A DNA stretch of 64,000 nucleotides, from assembly GCA_009691805.1 (NCBI GenBank), contig SIAK01000006.1, positions 1 through 64,000 of the forward strand, read 5' to 3'. Under the pieces are notes generated by a model, which did not search any database, was not told where the DNA came from, and saw only the letters and a program-made list of their open reading frames with translations. Position numbers and translations under genes: made by a program. How positions within the stretch are numbered: position 1 is the first letter of the stretch; every line of letters starts with the position of its first letter. Shown here one piece after another: positions 1-64,000 of this stretch. Source of the stretch: Phycisphaerales bacterium. Its GTDB lineage: Bacteria; Planctomycetota; Phycisphaerae; Phycisphaerales; SM1A02.

Positions 1-293
1 ACCGACGGAGTCGGTGAGGGGATGAAAGACTGAAGTGGACGCACGAATTCAGGCGTCTGCGATTCACTCGCAGCGCCTGAGTCGAAAGCAAGCGACGGAA
101 TTTGTCCGCGTTTCGCGGCAAATTTCGCGCTTGCGCTCAAACACGCACACTCAACTACCGACGGAGTCGGTGAGGGGATGAAAGACTGAAGTGGACGCAC
201 GAATTCAGGCGTCTGCGATTCACTCGCAGCGCCTGAGTCGAAAGCAAGCGACGGAATTTGTCCGCGTTTCGCGGCAAATTTCGCGCTTGCGCT
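1..293. repeat. Two identical 137-bp direct repeats with three hairpins each
   Basis: Positions 1-137 and 157-293 are identical base for base, with a 19-bp spacer (period 156). Each unit can fold into three hairpins. In copy 1 these are ACCGAC/GTCGGT (1-6 with 10-15), a 12-bp stem with one bulged T (50-62 with 68-79), and TTTG-CCGCG/CGCGG-CAAA (101-110 with 114-122, one bulge). The second copy ends three bases before the efp stop codon on the opposite strand, so efp transcripts would run into it. Copy 1 begins at the first base of the window, so more copies may lie outside. No convincing reading frame crosses it. It could be a mobile structured repeat, an RNA element or a 3' end structure for efp; its function is unknown. 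Confidence 0.9.
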
Positions 294-296
294 GAA

Positions 297-851
297 CTAC
301 GCCCGGCTTCGATAGGAACCGTCGTCGGTGCTCACGATGATTTTTTCACCGATGACGATGAACGGCGGAACGCGCGTCTTCAAGCCGGTTTCGCAGGTCG
401 CTTCCTTCAACTGATTGGTTGCGGTTGCGCCCTTGATGCCTGGCGATGTGTCGGTGATCGTGAGCGTTACCGTGAGTGGGAACTCGACGGAAATCGGCTT
501 GCCATCGCACCAACAGACGATGATGTGCGTGTTCGGAAGAATGAAGTGAGGGAGATTGCCGACGATTTCCTTCTGCAACTCGACCTGATCGTACGACTCG
601 AGATCCATAAACACGAATGCAGTGCCTTGTTGGTAGAGGTACTCCATCTGTCGACGATCGAGGTCGACCCGATCCACATGCTCGCCCGAGCGGAGGCGTT
701 TCTCATAGAAAGCGCCGCTCTTGAGGTCGCGAATCTTGATTTGGATAAACGCACGCAGGTTGCCTGGGGTGCGGTGCTCAAGTTCGGTGACGACGAAGAG
801 TTTGCCATCCATCTTGATGGCCATACCGTTAGCGAGATCGTTGCTATTCAT
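297..851 (-). CDS. efp: Elongation factor P with an atypical tip loop
   Basis: EF-P binds between the P and E sites of the ribosome and relieves stalling at proline runs. The 184 residues match the family's usual length and three-domain layout: an N-terminal KOW-like domain, then two OB-fold domains, the last ending in the typical P-P-F-I-V-I-G-E stretch. The loop that normally carries the modified lysine or arginine (PGKGxAF in E. coli, Lys34) reads T-P-G-N-L-R-A-F here, so Asn31 takes the place of Lys34. The usual lysylation or rhamnosylation therefore cannot occur at that residue, and no epmA, epmB or earP gene is in the window. The start is the ATG at 849-851. The gene is flanked downstream by the 137-bp repeats and has a 200-bp leader region upstream. 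Confidence 0.93.
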   Translation of the reverse strand: MNSNDLANGMAIKMDGKLFVVTELEHRTPGNLRAFIQIKIRDLKSGAFYEKRLRSGEHVDRVDLDRRQMEYLYQQGTAFVFMDLESYDQVELQKEIVGNLPHFILPNTHIIVCWCDGKPISVEFPLTVTLTITDTSPGIKGATATNQLKEATCETGLKTRVPPFIVIGEKIIVSTDDGSYRSRA

Positions 852-994
852 GTTCGCGAAGCCTTTGGAAAGTGGGGGCGAAGCGTAACAGAATGGCTTC
901 GTCGAACAGTGATGAATCTCGGAGTGGATTTCAGTTGTCTGCTCTTGTTCGCGCCCTCACATCTGAACCTGAAAGCACAGACGTGTTCTCGTGA

Positions 995-1023
995 CATAGA
1001 TGAGAAAAATCCAAACGGGACAA
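995..1023 (-). promoter_or_regulatory. Possible promoter for efp
   Basis: On the minus strand a TTGTCC box (1018-1023) and a TCTATG box (995-1000) are separated by exactly 17 bp. The spacing fits a housekeeping sigma factor, but the -10 box is a weak match. It would give a 5' leader of about 135 nt before efp. Confidence 0.25.
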
Positions 1024-1061
1024 GGTCCACGGCACAAAAAAGTCCTTCCGGGCAAGATCAC

Positions 1062-1095
1062 GGTAAAAGAAAGACCCCCGGCACAAGGCCGGGGG
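1062..1095 (-). terminator. Intrinsic terminator after the small minus-strand ORF
   Basis: A perfect 8-bp GC stem (1075-1082 with 1088-1095, loop of 5) is followed on the minus strand by the T-rich run TCTTTCTTTT. This polarity can only end a transcript arriving from higher coordinates, which is where the small ORF at 1119-1274 lies. It also insulates efp from that transcript. Confidence 0.8.
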
Positions 1096-1118
1096 CGGAG
1101 GGAGGGAAAAGGGCTTTT

Positions 1119-1274
1119 TTAAGACTTCGCAGTCTTTCGACGAGCAAAGTCTTCAACAAAGTACTCCAAGAATCTAGCCTCACAAGCCATAAAGGCAGTT
1201 TTATCGAAAATATCCACAGAAATGTTCGAAACCGCACAAACTGCGTACGCCGAGCAGGCAAATCGAGTCGCCAC
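1119..1274 (-). CDS. Small unknown protein, 51 residues from GTG
   Basis: I do not recognise this ORF. From the GTG at 1272-1274 it encodes 51 residues; from an internal ATG at 1188-1190 it encodes 23. The C-terminal part reads naturally as protein, with the piece AFMACEARFLEYFVEDFARR followed by a basic tail. The frame stays open upstream to a TGA at 1365-1367, and the added residues also look protein-like (Y-G-L-A-A-A-F-G-Y), so an unusual start further up is possible. The TAA stop lies about 24 bp before a strong terminator of the same polarity, which is the best evidence that this stretch is transcribed. Codon use is AT-richer than in neighbouring genes. It could be a small protein, a leader peptide, or a non-coding RNA that happens to be open. 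No clear Shine-Dalgarno site fixes the start. Confidence 0.42.
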   Translation of the reverse strand: MATRFACSAYAVCAVSNISVDIFDKTAFMACEARFLEYFVEDFARRKTAKS

Positions 1275-1533
1275 TCCTGCGAGTGCACATGAATATCCGA
1301 ACGCCGCGGCAAGTCCATACGTTGGCTTCGATGGAGCGCAGAGCTCGCGCTCGCGTGCTTCGCTTCACGCATAACACTCGGCAATTACTCCAATCCCGCA
1401 GCTCTCACGGTCGATGAACCGAGCCCGCACTCGCATTCGCAACCCGTTCCCGTGCATCGGTACACTTTTCCACTTCGCTCAGCACAGCCACTGTCGGCGC
1501 GCCCTTGAGCGAACGAAGTTGAAAGCCTCCTCC
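1275..1533. other. Divergent intergenic region, no further gene seen
   Basis: This stretch separates the minus-strand small ORF from the plus-strand lipoprotein gene. Frames run through it (the lipoprotein frame is open back to 1414), but the translated text there is rich in Arg and Cys and lacks family features. I see no strong promoter or hairpin. It presumably holds the promoters for both flanking transcripts. Confidence 0.4.
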
Positions 1534-2844
1534 ATGTTTACCCGCCACCCGCTCAACGTTTTCGCCTCAACACTCCTCGCGACCTCCGCGGTTGCTCTCA
1601 CGATGTTGAGTGCTTGCGGTGGAAACTCCGCTGCGCCAGCCCCCGCGCCCGTGGTGCCCGCGCCAGTCGCGCCTGCGCCGACCGCCGTGACGCCTCCTGT
1701 GACCGATGCGCCAGCAACGGATGTCTCTGCGCCGGTCGTCGACCCTGCGCAAGAGGCAGAAGATTTGCCGCCACCGATCGAACTCGATCCGCCAGTTCTC
1801 GACTTCGGCATCATGTCGCCAACCGACATCGCTGAGGGCACCGTGAAGTTGCGCAACACGGGCACCAAGGAACTCGAAGTGCTTTCGGTGCAACCAAGTT
1901 GTAAGTGCACGACGATTAATGACATCGCGGGGCAGAAAATTCCTGTCGGCGGATTCGTTGAAATCCAAGCGAAGATGAAGCCCACTTCAGGCGCGGGCGC
2001 CAAGAAAGCGGAAATCAAAGTCCTTATCGATGGCTACAGCCGCATCGTTCCGATTCAGTTGAAGAGCGAAGTCTCACTGCCTGTGCGTGTGCAGCCTTAC
2101 TACCTGAACATCGTCACAGGTCAACCGCAGGTGGGACGCACTGTCGTCGAATCAATCGATGGACGTCCGTTCAAGATTTGCGCGATTGGCGGATTCGCGC
2201 CGCATTACATTGGCTTTGATCCAACGAAAGATGAGCCTGCGAATCATTACGTCATCGATTGGAACATCGAACGAGATTTCCCAGGCGGAAAGTTTCCGCG
2301 CTACTGGGTCATCGAAACCGACCATCCGGATTGCCCAATCGTTGAGGTCTTCGTGCGGCATGAGACCACGATGCCCAAAATCAACATCGCGCTCTCGGAT
2401 TACCGTCACACCTTTGGTCAGTTAGAAGCGGGCAAGTCCGTTGAGTTCGCCGTGACATGCACGAAGCTTGATGAAAGCGAAACGATCATCGCGGCAAGCG
2501 CGGGATCGACAGATCTCAAGGTTGAACTCGTCTCACAAGTGCGTGATGGAACTGACACGATCGTCACGTTGCGCGCGACATCAACGAGTGCAACGCGCGG
2601 ACTTACGTATGTGAACGCGACGATTTACTCCGCGAAGCGACAGCAAGATTTCGAACTCTGGGGTCAGGTGATTGATCCCGGATTCACAGGTTGCTTTCCT
2701 TGCAAGGAGCGCGCGGAAATCACGCCATCGATCGGACAGCCGAAGCCAATCCGCGGCATTCCATCAGTAACGCAACCAACCGCGCCCATTCCCGCAGGCG
2801 CAACGCCGAGCCTCTCACCCAACGCGCCGGTGGGCGGAAACTAA
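1534..2844 (+). CDS. DUF1573 lipoprotein
   Basis: A predicted exported lipoprotein of 436 residues. The chosen ATG at 1534 gives a textbook signal: basic start, hydrophobic core, then the lipobox L-S-A-C with Cys28 as the lipidated residue. A Pro/Ala-rich linker (roughly residues 30-85) follows. The next domain, beginning near D-F-G-I-M-S-P, matches DUF1573, an Ig-like fold common in Planctomycetota and Bacteroidota, with its typical S-C-K-C-T segment after the first strands. The rest resembles further beta-sandwich repeats and ends in a second Pro-rich tail. The frame is open upstream to 1414, but those 40 extra residues would destroy the signal peptide. Its role is unknown; the family is usually thought to act in the cell envelope. 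Confidence 0.8.
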   Translation: MFTRHPLNVFASTLLATSAVALTMLSACGGNSAAPAPAPVVPAPVAPAPTAVTPPVTDAPATDVSAPVVDPAQEAEDLPPPIELDPPVLDFGIMSPTDIAEGTVKLRNTGTKELEVLSVQPSCKCTTINDIAGQKIPVGGFVEIQAKMKPTSGAGAKKAEIKVLIDGYSRIVPIQLKSEVSLPVRVQPYYLNIVTGQPQVGRTVVESIDGRPFKICAIGGFAPHYIGFDPTKDEPANHYVIDWNIERDFPGGKFPRYWVIETDHPDCPIVEVFVRHETTMPKINIALSDYRHTFGQLEAGKSVEFAVTCTKLDESETIIAASAGSTDLKVELVSQVRDGTDTIVTLRATSTSATRGLTYVNATIYSAKRQQDFELWGQVIDPGFTGCFPCKERAEITPSIGQPKPIRGIPSVTQPTAPIPAGATPSLSPNAPVGGN

Positions 2845-2857
2845 GCGTCCGCAGACG

Positions 2858-3688
2858 CTAACTCGTCATGCCACTTTCCTGTAACGCTTGTAACAACATG
2901 CGCGTTCCTGCGAGTGTGATGAGTGCAGTGAAGACAAGTTTGAGTACACGCAGCGGCAGGCGATAAGAAATCGACGCGCCGATCGCTGCGCCGATGAGCG
3001 CAGCGATCGCAAGTGGAAGCGCGAGTGACATCGATCGTTCGAGCGTGAGCGGAATTCCTACACTGTTGTGGAGCGAGCTGATCGTCGCGTTCTTCGCAAT
3101 TGCGCCGACGGATGTGGATGCGAGCATGACGACCGACGCCGTCGCGATCGCTTGTCGCAGTGGCATGCCGACGAGTCCGCGCATGAGCGGAACCATGAGG
3201 ACGCCGCCGCCAACGCCGAGGAGTCCTGATGCGATGCCGCCCACGAGAGCGATCGCGCCGCAACTCACGCGAGTTCCGCGAAGTGTTCCGTCGTCCTCTG
3301 TCGATGCGCTTCCTTGTTTCGCCAGAACCGAACGCAATTCGAGCAACGCTGTCAAGACGAGGAACCCGCCAAAAACTCCTCGCAGAGGCGCGGAATCGAT
3401 CTGATTGCTCATGAGCACGCCCGCGATCGCGCCTGCGCCAGCGAGGGGAAGCATGGTCGTCACGAGGTCGGCGCGGATCGTGCCCCGTCCACGGTGTTTC
3501 AGCGAAGCACTGATCGCGACGCAGACGTTCGCGACCATCGAACTCGCTTGGTAGAGCTGCTGATTTGGACCATGCACGAGATCAAGGAGCGGGATCGAAA
3601 TCACCGATCCCCCGATGCCGAGCATTCCTCCGAACACGCCGCCGACAAGACCGATGGGAAAGGCGCAGAGGAACTCCTCAAGACTCAT
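2858..3688 (-). CDS. TSUP (TauE/SafE) family permease
   Basis: A 276-residue integral membrane protein with about eight hydrophobic segments in two related halves. Each half carries the glycine-rich signature of the family: GGVFGGMLGIGGSVISIPLL near residues 16-35, and GGIASGLLGVGGGVLMVPLM in the second half. Members move sulfite, sulfonates or other organic anions across the inner membrane, but the substrate cannot be read from the sequence. It converges on the DUF1573 gene with a 13-bp gap. Neighbours give no hint of sulfur metabolism. Confidence 0.85.
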   Translation of the reverse strand: MSLEEFLCAFPIGLVGGVFGGMLGIGGSVISIPLLDLVHGPNQQLYQASSMVANVCVAISASLKHRGRGTIRADLVTTMLPLAGAGAIAGVLMSNQIDSAPLRGVFGGFLVLTALLELRSVLAKQGSASTEDDGTLRGTRVSCGAIALVGGIASGLLGVGGGVLMVPLMRGLVGMPLRQAIATASVVMLASTSVGAIAKNATISSLHNSVGIPLTLERSMSLALPLAIAALIGAAIGASISYRLPLRVLKLVFTALITLAGTRMLLQALQESGMTS

Positions 3689-3827
3689 GCGGTGAAGAGT
3701 AGCGTCGATTGGCTCGGCACTAATTGCCTTTCCATTGGTGCTCTTGCCCCGAGTTGGAGGTCGGGTTCAACGTTGCAGGCAGCGCGATCGATAGTTCTCG
3801 CGCGGATCCGAAATTTCTTTCAACCTG

Positions 3828-4637
3828 ATGGCTACGATGCGCGTACTAAATCTTGGCGGTGATGGCGAACGTCAACGAATTCCTTTGGAAATGAATCGCA
3901 GTGGAATGTGGGAGAGCGAACGAGATCCTTGCAGTACTTCGATGCCTTACGTGAAGACTTCTAACTCCGCAGAGACGAACTCCAACGTGCTTCGCGCGTC
4001 CCGTGGTCCTTCGGGATGGGTTGGAAGCGCGGTTGCAATCGCGGCGATGCTGACGCTTGCCGCGATCGGTGTGGGCACGAGTCGCGATGCGCAGAGTTCT
4101 ATTCCGATTGAGCCTGCGTACTCACTCTTGACGAGTGGTGGTACACGCGCGTTGACCGAAGATGCGCCGCGCGCGCCCACGCTTCTCGTTCGCGAAGGTG
4201 CGAGTGGTTCCGTGTTGTTTGCGCCGATGACCCCGCTTGCTTCCACCGCAAACATGCGTATGTACGACGGTCGACCGATACGACCTGTGTCGACAATGCG
4301 CATGAAAGTGACGGCCTATAGCCCTGATGCGCGAAGTTGCGGCGCGAGCGCGGATGGCATTACCGCGAGTGGATACTCAGTTGAAACGAACGGCGGTGCG
4401 CTGGTGGCCGCGGATCCGAAAATTCTTCCACTTGGTTCACTCGTGAGCATTCCTGGATACGACGACGGCGCGCCTGTGCCTGTGCTCGATGTTGGTGGCG
4501 CGATCAAAGGTCGCCGCATCGATGTGCTGTTTCGCACGCATGAAGTCGCGCGCGCGTGGGGAGTTCGCAGTGTTGATATTGTGATTTGGGAATACGCGGA
4601 TGGGAAGCCGAACGGCTTCAAGCGATTGCGTCGCTGA
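3828..4637 (+). CDS. Membrane-anchored 3D-domain protein
   Basis: A 269-residue protein with one hydrophobic segment (about residues 64-83), a variable linker, and a C-terminal 3D domain from residue 160 on. The domain is a double-psi beta barrel related to MltA-type lytic transglycosylases. The motif V-T-A-Y-S-P starts it, and the three aspartates that name the family are visible as Asp196 (A-A-D-P), Asp221 (V-L-D-V-G-G) and Asp232 (R-I-D-V-L-F). It probably acts on peptidoglycan or another wall glycan outside the inner membrane. The start is uncertain: the Met at 3828 is the longest choice, and an ATG at 3942 would give a shorter cytoplasmic tail. A terminator follows the stop. Confidence 0.75.
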   Translation: MATMRVLNLGGDGERQRIPLEMNRSGMWESERDPCSTSMPYVKTSNSAETNSNVLRASRGPSGWVGSAVAIAAMLTLAAIGVGTSRDAQSSIPIEPAYSLLTSGGTRALTEDAPRAPTLLVREGASGSVLFAPMTPLASTANMRMYDGRPIRPVSTMRMKVTAYSPDARSCGASADGITASGYSVETNGGALVAADPKILPLGSLVSIPGYDDGAPVPVLDVGGAIKGRRIDVLFRTHEVARAWGVRSVDIVIWEYADGKPNGFKRLRR

Positions 4638-4708
4638 CGTTTCGCAGTGAGGCATTTGCGCGCGCGAAAGGCCACACGCGCGTGAAAAATCTGAGCAGAA
4701 AAAAGGAA

Positions 4709-4730
4709 GCGCTTTGGGGAAGCGCGTTTT
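4709..4730 (+). terminator. Intrinsic terminator after the 3D-domain gene
   Basis: A 6-bp stem GCGCTT/AAGCGC (4709-4714 with 4720-4725) with a 5-nt loop, preceded by an A-rich run and followed by GTTTT. It lies between the 3D-domain gene and yifB, so the two are probably separate transcripts. Confidence 0.65.
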
Positions 4731-4751
4731 CGCACGCACATAATCCGCCCC

Positions 4752-6296
4752 ATGTCCCGAATCACGAGCTTCGCGCTTCGGGGGATTGAAGCTGAACCGA
4801 TCGATGTGGAATCGACAACGACTGAGGGGAAGGGCGGATCGCCCCGCCGCAGTGTCGTTGGACTTCCTGATGCGGCGGTCCGTGAATCGCTTGAGCGCGT
4901 GCATGCTGCGCTCCGCGCTTGCGGTTTCGGCGGACTTCCCCACGAGAGCGTCGTCAACCTAGCGCCCGCAGATCTTCGCAAAGAAGGTCCTGTCTATGAC
5001 CTGCCGATCGCGTTGAGTTTGCTTGGCGCGGCGGGCACGCTCTCGGCCGCAGCGCGCGCTCGATTGGCGCGAACGATCGTCGCAGGCGAACTCGCGCTGG
5101 ATGGAAGCATTCGATCCGTGCGTGGTGTGACGAGTATGTCAATGTTGGCGCGCGAGCGTGGGGCACTGAACGTACTCATTCCAACGGCGAATGCAGTGGA
5201 AGCTGCGATCGTGCGAGGGATTGAAGTGGTGGGGGTGCACTCGTTACGCGAAGCGGTCGAGTGGGCGGAGACTGGCGTCGTGCATCCTCGAGAAGTGGGC
5301 AGCGAGGAGGCGGAAAAAGTGGCTCGCGTTTCGGACTCCAGCGTGCTCGATTTCGTCGAGATTCGTGGGCAAGAAGCTGCAAAGCGTGCGCTCTTGATCG
5401 CGGCTGCCGGGGCGCACAACGCACTGCTGGTGGGACCTGCTGGAAGCGGCAAGACGATGATGGCGCGCGCGATGGCTGGCATTCTTCCACCATTGACGGA
5501 AGAAGAAGCGCTTGAGATTACGCGGGTGTACTCCGTTGCACTCGGTGGAAGCCGACAGAATGGACTTGTGCGCGAGCGACCGTTTCGCAGTCCGCACCAC
5601 TCAGCATCGATGGCGGCGATCATCGGAGGTGGAAGCATTCCGCGACCGGGCGAGGTGACGCTTGCGCATCTTGGTGTCTTATTCCTCGATGAACTTCCTG
5701 AATTTGGGCGACAGGTTCTCGAAGGATTGCGCGAGCCGCTCGAAGATGGATTCATCTCCATTGCGCGCGCGTCAAGCCGCGTGCGATTTCCAGCGCGACC
5801 GTTGCTCATCGCCGCGATGAATCCATCGCACGCAGGAGGATTCGGAAACTCTCCGCAGTCGATGCGAGATCAAGAGCGCTACATCGGAAAACTTTCAGGG
5901 CCGCTGCTTGATCGCATCGACATTCATGTTGCGGTGCGCGCGGTTGGGTTTGCGGCGCTCACATCGCGACGAGAAGGCATGAACTCCGCGCGGATGCGGG
6001 CAATTGTGGAAGAGGCGCGGTTGCGCATGGACGCGAGACAAGGACCAGCGCGACCGAATGCATTTCTTCGAAGTCGCGAACTCGATCAATTCGCCGCGCT
6101 TGATGCGCCTTCGAGTGAGCTTCTCTCAGAAGCGATCGCTGCACTCGGCCTCAGCGCGCGCGCGTATGACAAGGTGCGTCGTGTCGCGCGAACCGTTGCA
6201 GATATGGAAGGCTCCAAGAATGTGCTCGAAGCGCACGTCGCCGAGGCGGTGCAATATCGATTGCTCGATCGCCACAAATCGGCGGTGACCGCATGA
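4752..6296 (+). CDS. yifB: YifB/ComM family AAA+ ATPase (Mg-chelatase-like)
   Basis: 514 residues, the usual length for YifB/ComM. The N-terminal part (about 1-190) has the ribosomal-S5-like fold region, with V-V-G-L-P-D-A-A-V-R-E-S and the N-L-A-P-A-D segment typical of the family. The AAA+ core follows, with Walker A G-P-A-G-S-G-K-T-M-M and Walker B L-F-L-D-E-L-P-E-F. A C-terminal Mg-chelatase-type helical domain ends the protein. In transformable Gammaproteobacteria ComM is a helicase that drives branch migration during integration of transformed DNA. Its role in non-competent bacteria is less clear, and no competence genes are in this window. The stop lies 68 bp from the convergent putA gene. 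Confidence 0.92.
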   Translation: MSRITSFALRGIEAEPIDVESTTTEGKGGSPRRSVVGLPDAAVRESLERVHAALRACGFGGLPHESVVNLAPADLRKEGPVYDLPIALSLLGAAGTLSAAARARLARTIVAGELALDGSIRSVRGVTSMSMLARERGALNVLIPTANAVEAAIVRGIEVVGVHSLREAVEWAETGVVHPREVGSEEAEKVARVSDSSVLDFVEIRGQEAAKRALLIAAAGAHNALLVGPAGSGKTMMARAMAGILPPLTEEEALEITRVYSVALGGSRQNGLVRERPFRSPHHSASMAAIIGGGSIPRPGEVTLAHLGVLFLDELPEFGRQVLEGLREPLEDGFISIARASSRVRFPARPLLIAAMNPSHAGGFGNSPQSMRDQERYIGKLSGPLLDRIDIHVAVRAVGFAALTSRREGMNSARMRAIVEEARLRMDARQGPARPNAFLRSRELDQFAALDAPSSELLSEAIAALGLSARAYDKVRRVARTVADMEGSKNVLEAHVAEAVQYRLLDRHKSAVTA

Positions 6297-6364
6297 ATGG
6301 CGTGGATTCGACGGGGCGTGCAATCTGGCAACGATGGCTCGGAGGGCTTGCGCGCGCGCTGTGC

Positions 6365-9300
6365 TTACTCCAAGCCTGGTGCAAAGCCGCGACGCATCGT
6401 GTTCTCGCACACTGCACGTGGTTCGACGAAGTTCAACAGGTAATCGCGACCGCCTGCCTTCGAGCCGAGTCCCGACATGCCGAATCCACCGAAGGGTTGC
6501 CTGCCGACAAGTGCGCCGGTGATGCCGCGATTGAGGTAGAGATTGCCAACGCGGAACTCTCGCCGCGCTTTCGTCAAGTGCGCGGGACGGCGGCTGAAGA
6601 CCCCGCCTGTCAATTTGTACTCGGGTGAGTTCGCCATCTTCAGTGCTTCTTCGAAGTCCTTCGCGGGAAGTACGGCGAGCAGCGGGCCGAAGATTTCTTC
6701 ACGCGCGATGCGATGCTCTGGTTTGACGCCGCTGAAAATTGTTGGTCCTACGTAGGGCAATCCAACTTTCGCTTCGAGACCTTCTGGAATCGGCAACGTC
6801 AGTTCGTGCTTCGCTTCACCCTTGCCGATCTCGATGTACGAACGGATCTTGCGCGCGGAGTCTTGATCGATCACAGGCCCGATGTCCGTCGATGGATTCG
6901 AAGGGTCACCGACGACGAGCGCCCGCGTCGCTTCGACGAGCCGATGGAGAAACGGCGTGTACGCACTGCCGACCACAATGACGCGGCTGCACGCAGAGCA
7001 CTTCTGGCCGCAGAATCCAAACGCACTCTGCCGAACGGCGATCACTGCTTCGTCAAGGTCTGCGGAACTATCCACGATGATCGCGTTTTTTCCGCCCATC
7101 TCGCAGACGACCTTCTTCACGAACTCTTGACCTTCGACGACGATGCCTGCGGCCTTCACGATGTCGAGTCCGACCGCTTTCGAACCGGTGAACGCAATCA
7201 ACGCGACGCGTGGATCACGCACGAGTGCCGCGCCCACCGTTTCGCCATTGCCTGCGAGGAAATGCAGGCAGTCTTTGGGCGCACCTGCGCGCCAGAGAAT
7301 CTCGCAGAGCATGCGCGCGATGGCGGGGGTCTGCTCGGCAGGCTTCACGATGACGGTGTTGCCAGTGACCAACGCAGCGACCGCCATGCCGCAACAGATC
7401 GCGAGCGGAAAGTTCCACGGCGCGATGACGACCGAGACGCCGCGTGGTTGATACCACTGCTCATCAAGTTCGCCGACAAACGCGCCGAGGCGTTCACTCT
7501 CAAACAGTCGCGCGCCTTCTCGTGCGTAGTACTCGCAGAAATCGATCGCTTCGCAAACATCAGCGTCCGCTTCGCGCCAGACTTTGCCACTCTCTTTGAC
7601 GATGACAGCGCTCAACGCATCGCGCCGTTCGCGCAACTCGCGCGCTGCATTCGTGAGGACTGCCGCGCGGGTGATGTATGCGCTGTCGCGCCACGCGGGA
7701 AACGCAGCATGCGCCACGCCAACAACGCGCACGACATCGGCGAGCGTTCCCGAGTTTTCGACGACCGGCACCTTGGCCTGTTGCATCGCAGATTTGAACG
7801 CATCACGGGTGCTCGACAGCGCGAAGTTTCGCATTGGCTCCGTGTAAAACGGTTTGCCATCGCCGATGGATGCGTGCGCGGCCGACAGCTTGTGCTTCTC
7901 CGGCGCGCGCAAAATGCGCTCGATGCCAGGATCGCTGTCAAACTCGCGGTGCGGACTCGCGAGCAAACTCTCGACGCTCGCGTTGTCTTTGAAGCCGGCT
8001 TTCAACCACGATTCGTTCGAACTGTTCTCAAGCAATCGACGCACCAAGTACGCCATGCCAGGAATCAGTTCGCCCACTGGTACGTACTCGCGAAGTCGAA
8101 GATCGAGTTCGATCGCGGCAAGTTTCAACTGATCACCCATGCCGTGCAGCATCTGCAATTCAATTGCGTTGCGAGGCAATCCGCGCTTCTCGAGAGCTGC
8201 GAGTGCTGCGGCAATCGAGCGGGCGTTGTGGCTGCCGAGCGCAAGCTTGACGCCGCCTTCGCTCGTGCTTTTCGGCGTCGATGCGATGAACGCGCTCGCC
8301 ATCCGTTCAAAGCTTGCGTCGGTATCGCACTTGCGTCCCCACACGGGAATGGGCCAGCCCTGCTGCTCGGAGTTGATCGTTTCGCAATCCCAATACGCGC
8401 CTTTCACCAGTCTCACAGTCACACGTCGCCCGGTGCGTTTCGACCAGGCGATGATGCGCTGCGCATCTTCGTCGCCACTGCGCAGATACGCCTGCATCGC
8501 AAGTCCCGCTTCGAAGTCGTGCGCTTCACACGCGCGCATGAAGAGCTCGAGCGTCAGATCCTTCAACGCGAACTGCTCCATATCGAAGTTCACAAGAACG
8601 CCGCGTTCCTTCGCAGCGCGCAGAATCGGATCAAGGCTTTCGAGCAAACTTCGGACGCTGCCTTCGGTGTCGATGGGATCGACACGCGCGCTCAGCGAAC
8701 TAATCTTGATCGAAACATTTGTGCGTGGAATGCGTCCAAGGTGATCGTTGTCGAGTCGTGGGTTCGATTTCCACGAGGCGACTTGCGTCGGAAGATTCAC
8801 GACAAGGTCGAGATACTTCTGTCGGTACGCTGTCGCCTCTTCATCGCTCACACAAGACTCACCGAGCAGATCGACAGAGAAGCACAGACCCGAGTCCCAG
8901 ATTTTTTGAAGCGCAGGCAGTGCGTCTTGCGCATCCGTGCCAGCGATGAACTTCGAAGCCATCGACGTGATCTGTCCGGACATCGTCTTGGTGACGAGTC
9001 CCTTCGCGATGAAGCCAGCTTTCAATGCAGTCGCGACAAATGGCGGGGGCGTGACGCCAGGCTGACTGAGGTAATCGGTGAGATGGTCATAGACTGCGTC
9101 GTTGTCTTTCAGCGTTGGGAAGCAATCGACGAATCGAAACAACTGGACCTTGAACGCTTCGTCCTGCATCGCCCAGTCCATCAACCCTTCGCTCCATACC
9201 GCGAGCACGCCGACCTTCGCCTTGCGTGCGCGATCAAGGAAGTCGCTACCGATTTCGAAGGCACGCGATTCCACAGCAGGATCAGGCGCGGCAATACCTC

Positions 9301-9388
9301 GGCCTTCGAGGTTTCGCGTCGCTGTTGCTGTCGCGGCGGATTGTGGCGTTGCGACCTTGGGCTTCTTACTCTTGAAAAACAGTGCCAT
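6365..9388 (-). CDS. putA: Bifunctional proline dehydrogenase / P5C dehydrogenase
   Basis: Oxidises proline to glutamate in two steps: an FAD-dependent proline dehydrogenase and an NAD-dependent 1-pyrroline-5-carboxylate dehydrogenase joined in one chain of 1007 residues. The N-terminal half (about 60-470) is the PRODH barrel, including the R-L-V-K-G-A-Y-W-D strand. The C-terminal half (about 520-1000) is an aldehyde dehydrogenase with E-M-G-G-K-N-A and the catalytic cysteine region G-F-C-G-Q-K-C-S-A-C-S. There is no N-terminal ribbon-helix-helix DNA-binding domain, so this is the short non-regulatory type. It lies 180 bp downstream of the glycosyltransferase gene, with no hairpin in between that I can see, so co-transcription is possible. 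Confidence 0.95.
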   Translation of the reverse strand: MALFFKSKKPKVATPQSAATATATRNLEGRGIAAPDPAVESRAFEIGSDFLDRARKAKVGVLAVWSEGLMDWAMQDEAFKVQLFRFVDCFPTLKDNDAVYDHLTDYLSQPGVTPPPFVATALKAGFIAKGLVTKTMSGQITSMASKFIAGTDAQDALPALQKIWDSGLCFSVDLLGESCVSDEEATAYRQKYLDLVVNLPTQVASWKSNPRLDNDHLGRIPRTNVSIKISSLSARVDPIDTEGSVRSLLESLDPILRAAKERGVLVNFDMEQFALKDLTLELFMRACEAHDFEAGLAMQAYLRSGDEDAQRIIAWSKRTGRRVTVRLVKGAYWDCETINSEQQGWPIPVWGRKCDTDASFERMASAFIASTPKSTSEGGVKLALGSHNARSIAAALAALEKRGLPRNAIELQMLHGMGDQLKLAAIELDLRLREYVPVGELIPGMAYLVRRLLENSSNESWLKAGFKDNASVESLLASPHREFDSDPGIERILRAPEKHKLSAAHASIGDGKPFYTEPMRNFALSSTRDAFKSAMQQAKVPVVENSGTLADVVRVVGVAHAAFPAWRDSAYITRAAVLTNAARELRERRDALSAVIVKESGKVWREADADVCEAIDFCEYYAREGARLFESERLGAFVGELDEQWYQPRGVSVVIAPWNFPLAICCGMAVAALVTGNTVIVKPAEQTPAIARMLCEILWRAGAPKDCLHFLAGNGETVGAALVRDPRVALIAFTGSKAVGLDIVKAAGIVVEGQEFVKKVVCEMGGKNAIIVDSSADLDEAVIAVRQSAFGFCGQKCSACSRVIVVGSAYTPFLHRLVEATRALVVGDPSNPSTDIGPVIDQDSARKIRSYIEIGKGEAKHELTLPIPEGLEAKVGLPYVGPTIFSGVKPEHRIAREEIFGPLLAVLPAKDFEEALKMANSPEYKLTGGVFSRRPAHLTKARREFRVGNLYLNRGITGALVGRQPFGGFGMSGLGSKAGGRDYLLNFVEPRAVCENTMRRGFAPGLE

Positions 9389-9568
9389 AGAGGCGCGAAG
9401 TATAGAACCTCACAGACTTCTGATTTGAGCGGCGGGCTTGAGTGGGGCGCTCCATTCTGTGCGGTTTCACACCAGCATCCAGATCGTTGTCGATCACCGC
9501 GAAGAGAGGCACTCCGTGTCTCATGCTTTGGATTTTTCCCAGACCCCGGAAAGCGCTCGGCGGAGTCG

Positions 9569-11284
9569 TCACGCCTTGGGCGTGCCGAAACGTTCCGCGA
9601 TCGCGCGAGTGTAGGTTTGGAGGCACTTCGTCGCGGTGCCGTCCCAGCTAATGCCGCGCACTTCAAACGAGCCGTGCTCTTTGAGCGTGTCCGACAGAAT
9701 CGGATGGCGAAGCACTGCGATGATCTTGTCCGCCATGTCGTCGATGTCCCAGAAGTCCGCCTTCAAGGCATGGACGAGCACTTCGCTGACGCCCGAAGTC
9801 TTCGAGATCAAGACGGGCACGTTGTGACTCATCGCCTCAAGCGGGGCGATGCCGAACGGCTCGCTCACGCTTGGCATGACGTAGAGGTCGGCCATCGAGA
9901 AGACGCGCGAAATGTCGCGCCCGCGGAGGAACCCTGTGAACAGCACCTTGTGACCAATGCCGAGGGCCGCAGCCATCTCAATCATGTGCGATGCTTGATC
10001 GCCGTTACCAGCGACGACAAACTTCACGTTGTCCATGTACTCAAGCACTCGCTTGGCGGCGCGGATGAAATACTCAGGACCCTTCTGCAGCGTGATGCGG
10101 CCGAAGTAGAGGACGATCTTGTCCTTCGAATGAATCGGTTGCGTGCCGACATCTTCAGGTCGAAGTTCAACGCCGTTGTAGACGACATCGATCTTCGACT
10201 CGGGCACGTTGTAACGACGGACGCAAACATTTTTCGTGAGCATGCTCACCGAAATGACGCGCGTCGCCGCGTGCATGCCTCGCCGCTCGATCGAATACAC
10301 CTGCTGATTCGGTGTCTCACCGCTGCGGTCAAACTCCGTCGAGTGGACATGCACGACGAGCGGCTTGCCAGTCAACTTCTGCAGAGCCATGCCTGCGGGA
10401 TAGGTCAACCAATCGTGCGCGTGGATGACATCGAACTTGATGCCACCGAGAGTGTCGGCGCAGAATCGAGCGTAGCGCGCAGCTGCACCCAGCAGATCGC
10501 CCGAGTAATCCGCAGCATCGGCAGTAAGATCCTGCATGCCTGCCTCGCGAGCTGGTGCTTCTGGAAGAGCCGTTTGAATCGCCATTTCCACTGGATCCAG
10601 TCCTGGAAACGCGCCCGACTCCATCAGCACCTGCATGCGCTCGCGGCTCCAACCTGTGCGATCCGCCCAGGTGAGCATCTCCTTCAACGTCGGCGAACCT
10701 GCAAGGATTTGTTGCTCGTGCGTGGTCGACGAAATTGTGGTTGCATCGATGGATTCGATGCCGGGCTGCTCTGCACTCGCGTACACGGTTGGCGCGCACA
10801 TGGGCACTTCAAGAAATCGTGTCTTGCGGAACAACTCGAGCCGTTCCGTGAATTCCGCCCTCCATGTATCGCCTGTCAGCCCGAGTTCTTTGGTTGCCAC
10901 ACGGACGAATGCACCCGCCTGACCGTCATTCGACTTTGCTGCTTCGGTTGCTAAGTCTGCGGACAATGCATTCGCGTACGCCGCGGCTGTGGCATCCGCA
11001 TTCGCGATTGCTGTCGCTGTGCGTTGTGCACTCGCTGTTGCGGAAGCCGCCGCTGCGCTCGCCCTTTCGGCGACGGCGCGGTGATCAATCGGCTCGGTGA
11101 TCCCTCGCGGTGTCACCAATCGCACATGGGAAGCACTCTCTGGTCCGACGGATTTTGGAAGCACGAACGTCACTTCCGCGCCCGCGGCGACGAGCGATTT
11201 CGTCATGCCCGCGCATGCGGTACCCAGTCCACCGGTGATGAACGGCGGAAACTCCCAGCCAAGCATGAGCACGCGCATCGTCAA
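9569..11284 (-). CDS. Glycogen-synthase-like glycosyltransferase
   Basis: 571 residues with the GT-B fold. The N-terminal Rossmann domain opens with W-E-F-P-P-F-I-T-G-G-L-G, the acceptor-side glycine loop of starch and glycogen synthases (GT5 type). The H-A-H-D-W-L-T-Y motif sits near residue 280. The C-terminal GT4-like domain has F-G-R-I-T-L-Q-K-G-P-E-Y near 395 and the donor-site motif S-E-P-F-G-I-A-P-L-E-A-M near 490. Between the first strands and the H-A-H-D-W motif there is an Ala-rich insertion of roughly 150 residues that ordinary GlgA lacks. The product may be glycogen or another alpha-glucan, but I cannot assign donor or acceptor. Its start overlaps the stop of the upstream 153-residue gene by 4 bases, so the two are probably coupled. 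Confidence 0.82.
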   Translation of the reverse strand: MTMRVLMLGWEFPPFITGGLGTACAGMTKSLVAAGAEVTFVLPKSVGPESASHVRLVTPRGITEPIDHRAVAERASAAAASATASAQRTATAIANADATAAAYANALSADLATEAAKSNDGQAGAFVRVATKELGLTGDTWRAEFTERLELFRKTRFLEVPMCAPTVYASAEQPGIESIDATTISSTTHEQQILAGSPTLKEMLTWADRTGWSRERMQVLMESGAFPGLDPVEMAIQTALPEAPAREAGMQDLTADAADYSGDLLGAAARYARFCADTLGGIKFDVIHAHDWLTYPAGMALQKLTGKPLVVHVHSTEFDRSGETPNQQVYSIERRGMHAATRVISVSMLTKNVCVRRYNVPESKIDVVYNGVELRPEDVGTQPIHSKDKIVLYFGRITLQKGPEYFIRAAKRVLEYMDNVKFVVAGNGDQASHMIEMAAALGIGHKVLFTGFLRGRDISRVFSMADLYVMPSVSEPFGIAPLEAMSHNVPVLISKTSGVSEVLVHALKADFWDIDDMADKIIAVLRHPILSDTLKEHGSFEVRGISWDGTATKCLQTYTRAIAERFGTPKA

Positions 11285-11742
11285 GCGTCACCCGCTCCGC
11301 TATTCATGTCACCGAGTTCGTGAAACGTCTTGGAGTAGGCAATCAAAAACAATGCCGCAGTTTCCTGCATCGGAAGCGGACTGGCGTCAGGGACGCGGTG
11401 CTCGAAGACGTAGACCTTTTGTGCGTCGCGAAAATGTTTGAGCGCGCCAACTTTGCCGCGCCATCCGAGTTCGGTGAGTTCCTCTTCGAGGAGCTCATCC
11501 AATGGATCGCCTTCGAGAACATCGCCTTCGATGGACTCGCTCAACCAACGGTCGGAGGTCAACATGCGGACCCAATACTCCGTCCCGCGGCGCTCAAGTT
11601 CAAAGGCAGCGGGCGCACTCGAATGCTTGGCGGTCGCGCGGACGCAATTCGCATGCGACTCTACGGATCCAAATCCATCGTGCAATCCTGCTGCGAGGTA
11701 GGCGGAGGCGAGAATCGGATCAGAAGGGAGGAACGATGTCAT
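11281..11742 (-). CDS. Unknown acidic protein coupled to the glycosyltransferase
   Basis: 153 residues, not recognised. It is acidic, with a run rich in Asp, Glu and Leu near residues 72-93 (G-D-P-L-D-E-L-L-E-E-E-L-T-E-L), and no signal peptide or membrane segment. Positions 45-70 (F-E-L-E-R-R-G-T-E-Y-W-V) look like a beta strand-rich core. The stop codon overlaps the glycosyltransferase start in an ATGA arrangement, so it is the first gene of that operon and may regulate or bind the enzyme. That functional link is inference from position only. Confidence 0.7.
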   Translation of the reverse strand: MTSFLPSDPILASAYLAAGLHDGFGSVESHANCVRATAKHSSAPAAFELERRGTEYWVRMLTSDRWLSESIEGDVLEGDPLDELLEEELTELGWRGKVGALKHFRDAQKVYVFEHRVPDASPLPMQETAALFLIAYSKTFHELGDMNSGAGDA

Positions 11743-12116
11743 GATGGGTTCCCATCTTCTCCAACGCGAACCGGCTGATTACTGCAGCCGAACCGAAGGG
11801 TAAACAATGGGCGGACAGTATAGCCCGATGAACCGCATCGAATCCTTCCCGATTTCATCGCGAATAAAGGATGTGTCGAGCGGTTCTCGTGCGTTCGTCG
11901 GTTACGCTCAATCGCACTTCACGATGGACGCGCGCGCAGGAATTGCGCGAGCGGACTTCGGTGTACTCGGGCGGACTCGGGTGAATGTGGGCGAACTCGC
12001 GCGAACTCGGGCGAACTTGCGCGAACTTGGCCGAGCGCAGGTTTGCGCGGAAGGTTCGTTGCTTGTGCGCAGAAACATGGATGTGAGTTCAGTTTGAACG
12101 GATTGCAGGAGGCGAC
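11743..12116. other. Divergent intergenic region with a phased repeat
   Basis: These 374 bp separate the minus-strand glycosyltransferase operon from prmC. A frame is open on the plus strand from 11807 to 12097, but much of it is just the translated 10-bp repeat, so I do not call it a gene. The right end holds a good ribosome binding site, AGGAGG at 12107-12112, four bases before the prmC GTG. Promoters for both directions must lie here; I could not pick out convincing boxes. Confidence 0.5.
11951..12030. repeat. Eight tandem 10-bp repeats upstream of prmC
   Basis: Eight consecutive 10-mers follow the consensus GCGAACTCGG, from GCGGACTTCG at 11951 to GCGAACTTGG ending at 12030. The last four copies are nearly perfect and the earlier ones more diverged. 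The period is close to one turn of B-DNA, so identical faces repeat along the helix. The unit is not a multiple of three, which argues against selection as coding sequence. Confidence 0.85.
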
Positions 12117-13265
12117 GTGAAGGAGCAGCAACCAGTGGCCGCATCAGAAGCGACAGCAAAGCGTTGGACGACGCGCGAACTTCTCGCGTGGACGACGAAC
12201 TTCTTGAAAGAACGCAGCGTCGAGAGTCCTCGCACACTTGCTGAAATGCTGCTCGCGAGCGTCTTGCAATGCGAGCGACTTCGCCTCTACATGGAAGTGG
12301 ATCGGGAAGCGAGCGCGGATGAACTTTCCAGATTGCGTGCGCTCGTCATGCGCGCAGGCCGTCACGAACCGATTCAGTTTCTGCTCGGTCAGTGGACTTT
12401 TCACGGGCGTGAGTATGAAGTCGCACCGTGCACACTGATCCCTCGACCAGAGACGGAGATGCTCGTCGATGAAGCATTGCGTTGGATGCGCGATTCGCTC
12501 ACAAGCGGTGCATTCTCTACAGACATTCGCGTTGCGGATATCGGCACCGGCACAGGTTGCGTGGCGATCTCGTTCGCTGCAGCGGCGCGTGGATTGCTCA
12601 AAGGTTCGGGAGGTAGTTCAGGTGCTCGATGCCGACCGCTCGGCGGCGCAAGCACCAGCGCCAGTGCGAGCACTGCGAATCACGAAGTAGCAGCGAACCT
12701 CGCGGAAATGCCTGCTCCGCTTCCAGTCATCGATGCTTCCACCGGCGAAGTGGTCGCGCCTTTGACGCTTTCGCGCGAGTGTTCGCTTGAGGATGCGCCC
12801 GCGCGTTCTTCGTCTATCGCATTGATTGTCAACGCGAGTGACATCGTCCCCGATGCGATCGCCCTCGCTCAACGCAACGCGACCCGCCACGGCCTCGACG
12901 GTGCGATCGACTTTCGCGTGAGCGATCTCTTCAGCGCGTATTCCAAGGACGAGCAATTCGATCTCATCGTGTCGAATCCTCCCTACATCATGGACAGCGA
13001 GTGGGATGCGCTCGATGCGAATGTCCGCGAGTACGAACCAGCGAGCGCGCTGCGCGGCGGAAGCGATGGTCTTGTCGTGGTGCGAAGACTTCTCGTCGAG
13101 TCCGCGCAACGACTTCGTACTGGCGGACTGCTGCTTGTCGAAATCGGATGGAAACAAGGCGAGGCAGTGCGCGCGCTTGCAAAGTCAAATCCGCAATTGC
13201 GTGACGTTTCGATCCTCAAAGACAGCAACGGAATTGATCGGTTCTTACGAGCCACGCGCGCCTGA
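12117..13265 (+). CDS. prmC: Release factor glutamine methyltransferase, with insertion
   Basis: PrmC methylates the glutamine of the GGQ motif in peptide chain release factors using S-adenosylmethionine. The N-terminal helical domain (about 15-95) and the bridging T-L-I-P-R-P-E-T-E motif are standard. Motif I, V-A-D-I-G-T-G-T-G-C, starts near residue 140, and the catalytic N-P-P-Y is near 290. At 382 residues it is about 100 longer than usual. Most of the excess is one insertion (roughly residues 162-234, bases 12600-12820), Gly/Ser/Ala-rich at first, placed between motif I and the Asp-containing strand of the SAM site. The rest of the fold is intact, so activity is likely kept. The start is GTG, supported by AGGAGG four bases upstream. 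Confidence 0.88.
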   Translation: MKEQQPVAASEATAKRWTTRELLAWTTNFLKERSVESPRTLAEMLLASVLQCERLRLYMEVDREASADELSRLRALVMRAGRHEPIQFLLGQWTFHGREYEVAPCTLIPRPETEMLVDEALRWMRDSLTSGAFSTDIRVADIGTGTGCVAISFAAAARGLLKGSGGSSGARCRPLGGASTSASASTANHEVAANLAEMPAPLPVIDASTGEVVAPLTLSRECSLEDAPARSSSIALIVNASDIVPDAIALAQRNATRHGLDGAIDFRVSDLFSAYSKDEQFDLIVSNPPYIMDSEWDALDANVREYEPASALRGGSDGLVVVRRLLVESAQRLRTGGLLLVEIGWKQGEAVRALAKSNPQLRDVSILKDSNGIDRFLRATRA

Positions 13266-13307
13266 GTCGACGGCGCGAGTGGCGCGCGGAAGTCGGTTGT
13301 GGATGTC

Positions 13308-13324
13308 GCGCATCGACGATGCGC
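13308..13324. other. Hairpin between convergent genes
   Basis: A perfect 7-bp stem GCGCATC/GATGCGC with a 3-nt loop lies in the 85-bp gap between the stops of prmC and the response-regulator gene. No T run follows on either strand, so it is only a possible transcript-end structure. Confidence 0.35.
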
Positions 13325-13350
13325 GTCGATGTTGCGCGTGGGGGCGAGCT

Positions 13351-14973
13351 CTAGGCTCGATCGAGCATCGCTTTGCGCGACTCATCGATGAGTTGGCTCA
13401 CCTGAAACGGCTTGAAGAGGAAGCAATGCAATCCCTCTTGGCTTGATCGCACGATGGAGTGGTGCGGGTCATAGCCGAAGCCTGTCATCAAGATCACGGG
13501 GGTGTCCTTCGACGCGTCTTTCGCGGCGCGGAAAACTTCGTAGCCATTCGCGTCGGGCATTCGCACATCCGAAATGACGAGGTCGAATCGTTGTCCGCTG
13601 CGTGCGCGATCGCGAATTGCGGCGATCGCGCTCACGCCTGTCGTGCAGGCCATCACTTCGCATCCGTGCTGCACCAGAACAAGTTCCACGGTTTTTCGAA
13701 TCGTCTCTTCGTCGTCAACCACGAGAACTTGCTTTCCAACGAACGCGACATCGACGCAACCTTCTCGAAGCATCTGCTCGAGACCAAGCACAGTCTTGGG
13801 ACCTGTCGCGGCATTTCGAATGCGATCTTCCGTGCACTCGAGATTTTCGAGGATGCGTTCAATCGAAGTGCGGATGAGCGGATCGAGCCCGGTCGATGCA
13901 GCGAGCAGTCGCGCTTCTCGAACGGCAGCTTCGATCGAACCTGATGCTTCACGTTGAATCGTCGCGGCGACATCGCGATTCGTCGACACGCGTTCGGCAA
14001 CCAGCATGTCGAGGATGTTCAATCCGAGCGCGACGTAGCGGCCGTAAAGTTCTGCCGCGATGCGGTCGCCATCATCAAACGCATCTGGTTCACCACTCTC
14101 CGCATTGAACACGCCGACGATGCGATCGTGCAGTCGAAGCGGAACGGTCAGCGCGCTGCGCGCACCGGGGAGCCCACCGACATACCGTGCATCCTGCGTG
14201 ACATCGGGGCACACGACGCCTTCGCCCGTGCTCGCAACCCAACCTGAAATGCCGTTGCCCTCCGACTTTGCGTAGAGCCGCTCGCCGATGCCAAGCGGAA
14301 CGAGTCCAGAGCAGAAGACGAGCTCAAGCTGATTCGACCGTCGGTCGGTGAGTCGGTATTCGAAATGGTCGAATCCAAGAATCGCGCGCGTCTGCCCAAC
14401 CACGCGCTCTTCGAGCAATCGCAAGCGCTCGGCTGAATTGAGCGCGCGCAATTGATCCGCGTCGAAGCTCAAGAGGTCCGTGCCCGCAGCATCGACGGAA
14501 TCAAGTCGTTCGTGAATCTGCCGCGTCGCGGTTGCGTCTACCAAGAGGGCGACAGCGCCGTCAACTTCATGCCCGCTCTGCGCATTGCGGCGCAAGGGGG
14601 TGATGACCACATCAAACCAGCATCCGAGCGATCTAAAATTCGACCGCATCGACGAAACCGACACGCTCTTCGCTCTGCGCCAGACACTGATTGCTTCGAC
14701 GCACGCGTCAGAAAATCGACGCATCGTCTCGGGTGCCTGCGTCGCGAGCCCGTGATTCATCCAGACGATCTCGCCATTGGCTTCCACGATCCCCGCGCCT
14801 TGCCCAAGCAGATCGAGCACGCGTCCGGCAGCTTCATCACCACTCGCACCGCCGACTTCTCTGCGCGCGCGCTCGACGAGCATGAAACCCGCGTCACGAA
14901 GTGCTGCGCGCAGGGGTTCGCTCACAGATGTGGCGCCATGCAGTTCAAAAAAAATCTGGTCTTCGTTTGGCAT
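13351..14973 (-). CDS. GAF-domain protein with C-terminal response-regulator receiver
   Basis: 540 residues, cytoplasmic. An N-terminal region (about 50-170) resembles a PAS sensor, with G-I-V-E-A-N-G-E-I-V-W-M-N. A GAF domain follows (about 200-330), with its ending V-P-L-R-L-H-D-R-I-V-G-V-F-N-A-E. Then comes a helical stretch without the histidine box of a kinase, and a complete receiver domain (412-540). The receiver keeps the acidic pair Asp420-Asp421, the phosphoacceptor Asp469 (V-I-S-D-V-R-M-P-D) and Lys521 (L-F-K-P-F). There is no output domain after the receiver and no kinase catalytic domain. It probably takes phosphate from a partner kinase encoded elsewhere and signals by protein contact. 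It converges on prmC. Confidence 0.8.
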   Translation of the reverse strand: MPNEDQIFFELHGATSVSEPLRAALRDAGFMLVERARREVGGASGDEAAGRVLDLLGQGAGIVEANGEIVWMNHGLATQAPETMRRFSDACVEAISVWRRAKSVSVSSMRSNFRSLGCWFDVVITPLRRNAQSGHEVDGAVALLVDATATRQIHERLDSVDAAGTDLLSFDADQLRALNSAERLRLLEERVVGQTRAILGFDHFEYRLTDRRSNQLELVFCSGLVPLGIGERLYAKSEGNGISGWVASTGEGVVCPDVTQDARYVGGLPGARSALTVPLRLHDRIVGVFNAESGEPDAFDDGDRIAAELYGRYVALGLNILDMLVAERVSTNRDVAATIQREASGSIEAAVREARLLAASTGLDPLIRTSIERILENLECTEDRIRNAATGPKTVLGLEQMLREGCVDVAFVGKQVLVVDDEETIRKTVELVLVQHGCEVMACTTGVSAIAAIRDRARSGQRFDLVISDVRMPDANGYEVFRAAKDASKDTPVILMTGFGYDPHHSIVRSSQEGLHCFLFKPFQVSQLIDESRKAMLDRA

Positions 14974-15286
14974 AACTCACAAGCGGCTCAGTGGCTCGAA
15001 GGCTGACGACGCGCGGCGGCTCGTCCCACGCGTCGAAAGGTCATTTCGGCGCAACTCCATACGGAAGGTGAGCCAAATGGATGCAAGCAACCAGTAGGCT
15101 CGCGTCGAGTGTACAGCCCCGTCGTACTCGAAATGCTGCTCGCAGCGAGTTTCTGCCTTCGCTTGGGCTCGCTTCACTGCATTCAAACATCTAAGCAGAA
15201 CCACCCGCGCGACCGATTCAACATCGAACTCCGTGATCGTTCTTCCGTACACTCCTCGACTCTCGAACGCCTCTCTCACCCCTCGT
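14974..15286. other. Intergenic region, possibly one small minus-strand gene
   Basis: This 313-bp gap separates the receiver gene from the ABC ATPase gene. A minus-strand frame from a GTG at 15277-15279 to a TGA at 14977-14979 would encode 100 residues and end three bases before the receiver gene's ATG. Its first half (T-E-F-D-V-E-S-V-A-R-V-V-L-L) looks like protein and its second half does not. If real, it would leave almost no room for the divergent promoter. I treat it as unproven. Confidence 0.3.
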
Positions 15287-16252
15287 ATGTCGCACTGCGT
15301 TCACGCACGCAACCTCACCAAACGTTTCGCCGGATTCACGGCGGTCGACGCCATCAACTTGACGCTGCCTCCGCGAGGCGTCACGGGCTTCCTTGGTCCT
15401 AATGGCGCGGGAAAGAGCACGACGATTCGCCTACTCGCGGGTGTCCTCGCGCCCGATGAAGGCTCACTGAACATCTTTGGACTCGACAGCACACATCACG
15501 CTGCCGAGATTCGCGCGCGCGTGGGATACCTCCCCGAGTCCGCGCCCCTCCATCCCGAACTCACCGTGACGGAGTTTCTCTTCTATCGCGGAAGGCTGCG
15601 AGGATTGTGTGGTCGTGAGTTGCGCAACGAAGTCGCCACCGCAGTCGGGCGATGCGACCTCGCAGCGGTGACCAGCACGGTGACAGGGAAACTCTCCAAG
15701 GGCTTTCAACAACGGGTGGGGCTGGCAGCATCGATGCTCGGCTCGCCAGAGCTGCTCATTCTCGATGAGCCCTCCGTGGGCCTTGATCCTTCGCAACTCG
15801 TTTCATTTCGAAATCTTCTGCGCGAGTTTGGCACCACCGCAGCGGTGCTCTTCTCCACACACGTGCTCACGGAAGTCGCGGCAGTCTGCGACGACGTCGT
15901 CCTCATCGCGCAGGGAAAAGTACTCGCGCACGAATCGCTCCCAACCTTTCGCGAGCGCGGCTTGCGCGAGGCAGTCTTCGTCGTGGAGAGTGACAAGTCC
16001 ATCGCGTCTGCTCCTGAGTTTCTCGCACTCGTGTATGTCACGCGAGAGTTCATGCTTGAAGATGGATGGCATCACACAGAGTTCCGTGCGCGCGAGCGAA
16101 GCACGGATCCCCGCGAGCGCGTCGCCGCAGCCTTGCGCGCACGTTCGATTGCGGTGCGCGCGCTCGCACGCGTCGACCCCACACTGGATGCGCTCTTTGT
16201 GTCTGCTGTCGAAGCGTCGAAACTGCACGTCGCGAAGGAGCAAGACGCTTGA
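15287..16252 (+). CDS. ABC exporter ATPase (GldA/CcmA-like)
   Basis: An ABC-2-type ATP-binding subunit of 321 residues. Walker A is G-P-N-G-A-G-K-S-T (residues 37-45), the signature L-S-K-G-F-Q-Q-R follows, then Walker B L-L-I-L-D-E-P-S-V-G-L-D-P and a switch histidine in F-S-T-H-V-L. The C-terminal extension is typical of export ATPases such as GldA and CcmA. The start is the ATG at 15287, because M-S-H-C-V-H-A-R-N-L-T-K-R-F begins at the usual first strand; an upstream GTG at 15233 adds 18 uncharacteristic residues. The stop overlaps the next start (TTGA), and the operon partners are a permease/GldG fusion and a DUF4340 protein. Confidence 0.9.
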   Translation: MSHCVHARNLTKRFAGFTAVDAINLTLPPRGVTGFLGPNGAGKSTTIRLLAGVLAPDEGSLNIFGLDSTHHAAEIRARVGYLPESAPLHPELTVTEFLFYRGRLRGLCGRELRNEVATAVGRCDLAAVTSTVTGKLSKGFQQRVGLAASMLGSPELLILDEPSVGLDPSQLVSFRNLLREFGTTAAVLFSTHVLTEVAAVCDDVVLIAQGKVLAHESLPTFRERGLREAVFVVESDKSIASAPEFLALVYVTREFMLEDGWHHTEFRARERSTDPRERVAAALRARSIAVRALARVDPTLDALFVSAVEASKLHVAKEQDA

Positions 16253-19113
16253 GCGCGCCAGGTACATCATCACGATCGTCCATCGTTGCGCGGTTGACGC
16301 GCCACTGCGCGCCACCACTAGCCGTTGCGATGCGCGAGTTTCAAAGCGCGTTCGTGACGAGCACGGGATGGATCGTGCTCGCGATCGCGGGCGTCGTTGC
16401 GGCCACAACATTCTGTGCGAGCACCTTTGCGGAGGGTGGGCCGAGCACGCTGCGCATTCCGCTCCTTGCTGCGGGTTGGGCGCTCATCGTGACCGCGCCC
16501 GCGCTCTCGATGCGCACGATTGCCGAGGAATATAGGCAGAAAACGTGGGAATCACTTTTCGCGTCACCGATTTCAAGCCGTGACATCGTGAAAGGAAAGG
16601 TGTTCGCGTGCGCGGCGCTCGTCTTTACCCTCTTACTTCCAACCGCGCTGCTCGTCCTTCCTCTTGAGCTCTACTCCGATCCAGATTATGGCGAACTTGC
16701 TTGTGGTCTCTTTGGCCTATGGCTCTCTGCAACGGCTGCGTGCTCGCTGGGAGTGTTGATCTCCGCCACGACATCAAGCCAAGTTGTCGCGTACCTCTGC
16801 ACGTTGTTCGCTTGGCTCGCACTTTCGGTTGGCTCGCGCATGCTTGTGGGCATCGTGCCGCTCGATTGGGCGCGCGTTGTTGCCGCGCTTGATCCACTCT
16901 CGCGACTTGAGACATTCACGATCGGACTCTTCGATACCGCGGCAGTGATGTATTTCCTCGCGATCATCTTTGTTTCCACGGTGGGCGCGAGTGTTGTGCT
17001 TGAGAATATTCGCGCGCGCGCGCAACGCACCGCATGGCTTCGCGCGCTCGACCGAGTGGAATCACTGTGTTACCTAAGCGCGAGCGCAGTGTTGGCGATC
17101 ACTGCCGTCTTCTTCGCATCGCAGACCGCGTATCGAGTCGAACTCGATCTCACGAAGACGCGTGCGTACAGCCTCGCGCCGCCGACGATTGCGATGCTCG
17201 AAGCGTTGCCCGAAGGCGCATGGGAGATCGATCTCTTTGTCGACAGCGCGAATGTGGATCGCGCGGTGCTCCGTCAAGTGGACGAAGTGCTCCGTCGATT
17301 GAGCGAAGCGAATCCTCGACTCACAACGCGCAGGATCAGTCCAGTCGATCCAACGCAAGCGGGTGAGTACGACGCAGCGCTCTCGGCTATCGTCGCGAGA
17401 AACGCATCTTCCATGGACGCGTATCGCGACGCGATCACGGAGAGCCTCGCGACCTTCGAACAATTCCGACGCAGCGCAGGCAGCCAATCCACCGCGATTC
17501 GCGCAGCCATCCGAACCCTTCCGCCCGAAAGTCCCGCGCGCCGCACAGGTGAGCAGATGGCTGCGTTCTTCGCGCAAATCGCGAGTGAAGGCGAGCGATT
17601 CACCGCGCGTGTCACAGAGTTCTTGACGACAAGTGCGGAACGACCGCTTCCTGAACTCGACAGCGCACGCAGCGCGCTCTCAGCTGCATTCAAAGCGTGG
17701 GGTGATCAACTTGCAGGTGCTGCAGCGATTCTCGCGGAGTGGCGCTCTGTGTCGGCGCTGCCGGAGTCTTCGAAATCTTTCGGGCAAACGAAGGCGCGCG
17801 AGTATGAAGTTGTCGCTCTGCAATTGCTGACAGCACGCGAACAACTCGAAGGACTTCCGCCACTCGAAATCGATCATCTCGCGAAAGCATTGCTTTCCGG
17901 TGAGGTCGCTGTCGTCATGTCGCCCGATGCGATCGCGGTCATCCCTGCGTGGCAACTTTTTCCGAAGGCGTCCAAGCGAACTTCGGACAATGAAGTCGTG
18001 GCATTCAATTGGGGATTCCGTGGCGAAGAGGTGCTCGCGAGCAGTTTGCGCACGCTCTCTGGTACATCGATGCCCGAGGTTGTCTTCGTCCATGCAGAGC
18101 AGACGACGCTCCTGAAGAGCAGCGCGGATCGCAGCGATCTCGTCGCGATGGCGGATGCGTTGCGCGCGTCAGGCTCTCGCGTCGTGGAATGGATGCCGCA
18201 TGTTGGCAAGCGGCCTGTTGCGAAACAAGGCATTCGGCAGGTGTTTGTGGTGCAGCCTCCGTTGCGTCGCCGTTCCCTTGAGCCTTCGTCGGAAGAGAAG
18301 TCACTGCTCGCGACCACCGAGTCACTCCTCGCCGATGGCGAATGCGTGTTGATCGCTGAAGGTCGAAGTCTCTTGGCACTGCTCGGGCAACCTGATCCGT
18401 GGGCAACGATGCTTGAGGGACTCGGTGTACATGCGGACACGGGCAAGGTGATCTTCGAACTCGTGCCGCGAGAAGATGGAACGCCAGAAGCGCAAGCGTT
18501 TCAGTTACTCGAACGATTTCCAAAGTCGTTTCCGTTCGCAGCTCGCATGCAAGGGCGTGCGATGTTGATTCCGCAACCGATGCCACTGCGAGTGGATGCA
18601 GCGCAACTTGCTGCGGCGCAGGTTCGAAGTACGACAGCGATCGACCTTGATCCACTCGCGACGCGTTGGATTGAAGATGATTGGCGCAAAGAAGGTGCGG
18701 GAGTGCAGGAAGTTCCTGCGAGCAAGCGCATGGACTCCGCGCTCGCAATTGCCGTGCTGCTCGAACGCAGTGTGCAGGCGGCGCATGGACGCGCGGAGCA
18801 ACGCATCGCGATTGTGGGCAGCGGGGGTTGGATGCTGTCGAGTGTTGCGGATCTCTCGCAGTCGCTTGGCGGCTCGCGCATGTTGCTGACGAATCCAGGC
18901 AATCGCGAGTTCTTGCTTGCGAGCGTTGCGTGGCTTGCGCATCGCGATGATCTGCTGGGCGCGGGCATGAGTGGTCGTGAAATCGCGAGAATTGAAGGTC
19001 TTTCTGATGAAGCACGGCTCGCGTGGCGCATTGTCTTGCTCGCGTCGCTTCCAACGCTGCCGCTCGTCCTCGGCGCGGGCGTGATGCTGCGACGACGAAA
19101 GGGTGCGCGATGA
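16249..19113 (+). CDS. ABC-2 permease fused to GldG-type auxiliary domain
   Basis: 954 residues from a TTG that overlaps the ATPase stop by 4 bases; an ATG at 16330 would give 927. The N-terminal part (about 28-290) is an ABC-2 permease with six hydrophobic segments and the E-E-Y-R-Q-K-T-W-E-S-L sequence near the first loop. Next comes an extracytoplasmic domain with V-E-L-D-L-T-K-T-R-A-Y-S-L-A-P, the hallmark of the GldG/ABC-transporter auxiliary family. A long helical insertion of about 170 residues (bases 17370-17870), probably coiled coil, splits that domain. A final hydrophobic helix with a basic tail re-enters the membrane. In Flavobacterium GldF (permease) and GldG are separate proteins working with the ATPase GldA; here they are one chain. 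The substrate is unknown. Confidence 0.85.
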   Translation: MSAPGTSSRSSIVARLTRHCAPPLAVAMREFQSAFVTSTGWIVLAIAGVVAATTFCASTFAEGGPSTLRIPLLAAGWALIVTAPALSMRTIAEEYRQKTWESLFASPISSRDIVKGKVFACAALVFTLLLPTALLVLPLELYSDPDYGELACGLFGLWLSATAACSLGVLISATTSSQVVAYLCTLFAWLALSVGSRMLVGIVPLDWARVVAALDPLSRLETFTIGLFDTAAVMYFLAIIFVSTVGASVVLENIRARAQRTAWLRALDRVESLCYLSASAVLAITAVFFASQTAYRVELDLTKTRAYSLAPPTIAMLEALPEGAWEIDLFVDSANVDRAVLRQVDEVLRRLSEANPRLTTRRISPVDPTQAGEYDAALSAIVARNASSMDAYRDAITESLATFEQFRRSAGSQSTAIRAAIRTLPPESPARRTGEQMAAFFAQIASEGERFTARVTEFLTTSAERPLPELDSARSALSAAFKAWGDQLAGAAAILAEWRSVSALPESSKSFGQTKAREYEVVALQLLTAREQLEGLPPLEIDHLAKALLSGEVAVVMSPDAIAVIPAWQLFPKASKRTSDNEVVAFNWGFRGEEVLASSLRTLSGTSMPEVVFVHAEQTTLLKSSADRSDLVAMADALRASGSRVVEWMPHVGKRPVAKQGIRQVFVVQPPLRRRSLEPSSEEKSLLATTESLLADGECVLIAEGRSLLALLGQPDPWATMLEGLGVHADTGKVIFELVPREDGTPEAQAFQLLERFPKSFPFAARMQGRAMLIPQPMPLRVDAAQLAAAQVRSTTAIDLDPLATRWIEDDWRKEGAGVQEVPASKRMDSALAIAVLLERSVQAAHGRAEQRIAIVGSGGWMLSSVADLSQSLGGSRMLLTNPGNREFLLASVAWLAHRDDLLGAGMSGREIARIEGLSDEARLAWRIVLLASLPTLPLVLGAGVMLRRRKGAR

Positions 19114-20477
19114 CGCGACAGTTCTGCAACGTGCGATGGTTCCGCGTGCTGTTGCTGCTTGCACTCGCGGCGATGCTCTACTTCTTCGCGCGCGGTCAAA
19201 GTGCGGACACGACAGAGTTCAAAGTGAAGCCCATGCTTTTGCAGGCTGCCGAGGCAAATGCAGATCTTCTCGATCGCGTGGAACTGGTGCGACGAAACGC
19301 AGACGGCAAGGAGAGGCGTTGGGTGTTTGTGAGGACTGGCGACGAGTGGCAGCAGACGGAGCCGTTCGTCCATCCGGTGGACGCATGGGCGATGCGCCGA
19401 TTCATCACACTCGGCGCGGTGCTTGAAGTTGTGCGCCAGGAGCCTGCGACGGATGCGATGTTGCAGTCGCTCTCGCTTGATCATCCCGCGGGCACGCTCG
19501 TCTTGCGTGCGGGCGCGAGCGCGACGACGATCGAGTTCGGCAAGCGCGGCCTTGCAGGCAAGGGGTTTCTACGCAAACGCGGGGATGCTGCATCAGCGTC
19601 GGACATTCTCGTCGTGGATGCGGAGTTGCACCATCGTGCGCTCGGCATCGATCCAGCGGAATGGCGCACTCGCACGCTCTTTCCTCAAGCGACAAGTGCG
19701 ACGAGTGTGCACTTTGAAGGTGGGCAACTGCCACTCACGCTCGAACGCAAGGGCAACGCGTGGCAACTGACGGCGCCAGCACGAACACGCGCGGATCAGC
19801 AGCAAGTTGAGGATTATCTTGCAGCAAGCGCACGCGCGACCTCGAGTGGATTCGTCGCGGATATGCCGACGCAACTCGCGATGTATGGACTTGATCCACC
19901 ATCGGCAACGCTTGAAGTGACGAGCGCGGCGGATTCGCAAACGCTGCTCATCGGAGATCCGATTGCGATCGGATCGCAGGATCGATTCGGGATGATGGAA
20001 GGTGTTCCCACGGTGCTTCGACTGAGCGCGCCGACACTCGCGGGATTGCTTCCGCGCTTTGAATTGCTGGTTTCGCCGCTCGCTTCAGGAGTGCGTGCGG
20101 TCGACATCACGCAGATTGAAATCTTGCAGACGCGCGAAGGTACTGTGCACGCGTTGCTCCTCCAGCGCACGCTTGATGGATGGAGTGTTCCCGCCGAAGA
20201 TGGATCGCGCGTTCGCGTGGACGCAGTGCTGCAATTGGTCGCATGCTTGACGGAGTCGCGCGCGAAATCGCTCGCCGCCGACGCAGCTGACCCATCGAAT
20301 GTTTTTGCCACGGTCCTCTTGCGAGGCATTGGAGGATTGTCGCTCGGAGCTGTGATCGTGTCACGCGATGCAACGACGGGCGAGTGGGGATTGGATGATG
20401 GCTCGGGGGTGCGCCGTGTCTTTGCCGCAACTCCCGCATTGCCGCTGACTGCTTCGGAACTACTGCAATCCAAGTGA
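19110..20477 (+). CDS. DUF4340 membrane-anchored protein
   Basis: 455 residues. One N-terminal hydrophobic helix (about 11-28) anchors a large extracytoplasmic part containing DUF4340-type repeats, for example K-E-R-R-W-V-F-V-R-T-G-D-E-W-Q-Q-T-E-P-F near residue 70 and G-K-R-G-L-A-G-K-G-F-L-R near 150. Genes of this family very often follow GldG-type ABC auxiliary genes, and that is so here: its ATG overlaps the upstream TGA by 4 bases. It is presumably the third subunit of the exporter. The frame is open further upstream, but only inside the previous gene. The 3' end overlaps the convergent ribD gene by 18 bp. Confidence 0.85.
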   Translation: MTRQFCNVRWFRVLLLLALAAMLYFFARGQSADTTEFKVKPMLLQAAEANADLLDRVELVRRNADGKERRWVFVRTGDEWQQTEPFVHPVDAWAMRRFITLGAVLEVVRQEPATDAMLQSLSLDHPAGTLVLRAGASATTIEFGKRGLAGKGFLRKRGDAASASDILVVDAELHHRALGIDPAEWRTRTLFPQATSATSVHFEGGQLPLTLERKGNAWQLTAPARTRADQQQVEDYLAASARATSSGFVADMPTQLAMYGLDPPSATLEVTSAADSQTLLIGDPIAIGSQDRFGMMEGVPTVLRLSAPTLAGLLPRFELLVSPLASGVRAVDITQIEILQTREGTVHALLLQRTLDGWSVPAEDGSRVRVDAVLQLVACLTESRAKSLAADAADPSNVFATVLLRGIGGLSLGAVIVSRDATTGEWGLDDGSGVRRVFAATPALPLTASELLQSK

Positions 20478-21599
20478 TTGGAGCGAAGTGCATCGATAGT
20501 GGAGCAGCGCGTCGTCGCCGCGTCGACGCACCGCGATGAGCCTCGCATGCACTGCGTCCGTCATTGCGTCGGTGCGCAATCCGCGCACGCTTGAGATCGC
20601 ATTCGCATCGCCAATGACAATCGGTCCAATGAACGTAAAGATTTCGTCGACGAGTTGTTCCGCAAAGAGTTTGCCCACAAGTCCGCCGCCCGCTTCGACG
20701 AGCATCGTGGAAACGCCCAGTTCAAACAGCGCGGCGCAGGCTGGCGTGACTTGTCCCTCCGTGCCGAGGTCGACGAGTGTTGCTCCCGCGCGCTCGAGCG
20801 CGTGCGCGCGCGCGGCGACTTCATCATCACGCAGCGCTGCGGGGAGCACAAGAATCGCGACGCGCCCATCCTCGGCGCGCGCAAGCATCGCGCATTGCGG
20901 CGGCGTGTGCGCGAGAGGGTCGTAGACCACGCGCATCGCAACGCGGCGTATCGAAACATCGCGCGCGTTGAGCCGCGGATCATCGGCAAGCACAGTGCCG
21001 ATACCTGTCATCACCGCATCGACACGCCCGCGCTCACGGTGCACCATGCGACGCGCGCGCTCGCCTGAGATCCACTTCGACGCCTTCGAGGAGAGCGCAA
21101 TGCGTCCGTCTATCGATGCCGCCCATTTCACGGTGATCCATGGAAGTCGGGTGAGCACGCGCTTGAGGAAGGGAAGTGCAAGTTCTTCCGCCGCGCTTGA
21201 ACGCAGTTGATGCACTTCCATGCCAGCTGCACGCAGTCGTTGCGCACCGCCGGCTGCGCGAGGAAATGGATCGGCGACTGCGTAGAACACGCGTCGCACG
21301 CCCGCTTGCAACAATGCATCCGTGCAGGGACCAGTGCGTCCTTGATGATTGCACGGCTCGAGTGTGATGACGGCGGTCGCGCCGCGTGCGCGCGAACCTG
21401 CGGCGCGCAGCGCTTCGACCTCCGCGTGCGCAGCACCGAGGCGCGTGTGAAATCCTTCGCTGATCATGCGATCGTTTTCGTCAAGCAAGACGCAACCGAC
21501 CATCGGATTAGGTTCGACCAGTCCATGACCGCGTGAAGCAAGTCGCACCGCGCGTTGCATCGCCTGTCGAACGCGCGGTGATGCTTGTTGCTCGCTCAT
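20460..21599 (-). CDS. ribD: Riboflavin biosynthesis deaminase/reductase
   Basis: Performs the second and third steps of riboflavin synthesis: deamination of the GTP cyclohydrolase II product, then NADPH-dependent reduction of the ribosyl side chain. The deaminase domain (about 1-145) has the zinc ligands His59 (H-A-E-V, with catalytic Glu61), Cys83 and Cys92 (P-C-N-H-Q-G-R-T-G-P-C). The reductase domain (about 150-379) starts at P-W-I-T-V-K-W-A-A-S-I-D-G-R. At 379 residues it has the normal length. Its ATG overlaps the TGA of the upstream phosphatase gene. No other rib gene and no FMN riboswitch are present nearby. Confidence 0.94.
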   Translation of the reverse strand: MSEQQASPRVRQAMQRAVRLASRGHGLVEPNPMVGCVLLDENDRMISEGFHTRLGAAHAEVEALRAAGSRARGATAVITLEPCNHQGRTGPCTDALLQAGVRRVFYAVADPFPRAAGGAQRLRAAGMEVHQLRSSAAEELALPFLKRVLTRLPWITVKWAASIDGRIALSSKASKWISGERARRMVHRERGRVDAVMTGIGTVLADDPRLNARDVSIRRVAMRVVYDPLAHTPPQCAMLARAEDGRVAILVLPAALRDDEVAARAHALERAGATLVDLGTEGQVTPACAALFELGVSTMLVEAGGGLVGKLFAEQLVDEIFTFIGPIVIGDANAISSVRGLRTDAMTDAVHARLIAVRRRGDDALLHYRCTSLQSLGLQ

Positions 21600-23530
21600 G
21601 CGCTGATGCTCGATGTTTGCAGCGTGATTTCGGAAGTTGCGAGTACTGCTTGAACGCGCGCTGCGCGGAAATGCAGTTCGACGATCAGAATGTCATCTTG
21701 CTGTTCTCCTGCGGCGTGCGTGAACGCGAGTCGCGCGAGGATCTGCGCCCAACGACCACCAGGATGCACGCGCGCAAGCGTCGACTGCAATCGTTCGATA
21801 CCAAACCGATCTCCTTGAAGATTCGCGGCTTCGATCAATCCATCAGTGTAGAGAATGACGCTATCGCCGACGGACATTGTGAGCGACTGCTCCTCTGTTC
21901 CGAAAGCCTCGCCATCGACGGCACCGAGCAAAAACGTCGTGGAATCAAGCGTTGTAGTGCTCCGCGAGTTGCGCACGATTGCGGGCGGATGACCAGCATT
22001 CGCCCAGCGAAGCTCGCCCGTCACCGCATCAAGGCGCACGGCGATCGCGGTTGCGAACAACCGATGCTTCGCGAGCAACTTACGGAAGTAGTGATTCAAT
22101 CGATGCAGCAACGCGCCAGGTCCGTCGTCAGGATGTTCGCTTAACAGTCGCTCAAGTTCACCCTGCACACGTGCGACGGTCAGGGCACTCGCGATGCCAT
22201 GTCCAACGACATCGATGAGCAAGACAGTCGTGCGTCCCGCATCGTCGACTTCATGATGCACGAAGTCTCCGCCGATTTGCGCAGCGGGGCGGTAGACAAA
22301 GTCAAAGCGCACATGACCGTCGTCACTCACCTTTGGGAAGAGTGTTTCGTGCAACTTGCGCGCGTGCCCCAATTCCTGTCGCAGCAGTCGGAAACGATCG
22401 CCCGCGAATCCAGCTTTGAATTCATTCTCATGCCAACGGAGTCGGTAGTAACAGACGAACAAACCTGGCGCAAAGAGCAGCGGTGCGAACGCGATGTTGA
22501 AGAGCACAACAAGCCATCCGCCTTCGACGCCAGCGATCGCGGCGCGCACCGCGATCCATGCGAAGAAGAGTGGCCACACGGGGCGCAGTGATTCGCGCGG
22601 ACTCCACGGCAAGAACAGGCACGCAGCGAAGTGCCAGAAACAGATCGAAAACAGCGGGAAAACCCATGCATCGCGATCGATGAGCAACGTTCCAGTTTCA
22701 AACGCAAGCTTCGTCGCGCCCAAGAGCAGGATCAATTTGCTGGCAGCGCGCAGTGCCCCGCGACGAGTCGTGAGTTTCGGGCGCTTCACAAGCCCGACCC
22801 ACGCAAGGATGCCGAGCACGATTGGCGCGGTGAGCAGCCCGAGCCACGACGGAAGCGTCGTCGCAATCTCCTGTTTGATCTGCTCTCTATCGCGAACAGT
22901 GAGCGGAGCAGTTTGTGGTTTACGAGGTGGTTGCTTGCCGCGCGGCATCGTCCGCTTCAGCGCGCTTGGATCAATTGCAGATGCACCGGTTGAATCCATG
23001 GTTTCGCGGCGGGGGGAGCGAACATTCGGTTGCGATGCGAATCCGTTTCTCAATCCATCGACGAAGGAGCCGAGCGCGATGCCGAGTTCACGCCCGGCAG
23101 TGCGTTCGGCTGTGCCCCATGGACTTCGTCGCTCATCGCGCCGTGCGCGCGCGCGTTCGGAGGGGGTGAGCTCATCGTTGACGGGCGCGACATTTTCGGC
23201 GGGCGCAACATTGGGTGCTAGCAGAACGGGAGGCTCTGCTTCATCAACGGCTTCAAGCAACACCGGCGGCGTGAATTCTTGTGTGGCGTATCTCTCGACC
23301 ATCGGAGGTACGAATTCGCGCGCGAGCATGCCGCCGAGGGCAAGCAGTTCCCACAGCGCGAACGCAAGGCAGAGCCAACCGAGTCTGCGCCGCAGTAACT
23401 TTCCGAGTTCGCGGTCGTACTCGCTTTGAAAACTCGAGCCCGCGAGATCAAACGGATGCGCGGGTTCTTTCGAATCGACGCCGTCTTGCGCGAGTGCTGC
23501 CGAGTTGGATTCGTCTACGTTGCCTTCCAC
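21596..23530 (-). CDS. Membrane-bound SpoIIE-type PP2C phosphatase
   Basis: 644 residues. One hydrophobic helix (about 50-70) is followed by a Pro/Arg-rich extracytoplasmic or linker stretch (about 85-230), then several membrane helices (about 235-375). The C-terminal part (about 400-620) is a PP2C/SpoIIE phosphatase domain of the RsbU type: G-G-D-F-V-H-H-E, L-L-I-D-V-V-G-H-G-I-A-S-A, Y-T-D-G-L-I-E-A and the final Q-Q-D-D-I-L-I-V supply the metal-binding aspartates. Such enzymes dephosphorylate anti-sigma-factor antagonists in partner-switching pathways; no antagonist or anti-sigma gene is adjacent. It is coupled by a 4-base overlap to ribD, an unexpected partner. A terminator separates it from fusA. 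Confidence 0.85.
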   Translation of the reverse strand: MEGNVDESNSAALAQDGVDSKEPAHPFDLAGSSFQSEYDRELGKLLRRRLGWLCLAFALWELLALGGMLAREFVPPMVERYATQEFTPPVLLEAVDEAEPPVLLAPNVAPAENVAPVNDELTPSERARARRDERRSPWGTAERTAGRELGIALGSFVDGLRNGFASQPNVRSPRRETMDSTGASAIDPSALKRTMPRGKQPPRKPQTAPLTVRDREQIKQEIATTLPSWLGLLTAPIVLGILAWVGLVKRPKLTTRRGALRAASKLILLLGATKLAFETGTLLIDRDAWVFPLFSICFWHFAACLFLPWSPRESLRPVWPLFFAWIAVRAAIAGVEGGWLVVLFNIAFAPLLFAPGLFVCYYRLRWHENEFKAGFAGDRFRLLRQELGHARKLHETLFPKVSDDGHVRFDFVYRPAAQIGGDFVHHEVDDAGRTTVLLIDVVGHGIASALTVARVQGELERLLSEHPDDGPGALLHRLNHYFRKLLAKHRLFATAIAVRLDAVTGELRWANAGHPPAIVRNSRSTTTLDSTTFLLGAVDGEAFGTEEQSLTMSVGDSVILYTDGLIEAANLQGDRFGIERLQSTLARVHPGGRWAQILARLAFTHAAGEQQDDILIVELHFRAARVQAVLATSEITLQTSSISA

Positions 23531-23560
23531 GAGTGTGCCTAGTTTACGGGGTTTAGCGAT

Positions 23561-23594
23561 ACAAAAGAACGAGGCCGCAGTTGCGGCCTCGTTC
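23561..23594 (-). terminator. Intrinsic terminator of fusA
   Basis: A 12-bp perfect stem (23567-23578 with 23583-23594) with a 4-nt loop is followed on the minus strand by TTTTGT. It lies 33 bp after the fusA stop and 31 bp before the phosphatase start codon. Confidence 0.85.
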
Positions 23595-23626
23595 GGAATC
23601 GATGCAGGTTTGAGGGCTCGAAAGGA

Positions 23627-25741
23627 TTAGCCTTGCTTGAGCACTTCTTCCTTCAGGCGCTCTGGCATGAGGCGGTACGTGAGTGGTTCCATCGTGCTGG
23701 TTGCACGTCCCTGCGTCATCGATCGAAGGCTCGTCGTGTAACCGAAGAGTTCCGACAGCGGCACTTCTGCCGTGATGATGCGAACCACGCCGCGCAATTC
23801 GGAGTCCGTGATCTGACCGCGTCGCGACGCGATGTCACCGCTGACGTTGCCGAAGAACTCGTCAGGTGTTGTCACGACGAGCTTCATGATTGGCTCGAGC
23901 AACGAAACACCTGCGCGTGAGCAAGCTTCACGGAACGCAAGTGATCCAGCTTGTTCGAACGCGATCTGACTCGAGTCAACATCGTGATACGAACCGTAGA
24001 CGAGTTCGACCTTGACGTTGATGAGTGGGTACCCGCCGATGACGCCCGAAGCGGCAGCGGTGCGGACGCCGTACTCAATCGGCTTGATGAATTCGCCAGG
24101 AATCACGCCGCCCGAAATCTTATTGAGGAAGACGACGCCGTCCTTCATGTCGAGCTCTTGCTCCTTCGCCTGCTCTGGAGTGATAGGGCTGACGGTGACG
24201 ACAGCGTCACCGAACTGACCACGACCACCCGATTGCTTCTTGAAGAGACCGCGCACATCCTTCGCCGTACCCGTGATCGTTTCGCGATACGAAACGCGTG
24301 GCTTGCCGACGGTGACGTTCACTTTGAGATCACGCACGAGTTTGTTCTTGATGATTTCAAGATGCAACTCGCCCATGCCCGCGATGATGGTTTCGCCTGT
24401 TTCGTCGTTGTAATTCGAACGGAAGGAAGGATCTTCACGACGAATCTGCGTGAGCGCATCGCCGAGCTTCTTCTTGTCTTCTGCCGATTTTGGCTCGATC
24501 GACATCGAGATGACGGGCTCCGGGAACACCATGCGCTCAAGCACGATCTGATGATCTTCATCGCAGATCGTGTCACCCGTGAAGGATTCCTTGAGACCCA
24601 CCACAGCAACGATGTTGCCGACAGTTGCTTCATCAAGTGCAGTGCGAGTGTTCGCGTGCATCTCATAGATACGCGAGACGTTTTCGCGGCGACCGTTCGC
24701 AGGATTCACGACGCGCGTGCCCTTGCTGATGTTGCCCGAGTACACGCGAATGTAGGTGAGTGCGCCGTGGGTATCCGCGACGACCTTGAACACGAGTGCA
24801 GAGAATGGAGCACTCGCCGAGTGTGGGCGGCTGAGTTTGACATTAGGATCGCGTGGATCCACGCCTTGCACGTCATTGCGCTCGGTGGGATTTGGGAGGT
24901 AATCGATGACCGCATCAATGACCTTCTGCACGCCGACATACTTCAACGCCGCGCCGCAGAGCACAGGGAAGCACTGCAGTGCGATCGTGCCCTTGCGAAG
25001 ACCAGCCTTGATTTCTGGAACCGTGATCGTCGAAGCGTCGGTGAGGAACTTCTCGGTGAGCGAGTCATCAAGTTCCGCAACCTTCTCGACGAGATTGGTG
25101 TGCCAGAATTCGACTGCATCCTTGATGTCGTCAGGGATGGCGATCTCCGTGATGACTTCGCCTTCGTCTTCTTCTGCCCACGTAAACGCGCGCTTTTCGA
25201 CGAGGCAGACAAGTCCGATGAAATCATTGCCCTTGCCGATTGGATACTGAATCGGAATGCCATTGGCACCGAGACGAGCCAGAATCGACTTGAAGCTGAA
25301 CTCCCAATCCGCGCCCGTCTTGTCCATCTTGTTGATGAAGCACATGCGAGGGACGTTGTATCGCTCCGCTTGTCGCCACACGGTTTCCGATTGCGCTTCC
25401 ACGCCTTCCTTACCGTCAAACACAGCGACCGCGCCATCGAGCACGCGCAGCGAGCGCTCCACTTCGATGGTGAAGTCAACGTGTCCTGGTGTATCGATGA
25501 GATTGAGTTTGTACTCGTGTCCGTCCTTTTCCCACGGGCAGGTCGTCGCAGCCGACTGAATCGTGATGCCGCGCTCTTGCTCCTCTTGGAGGAAGTCCAT
25601 CGTCGCGGTGCCGTCATGCACTTCGCCGATTTTGTGGATGCGGCCGGTGTAGAAAAGAATGCGCTCGGAAACGGTGGTCTTGCCTGCGTCGATGTGTGCG
25701 CAGATTCCGAAGTTTCGGAGTTTCGTAAGGTCCTGACTCAT
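23627..25741 (-). CDS. fusA: Translation elongation factor G
   Basis: The GTPase that drives ribosome translocation, 704 residues from the ATG at 25741. The G domain begins N-F-G-I-C-A-H-I-D-A-G-K-T-T (G1), followed by the switch region with the R-G-I-T-I-Q-S-A motif, D-T-P-G-H-V-D (G3) and N-K-M-D (G4). Domains II to V follow in order, ending with F-G-Y-T-T-S-L-R-S-M-T-Q-G-R. The frame is open upstream to 25828, but those residues are not part of the family. It is not next to rpsL, rpsG or tuf, so this copy lies outside the str operon; whether a second copy exists cannot be told from the window. A strong terminator follows. Confidence 0.96.
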   Translation of the reverse strand: MSQDLTKLRNFGICAHIDAGKTTVSERILFYTGRIHKIGEVHDGTATMDFLQEEQERGITIQSAATTCPWEKDGHEYKLNLIDTPGHVDFTIEVERSLRVLDGAVAVFDGKEGVEAQSETVWRQAERYNVPRMCFINKMDKTGADWEFSFKSILARLGANGIPIQYPIGKGNDFIGLVCLVEKRAFTWAEEDEGEVITEIAIPDDIKDAVEFWHTNLVEKVAELDDSLTEKFLTDASTITVPEIKAGLRKGTIALQCFPVLCGAALKYVGVQKVIDAVIDYLPNPTERNDVQGVDPRDPNVKLSRPHSASAPFSALVFKVVADTHGALTYIRVYSGNISKGTRVVNPANGRRENVSRIYEMHANTRTALDEATVGNIVAVVGLKESFTGDTICDEDHQIVLERMVFPEPVISMSIEPKSAEDKKKLGDALTQIRREDPSFRSNYNDETGETIIAGMGELHLEIIKNKLVRDLKVNVTVGKPRVSYRETITGTAKDVRGLFKKQSGGRGQFGDAVVTVSPITPEQAKEQELDMKDGVVFLNKISGGVIPGEFIKPIEYGVRTAAASGVIGGYPLINVKVELVYGSYHDVDSSQIAFEQAGSLAFREACSRAGVSLLEPIMKLVVTTPDEFFGNVSGDIASRRGQITDSELRGVVRIITAEVPLSELFGYTTSLRSMTQGRATSTMEPLTYRLMPERLKEEVLKQG

Positions 25742-26136
25742 GTGGTGTAGCCTTTGACTCTGTCGAGAAGTGTGAACAAGTTCAATGCGAACGAGTGCGG
25801 GGAGCGAATCATCACGGCGACCTGACAACAGGCGTCGCGAGGAGAAACAAAGATGTGCGGTCCGTGCGGAGAGTTGGGACGGGTCAACTTCGCGGTCGCT
25901 CGCGACATGACGCCGAACTCCACACCTGTTGCGAGGGATTCCCTCGCGTCAGGTGGGTTCGTCGTCGTCGTTTGGCGGGTCGTCGTCCATGGGCACGGGG
26001 GTCTGATCGAGTACCAAAGCTTCCAATCGGTCGATGGAGCGGAAACTGTGGAAAGTCCGTAAGTGTAGCCAAACCCTTCCTCGCGTTGCAAGCGCTTCTT
26101 CAACGCTTTCCATCCCTGCCGAATGAGCTCAAAAAC
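25742..26136. other. Leader region of fusA with a long hairpin
   Basis: 395 bp without a convincing gene. A minus-strand frame (25738-26103) is open, but its text is rich in Thr, Pro and Arg runs and has no family features. The main structure is the hairpin at 25923-25955, described separately. The fusA promoter is probably between the hairpin and 25760, but I could not settle on boxes. Confidence 0.4.
25923..25955. other. Strong two-part hairpin upstream of fusA
   Basis: CACCTG (25923-25928) pairs with CAGGTG (25950-25955), and GCGAGGG (25931-25937) pairs with CCCTCGC (25941-25947) around a 3-nt ATT loop. The two parts are separated by a 2-by-2 internal loop, giving 13 base pairs in 33 nt. 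No T run follows on either strand, so it is not an ordinary terminator. It lies about 180 bp before the fusA ATG. Confidence 0.75.
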
Positions 26137-27174
26137 TCACACGACGCGCACAAACGCCCGTTCGGGAACCCGCTCTAGGACGAGTGTGGGCTGCACTTGC
26201 GCGAGGAAGCGCCTTCCGTCAAGCACATACCCCGCGGTCGGCTCAAGTCCTGGTTGACGAGCCAAAAACCACGCATTCAGCCGTCGCATCGCCAATTCGC
26301 GGGTGTACTTCGCGGCCATGGAGGCGAGCGCGGTCGGCAAATGGCGCTCTTCCGAACGGGTCGCGAAGGCAACATCGAGCTTGCCGAGCGCGCCCTCGAC
26401 GCGATAGGTGCTCAGCTCGTCGTCCTCTTTGAGCGTGAGGACATGATCGCCCGGAAATTTTTGTTCGAGCGCATCGCGATACTCCGCGCGACCACCTTGT
26501 CGATCAATCGCAGCAACGACGCGAGTGCCTTGAGCAAGGACGCGCGCGGATTCCAATTGCGCCATCACGAGCGACATATTCAGCGCGCCCTTGTTGCCGA
26601 GTCGTTCATACAACTGGTTGAACGGACTCGCGTCGAGAGTTGTCACGCGCAGTGCAGCGATGGAACAGTGCGCCTTCGTCAACGCGCGTCGTAGCAGATT
26701 GCTCGCGATACGCGCATCAGCAAGTTCGATGTTGCTTGGAAGGGGGAGCGTGTCGCGATACCACGGAGCGTCATCTTCGTGCGGCAGTGTTGCGCCGACG
26801 GCACGAAAGTATGCAGCGTCATCGGTTGGAATCGCGCTCGCGTCAGCCGCGCCGAGTGTCGAGAGCACGCCGCGTTCGAGTAAACGCAAAGGGTTGTCGC
26901 CTTGCAGTTTCAGTTTCTTCGAGTCATCCATCGCGACGCGGCGCTTGCGATCGTTGCCTTTGCGACACACACCGCCTCGCAATGTCTCCCAAAGATTGGG
27001 AGCAAGTGGCGTGAAGTGTGAAGTGGGAACGCGCACTGCGCACATGCCTACGCAGAGCGGGCCGAGGAGAGGACCGTATCCCGCTTCATCAATGCCGACG
27101 TACAGGACATGCTCCGTCGATGCACGCAGCGCATCCGTGGTGGAAGAGAGAAATGCGGCGTCGACTGCGGTCAT
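26137..27174 (-). CDS. Divergent ribonuclease HII-like protein
   Basis: 345 residues from the ATG at 27174. The first catalytic motif G-I-D-E-A-G-Y-G-P-L-L-G-P-L (about residues 26-39) matches the G-I-D-E-A-G-R-G-P of type 2 RNases H, but with Tyr for Arg. M-D-D-S-K-K-L follows, and near the end S-M-A-A-K-Y-T-R-E-L-A-M corresponds to the family's S-I-x-A-K-V-x-R-D block. It is much longer than RNase HII (about 200 residues) because of inserts in the middle. RNases HII nick RNA in RNA-DNA hybrids; with the altered substrate-binding motif the specificity may differ. It lies 14 bp after mnmA, likely in one transcript. Confidence 0.75.
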   Translation of the reverse strand: MTAVDAAFLSSTTDALRASTEHVLYVGIDEAGYGPLLGPLCVGMCAVRVPTSHFTPLAPNLWETLRGGVCRKGNDRKRRVAMDDSKKLKLQGDNPLRLLERGVLSTLGAADASAIPTDDAAYFRAVGATLPHEDDAPWYRDTLPLPSNIELADARIASNLLRRALTKAHCSIAALRVTTLDASPFNQLYERLGNKGALNMSLVMAQLESARVLAQGTRVVAAIDRQGGRAEYRDALEQKFPGDHVLTLKEDDELSTYRVEGALGKLDVAFATRSEERHLPTALASMAAKYTRELAMRRLNAWFLARQPGLEPTAGYVLDGRRFLAQVQPTLVLERVPERAFVRVV

Positions 27175-27188
27175 GCGTCGAGCGCAGA

Positions 27189-28343
27189 TTACTCGCTTTT
27201 GCAGGGAGTCCGCGTGGTTGATTGAATCCAACCGCCTGCGACGATTTGCTCTTCGCCGCACGCCCCATGCGTGTAACAGACGACCGCTTGACCAGGCGCA
27301 ACGCCTGACTCCGCTTCGCCAAACTGGACTTCGAGTTCGCCCTCTGCAGTTGCTCGCATGCGAGCGGGAATCGGTCGGCCGTGCGCGCGCACTTGTGCTT
27401 CGACGGTCGTCCACGAAGTCGGAGGCGAGTCGTACCACACGCAATCGGTCGCGTGCACCGCATGGACGTCGAGCGCTTCACGCGGACCGACAACGACTGT
27501 ATTGCGATGCGCGTCCTTCTCGATCACGTAAAGAGGAATCGAAACTGCAGCGGTCGTTGGCACAGAAATTCCGCGACGTTGTCCGATCGTGAATCGTTGA
27601 TGTCCCGCATGACGACCGAGCTCCTCACCAGCTTCATTGAGGATCGCGCCTTCTGCGAATGGCGTCGCGCGTCGTCCTTCAAGAAACGATGCGTAGTCTT
27701 GCGGCACGAAACAGATCTCTTGTGAGTCTGGTTTGTCGAAGACGCGGAGTCCATGCTCTTGCGCAAGTTCGCGCACGCGTGGCTTCTCCATCCCGCCAAT
27801 CGGAAGCAGCATGCGTTGCACTGCATCTTTGCCTGTTCCAAAGAGCACGTACGACTGATCCTTCGCGCGATCCACACCGCGCGTGAGTCGCGATTGTCCT
27901 GAATGGTTCGTTGTGATCTGCGCGTAGTGACCTGTCGCAACGGCATCGCATCCAAGCTGCGCTGCGTACTCGCGCAGTCGTCCAAACTTCAACCAATCAT
28001 TGCAACGCACGCATGGATTGGGCGTGCGCCCTGCGTCGTATTCATCCGCGAAGTATGCAATGATGCGACCGAAGTCGCGCTTGAAATTGACGACATAGAA
28101 GGGGATGTCGAGTTGCGCGGCAACCAATCGCGCGTCTTCGGAATCGTTGATCGAACAACATCCTTGATGACCGATGCGTGCGGGGCGCGCGGCGCATGCA
28201 GCTGCGGCAATCGGCGCGTCGAGCGTTTCGCCAGGCGAACCGAGTCGCATGAAACAGCCAACCACTTCATGTCCGGCTTGCTTCAGGAGCACAGCCGCGA
28301 CAGAACTGTCGACACCGCCAGACATAGCGAGGAGCACTTTCAC
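27189..28343 (-). CDS. mnmA: tRNA-uridine 2-sulfurtransferase
   Basis: Makes 2-thiouridine at the wobble position of tRNAs for Lys, Glu and Gln. The 384 residues begin with the PP-loop ATP-binding motif M-S-G-G-V-D-S-S-V-A-A. The first catalytic cysteine is in T-P-N-P-C-V-R-C-N-D-W-L-K-F, and the second in D-S-Q-E-I-C-F-V-P-Q-D. The C-terminal barrel domains (from about 225) are present. It is 36 bp downstream of the aldolase gene and 14 bp upstream of the RNase HII-like gene, on the same strand. Confidence 0.95.
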   Translation of the reverse strand: MKVLLAMSGGVDSSVAAVLLKQAGHEVVGCFMRLGSPGETLDAPIAAAACAARPARIGHQGCCSINDSEDARLVAAQLDIPFYVVNFKRDFGRIIAYFADEYDAGRTPNPCVRCNDWLKFGRLREYAAQLGCDAVATGHYAQITTNHSGQSRLTRGVDRAKDQSYVLFGTGKDAVQRMLLPIGGMEKPRVRELAQEHGLRVFDKPDSQEICFVPQDYASFLEGRRATPFAEGAILNEAGEELGRHAGHQRFTIGQRRGISVPTTAAVSIPLYVIEKDAHRNTVVVGPREALDVHAVHATDCVWYDSPPTSWTTVEAQVRAHGRPIPARMRATAEGELEVQFGEAESGVAPGQAVVCYTHGACGEEQIVAGGWIQSTTRTPCKSE

Positions 28344-28379
28344 GAGGAGAGCCTATGCGCGCTGCCGCCGCGTCGCGCG

Positions 28380-29450
28380 TCACGCAACGGTGACTTCGCG
28401 ACAGGCATACACGTCTTGAATCGCATGGAGCAGCGCGATGCCTTCTTGCATCGGCTTCTGGAACGCCTTGCGACCGCTGATCAAACCGATACCGCCTGCG
28501 CGCTTGTTGATGACCGCCGTGCGCACTGCGTCGGCGAGATCGTTCGCGCCGCTCACGCCGCCAGAGTTGATGAGTCCACCGCGACCGCAGTAGCAATTGA
28601 GCACTTGATAGCGGCAGAGGTCGATCGGATGATCGGTGCAGAGATCGGTGTACATCCGCTTGTCGAGCTTTCCGTAGCTCGAATCGCCCGTGTTGAGCGC
28701 GGTGAATCCGCCGTTCAATTCAGGGAGTTTCTGCTTGATGATGTCCGCCTTGATCGTGACGCCAAGATGATTCGCCTGACCTGTGAGATCGGCAGCAACG
28801 TGGAAGTCCTTGCCGTCCTTCTTGAATGCGTTGTTGCGCAGATAGCACCAGAGCACCGTTGCCATGCCGAGTTCGTGCGCTTCTTCAAAGGATTGCGAAA
28901 CTTCGATGATCTGTCGATCGGAGTTCTCGCTGCCGAAGTAGATCGTCGCGCCGACCGCAGCAGCACCGAGATTCCACGCTTCGCGCACGGAGCCAAACAT
29001 GATCTCGTCGAACTTGTTCGGGTAGGTGAGCAGTTCGTTGTGATTGAGCTTCACCAAGAATGGAATCTTGTGCGCGTAGCGGCGCGAGCAACTCGCAAGC
29101 ACGCCGAATGTTGTCGCGACGGCGTTGCATCCACCTTCGATCGCAAGCTTGATGATGTTCTCGCCGTCGAAGTAGATCGGATTCTTCGCGAAGCTTGCGC
29201 CTGCAGAATGTTCGATACCTTGATCGACCGGAAGGATTGACATGTACCCAGTTCCACCAAGTCGTCCGTGATCGAGCATGGCTTGGATGTTCCGCAGCAC
29301 CTGCGGATTGCGATCCGTCTGCATGAAGATGCGATCGACGAAATCCGACCCTGGTAGATGCAGAAGATCTTTAGAGACCTTTGCCTGATGCGAGAGGAGC
29401 GCGTCTGCATCACTGCCGAGAATCGAGCGGATCGTATCGAGCGTTGCCAT
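28380..29450 (-). CDS. fbaB: Class I fructose-bisphosphate aldolase (FbaB/DhnA family)
   Basis: Cleaves fructose 1,6-bisphosphate into two triose phosphates through a Schiff base, and runs in reverse in gluconeogenesis. 356 residues in a TIM barrel. Recognisable blocks are [12 protein letters not shown] at the first strand, V-K-L-N-H-N-E-L in the middle, and the phosphate-binding end G-L-I-N-S-G-G and [11 protein letters not shown]. This is the DhnA-type prokaryotic class I enzyme, not the zinc-dependent class II. The ATG at 29450 gives the usual N-terminus. A 69-bp gap separates it from the P-type ATPase upstream. Confidence 0.92.
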
Positions 29451-29519
29451 AGGGCGCAGAGTTTAGCAAGCGTCATGCGGGAGGGAGTTCGCGCGGCATG
29501 CGCCTGATCACGCGTGCGT

Positions 29520-31529
29520 TCAACCGCGCCGTTTCGGCTTGCCAGCGCGTAGTGCGTCGTGTTCGCGCCGGATTTCTTCGGCGGAAGCGAAATCTTCTCC
29601 AAACCGTACAAGTCGGAGGGAATTCGCGATGACGAAGATGTACGCCGCAGCCTGATAGAAAGGCGTGACCCAAATATAGAGTCGACCGGTTGCCGCCAGT
29701 GCGAGACCGACGAGCGCGAGCAGAATCGAAACGGTGATGTTCTGCACGATGACGCCACGCGCTTTGCGAGCGAGTTCAAGCAAGAACGGAATGTTCCGAA
29801 GATCGTCATTCATCAGCGCAACGCCTGCGCTGTTGGTCGCAATGTCGGAACCAGACAATCCCATCGCGACGCCGACATCCGCAGTGGCGAGAATCGGACC
29901 GTCGTTGATGCCGTCACCGACGACGAGCGTGCGGTGACCCTTACGAATGAGGTACTTCAGCTCTTCGTGCTTCTCTTCAGGGAGGCACTCAGCCTCGATC
30001 GCATCGACGCCGACTGCTTGGCCAACGCGTTTGGCAACTTGCAATCGGTCGCCCGTGAACATCACGATGCGTCGCACACCGATCGCGCGGAGTTGCGTGA
30101 CAGTTTCGCTTGCGTTGCGGCGAAGTTTGTCTTCGAGTCCAACAGCACCGAGGTAGCGATCGCCGAGCATCACGTGCACGCTTGACATGCCTTCGATTTT
30201 CTCTTCGACCGACTTCACTGCATCTGCAATCGCTGGGTTGATTTCGACAAGCCACGCGCCACGACCTGCATGCAACTCGTCCGCGGCGGTGCGCGCGATG
30301 ACGCCACGACCGTGGATTTCTCGATACTCGGTGATTGCGGCGGGCAGGATGCGCGCGCGTTCCGCGGTCTCAAGAATGGAACGCGCGAGTGGATGGTTCG
30401 ACGATTGCTCTGCGTCCGCTGCGCATTGCAAGAGCATCGCGCCATCCACGCCTTCCGCGGGAACGAGGCGGCTCACGGCGAACTTGCCCGTCGTCAGCGT
30501 GCCTGTCTTGTCCATGACTACAGTGTCGATCGTCGCTGCAGCCTCAAGCGTCCGCGTCTGCTTGATCATCACGCCTAAACGCGCGGCGGCAGCGAATGCA
30601 GCAACCATCGCAGTCGGGTACGCGATGAGCAGCGCGCCAGGAGCAGTCACAACAAGCACAGTGATTGCACGTTCGGCAGCGCTCGCGCGCGTGATCGGAT
30701 TGCTCGATTTCGCGGTGAAGAACCACACCGCAAGCGCGACCATCAACACGACAGGAACGTAGTAACCAGCCAGTTTCTCGATGAGCTCTTGCTTGCGACC
30801 CTTAGCGCTCTCCGCCTCGCGGATGAGCGTCTCGACTTTACCGATCGTGGTATCGCCCTTGATGGCAGTCACTTCGACATCAATCACGCCGGTGAGATTC
30901 GTTGTTCCTGCGTAGACCTTAGAACCAATCTGCACTTCGATCGGCACCGCTTCACCTGTGAGTGAGGCTTGATTCACGTTGGAATCGCCGCTCTTCACAA
31001 CGCCATCGACAGGAAGATTCTCGCCAGGTCGAACGCGCACGATCATGCCGAGGCGAACCTGTCCGAGCGAGACCTCTTGCTCGGTGCCAGCGGCATCGAT
31101 GACTCGTGCGATGTCTGGTGTCAACTCCACAAGATTGCGAATCGCGCGTTGCGCACCCCATGCTGTTCGCGAGAGCACGAGTTCACTAAACCACAGGAAG
31201 AATGCGAGGAATCCCGCCGCGAGGTAGAGCTCATTCGCAATCGCCGCAAACACGGCGAGCGTCGCAAGCGAATCACCGCCAGCGCGCCCCTCTCGGAGTT
31301 CGCCCCACGCGCCCTTTGCAAGCGGCACCACAAGAATCGCTGCGCCTAAGAGCGCGGGGAGATTGCTGACAGTTTGTTCAATGCCGAAAGTACTCGCAAG
31401 CCACGCGGCAAAAAGCAGCATCGCACCGACAAGCGCGAAGAACAGTTTCCGCTCCAATCGCACAGCCGTGGCTTCGTTGTCCGCATTCGAAGTGCGAGGG
31501 TCAATGGGGTGCGCGGCGAGCTGGCTCAT
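29520..31529 (-). CDS. P1B-like heavy-metal P-type ATPase with altered metal motif
   Basis: 669 residues from the ATG at 31529. Core P-type features are complete: T-G-E-A-V-P-I in the actuator domain, D-K-T-G-T-L-T phosphorylation motif, the S-N-H-P-L nucleotide-domain motif of the P1B family, and G-D-G-I-N-D-G-P in the hinge. The N-terminal heavy-metal-associated domain is missing. The sixth-helix motif, usually C-P-C or S-P-C in metal exporters, reads T-A-P-G-A-L-L-I-A-Y-P (codons at 30636-30644), with no cysteine. The ion is therefore unclear. The frame is open to 31664, but that would run into the divergent gpsA start, so the shorter form is preferred. It transports ions across the inner membrane. 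Confidence 0.85.
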   Translation of the reverse strand: MSQLAAHPIDPRTSNADNEATAVRLERKLFFALVGAMLLFAAWLASTFGIEQTVSNLPALLGAAILVVPLAKGAWGELREGRAGGDSLATLAVFAAIANELYLAAGFLAFFLWFSELVLSRTAWGAQRAIRNLVELTPDIARVIDAAGTEQEVSLGQVRLGMIVRVRPGENLPVDGVVKSGDSNVNQASLTGEAVPIEVQIGSKVYAGTTNLTGVIDVEVTAIKGDTTIGKVETLIREAESAKGRKQELIEKLAGYYVPVVLMVALAVWFFTAKSSNPITRASAAERAITVLVVTAPGALLIAYPTAMVAAFAAAARLGVMIKQTRTLEAAATIDTVVMDKTGTLTTGKFAVSRLVPAEGVDGAMLLQCAADAEQSSNHPLARSILETAERARILPAAITEYREIHGRGVIARTAADELHAGRGAWLVEINPAIADAVKSVEEKIEGMSSVHVMLGDRYLGAVGLEDKLRRNASETVTQLRAIGVRRIVMFTGDRLQVAKRVGQAVGVDAIEAECLPEEKHEELKYLIRKGHRTLVVGDGINDGPILATADVGVAMGLSGSDIATNSAGVALMNDDLRNIPFLLELARKARGVIVQNITVSILLALVGLALAATGRLYIWVTPFYQAAAYIFVIANSLRLVRFGEDFASAEEIRREHDALRAGKPKRRG

Positions 31530-31655
31530 CGTTCGGTGCAAGATGGGTTTGAGGCGGCTGCATGGATGCGCAGTGCCAAGGATCGAGAAGTGGTTTGCAA
31601 GAGTACCAAACCAAGGAACAGAGGGCGTTGTGGCAGTCGCGGTATCCTCACGCAC

Positions 31656-32726
31656 ATGAAGCACGCTTCAGGGCAGCCGCAGGAACGCGTCGTCATCGCG
31701 GGAGATGGGCAGATGTCGCTTGTACTCGCGGATTTACTCGCGTTTCACGCGCATGCGGTGACGATTTGGTCGCCGTTTCCTGATCACGCGGCGGCACTTC
31801 AGAGCACGCGCGAGAGCCCGCGTCTGAAGGGGTTTCGTCTCGCGGCTGGTATCGAAGTGCAAGCGGATGCCAACGTGTTTGCCCACGCGACCCTGATCGT
31901 GAATGCGCTTCCAACGCAGTACATCCGTCCCACATTTCGTACGTTCGCATCTTCGATTCCCACAGGCGTGGGCATCGTGTGTGTCGCGAAGGGCATCGAG
32001 CTTGGGACCTTCGAGCGTCCGACAGAGATTCTGTCCTCGGTCACCGAAGGTCGTTGTCCTATCGCGGCACTTTCTGGTCCGACGATCGCCGCGGAACTTG
32101 CCCGTCGATTGCCCGCAGTCATGCTCGCCGCTTCCACCGACGCCGCATTGCGCGCACGCACGGCGCAGATGTTCACGAGTCCATGGACGCGCATCTACCA
32201 GTCGGACGATCCGATCGGCGTGGAACTCGCGGGCGCGTGCAAGAACGTCATCGCGATTGCCGCGGGCTTGATTGATGGACTTGAACTCGGCAGTAACGCG
32301 AAGAGCGCGCTGCTTGCGCGAGGATTGTCGGAGATTGCGCGGGTCGGCGTTGCGCTTGGTGGGAAGTTTGAGACGTTCTTTGGCGTTGCGGGCGTTGGTG
32401 ATCTTGCAACGACGTGCTTTGCACCCGAAGGACGGAATCGAACTTTCGGTGAACGGCTCGCGCGTGAGTGCGCGCATGCGACGCATGCGACGCATGCGAC
32501 GCATGCTGCGCAAACGGTGGAGCGGGTGCTCGCGGAAACCGTGAGCGTTGTCGAAGGCGTGCCAACGTGCAAGGCACTTGTGGCTTTGACCCGCGCGAAA
32601 GGCCTTGATCTTCCGATCATCGAAGCCGTGCATGCAATTCTGTTTGAAGGTCTCACGCCGCGTGATGCGATCACGGTGCTGATGTCGCGCGCTGCAGTTT
32701 CGGAGCGCGTCGGCGAAGCGCGCTGA
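31656..32726 (+). CDS. gpsA: NAD(P)-dependent glycerol-3-phosphate dehydrogenase
   Basis: Reduces dihydroxyacetone phosphate to glycerol 3-phosphate, the backbone of phospholipids. 356 residues; the ATG at 31656 starts just before the first beta strand. The dinucleotide loop reads G-D-G-Q-M-S (residues 16-21) instead of the usual G-A-G-x-W-G, so the third glycine is a serine. Other family blocks are normal: N-A-L-P-T-Q, A-K-G-I-E, A-L-S-G-P-T-I-A-A-E, and the catalytic lysine in E-L-A-G-A-C-K-N-V-I-A-I-A-A-G. A short A-T-H repeat lies in a surface loop near residue 275. Its partner for phosphatidic acid synthesis, a PlsC-like acyltransferase, is encoded further right in the window. Confidence 0.9.
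   Translation: MKHASGQPQERVVIAGDGQMSLVLADLLAFHAHAVTIWSPFPDHAAALQSTRESPRLKGFRLAAGIEVQADANVFAHATLIVNALPTQYIRPTFRTFASSIPTGVGIVCVAKGIELGTFERPTEILSSVTEGRCPIAALSGPTIAAELARRLPAVMLAASTDAALRARTAQMFTSPWTRIYQSDDPIGVELAGACKNVIAIAAGLIDGLELGSNAKSALLARGLSEIARVGVALGGKFETFFGVAGVGDLATTCFAPEGRNRTFGERLARECAHATHATHATHAAQTVERVLAETVSVVEGVPTCKALVALTRAKGLDLPIIEAVHAILFEGLTPRDAITVLMSRAAVSERVGEAR
32474..32506. repeat. 9-bp tandem repeat inside gpsA
   Basis: About 3.7 copies of GCATGCGAC, in frame, encoding alternating Ala-Thr-His. It sits in a loop after the G-R-N-R-T-F-G-E-R-L helix. Such a short perfect repeat is prone to slippage, which would add or remove three residues at a time without a frameshift. Confidence 0.9.
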
Positions 32727-32729
32727 GGA

Positions 32730-33014
32730 TCATTCCTCTTCGCCGAAATGCGCGTCGATCAGGGCGAGCAGCGCGGCGAGCGTGGCTTGCTCATCCGATC
32801 CGATCGTCGTGATTTCAATCTCCGAGCCGAGCGTTCCAGCGAGCATCAGCATTTGGAGAATCGACTTGCCGTCGACGGGTTCATCACTGTCGCAACGGCG
32901 CACCGCAACATTGGATTCAAATCGCATCGCCTCTTCCACGAACGCCATCGCGGGTCTCGCATGGAGACCGAGTCGATTACGGATTGTCGTGATCGCGCGC
33001 TGCAATGGAGGCAC
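32730..33014 (-). CDS. ptsH: HPr-type phosphocarrier protein
   Basis: 94 residues with the HPr fold. The active histidine is His18 in G-L-H-A-R-P-A. The regulatory serine of Gram-positive-type HPr is present as Ser51 in D-G-K-S-I-L-Q-M-L. It receives phosphate from enzyme I and passes it to IIA domains. Together with the ptsN-like gene 60 bp upstream on the same strand it suggests a nitrogen-type or regulatory PTS. No enzyme I, HPr kinase or sugar permease is present in the window. It converges on gpsA with a 3-bp gap. Confidence 0.92.
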   Translation of the reverse strand: MPPLQRAITTIRNRLGLHARPAMAFVEEAMRFESNVAVRRCDSDEPVDGKSILQMLMLAGTLGSEIEITTIGSDEQATLAALLALIDAHFGEEE

Positions 33015-33074
33015 TCAGCGAGGTGGAGGGAGAGAGAAGTCGAAAGCAATCATCGCAACGCGAGAGGGCAGGGA

Positions 33075-33566
33075 TCAGTGCCCTGCATCCGCTTCGTCGA
33101 GAATGGTGATGACGTCGTGCACGGTCGTTGACTGACGGAGGAAGTTTCGGAACTGATCCTTCGAAAGTTGCGAGTAGATCGATTGGATCGCCGCGAGATG
33201 CAACTCAGGGTTCTCCTCGGGTGAGATCAAGAGAAAAATCGATTGCACGGGCTGCTTGTCGATCGAGTTGAAATCCACACCCGACTTCGAAATGCCTATA
33301 GCGACAAAGGGACGCTTCACACTCTTGTGCTTCGCGTGCGGTGTCGCGACGCCTTTGCCAAGTCCAGTCGAACCCTTCTTTTCGCGATCGATGATCGATT
33401 TCGCGAAGGTCGCTTTCATCTGCGGCGAGACCTTGCCCGACTGCACGAGTGCGTCGAGCAACTCGTGAATCGCGTCATCGCGCTTGTTCGCGACGAGGTA
33501 CGGCAAGATCGCCGTGTCGACGACCAGTTCGCGAAGTTTCATCGGTGCAGTTTTTGCTATAGCCAT
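33075..33566 (-). CDS. ptsN: PTS IIA-Ntr protein (PtsN family)
   Basis: 163 residues of the fructose/mannitol-type IIA fold, without any permease domain. The phosphorylated histidine is His77 in G-V-A-T-P-H-A-K-H. This is the standalone regulatory IIA (PtsN), which controls potassium transport and nitrogen or stress responses by protein contact. The ATG at 33566 lies 11 bases after the hpf stop; an in-frame TTG at 33590 would overlap hpf. The order hpf, ptsN, ptsH is close to the rpoN-hpf-ptsN clusters known from Proteobacteria, but rpoN and hprK are absent here. Confidence 0.92.
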   Translation of the reverse strand: MAIAKTAPMKLRELVVDTAILPYLVANKRDDAIHELLDALVQSGKVSPQMKATFAKSIIDREKKGSTGLGKGVATPHAKHKSVKRPFVAIGISKSGVDFNSIDKQPVQSIFLLISPEENPELHLAAIQSIYSQLSKDQFRNFLRQSTTVHDVITILDEADAGH

Positions 33567-33577
33567 GGTTGAATGTT

Positions 33578-33883
33578 TCAGTCTGTGCAATGCTTCTTGT
33601 TGCGGACACGCTCTTTCCAGTCGACGATCACACGCGCTTCCTTGTCGGCAGCAGCGTCGATCGCAGCGTAGAGATCTGGGTCGCGCGCGTTCACGATGAA
33701 GTCTTCGTGATGCTCAACATCGACGATGAACTCGACGTGATAGCCGTTCGGTTCCTTCTCAATGATGATGTCGATTCCGAGCACGCGGTCGAAGTATCTC
33801 GTCAATCTCTCTGCCTTCTTTTTCGCATAGGCGTCGATGGCTTCCGTGACTTCAATGTGCTTGCCTTTGACTTTAATCTGCAT
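33578..33883 (-). CDS. hpf: Ribosome hibernation promoting factor, short form
   Basis: 101 residues from the ATG at 33883, the length of short HPF/YfiA proteins. It starts M-Q-I-K-V-K-G-K-H-I-E-V-T and has the alternating helix-strand pattern with A-Y-A-K-K-K-A-E-R-L and the N-A-R-D-P-D-L-Y-A-A-I-D helix. It binds the decoding region of the 30S subunit in slow growth. There is no C-terminal dimerisation domain of the long form. The frame is open to 33946, but the added residues are not family-like. It is the first gene of the hpf-ptsN-ptsH cluster. Confidence 0.92.
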   Translation of the reverse strand: MQIKVKGKHIEVTEAIDAYAKKKAERLTRYFDRVLGIDIIIEKEPNGYHVEFIVDVEHHEDFIVNARDPDLYAAIDAAADKEARVIVDWKERVRNKKHCTD

Positions 33884-34047
33884 GAGAAGAATTGCCTTAC
33901 GGGTTGCTAAAAAAACGCGATGTCGACGCAACGAAGTCGTGCACACGCGGAGGAGGAGTGTACGCGCTCATGGGCGTATCGCGGCAGCATTGAATCCCGA
34001 AGAATTGCATGGAAACGCTAGAGTCCAACGCGAAGCGCTCCATCTCT

Positions 34048-35496
34048 TCAACGGAGCACCTTGGGTGTGACTTGCACAACGCCGTCCGTCGTGCCGCGGC
34101 GGTATCGGACTGCGATCGCGCTTCCCACGTGCAACTTCGCGCACGCCATCTGTAACTCGATGAGGCTGCGAATCGGTTCTTCTGCTACGGCGATGATCAC
34201 GTCGTTGGTACGGAGTCCTGCAGCTTCAGCCGCACTGTCTTTGGTGAATCGCACGATACGCGCGCCGTCGCCCGTGTCTTCCGTCTGCACTCCGAGCGCA
34301 GCATCTCCGCGCTGCACGGTGTCATCGACCGCGCCGCGCGCGAGTACCCATTTACGCCAGCGCTGCTCGATCTTGTTCAGCGGTTCTTGGAACACGCGTT
34401 CGAGTGCCGCGGCTCCGGTCGGATCCGTGTCGTAGGTGAGAATGTATGCGCTGAAGAACGCGTCGACTTTTTTCTCGCGCGCGAGGAATTCGAATATCGA
34501 ACGCACTTGTGGATAGAGTCGCTCCGCGTCATCCATGAACTCAGACGCGCGCATCGAAAGAAGTCTGCGCCAGGATTGTGCGGTTCCTGACTGCACTTGT
34601 TTGCGCGCGAAATTGTGGCGCATGTTCGGGCGAAAGGTGAAGGATCCGTGCGCGTCGCGATCGTAATCTTCGTAGAGGCTTGCGATTCCCTCTTGCATCC
34701 AAATCGGATGGCGCTGCCCACTCCGTTCCATGAATGCGTAGTGCATGAGATGGACGAACTCATGCTGGAGACTGCCGCCCGTATCCCGCGTGACGAGTCG
34801 GCGCGGTTCGTGCTCGTACATGCCGCGCACTGCTTCCGTCGCGAGATACTGCGACGCATCACTTTCGCGCAGGACCGCGATAAGCACTTCTTGTCGCGGC
34901 ATTTCGCCGAAGTACGCGCTCGCAAGGTGATCCGCAAGCTGATCGATCATCAACTTCATGCGCGCGTGCGAACTCTCCGACAGCGTCGTCGCGTACCACA
35001 GCCCGCGCGCCGCATCGTGCTCATAGCGGTACTGATCCGCGTGCTTGCGCTTGAAAGTTTCGAGCGCAGCAGGGGTTCGCACGGAAGAATCGCGGCGCGC
35101 TTTGGGAACAGACTCTGCAGCTTCGAGAATCGCGGTGTAGGTTGGATGCGTGCGCAGCGGCTCAAGATCTGGATCCATTTCAATCTGCGTGAAGTCGCGA
35201 AACCCAGCCTTCACGCACGCGACGAGTTGGTCCGCTGCGAGATCGCATTTTCCCAATTGCGCGAGTGCGCAGGCATCGTTGTAGAGCAGCACGGTGTCAT
35301 TGCGATTGCTGCGCAGTGCTTCCGTAATGCGCGTGTGCGCTTCATCCCATCGACGCGCAAGCAGCAGTCGTTCAATCGTCGGTGGGTCGGTTGCACGCGC
35401 GGGAGTTGCTGTTGTGGGAGGCGCCGCGAAAACTTCCACAGGGCAGTGCAGCGTCAACGCGATGAGAATGGCACACAACAATCGCACGAGTTGCAT
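34048..35496 (-). CDS. Secreted gluzincin-like metalloprotease with PDZ domain
   Basis: 482 residues. A signal peptide (about 1-25, cleavage near V-F-A-A) leads to a TPR-like helical region (about 38-125). A peptidase domain follows, with the zinc motif H-E-F-V-H (His245, Glu246, His249) and a likely third ligand, Glu269, in I-W-M-Q-E-G-I-A-S-L-Y-E. This layout matches the peptidase MA-like family common in Planctomycetota. A C-terminal PDZ domain (about 405-478, G-A-R-I-V-R-F-T-K-D-S-A-A-E-A-A-G-L) probably presents or recognises substrate C-termini. It is predicted to work in the periplasm, and its substrate is unknown. It follows purN on the same strand with a 30-bp gap. Confidence 0.8.
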   Translation of the reverse strand: MQLVRLLCAILIALTLHCPVEVFAAPPTTATPARATDPPTIERLLLARRWDEAHTRITEALRSNRNDTVLLYNDACALAQLGKCDLAADQLVACVKAGFRDFTQIEMDPDLEPLRTHPTYTAILEAAESVPKARRDSSVRTPAALETFKRKHADQYRYEHDAARGLWYATTLSESSHARMKLMIDQLADHLASAYFGEMPRQEVLIAVLRESDASQYLATEAVRGMYEHEPRRLVTRDTGGSLQHEFVHLMHYAFMERSGQRHPIWMQEGIASLYEDYDRDAHGSFTFRPNMRHNFARKQVQSGTAQSWRRLLSMRASEFMDDAERLYPQVRSIFEFLAREKKVDAFFSAYILTYDTDPTGAAALERVFQEPLNKIEQRWRKWVLARGAVDDTVQRGDAALGVQTEDTGDGARIVRFTKDSAAEAAGLRTNDVIIAVAEEPIRSLIELQMACAKLHVGSAIAVRYRRGTTDGVVQVTPKVLR

Positions 35497-35526
35497 CCTA
35501 CGCGGATTGGGTTGGAAGTCGATGCG

Positions 35527-36129
35527 TTAAGTCTTCCGATTTCGTGCGATCCAAAGTGCGACCGCTTCGGGATACGCGCTGCATTCCTCGGCAAAGACGC
35601 GGTCCGCGAGCGATTGCGGCGTGTCGAGAGTCTGCACGACCACCCGTCGTTGCAGCAGCGATTCGCCGTGGTCGTACTCGTCGTCCACCAGATGCACGGT
35701 GCATCCACTCTCGTTGTGACCGCTCTCAAGCACCTTCGAATGCACGTGCAAACCGAACATGCCTTCGCCTCCGAAATCAGGCAGGAGCGCGGGATGCACG
35801 TTGAGGACGCGTCCCTGCCAACGGATGCCGACGCGGAATCTTCGGAGGTAGCCGGCGAGGCAAACGAGTTCAACACGCGCAGATTCCAATGCGCGATCGA
35901 TGGCATCATCAAGGTCGGGCGCATCGCGAGGGATGATGGTCACGGGCATTCCCGCATTGCGGCAGAGCGCAACTCCCGCGTGCGATTCGCGATGCGCAAT
36001 CACGATGCAAGTTGTTGCATGGATGCGTTGTTCACGAAACGCGCGATCGAGATTCAACGCAGAACGACCGCCGCCAGAGAGAAGGAGCGCGACGCGAGTT
36101 GGCGGGAGATCGAGGGATTCGTTCGACAT
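35527..36129 (-). CDS. purN: Phosphoribosylglycinamide formyltransferase
   Basis: Third step of purine synthesis, transferring a formyl group from 10-formyl-tetrahydrofolate to GAR. 200 residues from the ATG at 36129, which is one base past the stop of the upstream thioesterase gene. The nucleotide loop is L-L-S-G-G-G-R-S-A-L-N-L. The catalytic Asn and His are in L-N-V-H-P-A-L-L-P, and the catalytic Asp in D-D-E-Y-D-H-G. The canonical loop ends S-N, so the S-G-G-G-R-S-A variant is slightly unusual. The frame is open to 36234 but would overlap the thioesterase. Confidence 0.92.
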   Translation of the reverse strand: MSNESLDLPPTRVALLLSGGGRSALNLDRAFREQRIHATTCIVIAHRESHAGVALCRNAGMPVTIIPRDAPDLDDAIDRALESARVELVCLAGYLRRFRVGIRWQGRVLNVHPALLPDFGGEGMFGLHVHSKVLESGHNESGCTVHLVDDEYDHGESLLQRRVVVQTLDTPQSLADRVFAEECSAYPEAVALWIARNRKT

Positions 36130-36130
36130 G

Positions 36131-36556
36131 TCAACCTTGCGGAGCCGACGTCGTCGCAATCGGCAGCGACGGCGGAGATCGGAAAGGAATCGGTTTTCCC
36201 GCGGCGTTCGTTGCGACCATCGTGACTGTCGCATGGGTCACATTGATCGCGTCACCTGTCGTGAATCGCTCCGCTTCTACGCGAACTTGCACAGTGAGGC
36301 TCGTCGTGCCGAATCGCGCGACCTTCGTCCAGCAGGTGACCATGTCGCCCATCCAAACGGGTGCTTCAAACTCGATTTTTTCAATCGCGACCGTGAGCCA
36401 TCGATGCACGCCGTGACGACGCGCTTCCACGTAGCTCGCCTGATCGATCATCGACATGATGACACCGCCAAAGACGGAGCCTTGATGGTTTCCATCACTC
36501 GGGTGCGTGATGTGTCGGAGCGCGAGTGACCAGATGGGATCGGAATCAGGGGGCAT
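36131..36556 (-). CDS. Acyl-CoA thioesterase, hotdog fold
   Basis: 141 residues. The pattern H-I-T-H-P-S-D-G-N-H-Q-G-S-V-F-G-G-V-I-M-S-M-I-D matches the YciA/acyl-CoA thioesterase group, in which the helix after G-x-x-F-G-G packs in the hotdog fold and the Asp is catalytic. The strand W-L-T-V-A-I-E-K-I-E-F follows. It hydrolyses acyl-CoA; chain length cannot be told. It is coupled to purN (one base between stop and start), an association that seems to reflect operon packing rather than pathway. Confidence 0.85.
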   Translation of the reverse strand: MPPDSDPIWSLALRHITHPSDGNHQGSVFGGVIMSMIDQASYVEARRHGVHRWLTVAIEKIEFEAPVWMGDMVTCWTKVARFGTTSLTVQVRVEAERFTTGDAINVTHATVTMVATNAAGKPIPFRSPPSLPIATTSAPQG

Positions 36557-36687
36557 CGATCCGTATCATCGGACGAAAAATGGCTTCTCGCAACTCGCGA
36601 GGGGAGGTTTATGCCTGCCATCCGCGGTTGTTCTCGGAATTGCTCATCCAAACGCACTTCGGCGCCGATCTTCTCTGCACGAAGTCG

Positions 36688-38256
36688 ATGACCTCTTCGA
36701 GCCGCCTCATGCCATGCGTCAGCATCATCATCCCGAACTTCAACAACGGTCGTGCGAACGCGCACGATGGCGCGCGTGATTTTCTTGCGGAACTCTTCGC
36801 GAGCATCGCATCGACGCTGCAAACGGAGCGCGTGTCGTTTGAGATTCTTGTTGCGGATGACGGGTCGACGGATGACAGCCTCGCGACCGCGCGCGCCTGG
36901 TCGAAAAAGTTGCGCGCGGATGGTCTTCCGTTCCTACGACTGATCGAACTCCAGCATTGCGGCGTGCTCTCGTCCGTTCTCAATCGACTCCTTGCTGAGG
37001 CGAAGGGTGAGTACATCGCGCGCCTTGATGGTGACATCGTGCTCAAGTCGCCGAACTGGTTGACCGCACTCGTCGATGCGTTCGAACGCGACGCGCATGT
37101 GGGCGTTGTGACCGGCGTGCAATTGCTTTCGAACGGTCGCGTGCATGCATTCGGTGATGACCTCTTCGGCCCTCGCGGATATCGCCACATTGCGCGTGGT
37201 GCGCCGATCGCATCGTTGCCGTCCGTGCTTGAAGTCGATCACGCGATGGGTTGCTTCTACTGCACGCGGCGCGCGGTGGAATCGACCGCAGGCCTCTACG
37301 ACGAAGCGTTTCTTCGCGGTCAAACTGAAGAATACGGCGTGCGTGTGCGGAAGGCTGGATGGAAAGTCAACGCGACGAACGCGATCGTCTTTGAACATTG
37401 GCATATGGAACGCCATCGACGCGCGAACACCGCCGATGCGTCGAATGCGCTCGACACGATGCTCTCGCTCTTTCATGCCAAGCATGGATTTGATCGATTG
37501 GCACCTGATTTAAGGGATGTTCTAGCGAGTGCCGAGGGAACTCCGATGCTTCGGCGCGATCTTGCGCTCGGAAATGTCGATGCATCGACGACTGAAGTCA
37601 CAGCGCTCTCACAAGATCCGCGCGCGCAGTCGAGGCTCGCCGAAGAAATCGCCGCAGTCGTGCGCGCAAAGAGTGCGCACGCTGATTGTGTTCCGCTGTT
37701 GATTGGATGCGGCGCAGGAATCTTGCCGCGCGCGCTTGCGACGCACGGCGTGCGATGCATTGCCGTTGAACGCGAAGGCGAAGCGTGTGCGATGGCGCGT
37801 CTCTTGCTTGGTCGGGCGAGTAGCTTCGTGCACGGCGTGCATGATTTCGCCAGTCTTCCCTTCGACGATGCTTCGCAGCAATGCATCATCGTTACAGGTG
37901 TGCTCGAGCGATACTGGAATCCGGTCGGGCTGTTGAAGGAATTGCGCCGCGTGCTTGCGCCTCATGGTTCGCTCGTGCTGCGGAGTGCGATTCGTCAAGA
38001 CGATGCGATGGAGGACGCGACCGACGCGCGACATACATTCACGGTGACGGAATTGCGCGATCTCTTGCAACACTCAGGCGTGTTCACTCTTGCGGGAGAA
38101 GCGAGGTACTTCGAGAAATCAGCGACGCTTGAAGTTCCGCTCGTATGCGGAGGGACGTTGCGCGGTCGTGGTTACTTCAGCTCCGTACCCGCGCGAGCTT
38201 CCGACTCTTTGCAGCAGGCGCCGTCGACTGCGGTCGTGCTTGCAGCATCGGTTTGA
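36688..38256 (+). CDS. Family 2 glycosyltransferase fused to a methyltransferase
   Basis: About 522 residues from an ATG at 36688; an ATG at 36709 and an upstream in-frame ATG at 36580 are alternatives. The N-terminal domain is a GT-A transferase: V-S-I-I-I-P-N-F-N-N, V-A-D-D-G-S-T-D-D-S and the metal-binding R-L-D-G-D. The C-terminal domain, from about residue 335, is a class I SAM methyltransferase with L-L-I-G-C-G-A-G-I-L-P and the C-I-A-V-E-R-E-G-E strand, then L-K-E-L-R-R-V-L-A-P-H-G-S-L-V-L. Such fusions usually act in O-antigen, exopolysaccharide or glycan decoration. The 3' end overlaps the convergent uvrA by 80 bp. Confidence 0.82.
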   Translation: MTSSSRLMPCVSIIIPNFNNGRANAHDGARDFLAELFASIASTLQTERVSFEILVADDGSTDDSLATARAWSKKLRADGLPFLRLIELQHCGVLSSVLNRLLAEAKGEYIARLDGDIVLKSPNWLTALVDAFERDAHVGVVTGVQLLSNGRVHAFGDDLFGPRGYRHIARGAPIASLPSVLEVDHAMGCFYCTRRAVESTAGLYDEAFLRGQTEEYGVRVRKAGWKVNATNAIVFEHWHMERHRRANTADASNALDTMLSLFHAKHGFDRLAPDLRDVLASAEGTPMLRRDLALGNVDASTTEVTALSQDPRAQSRLAEEIAAVVRAKSAHADCVPLLIGCGAGILPRALATHGVRCIAVEREGEACAMARLLLGRASSFVHGVHDFASLPFDDASQQCIIVTGVLERYWNPVGLLKELRRVLAPHGSLVLRSAIRQDDAMEDATDARHTFTVTELRDLLQHSGVFTLAGEARYFEKSATLEVPLVCGGTLRGRGYFSSVPARASDSLQQAPSTAVVLAASV

Positions 38257-41140
38257 GCCATTTCGCAGTCCATGAAGTCGGATGAAGCGCGACCTCTTCG
38301 GGCGTTCCCGCGCACACAATCGAGCCGCCGCGATCGCCGCCTTCAGGTCCGAGGTCGATGATCCAATCGGCGGATTTCACGACATCAAGATTGTGTTCGA
38401 TGATCACGAGCGTGTTGCCCGCGTCCGCGAGTCGATGCAGCACCGTCAGCAATCGATCGACGTCGGCAAAGTGCAGCCCAGTTGTGGGTTCATCAAGGAT
38501 GTACAGGGTGCGACCATGCGCCGAGCCCGCGCCGAGTTCCGTGGCAAGTTTGATGCGTTGCGCTTCGCCGCCAGACAGCGTCGTCGATGCTTGACCAAGT
38601 TCGAGGTAACCCAATCCAACATCGACGAGGCAGGTCAGCATCTTCGCAATCTTGGTGTGCGCATCAAAGAAGCCGCGCGCATCTTCGATCGTTGTTGCGA
38701 GAAGATCAGCGATGCTCTTGCCTTTGAACTTGATCTCAAGAGTCTCGCTCGCGTACCGCTTGCCGTTGCAGGTTTCACATGCGACAAAGACATCGGGAAG
38801 GAAGTGCATCTCAATGCGCTTCACACCTTGTCCCTGACACGCTTCGCAGCGACCGCCTTTCACGTTGAAAGAAAATCGCCCAGCTTCGTAGCCACGGATC
38901 TTCGATTCGGGCAGGCTCGCCCAGATTTTTCGAATCTCATCGAACATGCCCGTATACGTCGCGGGATTCGATCGCGGCGTGCGACCGATCGGCGCTTGAT
39001 CGACTTCGACCACACGATCGATCGCGCCAAGCCCCGTGACTTTCGCGTGCGCGCCTGGCTGCTCTTGACCTTGCGAGAGCGACTTCTGTAGCGCTTTCAA
39101 CAAGATGTCATTCACGAGCGTGGACTTACCACTTCCCGAAACGCCCGTCACGCAGAGCATGCCGCCGAGTGGAAACACTGCATCCACGGACTTGAGATTG
39201 TTCGCCTTCGCGCCCTTCACGGTGATCGCGTGATCAAGTGAAAGTGCGCGCCTCTTCGTCGGTACTGCGATCATCCGTCGCCCCGCGAGGTAATCGCCGG
39301 TGAGACTCGTTGGATGCGCTGCAACGTCGCTCGGTTTTCCTTGCGCGACGATTTCGCCGCCATGTCGACCAGGACCAGGACCAATGTCGACGAGCCAATC
39401 CGCCGATCGAATCACATCTTCGTCGTGCTCGACGACGATGACGGAGTTGCCGATGAGGCAGAGATTGCGCAGCGTTCGCAGGAGTCGATCGTTGTCGCGT
39501 TGGTGCAATCCGATCGTGGGCTCATCGAGCACGTAACAAACTCCCACGAGTCCGCTGCCCACTTGTGTTGCCAGACGAATCCGCTGCGCTTCACCGCCGC
39601 TGAGCGTCGCGCTCTTGCGATCGAGGGAGAGATATTCCAGTCCAACCGACGCGAGAAAACCAAGACGCGCGTGGATCTCTTTGAGAATCGGCGCCGCGAT
39701 CGCTTGCTGTTCATTCGTCAGTGTGAGCGTGCTGAAGAAACCAATCGCGCGTGTCACGGTGAGCGCAGAAACGTCTGCGATGGAGAGTGCGAGCGCGCCG
39801 CTGTGCATCTGTACGGCGAGTGCTTCTTTGCGAAGTCGCGCGCCGCCGCAAGCGGGGCACTGCGCGCTGCTCATGAAGGTGTGCAATCGCTCTTTGACTC
39901 CATCGTTTTCCGTCTCGTCGTACCGCGTGCGAAGACTCGGCAGCACGCCGTCAAACTTGAATCCGAGTTCTTTCTTCCGATCGCCCGTGCCATGCATCAA
40001 CACAGCGCGCTGCGCGTCGGTGAGTTTGGAGTACGGCGTGTTTGGCTCAATCTGCAACGCCTTCAGAATCACACGCAAATGCCGCGCGTAACGATTGTTC
40101 ATCCGCGGGCCGTTCTTCAGGAACGGTGCGAATGCCTTCATGACAACGACGCTCGAATCGGGCACGACGAGCGCCTCGTCGAACTCGTTCACCGTGCCGA
40201 GCCCTGCGCAACTTCGGCATGCGCCGTGCGGAGAATTGAATGAGAACAGCCTCGGCGCGAGTTCATCGATGGCGCACTGGGGGTGTTCGGAACAGGCGAA
40301 CTTCTCGCTGAATCGATGCTCGCTCCAACCGTCCTTCGCCTTCGCATCCTCAATCAGCACCGTGAGGTTTCCGCTGGCGAGTCGCAGCGCGGTCTCCACG
40401 CTTTCTGAAATGCGCTGACGACCTTCAGGCTCAATCGCGATGCGATCGACGACGGCATCGATGTCGTGCATCTCATAACGACCGAGCTCGAGCGGATTTT
40501 CTCCACCCGCCTTCAGCGTCTCGCGAATGTCGATGACCTTACCGTTCACGCGCGCGCGCACGAGTCCCTGCTTCTGCAGACTTTCGAGCACATCTTTGTG
40601 AAAGCCTTTCTTGCCTCGAATCACGCACGCACAAAGCATCGCGCGTTGACGTGGAAACTTCGCAAGCAGCGTGGTGACGATCTCACTCGCGCTCGTCGCC
40701 GCGATCGGGTTGCCACAACGATGGATTCTCTTTCCGCGCAACTCTTCATGCCAACACGTCGGCGTTCCGCAGCGCGCGTACAGCAGTCGTAGGTAGTCCC
40801 AAATCTCCGTTGTTGTTGCGACCGTCGATCGTGGCGAATGTCCGCCGCTGCGTTGTTCGATCGCGATGGTGGGCGGCAGCCCTTCAATCGCATCGACATC
40901 AGGCTTTCCCATCTGATCGAGGAACTGCCGCGCGTAGGAGGAGAGCGACTCCATGTACTTGCGTTGACCCTCCGCGAAGATCGTGTCGAACGCGAGCGAA
41001 CTCTTTCCCGAGCCGCTGACGCCCGTGAAGACGACGAACTGGTCGCGCGGAAGTTCGACGGAGATGCTCTTTAGATTGTGTTCACGCGCGCCGCGGACGC
41101 GGATCGCACGGAGGAATGCGGTGGGGGTACCTACGGACAT
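38177..41140 (-). CDS. uvrA: Excinuclease ABC subunit A
   Basis: DNA damage sensor of nucleotide excision repair. 987 residues from the ATG at 41140. Two ABC ATPase modules are complete: Walker [10 protein letters not shown] in the first and G-V-S-G-S-G-K-S-T in the second, each with L-S-G-G-E-A-Q-R-I. The C-terminal zinc finger is [10 protein letters not shown] with V-A-C-E-T-C-N-G-K. In the first zinc finger the leading pair is spaced C-x5-C (A-C-S-E-H-P-Q-C) rather than C-x2-C, with the second pair A-C-R-S-C normal. uvrB lies 544 bp upstream on the same strand, an uncommon closeness for these two genes. Confidence 0.95.
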
Positions 41141-41441
41141 GCGGAGGAGATGGTAGAGCGGGTTTCGGGTCTTCAGACAGCGCTTGTGCTGTGTTCTCAA
41201 CCGCTGATCGGAGCGGAATTTCTGTGCGAACGGGCAAAATACAGCCAGTTTGTTAGCAGAATGGAATAGTTCGTGCAGAGTTAGGCTCAATTGCGACGAA
41301 CAAGAGTGTGTCCCTCAGCGTTTTCTCCCTGAGACACTTCTGACCGTTCGCACTCTGTTTGTTTTCTCGTATGAGCATCGCCTCCCGTCAATCCGCCGAT
41401 CCATTGCATGGATATTCGCAGAGCCATCTTGGCGCGTGCCC

Positions 41442-41570
41442 TCAAGACGCGTCGGTCGTATGGTCTTTGTGTGCGGTTCGCACGACGATGATGACGAAGC
41501 CAACGAGTACAAACATCACAGCACAAGCATCCAAGGGTTCGAACGAAAGTTCGAGCCCTTCTTCTTGCAC
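41442..41570 (-). CDS. Possible small membrane protein
   Basis: A minus-strand frame of 42 residues from a GTG at 41570, with an acidic start (V-Q-E-E-G-L-E-L-S-F-E), one strongly hydrophobic helix (A-C-A-V-M-F-V-L-V-G-F-V-I-I-V-V) and a short basic, polar tail. That pattern is typical of tiny single-span membrane proteins. The frame is open up to an ATG at 41675, ten bases after the uvrB stop, but the extra residues cover a palindrome and look non-coding. No Shine-Dalgarno site is visible, and a hairpin of terminator type lies inside. I consider it unproven. Confidence 0.3.
   Translation of the reverse strand: MQEEGLELSFEPLDACAVMFVLVGFVIIVVRTAHKDHTTDAS
41533..41560 (+). terminator. Terminator-like hairpin with GAAA tetraloop
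   Basis: A 12-bp stem with one G-T pair (41533-41544 with 41549-41560) closes a GAAA tetraloop and is followed on the plus strand by CTTCTT. The polarity points to a plus-strand transcript, yet no clear plus-strand gene precedes it. It may act on an antisense RNA, or be a bidirectional end structure. Confidence 0.4.
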
Positions 41571-41647
41571 CCACAGTGAAGGTGCGACAGCACCGCTCGC
41601 TGCGCGGTTGCCTGCCAGCGTGCTCTTGAGTGCCGAATGGCGTGCCT

Positions 41648-41672
41648 TGCAATCGCGTGCATCGCGATTGCA
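41648..41672. other. Perfect 10-bp stem just after uvrB
   Basis: TGCAATCGCG (41648-41657) pairs with CGCGATTGCA (41663-41672) around a 5-nt loop. On the minus strand it begins 12 bases after the uvrB stop, where a transcript end would be expected, but no T run follows. Confidence 0.5.
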
Positions 41673-41684
41673 CATCGGTTCACG

Positions 41685-43832
41685 CTAACCGTTCCATTTT
41701 TTCTTCCGCGCGCGCGTTCCTGCTTTTCCTGCCGTGGATCGTCCTGTTGTTGCAGGCTTTGTCGTTCCCTTGGCTCGGCGCGTGAGTGTGGGAAGCGACT
41801 CCACAAGTTTCACTTCATCGCGAATGCGCGCAGCGGTCTCGAATTCGAGTCGCTCTGCCGCTTCAAGCATAGATTGACGAAGTTCGTCGAGAAGTTGTTC
41901 GCGATCGGCGGCGAGCTCTTCCGGTGTGGATGCGCCGATCCACTCCTCGTCCTCGAACTCCTCTTCTTGTTCCTCTTCCTTTGCAAGCATGCGCTTCTTC
42001 GCGGCGCGCCCTGCGGCAAGCTCGTCCGCGATACCGGAGCGAATAGCCTTCACAATTGTTTTCGGCGTGAGTTCATGCAACGCGTTGTACGCGAGTTGTT
42101 TGCTGCGGCGACGCTCGACTTCGGTGATCGCGCGCTGCATGCTGTCGGTCATCGTGTCTGCGTAGAGAATCGCGGTGGCGTTGGCATTGCGCGCGGCGCG
42201 TCCCATCGTCTGAATGAGTGCGGACTGACTGCGAAGGAATCCTTCTTTGTCTGCGTCGAGAATGCAGACGAGCGCAACTTCAGGAAGGTCAAGCCCTTCG
42301 CGCAAGAGGTTGACACCCACAAGCACATCGAACGCGCCTTCACGAAGGTCGCGCAAGAGTTCGAGGCGTTCGAGAGTTTCGATTTCACTGTGGAGGTAAC
42401 GGACGCGAAGTCCTTGCGCGTCGAGGTAGCTCGTGAGTTCTTCGCACAAGCGCTTCGTCAACGCAGTCACAAGCGTTCGCTCGCCGCGAGCAGCGCGCGC
42501 GCGGCACTCGATCAGAAGATCAGGCACTTGATTGCGCGCGGGGCGCACCTCGATGGGTGGATCGACAAGACCTGTGGGACGAATCACCTGTTCGACGATG
42601 ATGCCGTGCGTGAGTTCGAGTTCCCAAGGCGCTGGAGTCGCGCTGACGAAAATCGTCTGCGGAGAAATCTCGCAGAACTCATCGAACTTCAACGGACGAT
42701 TGTCGAGCGCGCTCGGTAATCGGAATCCGTGATCGATCAGCGTTTGTTTGCGCGCCCGATCTCCGAAATACATCCCTCGAATCTGCGGCATCGTGACGTG
42801 TGATTCGTCCACGACGACAAGCCAATCGGACGCGCTGCGGCCTGGCACAGCGCGGAAGTAATCCAACAGCGTCCATGCGCGTTCGCCTGCTGCGCGTCCG
42901 TCAAAGTGCCGCGAGTAATTCTCTATGCCGTTGCAGAATCCAACCTCCGCGAGCATTTCCAAATCATGCCGCGTGCGCGCGATGAGTCGTTGCGCTTCGA
43001 GCAATTTGCCTTCGCTCCGAAGTTCGAGCACCCGCGCATCGAGTTCAGTTCGAATGGAAGTGAGCGCGGCAAGCTTGCGCTCGGCGGGCATCACGTAATG
43101 CACAGCAGGAAAAATGAACGTGCGCGTTTCATCCGCAAGATGCTCGCCGGTGAGAGGCGCGAAGAGTTGAATGGATTCGAGTTCATCACCAAAGAGATCG
43201 AGTCGGATCGCATGTTTCTCCGACGCTGGATAGATCTCAATGCAATCGCCGCGCACGCGAAAAGTCCCACGCGTGGGATCGATGTCATTGCGCGTGTATT
43301 GCATCGCGGTCAGTTGCAGGAAAAAGTTTCGGCGTTCAAGACGCATGCCGCGCTCGAGCATGACGACTCGACTGCGAAACTCTTCCGGCGAGCCGAGTCC
43401 GTAGAGGCAAGAGACACTCGCGACGACGATGCAATCTTCTCGACTGACGAGATTGCTTGTCGCGGCCAGGCGCAGTCGATCAAGATCATCGTTGCGCTGC
43501 GTTTCCTTCTCGATGTAGATGTCGCGCGCGGGGATGTACGCCTCAGGCTGGTAGTAGTCGTAAAAACTCACGAAGTAACTCACCGCGTTGTTCGGAAAGA
43601 GTTCCTTCATCTCTTCGTACAGTTGCGCCGCGAGCGTCTTGTTGTGACTCACCAACAGCGTCGGTCGCCCAGTGTTCGCGATGACATTCGCAATCGTAAA
43701 AGTCTTGCCCGTACCGGTCGCGCCGAGCAGCACCTGATTTCGACGACCCTCTTCGACGCCTCGCGTGAGTTCGGCAATCGCGGTGGGTTGATCGCCCATC
43801 GGCTGGAATGGTGAAACGAGATCGAAGGGCAT
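41685..43832 (-). CDS. uvrB: Excinuclease ABC subunit B
   Basis: Damage-verifying helicase of nucleotide excision repair; receives DNA from UvrA and recruits UvrC. 715 residues. It begins F-D-L-V-S-P-F-Q-P-M-G-D-Q-P, then Walker A G-A-T-G-T-G-K-T, the beta-hairpin region with Y-Y-Q-P-E-A-Y-I-P, and helicase motifs V-D-E-S-H (II) and the motif VI region Q-T-M-G-R-A-A-R-N. The C-terminal UVR domain is near residue 640 (L-L-D-E-L-R-Q-S-M-L-E-A-A-E). Between helicase and UVR is an acidic stretch (E-E-E-Q-E-E-E-F-E-D-E-E), and the protein ends in a Lys/Arg-rich tail, both longer than usual. It follows the FtsX permease gene by 28 bp. Confidence 0.95.
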   Translation of the reverse strand: MPFDLVSPFQPMGDQPTAIAELTRGVEEGRRNQVLLGATGTGKTFTIANVIANTGRPTLLVSHNKTLAAQLYEEMKELFPNNAVSYFVSFYDYYQPEAYIPARDIYIEKETQRNDDLDRLRLAATSNLVSREDCIVVASVSCLYGLGSPEEFRSRVVMLERGMRLERRNFFLQLTAMQYTRNDIDPTRGTFRVRGDCIEIYPASEKHAIRLDLFGDELESIQLFAPLTGEHLADETRTFIFPAVHYVMPAERKLAALTSIRTELDARVLELRSEGKLLEAQRLIARTRHDLEMLAEVGFCNGIENYSRHFDGRAAGERAWTLLDYFRAVPGRSASDWLVVVDESHVTMPQIRGMYFGDRARKQTLIDHGFRLPSALDNRPLKFDEFCEISPQTIFVSATPAPWELELTHGIIVEQVIRPTGLVDPPIEVRPARNQVPDLLIECRARAARGERTLVTALTKRLCEELTSYLDAQGLRVRYLHSEIETLERLELLRDLREGAFDVLVGVNLLREGLDLPEVALVCILDADKEGFLRSQSALIQTMGRAARNANATAILYADTMTDSMQRAITEVERRRSKQLAYNALHELTPKTIVKAIRSGIADELAAGRAAKKRMLAKEEEQEEEFEDEEWIGASTPEELAADREQLLDELRQSMLEAAERLEFETAARIRDEVKLVESLPTLTRRAKGTTKPATTGRSTAGKAGTRARKKKWNG

Positions 43833-43860
43833 TCGTGCAGGAATGGTAAGCCGAGCAGCG

Positions 43861-46437
43861 CTACGCGATCATTTCGCGAATCGGTTTTTTCGCAAGTTGA
43901 AGTGCTGCGGGAAGTGCGGCCAAGAGCGCGATGCTCACGAGCACAACCCCGCCGAGCGCGAGCGGTCGCCACGGCGAATAGAGCGGAAGATCGAGCCCCG
44001 CGAAGTCGTGATAAAACTTGGTCCCCATCCACGCAAGTTCAAGTCCGAGCAGCGTGCCGGCGACAAGTGCGCCGAGCGAGACGATAAATGTTTCCGCGAG
44101 AATCAGCCGCAAGAGCAGACTTGGACTCGCGCCGATGGAACGCAGAATGCCGAACTCTTTCGCGCGCGCTTGCACGCCTGCGGCGACGACGCTTCCAACT
44201 CCGAGCGACGCGAGCAGGAGCGCAGCGAACGCGACGGCGAGCGAGAGTCCGAGCGCGCCTTTTCCAATGTCGTCGACAAATCCCTTGATCGCGCGACCAC
44301 TGGTAAAGACCGCGCCTGCAACCGTCTCGCTGACTTCGCGCTCAATCCGCGCTTCGTCGTCGAGGGTGGACCCTTGCCTGAGTCGAAGCTGCATCATGTA
44401 CGCCTCGCGCGTGTCGTACTTCGCTGCAACGGCGCGCATATCCATGAACACGCAACTCACCGCGTGTTCCATGTAGACGCTGCGCAATCCGTAGACCTGT
44501 GTTGCAAGATCGAGCCCAGCGGCGGTGACAACGCCGACGATTTCGAACTCATGTTCGCTCTTGCCACTGCCGAGGCGAATGTGATCGCCAACACCGATGC
44601 CGCGCGCGCGCAGAAACTCGGGCGCGACGAGAATCGCATCGCCCGCTTCGAGTCGCGGAATCGCAGTTTCAGGTGTGCCTTGGATCCAGTCCAGTTTGTT
44701 CATCTCGAGAAACGCACGCGGTTCGAATCCAACGCAGACGACGCTCTCGGGGCCAATGCCTTCCACGCCGAAGACTTGCTGATCGACGACTTTCAGCGGG
44801 AGATATCCAATCGGAAGCGCACTCGTGATGCCATCGATGCTTTGGATGCGCGATTGCTCTTCGAGCGAAAGACCGTTCGTACAAAGCACGAATCCGTCGG
44901 CGAACTTCACACGTTCGCGGAGATTGTCGATGATCGCTCCGCCATTGGATTGCGTACTCACGAGTTCTGCGATCGCGACCATCAGCGCGCCCGCTGTGAA
45001 TCCAAGTCGATACGGCATGCGGCGAACATTGCCACGCAGGAGCCCGCGCGGAATCGACAATGCGCGTTCGATTCCTGCTCCCATCACACGCGCGATGAGC
45101 AGAGTTGCGGGCACGGCAAGGAGGAACCAACCACAAAAAAGCAGCGGGAGCCCGAGGAATGCGTAGAGCCAGAATCGCGTGTCGCGTGACTCTGGAATCG
45201 TCAACGCCAGCTGCACCGCTAGCAATGCGCAACCAATCGCGCTGACGAGCAGCACTCCGCGCATGCTCGGCACGCGCGCACGAATGGCGAGTGCGGCGAG
45301 GGGCGAAATGCGAGCGGCATAGATTGCGGGGAAGAGTGCGCCCGCGACACCTGCGCAAATCGCGCCGATGATCGCCATGCTGACGCCGCTCCAAGCGAAG
45401 GTGAGTGGGCTCCGCAATGCTTCGCGGAACCAATACGCAAGTCCCCATGCGAGGGCGAGTCCGAGCGGCGCGCCAAGGACTCCGCCGAACGCACCAAGCA
45501 ACGAGCCAGAGAGCAGTTGTCCAAGCGCGAGTTGCAATCGACTTGCACCGATGGCGCGCGCAAGGCCCATTTCGCGAAGTTGTTCGAGCAGCGCGGTGGT
45601 CATGCCAACCGTGACAATCGCAGCACACGCGAGCATGCCGATGATCGTGCCGATCCAAGTCGCAATCCGCGCGGCGGTGCGCTGTCGATCGATTCCGGTA
45701 CGCACGCGCTCGGCGGGTTCGAGGAGCAGTGGTTCTCGCAAGATGCCTTGTCGCGCCGCACACCACGCTGCAACATCGGTGCCTTCACGCAATCGAATGG
45801 CGAGTGTCGTGATGCGTCCTTCGCGCTTGATTGCCTGTTCAAGCGTCGTGAGCGAGAGGTACGCGAGCGGTCGTTGCAATGCTCCGAGGGAGGGACGCTC
45901 GTAGATACCAGCGACCTTCAACTCCATCGGTGCGCCGAAGCGCTGGACACGCAGAAGATCGCCAACGCTCGCGTCGAGTGAGATCGCAGTCGCTGGATCA
46001 ATGACGATCTCTCCTGCGGATTCGATGCGTTTTCCTGCGCGCATTTCGAGTTCTCGAAAGGAACGATCGCGCGCAGGATCGACGCCGCGCGCTTGCACGG
46101 TCGTTCGCAACATCGCGCCGTCGGCATTGCGCGCGGATGCATGCGAAAGAGTGAGCGAACCGATGAGTCCGCCAGTTGCGTCTTCCACCGCATCCCAGGT
46201 TCGCACCATGTCCATCGTTGAGCGCTCGAACGGTTCGCCGTATCGATGCACGATGCGCGCGTCTGCTTCGCCAATCGATCGAGCAATCGACGCGTCGAAA
46301 CTTGTTTGCAATGTCGACAGCGCCGCCGTCGCGGCAGCGACGAGCGCCGCAGCGAGTGTGACCGCGAGGACGAGCAAGATCGTCCTACTTGGTCGTCCGG
46401 CTAAGTTCCTGTGCGCGAAGCGCCAACTCGCCCGCAT
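43861..46437 (-). CDS. FtsX-family ABC permease with two permease modules
   Basis: 858 residues from the ATG at 46437. An N-terminal membrane helix (about 15-38, T-I-L-L-V-L-A-V-T-L-A) is followed by a large extracytoplasmic domain, then FtsX-type helices near 260-370. A second set of helices and a second extracytoplasmic domain end with a final FtsX block near 740-858 (L-G-I-L-R-S-I-G-A-S-P-S-L-L-L-R-L-I-L). The duplicated arrangement is that of large MacB/FtsX-like exporters that move lipoproteins, lipids or peptides, or act mechanically. The start lies inside the 3' end of the ATPase gene (53-bp overlap), so the two are co-expressed. The substrate is unknown. Confidence 0.85.
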   Translation of the reverse strand: MRASWRFAHRNLAGRPSRTILLVLAVTLAAALVAAATAALSTLQTSFDASIARSIGEADARIVHRYGEPFERSTMDMVRTWDAVEDATGGLIGSLTLSHASARNADGAMLRTTVQARGVDPARDRSFRELEMRAGKRIESAGEIVIDPATAISLDASVGDLLRVQRFGAPMELKVAGIYERPSLGALQRPLAYLSLTTLEQAIKREGRITTLAIRLREGTDVAAWCAARQGILREPLLLEPAERVRTGIDRQRTAARIATWIGTIIGMLACAAIVTVGMTTALLEQLREMGLARAIGASRLQLALGQLLSGSLLGAFGGVLGAPLGLALAWGLAYWFREALRSPLTFAWSGVSMAIIGAICAGVAGALFPAIYAARISPLAALAIRARVPSMRGVLLVSAIGCALLAVQLALTIPESRDTRFWLYAFLGLPLLFCGWFLLAVPATLLIARVMGAGIERALSIPRGLLRGNVRRMPYRLGFTAGALMVAIAELVSTQSNGGAIIDNLRERVKFADGFVLCTNGLSLEEQSRIQSIDGITSALPIGYLPLKVVDQQVFGVEGIGPESVVCVGFEPRAFLEMNKLDWIQGTPETAIPRLEAGDAILVAPEFLRARGIGVGDHIRLGSGKSEHEFEIVGVVTAAGLDLATQVYGLRSVYMEHAVSCVFMDMRAVAAKYDTREAYMMQLRLRQGSTLDDEARIEREVSETVAGAVFTSGRAIKGFVDDIGKGALGLSLAVAFAALLLASLGVGSVVAAGVQARAKEFGILRSIGASPSLLLRLILAETFIVSLGALVAGTLLGLELAWMGTKFYHDFAGLDLPLYSPWRPLALGGVVLVSIALLAALPAALQLAKKPIREMIA

Positions 46438-47179
46438 CGAGACCTTTCGTTGCAAATGATCCTGCGAGAACTCCATCGCGAAGGACGAACACGCGCTCGC
46501 AATGCATCGCAATCGATGCTTCATGCGTCACCATCAAGATGAGCGTGCGTTGTTCTTCGGCAAGCGTTCGTAAAAGTTGCGCGAGGCGCTGACCGTGCTC
46601 GCTGTCGAGACTTCCCGTCGGTTCATCCGCGAACAACACAGGCGGCGAAAAGAGCAACGCGCGCGCGATCGCAACGCGTTGTTGCTCGCCACCGCTGAGC
46701 GCGTCTGGTCGGTGCTGCATCCGCTCGGCGAGCCCAAATTGCTCGAGTAATGCAGTCGCGCGCGCGCGCATGGCGTCGCGTGGTGCGTTGTCGAGTTCGC
46801 TCGGGAGCAGCACGTTTTCGAGTGCGCTCATCGCACTGAGCAGATTGAACTGTTGAAACACAATGCCGATGCTCCGCCGTCGGTACTGCGTGAGTTGCGA
46901 TTCGCTCATCGCGTCGACACGTTGTTCTTGCACTTCAATCTCGCCTGCGTCGACGCGATCGAGTCCAGCCAGAAGATGCAGCAGCGTGCTCTTGCCACTG
47001 CCGGATGCGCCCATGACTGCAAAGAAACCAGGACCATCGATTTCCAAATCGACGCCGCGCAATGCATGCACGTCATGACGCGCGCTGCTTGATCCAATGG
47101 TGAATCGCTTCTGTACACCACGCACGCGCAGTCGAGGTGCGCGGGTGGATGGGTTGAGTTCGATGGGGTCCGTGCTCAC
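46385..47179 (-). CDS. ABC ATPase of the LolD/MacB type
   Basis: 264 residues. Walker [10 protein letters not shown], the Q-loop F-Q-Q-F-N-L-L, the signature [14 protein letters not shown] and Walker [14 protein letters not shown] are all intact, with the G[18 protein letters not shown] pattern typical of the MacB/LolD/FtsE group. It energises the FtsX permease encoded next. gcvH lies 30 bp upstream on the same strand. Confidence 0.93.
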
Positions 47180-47209
47180 GAGCGTTGCGTGTGCGACCGG
47201 TGCCGCACG

Positions 47210-47587
47210 TCAGTGGTGCTTGGCATCGTACGCGGCGGCGTCCATCAATCGGCTGACACTTGAAGTGTCCGACGATGCAATCTTGACGAGCCAACCATTG
47301 CCGTACGGATCGCTGTTGAGAAGTGAGGGATCCTTCACAGCAGCTTGGTTCACTTCGACAATCGTGCCCGCGACAATCGCATAGATGTCGCTCGTTGTCT
47401 TCACGCTCTCGACCTCGCCAATCGAATCGCCCGCGTTGAGTTTCGTGCCGACAGGCTTCAACCCAACGTAGGTGATGTCGGTGAGCGCGTCCGCGGCGTG
47501 CTGGGTGATGCCCATCGTGACGCCAGCAGGATTGCTTCGGACCCATTCATGCGTTTCGGTGCAGCGACAATCGGAGGGGGTAGCCAT
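47210..47587 (-). CDS. gcvH: Glycine cleavage system H protein
   Basis: The lipoylated carrier of the glycine cleavage system, 125 residues from the ATG at 47587. The lipoyl-attachment lysine is Lys63 in G-E-V-E-S-V-K-T-T-S-D, with the preceding T-Y-V-G-L-K-P-V-G block. The N-terminus has a C-x-C pair (Cys7, Cys9) not typical for the family. The gcvT, gcvP and lipoate ligase genes are not in the window, so the system is scattered. The frame is open to 47647 without family resemblance. Confidence 0.93.
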   Translation of the reverse strand: MATPSDCRCTETHEWVRSNPAGVTMGITQHAADALTDITYVGLKPVGTKLNAGDSIGEVESVKTTSDIYAIVAGTIVEVNQAAVKDPSLLNSDPYGNGWLVKIASSDTSSVSRLMDAAAYDAKHH

Positions 47588-47682
47588 AGGGCGGGGATGG
47601 TATCGACGGACGGCGGGTTTGAGCGGGCTGGAATCTAGAAGGCGCAAGCAATCAGATTTCTTAGAAATATCAGAAACAACAC

Positions 47683-47711
47683 TTGTGGTGCAGCTAGGGG
47701 ATGCATATTAT
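47683..47711 (+). promoter_or_regulatory. Good sigma-70-like promoter
   Basis: TTGTGG (47683-47688) and TATTAT (47706-47711) are separated by exactly 17 bp. The -10 box matches the consensus TATAAT at five positions and the -35 box matches TTGACA at three. Transcription would start near 47718. Confidence 0.6.
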
Positions 47712-47758
47712 ATGACCTAAGGTCCAAGGACCAACGATTTCTTTCTCCCCTCTGGAAC

Positions 47759-47790
47759 GCGCCGACATGAAATCCTGTCGGCGCTTTCTT
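47759..47790 (+). terminator. Terminator or attenuator hairpin
   Basis: A 9-bp stem GCGCCGACA/TGTCGGCGC (47759-47767 with 47776-47784) is followed by TTTCTT. It lies about 40 nt after the predicted start and 144 nt before the next gene, so it could end a very short RNA or act as an attenuator. Confidence 0.6.
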
Positions 47791-47933
47791 CGCAAGATCT
47801 TGCGGTTCTTGAGCCGCTGCTGAACGAGTCTTGGACTTGCGCGCAGAAGAGTGGAATCAAGTAGTCATAAGTCATTAGAATGCAATCTGTTCGTCCCAAT
47901 GCAGTGTGAGTGGAAACCAGAGGAACCTGAGCT

Positions 47934-48812
47934 GTGCAGAATGAGATCCTCCTGACCCTTTCCGCAGGTTCGCTGCGATCTTTGGTTGGAAAACCAGAGA
48001 GTGGTCTCCCCGATATTTTCGCGATTCCTGCGTTCACGGAGCGACAGCTTCGATTGCGCGGGCTCAACATTCCAACAGACATGATGAAGGGATTTGGCAT
48101 TCAGCAGCTCGACAAGCTGCGCGATTCTGCGGATCGTGCGGGATGCCCGGTGCTGCTGCTCATCGAAGAAAAGCCGATTGACTTCACCGATCGCACGGCG
48201 ACGTGGGCGGAAACGCGTCAGCGATTGAAGGTGCTTGGGAATGCTGCCGCGAAGTTGCAGTGCCCAGCATTGGCAGTGCGATGCGAGGCACCGCAAACGG
48301 ATCAAGCGTTTGAATTGACGGCGAAGGGCGTCAAGCTTGTCGTGCAGGAGCTCGATCGATTCGAATTGAATCTGCTGATCACACCGCACGAAGGGTTGAC
48401 GGAAGATCCGGTCAAGTTGACCGAGCTCATCAAGAAGATCGGCGGCTTCCGCATCGGAAGTTACCCATCCTTTGCAGCGGCGACAAAGACTGGTGATGCG
48501 GACAAATCCTTGCGCCGACTCGCGCCCTACGCGCAAGCAATCAGCGCCTCGATTCAAGGATTTAGAGCAGGAAAGCACATTGGATTCGGTCTCGAGAAAT
48601 GCGTGGAGAGCATCATCGCAGTGGGCTACACCAACACGCTCGCGGTGGACCTCGTCAACGTTGGTCCAAAGACAAACGTCGTGAAAGACATCGAAACTGC
48701 GCGCGAAATGCTGGGCGCGCTGACCTCGCCGCCAGAAATCGAGGTCGAGGATTTTAAAGCTCTCGAAGCACTGCTTGAAGGTGGCGACGAGGGAGCAGAA
48801 GCACACGAATGA
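47934..48812 (+). CDS. TIM-barrel protein of the xylose-isomerase-like family
   Basis: 292 residues from a GTG, with AGAGGA upstream as ribosome binding site. The repeated beta-alpha pattern, with V-L-L-L-I-E-E-K-P, A-L-A-V-R-C-E-A-P and L-N-L-L-I-T-P-H-E-G (the last a likely metal or substrate site), is that of the sugar phosphate isomerase/epimerase (AP endonuclease 2-like) superfamily, common in Planctomycetota. The substrate is unknown. I cannot see a full set of metal ligands, so it may bind rather than isomerise. cmk follows 52 bp downstream on the same strand. Confidence 0.7.
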   Translation: MQNEILLTLSAGSLRSLVGKPESGLPDIFAIPAFTERQLRLRGLNIPTDMMKGFGIQQLDKLRDSADRAGCPVLLLIEEKPIDFTDRTATWAETRQRLKVLGNAAAKLQCPALAVRCEAPQTDQAFELTAKGVKLVVQELDRFELNLLITPHEGLTEDPVKLTELIKKIGGFRIGSYPSFAAATKTGDADKSLRRLAPYAQAISASIQGFRAGKHIGFGLEKCVESIIAVGYTNTLAVDLVNVGPKTNVVKDIETAREMLGALTSPPEIEVEDFKALEALLEGGDEGAEAHE

Positions 48813-48864
48813 GACAGTCGCGAGGAGCACCCGTTGTCGGAGACTTCGTGAGAAGCAGGGTTCT

Positions 48865-49623
48865 ATGCAACTGATGATGACATTGACCGCCGCAGCTTCC
48901 ATCATCGTGACGATCGACGGACCAGCGGGCACTGGGAAGTCGACCGTCGCATCGTCGCTCGCGCGTCGACTCGGTCTTGAGTTTCTCGACACCGGCGCGA
49001 TGTATCGCGCGATTGCATGGCGCGCGCTTACATCGAACATTGATCCGCGAGACACCGTCGCGGTGACCGAGCTCGCGCTCGCCTCGACGCTGCGATTTGA
49101 TTGGAAGGTGGATCCGCCCGAACTCTTCATCGATGGTGTTGCGTGTGGCGATGCGATTCGCACGCCCGCCGTGACGGCAGCCGTCGCGATCGTCGCCTGC
49201 AATGCCGACGTCCGCCGCGCGATGGTGCGGCAGCAGCGCGCGATTGCGGCAGCGCATCCGCGCTTGGTGACGGAAGGTCGCGATCAAGGATCTGCTGTGT
49301 TTCCCGATGCAACCGTGCGTATCTATCTTGACGCAGCTCCTGAGATTCGCGCGCAACGACGCTCCGAGCAGTTGAGCGCGAAGGGTGTGCATGTGGATGC
49401 GGCAGAGATCTTGCAGTCGATTGTTTCGCGAGACGCGAGCGATCGTGCTCGCAGTGAAGGCCCACTCGTGCGACCCGAAGGCGCAGACGTTGTCGACACG
49501 GGTGGACTCGATGTTGAGCGCGTGGTGGATGCGCTCGAAGTCATCGTGCGTCGGCACGCGAGGGCAATCCATGAACTTCCCACGCTGGGCACACGATCGA
49601 CGGACGAGGATGAAACTCCGTGA
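48865..49623 (+). CDS. cmk: Cytidylate kinase
   Basis: Phosphorylates CMP and dCMP with ATP. 252 residues from the ATG at 48865, somewhat longer than the usual 220-230. Walker A is G-P-A-G-T-G-K-S (residues 19-26), then L-D-T-G-A-M-Y-R-A at the CMP site, T-E-G-R-D-Q-G-S-A-V-F-P in the substrate region and R-R-S-E-Q at the lid. About 14 residues precede the first strand. The stop overlaps the GTG of the plsC-like gene by 4 bases; cmk-plsC pairs are common in bacteria. Confidence 0.94.
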   Translation: MQLMMTLTAAASIIVTIDGPAGTGKSTVASSLARRLGLEFLDTGAMYRAIAWRALTSNIDPRDTVAVTELALASTLRFDWKVDPPELFIDGVACGDAIRTPAVTAAVAIVACNADVRRAMVRQQRAIAAAHPRLVTEGRDQGSAVFPDATVRIYLDAAPEIRAQRRSEQLSAKGVHVDAAEILQSIVSRDASDRARSEGPLVRPEGADVVDTGGLDVERVVDALEVIVRRHARAIHELPTLGTRSTDEDETP

Positions 49624-50306
49624 GATGGTGGAGATTCTCCGAGCGTGTTCCTGGGAAATCGAAACTGCAGGTGTTCTGGTGGGCGCTCGCCGAAGGGATC
49701 ATGCGGATTCCTTGCATCGTGTTGTACGGATTGAAAGTGCGCGGCAAAGAGCACGTGCCCACGAGTGGCAGCGTGCTCTTCATCTCTAACCATCAGAGTT
49801 TTCTTGATCCGATGTGTAACGGCGCGGCGACTGCTGATCGCCAGTACACGATCATCGCCAAGCGCGGTCTCTTTCTCGGTCCCTTCGGTTGGATCATCCG
49901 ATCCCTCGGAGCCAAGCCGATCTCCGATAGTGGTGGCGATGGAGAGGCGCTGCGTATCTCGATTGCTGAGTTGCAAGCGGGTCGATGCGTGTGCATGTAT
50001 CCCGAAGGATCACGCAGTCCGGATGGAACCGTGCAACCGTTTCGTCGCGGCTTGCTGTTGCTCATCCGCAAGGCGAAGCCGAAGATCGTGCCGATGGGCA
50101 TCGCCGGCAGTTACTCGGTGTGGCCACGTTCACGCAAACTGCCTCGTTTTTTCGGCACATTGCGCGTCACCGTCGGAGCAGCACTCGATGGGGAGGCGAT
50201 CGCCGCGATGCCGCCCGATGAAGCACTCGTGCTGCTCGAGCAGGCAGTTCGTGCGCAATATGCGGAAGCGCTCGCGTGGCGGGGATCACCCGAGGCTGCG
50301 CCGTGA
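49620..50306 (+). CDS. plsC: 1-acyl-glycerol-3-phosphate acyltransferase
   Basis: Adds the second acyl chain in phosphatidic acid synthesis at the inner membrane. 228 residues from a GTG that overlaps the cmk stop. The catalytic H-x4-D motif is N-H-Q-S-F-L-D (His58, Asp63), and the glycerol-phosphate binding motif is Y-P-E-G-S-R-S. A hydrophobic patch near residues 16-38 probably associates with the membrane. GpsA, encoded elsewhere in the window, supplies the precursor. Close relatives acylate other lysophospholipids, so the exact acceptor is inferred. Confidence 0.9.
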   Translation: MRWWRFSERVPGKSKLQVFWWALAEGIMRIPCIVLYGLKVRGKEHVPTSGSVLFISNHQSFLDPMCNGAATADRQYTIIAKRGLFLGPFGWIIRSLGAKPISDSGGDGEALRISIAELQAGRCVCMYPEGSRSPDGTVQPFRRGLLLLIRKAKPKIVPMGIAGSYSVWPRSRKLPRFFGTLRVTVGAALDGEAIAAMPPDEALVLLEQAVRAQYAEALAWRGSPEAAP

Positions 50307-51556
50307 GCGCGCCATCCGATCGTTCGCCGATGGATCGCACTCCCAAGTTGCTGCTTGCGGAGGCTGCGAAAGTGCTCGCGTTGCGACTTCGCGATGCGGG
50401 GCACGAAACATATTTTGCAGGCGGATGTGTGCGCGATTTGCTCCTGGGCATCGAGCCAGCGGATTTCGACATCGCGACCAGTGCGACGCCCGACGATGTT
50501 GCGCGGGTGTATCCCAAAGCGCGCGGAGTCGGTGAGTCGTTCGGTGTGATGCTTGTGCGTGAGAGTGGACACACGATCGAAGTCGCGACCTTTCGCGAAG
50601 ACCTCGAGTATCACGATGGTCGTCGACCGAGCGAAGTTCGTTTTTCCACTGCGGCGCTTGATGTTTCTCGCCGAGACTTCACGATCAACGGTTTGTTCAT
50701 GGATCCTGAGACTCGACGCGTCGTCGATTTTCTTGCAGGGCAGGGCGAGCGCGATCTTCGCGACAAACTCATTCGCGCCATCGGGGACCCTGAAGCCCGC
50801 ATCGACGAGGATCGACTGCGCATGTTGCGCGCGGTGCGATTTGCAGCACGGTTCGGTTTCACGATCGAACCGCGAACAGCGCGCGCGATCGAAATCCACG
50901 CAACGGCGTTACGCTCGGTCAGCCCAGAACGCGTTGGCGAAGAACTTCGCACGATGCTCCGGCATCCATCGCGCGCTCAGGGTGCAGCGCTCCTCGAACA
51001 GTTTGGTCTTGACACGGCAACCCTCGGCTCGCATCTCCGCTGTGTTGCATCGCGTCGGCTTGCAATGCTGCAACCAACAGAACCGTCGATCTTCACAACC
51101 GCGCTCGCTGCATGGCTGCTTGATCGCGGCGACGCAGAAGGCACGGTTGTTGATCGCGTGCAGGTCGCGCAGCTGCGGACACGCCTCGTCCTTTCCAACG
51201 CCGAGATCCTCGCGCTTGACGCGGCGCTTGCCGTGCGCGAGCAGTTGTTGACGCAGTGGGACGCGCTTGGTGTGGCGATGCGTTGTCGAACAATCGCGTC
51301 CCTCGGATTCGAGGAGGCGCTGCAAATTCTTCGCGCGGAACAGCCCGAACTCGCCGACCGATTGCGTCGAACCGCAGACAAACTCCTGCCCACGCGCGCG
51401 CTTCCGAAACCGCTTGTCGATGGAGATCTGCTGATTTCCCGCGGATTACTGCCGGGAAAGGCGTTCAAGGAATTGTTGCACCGCGCGATGGATGCGCAGC
51501 TTGAAGGCAGTATCGCGACCGCAGAAGAGGGGCTCAAACTCCTCTTCCCATCCTAG
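50303..51556 (+). CDS. CCA-adding enzyme / poly(A) polymerase family protein
   Basis: 417 residues from a GTG overlapping the plsC stop by 4 bases. A class II nucleotidyltransferase: G-G-C-V-R-D (residues 40-45) and the metal-binding D-F-D-I-A-T (Asp54, Asp56), then R-R-D-F-T-I-N-G-L-F and the R-x-x-R-M-L-R-A-V-R-F-A-A-R-F-G-F block of the head and neck domains. The substrate could be tRNA 3' ends (CCA addition) or RNA tails (PcnB). The short tail and general sequence do not decide this, so no symbol is given. It is the last gene of the cmk-plsC unit. Confidence 0.9.
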   Translation: MSAPSDRSPMDRTPKLLLAEAAKVLALRLRDAGHETYFAGGCVRDLLLGIEPADFDIATSATPDDVARVYPKARGVGESFGVMLVRESGHTIEVATFREDLEYHDGRRPSEVRFSTAALDVSRRDFTINGLFMDPETRRVVDFLAGQGERDLRDKLIRAIGDPEARIDEDRLRMLRAVRFAARFGFTIEPRTARAIEIHATALRSVSPERVGEELRTMLRHPSRAQGAALLEQFGLDTATLGSHLRCVASRRLAMLQPTEPSIFTTALAAWLLDRGDAEGTVVDRVQVAQLRTRLVLSNAEILALDAALAVREQLLTQWDALGVAMRCRTIASLGFEEALQILRAEQPELADRLRRTADKLLPTRALPKPLVDGDLLISRGLLPGKAFKELLHRAMDAQLEGSIATAEEGLKLLFPS

Positions 51557-51616
51557 ATTTCGAGGGCTTTCTATTGCCACCAAGCGGCGTTCCGCCCGTA
51601 GGATGCAAGCGCGGCG

Positions 51617-51636
51617 GCGCCTCAAGGTTGAGGCGC
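51617..51636. other. 9-bp hairpin before the ClpP-fold gene
   Basis: GCGCCTCAA pairs with TTGAGGCGC directly around GG, so in practice an 8-bp stem with a 4-nt loop. It lies about 30 bp before the ATG of the first ClpP-fold gene and after the CCA-family gene. No T run follows on either strand. It could be an RNA stability or translation element. Confidence 0.6.
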
Positions 51637-51667
51637 GCACTTCGACCCTTGCTGAGGCATCCTTTCT

Positions 51668-52816
51668 ATGCAGTCTCCCCGCATCCTTGCAGCTCTCCTC
51701 GCGCTCTCCACTGTTGCTTGTGCTTTCGCGCAGACCGCATCGGAAGTGAACCGCAAGGCGTTCCCTTCAACGCTGTCGGCACCCAAGGTGTACGTCATCC
51801 CCATGCATGGGCAGATGGGCACGGATATCCATCCGCAACCATACAAGTTGATCATTGCAGATGCGAAGAAGGCGAAGCCCGACCTCATCATCATTGAGTT
51901 GAAGAGCGCGGACATCGACAACAACTTCTATCTCAAGAATGATGATCAGAAGGAAGCTGGTCAGGTCCACATGGAGGAGTACCGCGATCTTGTGAAGAGT
52001 CTTCGCGAAGAACTTCGTGATGTTCCGCAAGTGATGTGGATTCAAGACTCCGTTGGATTCGGTTCACTGATGGCATTCGCGTGGCCTGACATGTACATGA
52101 CGAGCGACGCTCGCCTGTGGGGTTTGCAGAATGTCGCGAAGCTCGCAGGTGGATGGTCGGATCCCGATGTTGCTGCGAAAATGCTCGCGGCTTGGACGGG
52201 TATCGGCAAAGGATTCTTGCAACAAGGCGGCTATCCACTCGAGCTCGGCGACGCCATGCTCTTGCCAGAAAAGACGCTCAGCGTGAAGTTCGAAGGACGC
52301 GATTCTGTTTGGCTTCCGAACACGAGCGGTGTGTGGACTGTCGATAGCAGTAAGGAAGCGACGGTCAACTTCAATGCAACAACAGCAGAAGACACCGGTC
52401 TCGCGGACGGCGTTGCGGATTCGCTTGATGACCTTATGTTCTTGCTCGGTTACCGCGAGTTTGAGAACGTTGAATCAGGGCGAGCCATCTTCACCGATTA
52501 CACCGAGGGTTGGCGCAAGGCGTACGACCGCTGCGTGGAGTGGCTTGAATCCGCGCAAAGCGTGGATGAGGGCATCAAGGGATTCGGACAGCGCAAGTCG
52601 TTGTTTGAGAAGGTCATCAGCGCGATGAAGCAATACCCAGCTGTTGAACGTCGCCTCCAGCGCGAGATGGGGGTCACGCGTTTGCAACTCGAAATCGAAG
52701 TGGGCAACATCAAGAAGGAAATCGCTCGCTCGAAAAATACAGGCGACAACAACGGCGGCGGCGGCGGCGGTAACAGTCGCGGACTCGGCGGCGGTGGGAT
52801 GGGTGGAAAGCGCTGA
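51668..52816 (+). CDS. Secreted ClpP/crotonase-fold protein, likely inactive
   Basis: 382 residues. A signal peptide (about 1-22, cleavage after A-F-A) leads to a domain resembling the next protein and the protease part of NfeD-type membrane serine proteases: V-Y-V-I-P-M-H-G-Q-M-G-T-D-I and then L-I-I-I-E-L-K-S-A-D-I-D. The D-S-P-G-G loop of active ClpP-like proteases is missing, and G-F-G-S-L-M-A-F-A-W stands where the nucleophile serine is expected. Residues 275-350 form a helical stretch, and the protein ends in a Gly-rich tail (G-G-G-G-G-G-N-S-R). It may be a regulatory partner of its paralogue 56 bp downstream. Confidence 0.7.
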   Translation: MQSPRILAALLALSTVACAFAQTASEVNRKAFPSTLSAPKVYVIPMHGQMGTDIHPQPYKLIIADAKKAKPDLIIIELKSADIDNNFYLKNDDQKEAGQVHMEEYRDLVKSLREELRDVPQVMWIQDSVGFGSLMAFAWPDMYMTSDARLWGLQNVAKLAGGWSDPDVAAKMLAAWTGIGKGFLQQGGYPLELGDAMLLPEKTLSVKFEGRDSVWLPNTSGVWTVDSSKEATVNFNATTAEDTGLADGVADSLDDLMFLLGYREFENVESGRAIFTDYTEGWRKAYDRCVEWLESAQSVDEGIKGFGQRKSLFEKVISAMKQYPAVERRLQREMGVTRLQLEIEVGNIKKEIARSKNTGDNNGGGGGGNSRGLGGGGMGGKR

Positions 52817-52872
52817 CGCGCACAAGTTTTGATCGCAAGTTTTTCTCGACGGAATCGTTAGGACCATTGCTC

Positions 52873-54246
52873 ATGATCACTCGAAACTCACGCCCATCGC
52901 GCTCCTTCTTCAGCCAGCTCTTGCTTGGATCTGTCTTGGCAGCGTGCGTCTCTGCATCCGCGCTCTCGGCGCCTCTCAGTTCCATGACTTCTGCGGCTCC
53001 GCCTGTTTCCGTGAAGCTGAAATCAGGTGCGCAGTTCAAGGGCGAGGTCGGCGAGCGCGTGCGCGTGAAGTGCATGCAAGGGGCAGCTGAAACAACGCTC
53101 GAAGGCACGATCGTGAAGGGCGATGCGAAGGTGCTCGTGCTCGCCGTCGACAAAAACGGCAAGACCAGCAACGTGACGATTCTTGCGTTTGATCTTCGTA
53201 GCATCGAATCGCTCGCGGCTGCAACGACAACTCCAACCGGCGGCAAGCCTGCTCCTTCGACCGCGGCTTCAGCTGATGCGAAGGGCTTGGCTCCGACAGC
53301 GACCTCAGCAACCGCGCGCGCGATTCCCAATATTTTCGTGCTCCCACTCGAAGGCACTGTCGGCATCGGAATGCGCCACGAAGAGATCGAGCAGATCGGC
53401 AAAGAAGCGGACAAGATGGGTCCTGGTCAGCTGATTGTTCTGCTCATTGATAGTCCTGGCGGACTCGTCATCGAAGGCGATCGCATTCACGAAACAATGA
53501 AGGAGCTGAAGAAGCGTCATCGCGTTGTTGCGTGGATCAAGCGCGCGATTTCTGCGGCGGCATTCACAAGCCTCCACTGCGATGAAATTTATTTCATGCG
53601 CGTTGGCGCGCTCGGTTCGATCACGATGTTTTCAGGACAAACCGCGATCTCCGGTAATGAGTTGGTGGCGTGGCTCGACAAGGTCGGCGAGGCGACGGAG
53701 ATTGGCGGACGCAGCGCGTACATCGGTCGCGCGATGGTGACGAATCCCGAACTCCTCAGCTACGACATTCCTGAAGGTTACACGCGCCAAGATACAGTTT
53801 TCTACAACACGATGCAGGGCAAGTACAAGCTCTCCAATGAGCTAGAAAACCTCACGTTCAACGCCGACAACGCCTGGCATTGCGGTTTCTCGGATGGCAC
53901 TGCGGACACGGTTGAAGAACTCGCCGTGTGCTTGCAGCTGACCGAGTGGAAAGAGGCGAGCGATGTGGGTCGCAAGATCCACGAGAACTGGCAGAAGCTC
54001 TTGAAGGATTGCGTCGAGCAGAAGACGAAGTTGCTCGCAGATCTCGAGAATCCCGCAGGTTCGGATGATGCCGCGATGTTGGGTGCTCGCATCAAGGCGC
54101 TCACCGAACTCATCCGTTGGTATGACCGCTGCAAGCCGGGCATGGTCTATGAAGCACCAAACCTTCCCGAAGATGTCGATCTGCTGAAGAAGCAACTCGC
54201 CGAGTTCAAGAAGGCGCTCGGTCAGATGAAAAAGCGCGGAGCGTGA
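52873..54246 (+). CDS. Secreted ClpP-fold serine protease-like protein
   Basis: 457 residues from the ATG at 52873. The signal peptide (about 1-33) ends near S-A-L-S-A. A small beta domain follows (V-K-L-K-S-G-A-Q-F-K-G-E-V), then an Ala/Thr-rich linker, then the ClpP/NfeD-like domain: I-F-V-L-P-L-E-G-T-V-G-I-G, L-L-I-D-S-P-G-G-L-V-I-E-G-D, and the candidate nucleophile Ser in R-A-I-S-A-A-A-F-T-S-L. The loop V-G-A-L-G-S-I-T follows as in NfeD-type proteases. The C-terminal 120 residues are helical, with a basic end. It probably acts in the periplasm or outer envelope. The NfeD membrane half is absent. Confidence 0.75.
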   Translation: MITRNSRPSRSFFSQLLLGSVLAACVSASALSAPLSSMTSAAPPVSVKLKSGAQFKGEVGERVRVKCMQGAAETTLEGTIVKGDAKVLVLAVDKNGKTSNVTILAFDLRSIESLAAATTTPTGGKPAPSTAASADAKGLAPTATSATARAIPNIFVLPLEGTVGIGMRHEEIEQIGKEADKMGPGQLIVLLIDSPGGLVIEGDRIHETMKELKKRHRVVAWIKRAISAAAFTSLHCDEIYFMRVGALGSITMFSGQTAISGNELVAWLDKVGEATEIGGRSAYIGRAMVTNPELLSYDIPEGYTRQDTVFYNTMQGKYKLSNELENLTFNADNAWHCGFSDGTADTVEELAVCLQLTEWKEASDVGRKIHENWQKLLKDCVEQKTKLLADLENPAGSDDAAMLGARIKALTELIRWYDRCKPGMVYEAPNLPEDVDLLKKQLAEFKKALGQMKKRGA

Positions 54247-54753
54247 GATTGAGATTGATTGCGTGGGCGTCACCGCTCCTGGGCTGATCGAGGCGGTTGG
54301 AGCGCGCATGCCGGTTTCCGGCCGCAGCGCGGGTGAATGCCACTGCTCGCTTTCGAATCGCACACGATTGGTGGAATCTCGACACCTTAGTTTGTGCGTA
54401 CAAAGAAAGTTTCCGTTCCCTTGTCGTCGTTTTGCCGACGGAATCGAGCGGTCGAACACGCTATCAGAGGATCTGAGTTTCCGACTTTGAGGAGTGAGGA
54501 CAATTCAGTCGGAGAGGCGACGAGTGTGTCCGGATTTCTAGAGCAAAATGCGCAATAGCCAACAGCGATTGAGCGCTCGAGGAGCGCGAATTCCGCGGCA
54601 AGGGAATTGAATGTGGCGCAGTCCTGATTGTTTCCAAGCCATTTGATTGCGGTGAACTGCGAAAACAGGTGTCAGACCTGTTGCAGAGCGCGTAGCCATT
54701 CGAGTGGCGGCGAGCGAAACGCCACCTTGCAGGACGGCGGCGATCATTGCAAG
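54247..54753. other. 507-bp gap without a recognised gene
   Basis: No frame gives a convincing protein. Short palindromes are present, for example ACAGGT/ACCTGT (54665-54681) and GTGGCG/CGCCAC near 54703-54724, the second just before the membrane-protein gene. The stretch is AT-richer in parts (54360-54430). It may hold the promoter and leader of the membrane-protein gene. Confidence 0.45.
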
Positions 54754-55392
54754 ATGCACGCTATGCATGATCCCTCAGACATCTCGCCGAGTCAGCCATA
54801 CGTCGTCACCAACGAATCCGGCGACGCGATTCCCGCGAAGTCGACCTGGCCCATGGTGGTTGGCTCAATATGCGTTGCTTACGGAGTCCTTGGCATGTGT
54901 TTGCAGGGCGGTTCTGTGCTCTTCACGAATTTCGGCGGGCAGTTGATGCAGGCACAAGGGATCGATTTCCACATGCCGAGCGAGATGGCGCTTGCGATGA
55001 ATGTGCAAGCCTCGATTCTTCTGCCGCTTGGAATTGTGCTCGCAATCGGCGGCGCGATGCTATTGATGCGTCGAAAACTGGGCGCGAAACTTGTTCTCGT
55101 CTGGGCAGCTGCGCGCATCCTCATGGCGATCGTCGGATTGGCATGGGGGATGATGACACTCGATGTGAGCGTCGATTACTCGCGGGAGATCTTGGAGTCG
55201 ATGGCGAGCTCGTCGAACCCTGCGATCGCGAAAGCGGCGCAAGCCGATCTCGATAACTTCGACGTGGCTTCCGTGCGCAGCGATGGCATTCGCAACCTCG
55301 TGCTCGTCACGCTTGGCATGTCGATCATGCCTTGCGTCATCGGCTTTCTGCTGACGACGAAAAAGCGCGCTGCTGAAGTGCAATCTTGGTGA
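54754..55392 (+). CDS. Small integral membrane protein of unknown function
   Basis: 212 residues from the ATG at 54754 (a second ATG at 54763 is possible). Four hydrophobic segments: about 31-55 (P-M-V-V-G-S-I-C-V-A-Y-G-V-L-G), 85-105 (I-L-L-P-L-G-I-V-L-A-I-G-G-A-M-L-L), 113-130 and 183-202 (M-S-I-M-P-C-V-I-G-F-L-L). A polar loop lies between the third and fourth. I do not recognise the family. It is a stand-alone gene that converges on the ABC permease gene. Confidence 0.7.
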   Translation: MHAMHDPSDISPSQPYVVTNESGDAIPAKSTWPMVVGSICVAYGVLGMCLQGGSVLFTNFGGQLMQAQGIDFHMPSEMALAMNVQASILLPLGIVLAIGGAMLLMRRKLGAKLVLVWAAARILMAIVGLAWGMMTLDVSVDYSREILESMASSSNPAIAKAAQADLDNFDVASVRSDGIRNLVLVTLGMSIMPCVIGFLLTTKKRAAEVQSW

Positions 55393-55410
55393 ACGCGCAT
55401 CGCATGTGCG

Positions 55411-56442
55411 TTACCCAACTTCGCGGCGTTGGAAGAGCGCCGTTGCGAGCGCGAGCAATCCGATCACGAGGAGCGCGGAGTACGGCACTGCGTAGAGGAT
55501 GTAATCCAACGGGATCGATTTCTTCTGCGTGAGCGCGTCGGTCGTCCAGAAGATCTGGAAATTTGGGACGATCGACGAGAGCGTCTCGCAGGTCCAGTAG
55601 AGCATGCGATCTTGCAGTGGCGGCGTGACGTCGCCGAGACGCGCAAACTCATCTGCGAGTCGCGCAGTCGTGCGTCCAAAGAACCAATCTGAAAGTAGCC
55701 CGAGTAAGAGCGTGCCCAGCACGACGCTGAGCGTGAGCACGTGTCCTAGCCGCGTACTCGCCGCGATCGCAACCGCGTTCAGCACCATCGTGGCGAGCGC
55801 GAGGAGTCCGAGGGACTTCCAGATTTCGCCTTCAAATTGCGTACTTGCGGGGACGGATGCCCACTCAGCGTCAAAGAAAAGCGAGCCGACGTACGCGAGC
55901 AGGAGCAGGGGGATCGCGATCGTGATGCAACTTGCAGCGAAATTCTTTCCGTACAGAAAGTTCATCCATGCGCCGACAACAACACTCACCAAGATCGCGC
56001 TTCCGCCGAGGATGAGTACGGGCAGGTGAAACGGCGTGCGGACTGTTTGCATCGTGCCATGCACTTCGACGAGCATGAACACCAGCGCAAGCACGGCCAG
56101 CGAAACGAGCATCGTGATCGAGACACCGATGTACTTTCCTACGACAAAAACGGGGCGCGGCACGGGCTTGGAAATCACAGTCAACACCGTGCGGTTTTCA
56201 ATCTCGCGGGAGATCGCATTTGTCGCAATGAACGCTGCGAGCAGGGCTGTCGAGATGAACACCGTCGACAGTCCGAGGTCGACAAACATGCGCTGATCAT
56301 CTTGCATCGTCCAACCCGCGAACGGATTACTCATGATGGTGAGCATGATCCCCAGCGTGAGGATGACGAGTACGACAGGTTGCCGCACACTCTCAAGGTA
56401 CGTGTTGCGCGCGATCGCCCAAAGTTGCTCAAAGGTTGCCAT
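55411..56442 (-). CDS. ABC-2-type permease
   Basis: 343 residues from the ATG at 56442. It begins with the amphipathic start A-I-A-R-N-T-Y-L-E-S-V-R-Q-P of ABC-2 permeases, followed by about six membrane helices. The cytoplasmic coupling motif R-E-I-E-N-R-T-V-L-T-V-I-S-K-P-V-P-R is near residue 88 and resembles that of the truncated permease at the right end of the window (E-I-R-D-R-Q-A-W-L-T-M-V-K-P-I-S-R). It diverges from the SPFH operon across a 204-bp gap. No ATPase lies next to it on its own strand, so it may use the ATPase of the divergent operon. Confidence 0.82.
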   Translation of the reverse strand: MATFEQLWAIARNTYLESVRQPVVLVILTLGIMLTIMSNPFAGWTMQDDQRMFVDLGLSTVFISTALLAAFIATNAISREIENRTVLTVISKPVPRPVFVVGKYIGVSITMLVSLAVLALVFMLVEVHGTMQTVRTPFHLPVLILGGSAILVSVVVGAWMNFLYGKNFAASCITIAIPLLLLAYVGSLFFDAEWASVPASTQFEGEIWKSLGLLALATMVLNAVAIAASTRLGHVLTLSVVLGTLLLGLLSDWFFGRTTARLADEFARLGDVTPPLQDRMLYWTCETLSSIVPNFQIFWTTDALTQKKSIPLDYILYAVPYSALLVIGLLALATALFQRREVG

Positions 56443-56646
56443 AGAAGAAGGTCGCTTGTGAAAGGGAACACCGTGCGGGCGCAACCCATAACGGCGGCTT
56501 TACCTTACAGTATCCAACGGCTTCCCTAAAGGTGCACCCGCGCGGTGGGGAGCCGAATGGGTCGCCCCGTTTGCCCATTTCTTCAGGCGACTCCGAAGTT
56601 CTGCAGTCATCACTTTCCGTCCGACACGAGAAACGCTTCCTCAGCG

Positions 56647-58773
56647 ATGAGAACTGACCATCACGCGTATCAACAGGCGACGCGCGTCGCGGGCTACGGA
56701 CTGCTTGGGCAGACCGTCCTTGGATTTGGATTGCTCCTCTGGGGTTGGTTGAGTGAGGTCACCATCCTCACGACGATCGCCACTTGGATGATTCCTGGAA
56801 TCCTTGCGTGGCTCGCGCTCGTCATTGTCTTTCATCAACACCGACTCGAGCGCCTCGAAGCACTCGAACTCGATGACGCGCCTTCGATCGGCGAAGACGG
56901 TCGGCTCTTCAGCGCTGACGACGCGCGCATCGCTGCCAAGCGCTTGAAGTGGATGCACGCGTGGCTCATGCCGATTGCGAGCGTGCTCTACGCCTTACTG
57001 CTCGTCGGATTTGGTTTGTACACGCTGCGCTGGTTTGGCAAACTCGACGACGCGAACGCGGATGTTGGGAAGTTCAACACTGGCGACGCGCTGGGTTGGC
57101 AACTCGCAGCAACGATGGGCCTCGCGGTGCTCGCGTTTATCTTCTCGCGATGGGTCGCTGGCATGGCGGTGCATTCCGCGTGGGCGAACTTGCGTGGCGG
57201 CGCGGGCATCATGGTCGGCAACGCGCTCACCCTGCTTGCCGCAGCAGTGGGTGCCGTGTTGGCGATGCTCGAAAAGCCAACGTTTCTCGAAGGAATCTGC
57301 CAGGGCATCGCGATCTTCATGATCGCGGTTGCGGTTGAGACTGTGTTTGGATTGATACTGAATCTCTATCGGCCACGCCGTGCGAACGAAGTTCCACGGG
57401 CGGCGTTTGATTCGCGCGTGCTCTCGTTGTTTGCCGCACCTGATTCGATTGTGCGATCGATTAACGAAGCGGTGAACTACCAATTCGGTTTCGAGATTTC
57501 GAGTTCGTGGGGCTACCAGCTCCTCCTTCGCAATGCAGTGCGGCTCGGCGTGTTTGGCGTCGTCGTCATCCTCGCGCTGACAACGCTCGTCATCGTTGGA
57601 CCTGGTGAGCAAGCGATGCGGCTGCGCTTCGGTGCGATTGTTGGCAATGTGCTCCAAGGTGAGCCGATGTTCAAACTTCCGTGGCCGATTGACACTGCGA
57701 TCATCGACGATGTGTCCCGCGTGCGCGAGTTGCCGCTTGGCATCCCGACGCGTCGCTCGGGTGGAACGGAACTGTGGTCAGCCAAGGGTGGTGACGACTC
57801 TTTCACCAACGTGTTCCTTGTTGCTGCGGGCACGCAGTCCGCAGTTGTTGAAGACAATGTTCGTTCGGGTGGCGTTGTGGATTTGTTCGGCGGCGGTCGC
57901 AACGTCAACGCGATTGCAGATGAGTTCGCGGTCGTGGAGGTGGAGATTGTTCTGCAGTATCGCGTCCGTGACCGTGAACTCGACAAGTGGCTGAACTTCA
58001 CGAGCGATACACGCAGTCGTCGAAGTTCGCTCGATATGCGAAGCCGCACATTGCGCGCGATTGCGATGCGCGAAGCGACGCAGTTCCTCTCAACGAAACC
58101 ACTCGAGGAAGTCTTTTCGCCGCAAGGTCAATCTTTGCTCGCGGGACTCTCCGAGCGCGTGCAACGAGCCTTCGATGACCACCAAACAGGCGTAGAGCTT
58201 GTCGGCGTTGCGATTCCGCAGTTACGCCCGCCGTTGTCGACGGGTGATTACGCAGGACGATTCGAGGAGCTCTCGGTTTCTGCGCAGAACGCACGTCGCA
58301 TGGTCGAGTCCGCGCGCAGTACTGTGAACACGACGATGTCGTTGCTCATCGGTGACGCTGCACGCGCGGCGGAGATTGTGAAAGCGATCGAAGAACTCCG
58401 GGAATCCGAGCGCGCGTCCGCGGATCCCCAAGCCACGGCGCTCATGCGCGCGAAGGTTGAAACGATGTTGCTGGACGCACGCGCGCAGACCGCGAGTGTC
58501 ATTAGCTCGGCGCGCGCGAAACGCTGGGAGTTGCTGATGGATGCGAAGCGGCAGGCCGCGGAGGTCCTTGGTCAAAGTGCATCGTGGGCTGTTTCGCCTG
58601 AGCTGTATGAGCAACGTCGCACGATGGAAGCGCTTGCGGAAGCGCTCGCGATGGTGCGTGTGAAGTACATCATCGGCATCGACCCCGACCGCGTGCGCGT
58701 CGATGCGGAGATGAAGGAAGCGGCATCGGGCCTCAACCTTGCGGATTACATGGAGAAAAAGACGCTCGAGTAA
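56647..58773 (+). CDS. Polytopic SPFH (HflK-like) protein
   Basis: 708 residues from the ATG at 56647. Unlike normal HflK, which has one membrane helix, this one starts with about six hydrophobic segments (roughly 12-60, 108-128, 155-178, 190-235) before a last helix near 298-318. The SPFH/band 7 domain follows (V-G-P-G-E-Q-A-M-R-L-R-F-G, then G-E-P-M-F-K-L-P-W-P-I-D), with an inserted loop before the second strand set. A long coiled coil (about 530-640) ends the protein. SPFH proteins form large ring assemblies in membranes that organise proteases or transporters. It is the first of three such genes in one operon. Confidence 0.82.
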   Translation: MRTDHHAYQQATRVAGYGLLGQTVLGFGLLLWGWLSEVTILTTIATWMIPGILAWLALVIVFHQHRLERLEALELDDAPSIGEDGRLFSADDARIAAKRLKWMHAWLMPIASVLYALLLVGFGLYTLRWFGKLDDANADVGKFNTGDALGWQLAATMGLAVLAFIFSRWVAGMAVHSAWANLRGGAGIMVGNALTLLAAAVGAVLAMLEKPTFLEGICQGIAIFMIAVAVETVFGLILNLYRPRRANEVPRAAFDSRVLSLFAAPDSIVRSINEAVNYQFGFEISSSWGYQLLLRNAVRLGVFGVVVILALTTLVIVGPGEQAMRLRFGAIVGNVLQGEPMFKLPWPIDTAIIDDVSRVRELPLGIPTRRSGGTELWSAKGGDDSFTNVFLVAAGTQSAVVEDNVRSGGVVDLFGGGRNVNAIADEFAVVEVEIVLQYRVRDRELDKWLNFTSDTRSRRSSLDMRSRTLRAIAMREATQFLSTKPLEEVFSPQGQSLLAGLSERVQRAFDDHQTGVELVGVAIPQLRPPLSTGDYAGRFEELSVSAQNARRMVESARSTVNTTMSLLIGDAARAAEIVKAIEELRESERASADPQATALMRAKVETMLLDARAQTASVISSARAKRWELLMDAKRQAAEVLGQSASWAVSPELYEQRRTMEALAEALAMVRVKYIIGIDPDRVRVDAEMKEAASGLNLADYMEKKTLE

Positions 58774-58824
58774 TCCTCGGGCAATGCTGAGACGCGGTGG
58801 CTGCAGCGCCGCACACTTCGCTGG

Positions 58825-59793
58825 ATGACTGCCATGAAGAATAAGGCCACACTTCTCGTCGGATTCGCCGCACTCCTCGTTGGTGTGTTGCTGCTCTACA
58901 GCGCGACCTACACGGTGCGTTTCAATGAGTTTGCTATTCGCACCCGCATCGACGGCGACTCCCAAGTCGTGCGCGAAGCGGGGTTGCACTTCAAGCTGCC
59001 CTTCGTGTTTGCTTCGGTGACGAAGTTTGACAAGCGATTGCAGTTGGTGGAAAGCCCGCTCAAGACAGTGCAAACCAAAGATGGTCAACAACTTCTCGTG
59101 CAGGCATACCTGCTGTGGAAGGTCGGCGACGGCGACGATAAGGCGCTCGCGTTTTTCACGAGCTACGGTGGAAGCCTCGAGCAGGCGTCCGCGCAACTTG
59201 CGAGCGCGCTCGATGGCGCAATCAGTGAAGTGGGCGGGTTCCGTTTCGATCAGCTCGTCGGTCCGCAGAGTCAACTCGTCGATGCAGAAGCTCGCATTCT
59301 CGCGGGCGTGCAAGGATCAGGCAAAGTTGGCGTCGATCCAGTGCGCGTGGGTATTTCGCAAGTCGTGCTTCCTCCGAAGACGACCATCTCCGTGCTGAGT
59401 CGCATGGCAGAGGTGCAGAACACACTCGCGAAACTTGAAGAAGCGCGCGGCAGTAGCGAAGCGTCCGCGATCACCAGTCAGGCAACGAGCCAAGCGGATC
59501 TCATTCGACACTTCGCAGAGCAATGGGCTGCGCGCATCGAAGCGCGCGGCAATGAAGAGGCTGCTGCAAGTTACGAAGAGATGAAGAAGCACGCGGATCT
59601 CGCGGTGTTTCTCGCATGGCTTGATGCGATGAAGGCTGGTCTCCGTGGATCGACGACCTTCGTCACCGATACGACGAAGGCGCCGTTCCATCTGTTGGAT
59701 CTTGATTCCGCGACAGATGCGAAGGGGATTCCCACGCCGATATCAGAGACCGCGCACGCAGAAGCAACCGCTGCAGGAAAGGGCATGCCCTAA
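58825..59793 (+). CDS. SPFH (HflC-like) protein
   Basis: 322 residues, or 319 from a second ATG at 58834. One membrane helix (about 10-28) precedes an SPFH domain: R-F-N-E-F-A-I-R-T-R, then G-L-H-F-K-L-P-F-V and P-L-K-T-V-Q-T-K-D-G-Q, which match HflC. The helical region (about 190-260) is shorter than in the partner proteins. HflC normally pairs with HflK to enclose FtsH; no ftsH gene is in the window. It starts 51 bp after the first SPFH gene and its stop directly abuts the next start. Confidence 0.88.
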   Translation: MTAMKNKATLLVGFAALLVGVLLLYSATYTVRFNEFAIRTRIDGDSQVVREAGLHFKLPFVFASVTKFDKRLQLVESPLKTVQTKDGQQLLVQAYLLWKVGDGDDKALAFFTSYGGSLEQASAQLASALDGAISEVGGFRFDQLVGPQSQLVDAEARILAGVQGSGKVGVDPVRVGISQVVLPPKTTISVLSRMAEVQNTLAKLEEARGSSEASAITSQATSQADLIRHFAEQWAARIEARGNEEAAASYEEMKKHADLAVFLAWLDAMKAGLRGSTTFVTDTTKAPFHLLDLDSATDAKGIPTPISETAHAEATAAGKGMP

Positions 59794-61230
59794 ATGGCAG
59801 TCACAAATGCAGATGGTTCGCAGGAACCGCGGCCTCTCGAGGTTGAAGAAGCTCCCCGTCGCGCCGCGAGTGCCGTGCTTGGGAGTGGCACGAACGCGAG
59901 TGCGGATGGCGACATGCGCGACGCGCTTGACCCTGCGAATCAATCGCTCGGCGAAGCGCTCAAACTTTCCTATCGCATCCTGCAGCTTGGTGTACTCGCG
60001 CTCGTCGTGACGTTTCTCTTCTCAGGCTTTCAACAAGTGGAAGAGGGATTCACCGGCGTCAAGACGCTGTTTGGAAGGATCGAAGGCGAAGGCATGGATC
60101 GGCAACTCGAGCCTGGTCTCCACGCGACATGGCCGTACCCCGTGGGCGATGTCGTTTCGGTGGAAGCGCGCAGGACGGTCCGCCTTGATCATGAGTTCTG
60201 GCCTGTTGTAAAGCCGAATCTGAGGACGATCGAAGAGCAGATCGAAAGCGCGACGCTGACAGACCCACTGCGACCGGGGGCGGATGGTTCGCTCTTGACG
60301 CGCGATGGAGACCTTGCGCACGCGAAGATTGAAGCGAGTTACGTTGTCGATGATGTGGTGGAATTGCTCGAGGTCGCCGACCGCGCGCGCATGGACGACA
60401 TCGTCAAGCACGTGCTCATGCAAGCGACGGTGGAAGCAGCGGGCGCACTCACGCTCGCAGAACTCGTCGATGCCCAACGCGATTTTCTCGCAGAGCCCGT
60501 GCGCACGCATGCGAATGCTTTGCTTCAAGGCATGCACTTGGGCGTGAGTATCGTCGAGGCGAAAGCGTCTGAGCGCAGTTACCCATTTGCGGTGCGCAAT
60601 CGATTCTTGGAAGCGCAAACGATGCGCGAAAATGTGAAGGCAGGGGTGGAACGCGCGCGCCAACAAGCAGCGACACAGTTGACTTCCATTGCAGGCGAGA
60701 AGGCGTACGCCGATCTCGTGCGACTCGTTGCCGAGTATGACTCCGCACTGACCGCGCAAGATGGTGCGAAGGCAGACGCGACGCTGCTGGCGATCGGTGC
60801 TCGCTTTGAAGCGACTGATATCGGTGGCGAAGCGGCGATGATCATCAATCGCGCGAAGGCATCGCAAGGCGCGCTCGAAGGCAAACTCACGCGCGAATTG
60901 CGACGATTGCAGGGACTTGCACCCGCGTTTGCAGAGAACCCCAGACAAGTCGTTCGCCAACTTTGGCTTGCTGCGGTACGCGATGTGTTGAGTCAACCAT
61001 ACGCGGAAGTTTTCTCCGTTCCGCCGTCGCTGGCGGATTTCAGTTTGCACATCACCAGTAGTGAGAAGCTCATGCAGCAACGCCGTGATGCGCAACTCGA
61101 ATCGGACAAGCAGGCCGCCGAGATGCAGGGGTTTGGCAACGGGCAGTTCAATCCGAGCGGTCGCCAAATCATGATCGATCAAGCAGGTCGTCGACTTGAA
61201 CGCGACGCCTCGAAGGGTTTCTCGCGTTGA
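59794..61230 (+). CDS. SPFH (HflK-like) protein
   Basis: 478 residues, beginning immediately after the stop of the previous gene. A polar N-terminal stretch (1-60), one membrane helix (about 65-85, L-G-V-L-A-L-V-V-T-F-L-F), then an SPFH domain starting Q-V-E-E-G-F-T-G-V-K-T-L-F-G with L-E-P-G-L-H-A-T-W-P-Y-P-V. A long charged helical region runs from about 275 to 370. Order and type (HflK-like, HflC-like, HflK-like) suggest a hetero-oligomer of three different SPFH subunits. Its product would work in the inner membrane with the ABC genes next door. Confidence 0.88.
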   Translation: MAVTNADGSQEPRPLEVEEAPRRAASAVLGSGTNASADGDMRDALDPANQSLGEALKLSYRILQLGVLALVVTFLFSGFQQVEEGFTGVKTLFGRIEGEGMDRQLEPGLHATWPYPVGDVVSVEARRTVRLDHEFWPVVKPNLRTIEEQIESATLTDPLRPGADGSLLTRDGDLAHAKIEASYVVDDVVELLEVADRARMDDIVKHVLMQATVEAAGALTLAELVDAQRDFLAEPVRTHANALLQGMHLGVSIVEAKASERSYPFAVRNRFLEAQTMRENVKAGVERARQQAATQLTSIAGEKAYADLVRLVAEYDSALTAQDGAKADATLLAIGARFEATDIGGEAAMIINRAKASQGALEGKLTRELRRLQGLAPAFAENPRQVVRQLWLAAVRDVLSQPYAEVFSVPPSLADFSLHITSSEKLMQQRRDAQLESDKQAAEMQGFGNGQFNPSGRQIMIDQAGRRLERDASKGFSR

Positions 61231-61254
61231 TGTGTCGTCGAAGTGTGCCCTCGC

Positions 61255-62499
61255 ATGCAAGCCGGAGTTTCTGCTGTGCAAGAATCTGATCTCATCGTCG
61301 AAGCCGTTGGCCTCGAAAAAACATTCACCGACTTCTGGATGCGAGCGCGCGCGCGCGCTGTCGATGGCATCAACTTCGAGATCCATCGCCATGAGATCTT
61401 TGGGCTGCTCGGTCCCAACGGCAGCGGGAAGAGCACGACGATTAAGATGATCCTCGGACTGCTGCGCAAGTCGCGCGGTCGATTGCTTGTCTTTGGACGC
61501 GATCCTTCGGACACCGCTGTGAAGGCGAAGATTGGATACCTCCCTGAGGAGACGTATCTCTATCGCTTCCTCAATCCAGTCGAAACGCTTGATTACTACG
61601 GAAAATTGTTCGGACTCGATCGACGCACACGTCGTCGTCGCACGGATGAATTGCTCGACATGGTGGGACTCACGCAGGTCGCGCATCGACCGATGGGCGA
61701 GTTCTCCAAAGGCATGGCGCGTCGACTTGGTCTCGCGCAAGCACTCGTCAACGATCCTGAGCTTTTGATTCTGGATGAACCAACCAGCGGGCTCGATCCG
61801 CTCGGCACCAAGCAAGTGAAGGATCTCTTGCTTGAGCTCGGTCGACGCGGCAAGACGATCTTGCTCTCGTCGCACCTGCTTGCGGATGTCGAGGATGTCT
61901 GCCATCGCATGGTGATTCTCTATGGTGGTCGGGTGCGCGCGGAAGGCACGGGTGAAGCGCTGCTCGCCGATACATCGCACACCGTCTTGCGCACGCAACG
62001 CTTGAAGCCCGAAACGATTCAGGCGATTGATACGTTGTTGCACGAGCGTGAGGGTCTCTCGCTCGAGAGCGTGCAGGCACCGCGACAAACACTCGAAGCA
62101 CTCTTCCTTGAAATCGTCGAGAAGGCTCGGCTCGAGCAGACCGACACTTCGGGCGCGCGTTCGGGTGGAAACATTGCATCGTTCCTTCGAGATGAAACTG
62201 CCGATGGTTCCGCTGTCGTCGATGCGCTCGTGCGTACTCCTTCGGTTTCATCGACTGTACGAGACGTCGTGACGAAGTCGTCTGTCGCCGCGGCGACCGC
62301 TGCAGCACAAGATGATGTTCTTCGCGCGCTCGTCGAGCCGCAGACGACTGCGCCTGCGAAGACTTCCGCGAGTTCGAGTAGTGCCGCGCCGACCTCTGCG
62401 GCGTCCAACCCATCGAGCGCGAACGTCGACCGTTCTTTGATTGATGGATTGCTTGGCGGATCGACGAATGCGCCAGCATCAGGAGAGAAGGACGCGTGA
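61255..62499 (+). CDS. ABC exporter ATPase with long C-terminal tail
   Basis: 414 residues from the ATG at 61255. Walker A G-P-N-G-S-G-K-S-T is near residue 54, then the signature F-S-K-G-M-A-R-R-L-G and Walker B L-L-I-L-D-E-P-T-S-G-L-D-P. The first strand is followed by an unusual W-M-R-A-R-A-R-A-V-D-G-I insertion-like stretch. The last 130 residues after the ATPase fold are Ser/Ala/Thr-rich and likely disordered. It starts 24 bp after the last SPFH gene and overlaps the permease gene by 4 bases (GTGA), so all are one operon. Confidence 0.9.
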   Translation: MQAGVSAVQESDLIVEAVGLEKTFTDFWMRARARAVDGINFEIHRHEIFGLLGPNGSGKSTTIKMILGLLRKSRGRLLVFGRDPSDTAVKAKIGYLPEETYLYRFLNPVETLDYYGKLFGLDRRTRRRRTDELLDMVGLTQVAHRPMGEFSKGMARRLGLAQALVNDPELLILDEPTSGLDPLGTKQVKDLLLELGRRGKTILLSSHLLADVEDVCHRMVILYGGRVRAEGTGEALLADTSHTVLRTQRLKPETIQAIDTLLHEREGLSLESVQAPRQTLEALFLEIVEKARLEQTDTSGARSGGNIASFLRDETADGSAVVDALVRTPSVSSTVRDVVTKSSVAAATAAAQDDVLRALVEPQTTAPAKTSASSSSAAPTSAASNPSSANVDRSLIDGLLGGSTNAPASGEKDA

Positions 62500-64000
62500 G
62501 TTCCGCCCTCTCCCGTTTGTATCGACGCGTGGATGCGCTGCAACAAGGTCGGATGCTCCGCGCGGTGCTTTCGATCCTTCTCACCGTCGCAGTGATGACG
62601 ATGGGGCTTGTCGCTTCAAGTACGGCGGCGACGTTGCACACGGATGGAGAGTTGCTCGTTGAAGCACTCAAGACCGCGAACAACATCGAGAAGAACGCCG
62701 TCACGAACGAGTTGCTCAAGCAGGGCACGGTCACGATTGGATCGCGTGTGTACGGCGATGCCGAACTCGCGACGCAGTGGTCTGCAGCGTTCGCAGACAG
62801 CGGTCGCATCGAGCGAACGACAGAAGTTGCGGCGATGCTGCTCACGACTCGGATTCCTGCGTGGCTTCCTGGAATCTTCATCGACGATCCACAGACTTCC
62901 GTCTGGACAGCAATCGCGGTCATCGTTTTTCTGAATCTGTTGGTGTGGAGCGGGCTGTTCTTGCAAGGGCTCGTAACGATGCTTTGCGCAGCGACCGTGA
63001 GCGGAGTTGCGCTGGCCGGAGGCGAACGTGATTGGGCCGTGGCATTGCTTGGGGTTCCCCTCTCGATGCTCGCGTTCTTCCTGACGATTCGCATCGTCCT
63101 CAGCGTGCTCGATCGACGGGTTGGCATGTTTGCAGTGGCGACGACGGTCATTCGCGAAGCGATGTCGCAAGGCGTTGCCGTTGCGTTCGCGCTCGTTGCG
63201 ATCGGTGTCATTCCACTGTTGCCTCTCACGCTCGATGGCAGCGCGCCGCTGCGCTACCAGGTGCAGACATTCCTCTCGACGAGTTTGGGAGTTTCCTACG
63301 CCGTCACTGCGGTGATGACGCTGCTCCTCGGTTGCGCGACTGTCGCATTTGAAATCCGCGATCGGCAAGCGTGGTTGACGATGGTGAAGCCGATTTCCCG
63401 CGGTCGATGGCTGCTCGGAAAATGCCTCGGCATTCTCGCGCTCGACGTCGCGCTCTTGCTTGTCGCGACACTCACCACCTACGCGTGCTTGCTCGAGGTT
63501 CGAACGCGCCCAGCGACCGACATTTACGACGCGATCGCCGTCAGTGAAGAAGTGCTCGTCGCGCGCATCGGAACATTCCCGAACTACGAACTTCTTCCGA
63601 GCGATCGATTGCGCGAGATGGTCGAAAAGACGATCGCGACGGATCCTGCCATTCGCGAAGATCTCGAATCCAATCTTCGCCGCGAGGTGGATGTGAAGCG
63701 CGAACTTGCGCGCCAGTATCAAGGCGATTGGCTCAAGCAGCAACGATCGGTCGCGCCCGGCGGCGAATTGGAATTCCACTTCTCTGGTCTTGGCGATGCG
63801 AAGCGCGCAAATGTTCCGCTCGCACTGCGCTACAAGTTCTACTCAGGTTCGAGTGATTCGCACGAAACCTATCCCGTCGTGTTTGTGTTCGACGGTGAAG
63901 TCGGTTGGACCGACAGCAAGTTTGTCGCTGCGCAGACCAACGTGCTGGCTGTACCAGCGGCGGCGATTGCGGCCGACGGTAGCTTGAAGTTACGCATCCA
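62496..64000 (+). CDS. ABC permease, cut by the window edge
   Basis: At least 501 codons from a GTG overlapping the ATPase stop; no stop codon before the end of the window. One hydrophobic helix (about 24-44) is followed by an extracytoplasmic part (about 45-135), then about six membrane helices to residue 345. Within them lies E-I-R-D-R-Q-A-W-L-T-M-V-K-P-I-S-R-G-R-W, a coupling motif like that of the divergent permease at 55411-56442. After the last helix a second large domain begins (F-P-N-Y-E-L-L-P, then W-L-K-Q-Q-R-S-V-A-P), probably beta-rich and extracytoplasmic. It is the permease subunit served by the preceding ATPase; the substrate is unknown. Confidence 0.85.
   Translation, partial: MSSALSRLYRRVDALQQGRMLRAVLSILLTVAVMTMGLVASSTAATLHTDGELLVEALKTANNIEKNAVTNELLKQGTVTIGSRVYGDAELATQWSAAFADSGRIERTTEVAAMLLTTRIPAWLPGIFIDDPQTSVWTAIAVIVFLNLLVWSGLFLQGLVTMLCAATVSGVALAGGERDWAVALLGVPLSMLAFFLTIRIVLSVLDRRVGMFAVATTVIREAMSQGVAVAFALVAIGVIPLLPLTLDGSAPLRYQVQTFLSTSLGVSYAVTAVMTLLLGCATVAFEIRDRQAWLTMVKPISRGRWLLGKCLGILALDVALLLVATLTTYACLLEVRTRPATDIYDAIAVSEEVLVARIGTFPNYELLPSDRLREMVEKTIATDPAIREDLESNLRREVDVKRELARQYQGDWLKQQRSVAPGGELEFHFSGLGDAKRANVPLALRYKFYSGSSDSHETYPVVFVFDGEVGWTDSKFVAAQTNVLAVPAAAIAADGSLKLRI

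Follow-up and report, generated by a model that had tools for sequence, protein, structure and literature searches.

A structured, probably REP-like repeat family at gene ends in one order of Planctomycetota

The tandem array at efp

The sequence which we analysed (the window, 64,000 nucleotides from a Phycisphaerales bacterium) opens with a tandem array adjoining the gene efp, a gene name assigned in the preliminary description of this DNA (Table 1). Tandem Repeats Finder detected one array, at 1-293, with a period of 156 bp, 1.9 copies and a 100% match, which confirms the two perfect 137-bp copies originally noticed there. The identical cores (1-137 and 157-293) are separated by a 19-bp gap (138-156). 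The repeat had been described as finishing three bases ahead of the efp stop codon (297-299, − strand); this holds for the 137-bp identity, which ends at 293, and does not hold for the element, which in the family alignment goes on past 293 as GCGCTSAACTAC, so that the stop codon is part of it. On the + strand each unit had an MFE of −66.2 kcal/mol, where shuffled sequences averaged −47.4 (z = −5.1); the − strand gave z = −5.4, and folding recovered the three hairpins per copy that had been described (A, B and C; z about −5). Matches to a covariance model of hairpin B were found in the window at 45-94 and 201-250 (62 bits). A possible decayed copy at 54300-54424 (− strand), approximately 54 nt past a stop codon, was indicated by a nucleotide profile (E = 6e-5 in a small search); the structure model gave it just 12.4 bits (E = 0.16), and it is a doubtful copy.

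Table 1 Features of the array and of the adjoining gene, in window coordinates.
Feature	Position	Strand	Description
Copy 1 and its spacer	1..156	+	137-bp core 1-137; GCGCTCAA end at 133-140; from the TRF period of 156 and the family alignment
Copy 2	157..302	+	Core 157-293; the element end crosses the efp stop codon (GCGCTGAACTAC, 289-300)
Hairpin A, ACCGAC-GGA-GTCGGT	1..15, again 157-171	+	Only in units with the 5' leader; presence variable in the alignment
Hairpin B	47..82, again 203-238	+	One unpaired base on the 5' arm; loop in GATTCACTC; covarying stem
Conserved linker GTCGAAAGCAA	81..91, again 237-247	+	Family consensus GTCSAAAGCGAG
Hairpin C, exchangeable module	88..134, again 244-290	+	From the fold and from B/C combinations
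CTCAACTAC junction box	150..158	+	Common to successive units
GTAG, read on the efp strand	297..300	−	TAG is the efp stop codon, from the element end; TAA or TGA in congeners
efp (elongation factor P), gene adjoining the array	297..851	−	ORF; orthologues 79-91% identical in five genomes

Position 1 of the window is also the start of its contig (C90) in G000, a draft genome of 92 contigs which is 94.6% complete. Another contig end (C21) matched bases 1-240 with a single mismatch at 111, and then ran into a further partial copy. As C21 carries this extra partial copy, the array at efp is probably longer than its visible part and is likely to have broken the assembly, which supports the earlier suggestion that it continues beyond the window.

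Distribution and structure of the family

Copies were counted in the genome and in its relatives, as the preliminary description had proposed. A blastn-style search found 52 matches at approximately 40 places in G000, many of them in short arrays, and a search of 40 relatives at nucleotide level gave matches in three congeners only (G001, G002 and G003). Using a covariance model of hairpin B and the linker we found 74, 15, 34 and 126 copies in G000, G001, G002 and G003 respectively, and up to 21 copies (a lower bound) in each of nine genomes of a second genus, g48, copies which had been missed by a nucleotide search that covered some of the family. Wider models added several copies in g44 (genome G092), a set in G227 from another family (12 copies) and lone matches elsewhere; these are also lower bounds, as few candidates were scored per genome for g48, g44 and G227. 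In a 392-genome sample across the phylum the wider models found no element beyond the window's own genome. The exact core pattern, compared to 84,980 species genomes, matched only contigs labelled as Planctomycetia or as Planctomycetota MAGs, and as it was present in no viral contig a viral origin was rejected. The family was found by these searches in one order of Planctomycetota. When 4227 Rfam covariance models were run against the window at the gathering threshold and against five loci at a relaxed E-value, only tRNAs were identified and the element had no match. The suggestion of a structured repeat family was right.

The element is dispersed, with approximately 100-156 bp and two or three hairpins per unit. 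Aligned copies have a common order: an optional leader with hairpin A, hairpin B, the linker, hairpin C and a terminal GCGCTCAA, after which CTAC comes in most copies of the window's species. The loop of hairpin B is near-invariant (GATTCAYTC) and its stem, whose 5' arm has a single unpaired base, varies from copy to copy. Hairpin C is wholly different between copies and between genera. Two families of B stem were found (CAGGCG/CGCCTG and CAACCG/CGGTTG), joined with at least 5 kinds of hairpin C in many combinations, and this free combination shows that the B and C modules are exchanged.

Arrays are built by sharing the CTCAACTAC box. Boxes of this type flanking single elements differ within the element, and were therefore read as unit ends and not as target duplications; among the aligned copies from the window's species and g48 we found neither a target duplication nor a terminal inverted repeat. 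In the window's species the arrays are direct tandems, with no inverted pairs seen, and in G003 head-to-head inverted pairs are common (at least 10 pairs, 75-89 bp apart). Most of the 12 copies in G227 start with CTAGAGC and finish with GCTCTAG, and these ends pair as a closing stem; of all forms of the element, this version with pairing terminal inverted repeats is perhaps the most complete. Most of the G227 copies (L207-L209 and L219-L227) have CTAG ends, from which one or both neighbouring genes obtain a TAG stop. Two three-unit arrays in unrelated places (L017:1998-2425 and L021:1992-2419) have the same order of long, short and long units and an identity of 87% over 431 bp, which would fit arrays being copied as a whole.

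Pairing of hairpin B was examined in aligned copies, in which covarying base pairs had been suggested as a check, and such pairs were found. Among 32 distinct sequences 96.4% of cells were paired, two-sided changes were present in 84 cells vs 28 after shuffling, and the covariation score was 0.554 vs 0.136 for shuffled sequences and ≤ 0.10 for sliding controls. For 91 distinct sequences, including those from g48, the corresponding values were 94.3% paired, 234 vs 76 two-sided changes and a covariation of 0.522 vs 0.125, although this alignment was fitted to the model and its values thus lean towards it. Copies keeping the sequence and losing the pairing, named earlier as the case that would count against the family, were not seen. 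From these alignments, B pairing is maintained either by selection or by the copying of a palindrome. G-T pairs outnumbered A-C pairs in the direction of the element's forward strand (32:10 in B and 62:39 in C), in counts which are inflated by register artefacts and shared descent; wobble strand bias was therefore not considered decisive as a sign of RNA and was not used as proof.

Placement at gene ends and turnover of copies

In G000 the GCGCTCAA end was ≤ 25 nt from the stop codon of a gene directed towards the element, or from a tRNA 3' end, in 27 of 36 clusters, and 32 of the 36 had the gene-end orientation; for random intergenic points the respective values were 5.9% within 25 nt and 46% in the right orientation. 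It should be noted that the 36 clusters are those with a readable neighbour, that the counts combine two readings of the G000 gene calls and that genes were called by a simple codon-usage script, a coarser method than standard gene finders. The opposite side of the element follows no such placement rule. The end of the element often contains the stop codon itself (TGA in TTGA or TAG in GTAG), and in 11 of the 12 G227 copies it provides a TAG stop at a constant offset. Copies also follow tRNA-Arg, tRNA-Leu and tRNA-Gly genes, including in other species, indicating that the supply of stop codons is not the whole story.

The proteins encoded by the adjoining genes are mostly ordinary housekeeping proteins; there is no transposase among them, though there is one phage-type integrase/XerC-like protein. 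Many of the genes which adjoin the element in G000 have roles in translation or transcription and encode Dus, an ABC-ATPase with ABC_tran_Xtn, MnmG, a NusG-like protein, Sua5, RlmN and BipA (L018, L019, L027, L033, L047, L049 and L051), as well as EF-P in the window. A bias of host-gene function towards translation was not evident in G003 or g48, and we make no claim of one. At L050:2019-2157 a gene on the opposite strand seems to read in from the GCGCTCAA side and to stop inside the element, which may there encode the C-terminal residues of that gene's protein.

The site at efp is empty in G001, G002 and G003, where EF-P is 88-91% identical and the stop codons are TGA, TAA and TGA respectively, vs TAG in G000. 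The element at efp would most simply be a gain in the window's lineage. At six G000 sites, the orthologous site in G001, G002 or G003 holds the element too. In the five shared sites which were compared, hairpin B was 64-79% identical between species, against a between-species background of 69%, and the best paralogue in the same genome was 83-100% alike in B. As shared sites carry species-specific sequence, the family turns over, with its sequence renewed within each species. Such renewal can be explained equally by replacement, by gene conversion or by repeated insertion at favoured gene ends. The recent duplication or homogenisation proposed for the array is supported. No closely related strains that differ in the presence of the element were found, which would have been direct evidence of movement.

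Relation to known repeats and possible origins

Published REPs are intergenic, high in copy number, placed at gene 3' ends, clustered and able to supply TAG stops (PMC3733652), with a long hairpin containing a bulge (PMC6006769), and the REP / BIME / REPIN repeats include the GTAG and CGTC super-families (Di Nocera et al. 2013, PMC3733652). The element resembles them: its copies are high-copy intergenic palindromes able to form hairpins, placed at gene 3' ends with termini often giving a TAG stop, and it shares the bulged hairpin, a GTAG or CTAG end which gives the TAG stop in some species, tandem clusters and, in G003, head-to-head pairs. However, REPs are 20-40 bp vs approximately 100-156 bp for the element with its two or three hairpins, and the element also differs in its invariant loop and linker, its direct tandems in the window's species, a tag which is not kept between species and the lack of any RAYT found. 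A GTAG/ATAG-type end was present in 24 of 38 G000 copies and CTAG in 8 of 9 G227 copies, and a GTAG/CTAG-type tag was missing from 37 of 39 G003 copies and 18 of 19 g48 copies.

Known REPs are cut at the GTAG foot of the hairpin by a RAYT (Y1/HUH transposase) (PMC3733652, PMC8049555, PMC6006769). We found no match to a Y1 transposase (Y1_Tnp/RAYT) in G000, G002, G003, G092 or G227, which are draft genomes (G227 being ~100% complete), and the 19 Y1_Tnp loci inspected in g48 and G001 all lacked a flanking copy of the element. Four loci of G001 (L182-L185, ~390-420 codons) have a partial N-terminal Y1_Tnp match only, and none of them is flanked by the element. A RAYT/Y1 mover was rejected, being absent from five element-bearing genomes and, where present, not flanked by the element. 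With a tag that is not kept and no element-flanked RAYT, the element has REP-like behaviour but lacks two of the features that define RAYT-mobilised REPs. The earlier opinion that the unit does not match a REP thus stands for unit size, tag and transposase, and has to be corrected for genomic behaviour, which is as published for REPs (PMC3733652) and makes a new REP-like family a better name than an unrelated kind of repeat.

Other known systems were also compared. Planctomycetes class 3 TnpA-Y1 systems, in which "atypical secondary structures" flank a Y1 transposase gene and have a CnGA foot (PMC6006769), occur in the same phylum and have high-copy, REP-resembling atypical hairpins, but the element is found without a Y1 gene in five genomes and Y1 genes elsewhere are unflanked by it; a non-systematic reading of the element showed no CnGA foot. 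IS200/IS605 ends and TnpB omega-RNAs also have a bulged single-strand hairpin, and the end of the element may resemble the TCAA-like end of IS608. However, the TnpB zinc-ribbon domain PF07282 was absent from seven element-bearing genomes, and a TnpB/omega-RNA system was rejected on this basis. A CRISPR array, discounted in the preliminary description, does not fit the unit anatomy: units of 137-156 bp stand in direct tandem, with junctions alike, in place of short identical repeats with unique spacers. GCTCAAC fits the RYYYAAC of an integron attC, but the units read contain no GTTRRRY partner, and attC was rejected.

The array at efp is probably part of a REP-like family, made up of structured and non-autonomous DNA repeats which are mobilised in trans, and the best reading of the element is as a new family of this type, unusually large and well folded, outside the GTAG-REP/RAYT system. 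We infer mobility in trans. An enzyme supplied in trans would recognise the folded single strand by its loop and linker and copy it to new places, the part which RAYTs play for REPs; insertions at the ends of genes would persist by causing little damage or by preserving the stop codon; local slippage or unequal crossing-over at the CTCAACTAC boxes would give rise to tandems; and gene conversion or replacement would keep copies alike within a species. The mover could be a since-lost enzyme, a different recombinase or, as the genomes are drafts, an enzyme on a missing contig (partly excluded for G227). More specifically, and tentatively, the element might be a lineage-restricted, site-targeting hairpin element which is inserted in one orientation at stop codons and tRNA ends by a non-RAYT/Y1 enzyme and kept alike in each species by continual replacement.

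The main rival to the REP-like reading, which we consider rather unlikely, is a functional 3'-UTR RNA, whose hairpins, in the sense of the upstream gene, would protect or trim the 3' ends of mRNAs and tRNA precursors or bind a protein via the loop and linker. The fixed orientation, the way in which the element directly adjoins stop codons and the 3' ends of tRNAs, the invariant unpaired loop and linker alongside covarying stems and the six sites shared with congeners would all fit such a role. However, the element occupies only ~40 places in the genome, is missing at efp in three congeners, has no U-tract and turns over in sequence species-wide, and there is no consistent sense-direction bias of G-T over A-C pairs, the other strand being favoured by the counts if either is. 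Intrinsic and possibly bidirectional terminators, multiplied by recombination, would suit strong GC hairpins which often lie between convergent genes; this origin is improbable, as neither hairpin B nor C is followed by a T-run on either strand, the two terminator-pattern matches in the array have weak stems of 5 bp, such as shuffled sequences also give, and ordinary hairpin-plus-T terminators exist elsewhere in the window, for example at 1096-1074 (− strand).

MITEs resemble the element in being non-autonomous, short and dispersed, and the TIR-like ends in G227, which pair, and the fixed offset of the TAG stop there could suggest a MITE moved by a DDE transposase targeting stop-codon-like sites such as CTAG. 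This seems just as improbable as terminators, since TIRs and target duplications are lacking in the window's species and in g48 and no transposase is tied to the element. That a single repeat was falsely doubled in assembly was also considered, given the position of the array at the very start of its contig and the many copies at contig ends, but four congeneric genomes and g48 have independent arrays in the interior of contigs, with 2-4 diverged copies each, making an artefact extremely unlikely.

The initial observation was therefore real, and more general than could be shown by the window alone. REPs are little described outside the Proteobacteria, and this family provides a test case for the spread of tag-less or transposase-less REPs, having a clear structure, strong covariation, many species, sites held in common whose sequences are particular to each species, and genomes where the obvious mover, a RAYT, can be excluded. 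If the element moves, its enzyme would be new for such repeats; if it does not, its placement at gene ends would suggest that, in planctomycetes which are abundant in lakes, it functions as RNA at 3' ends.
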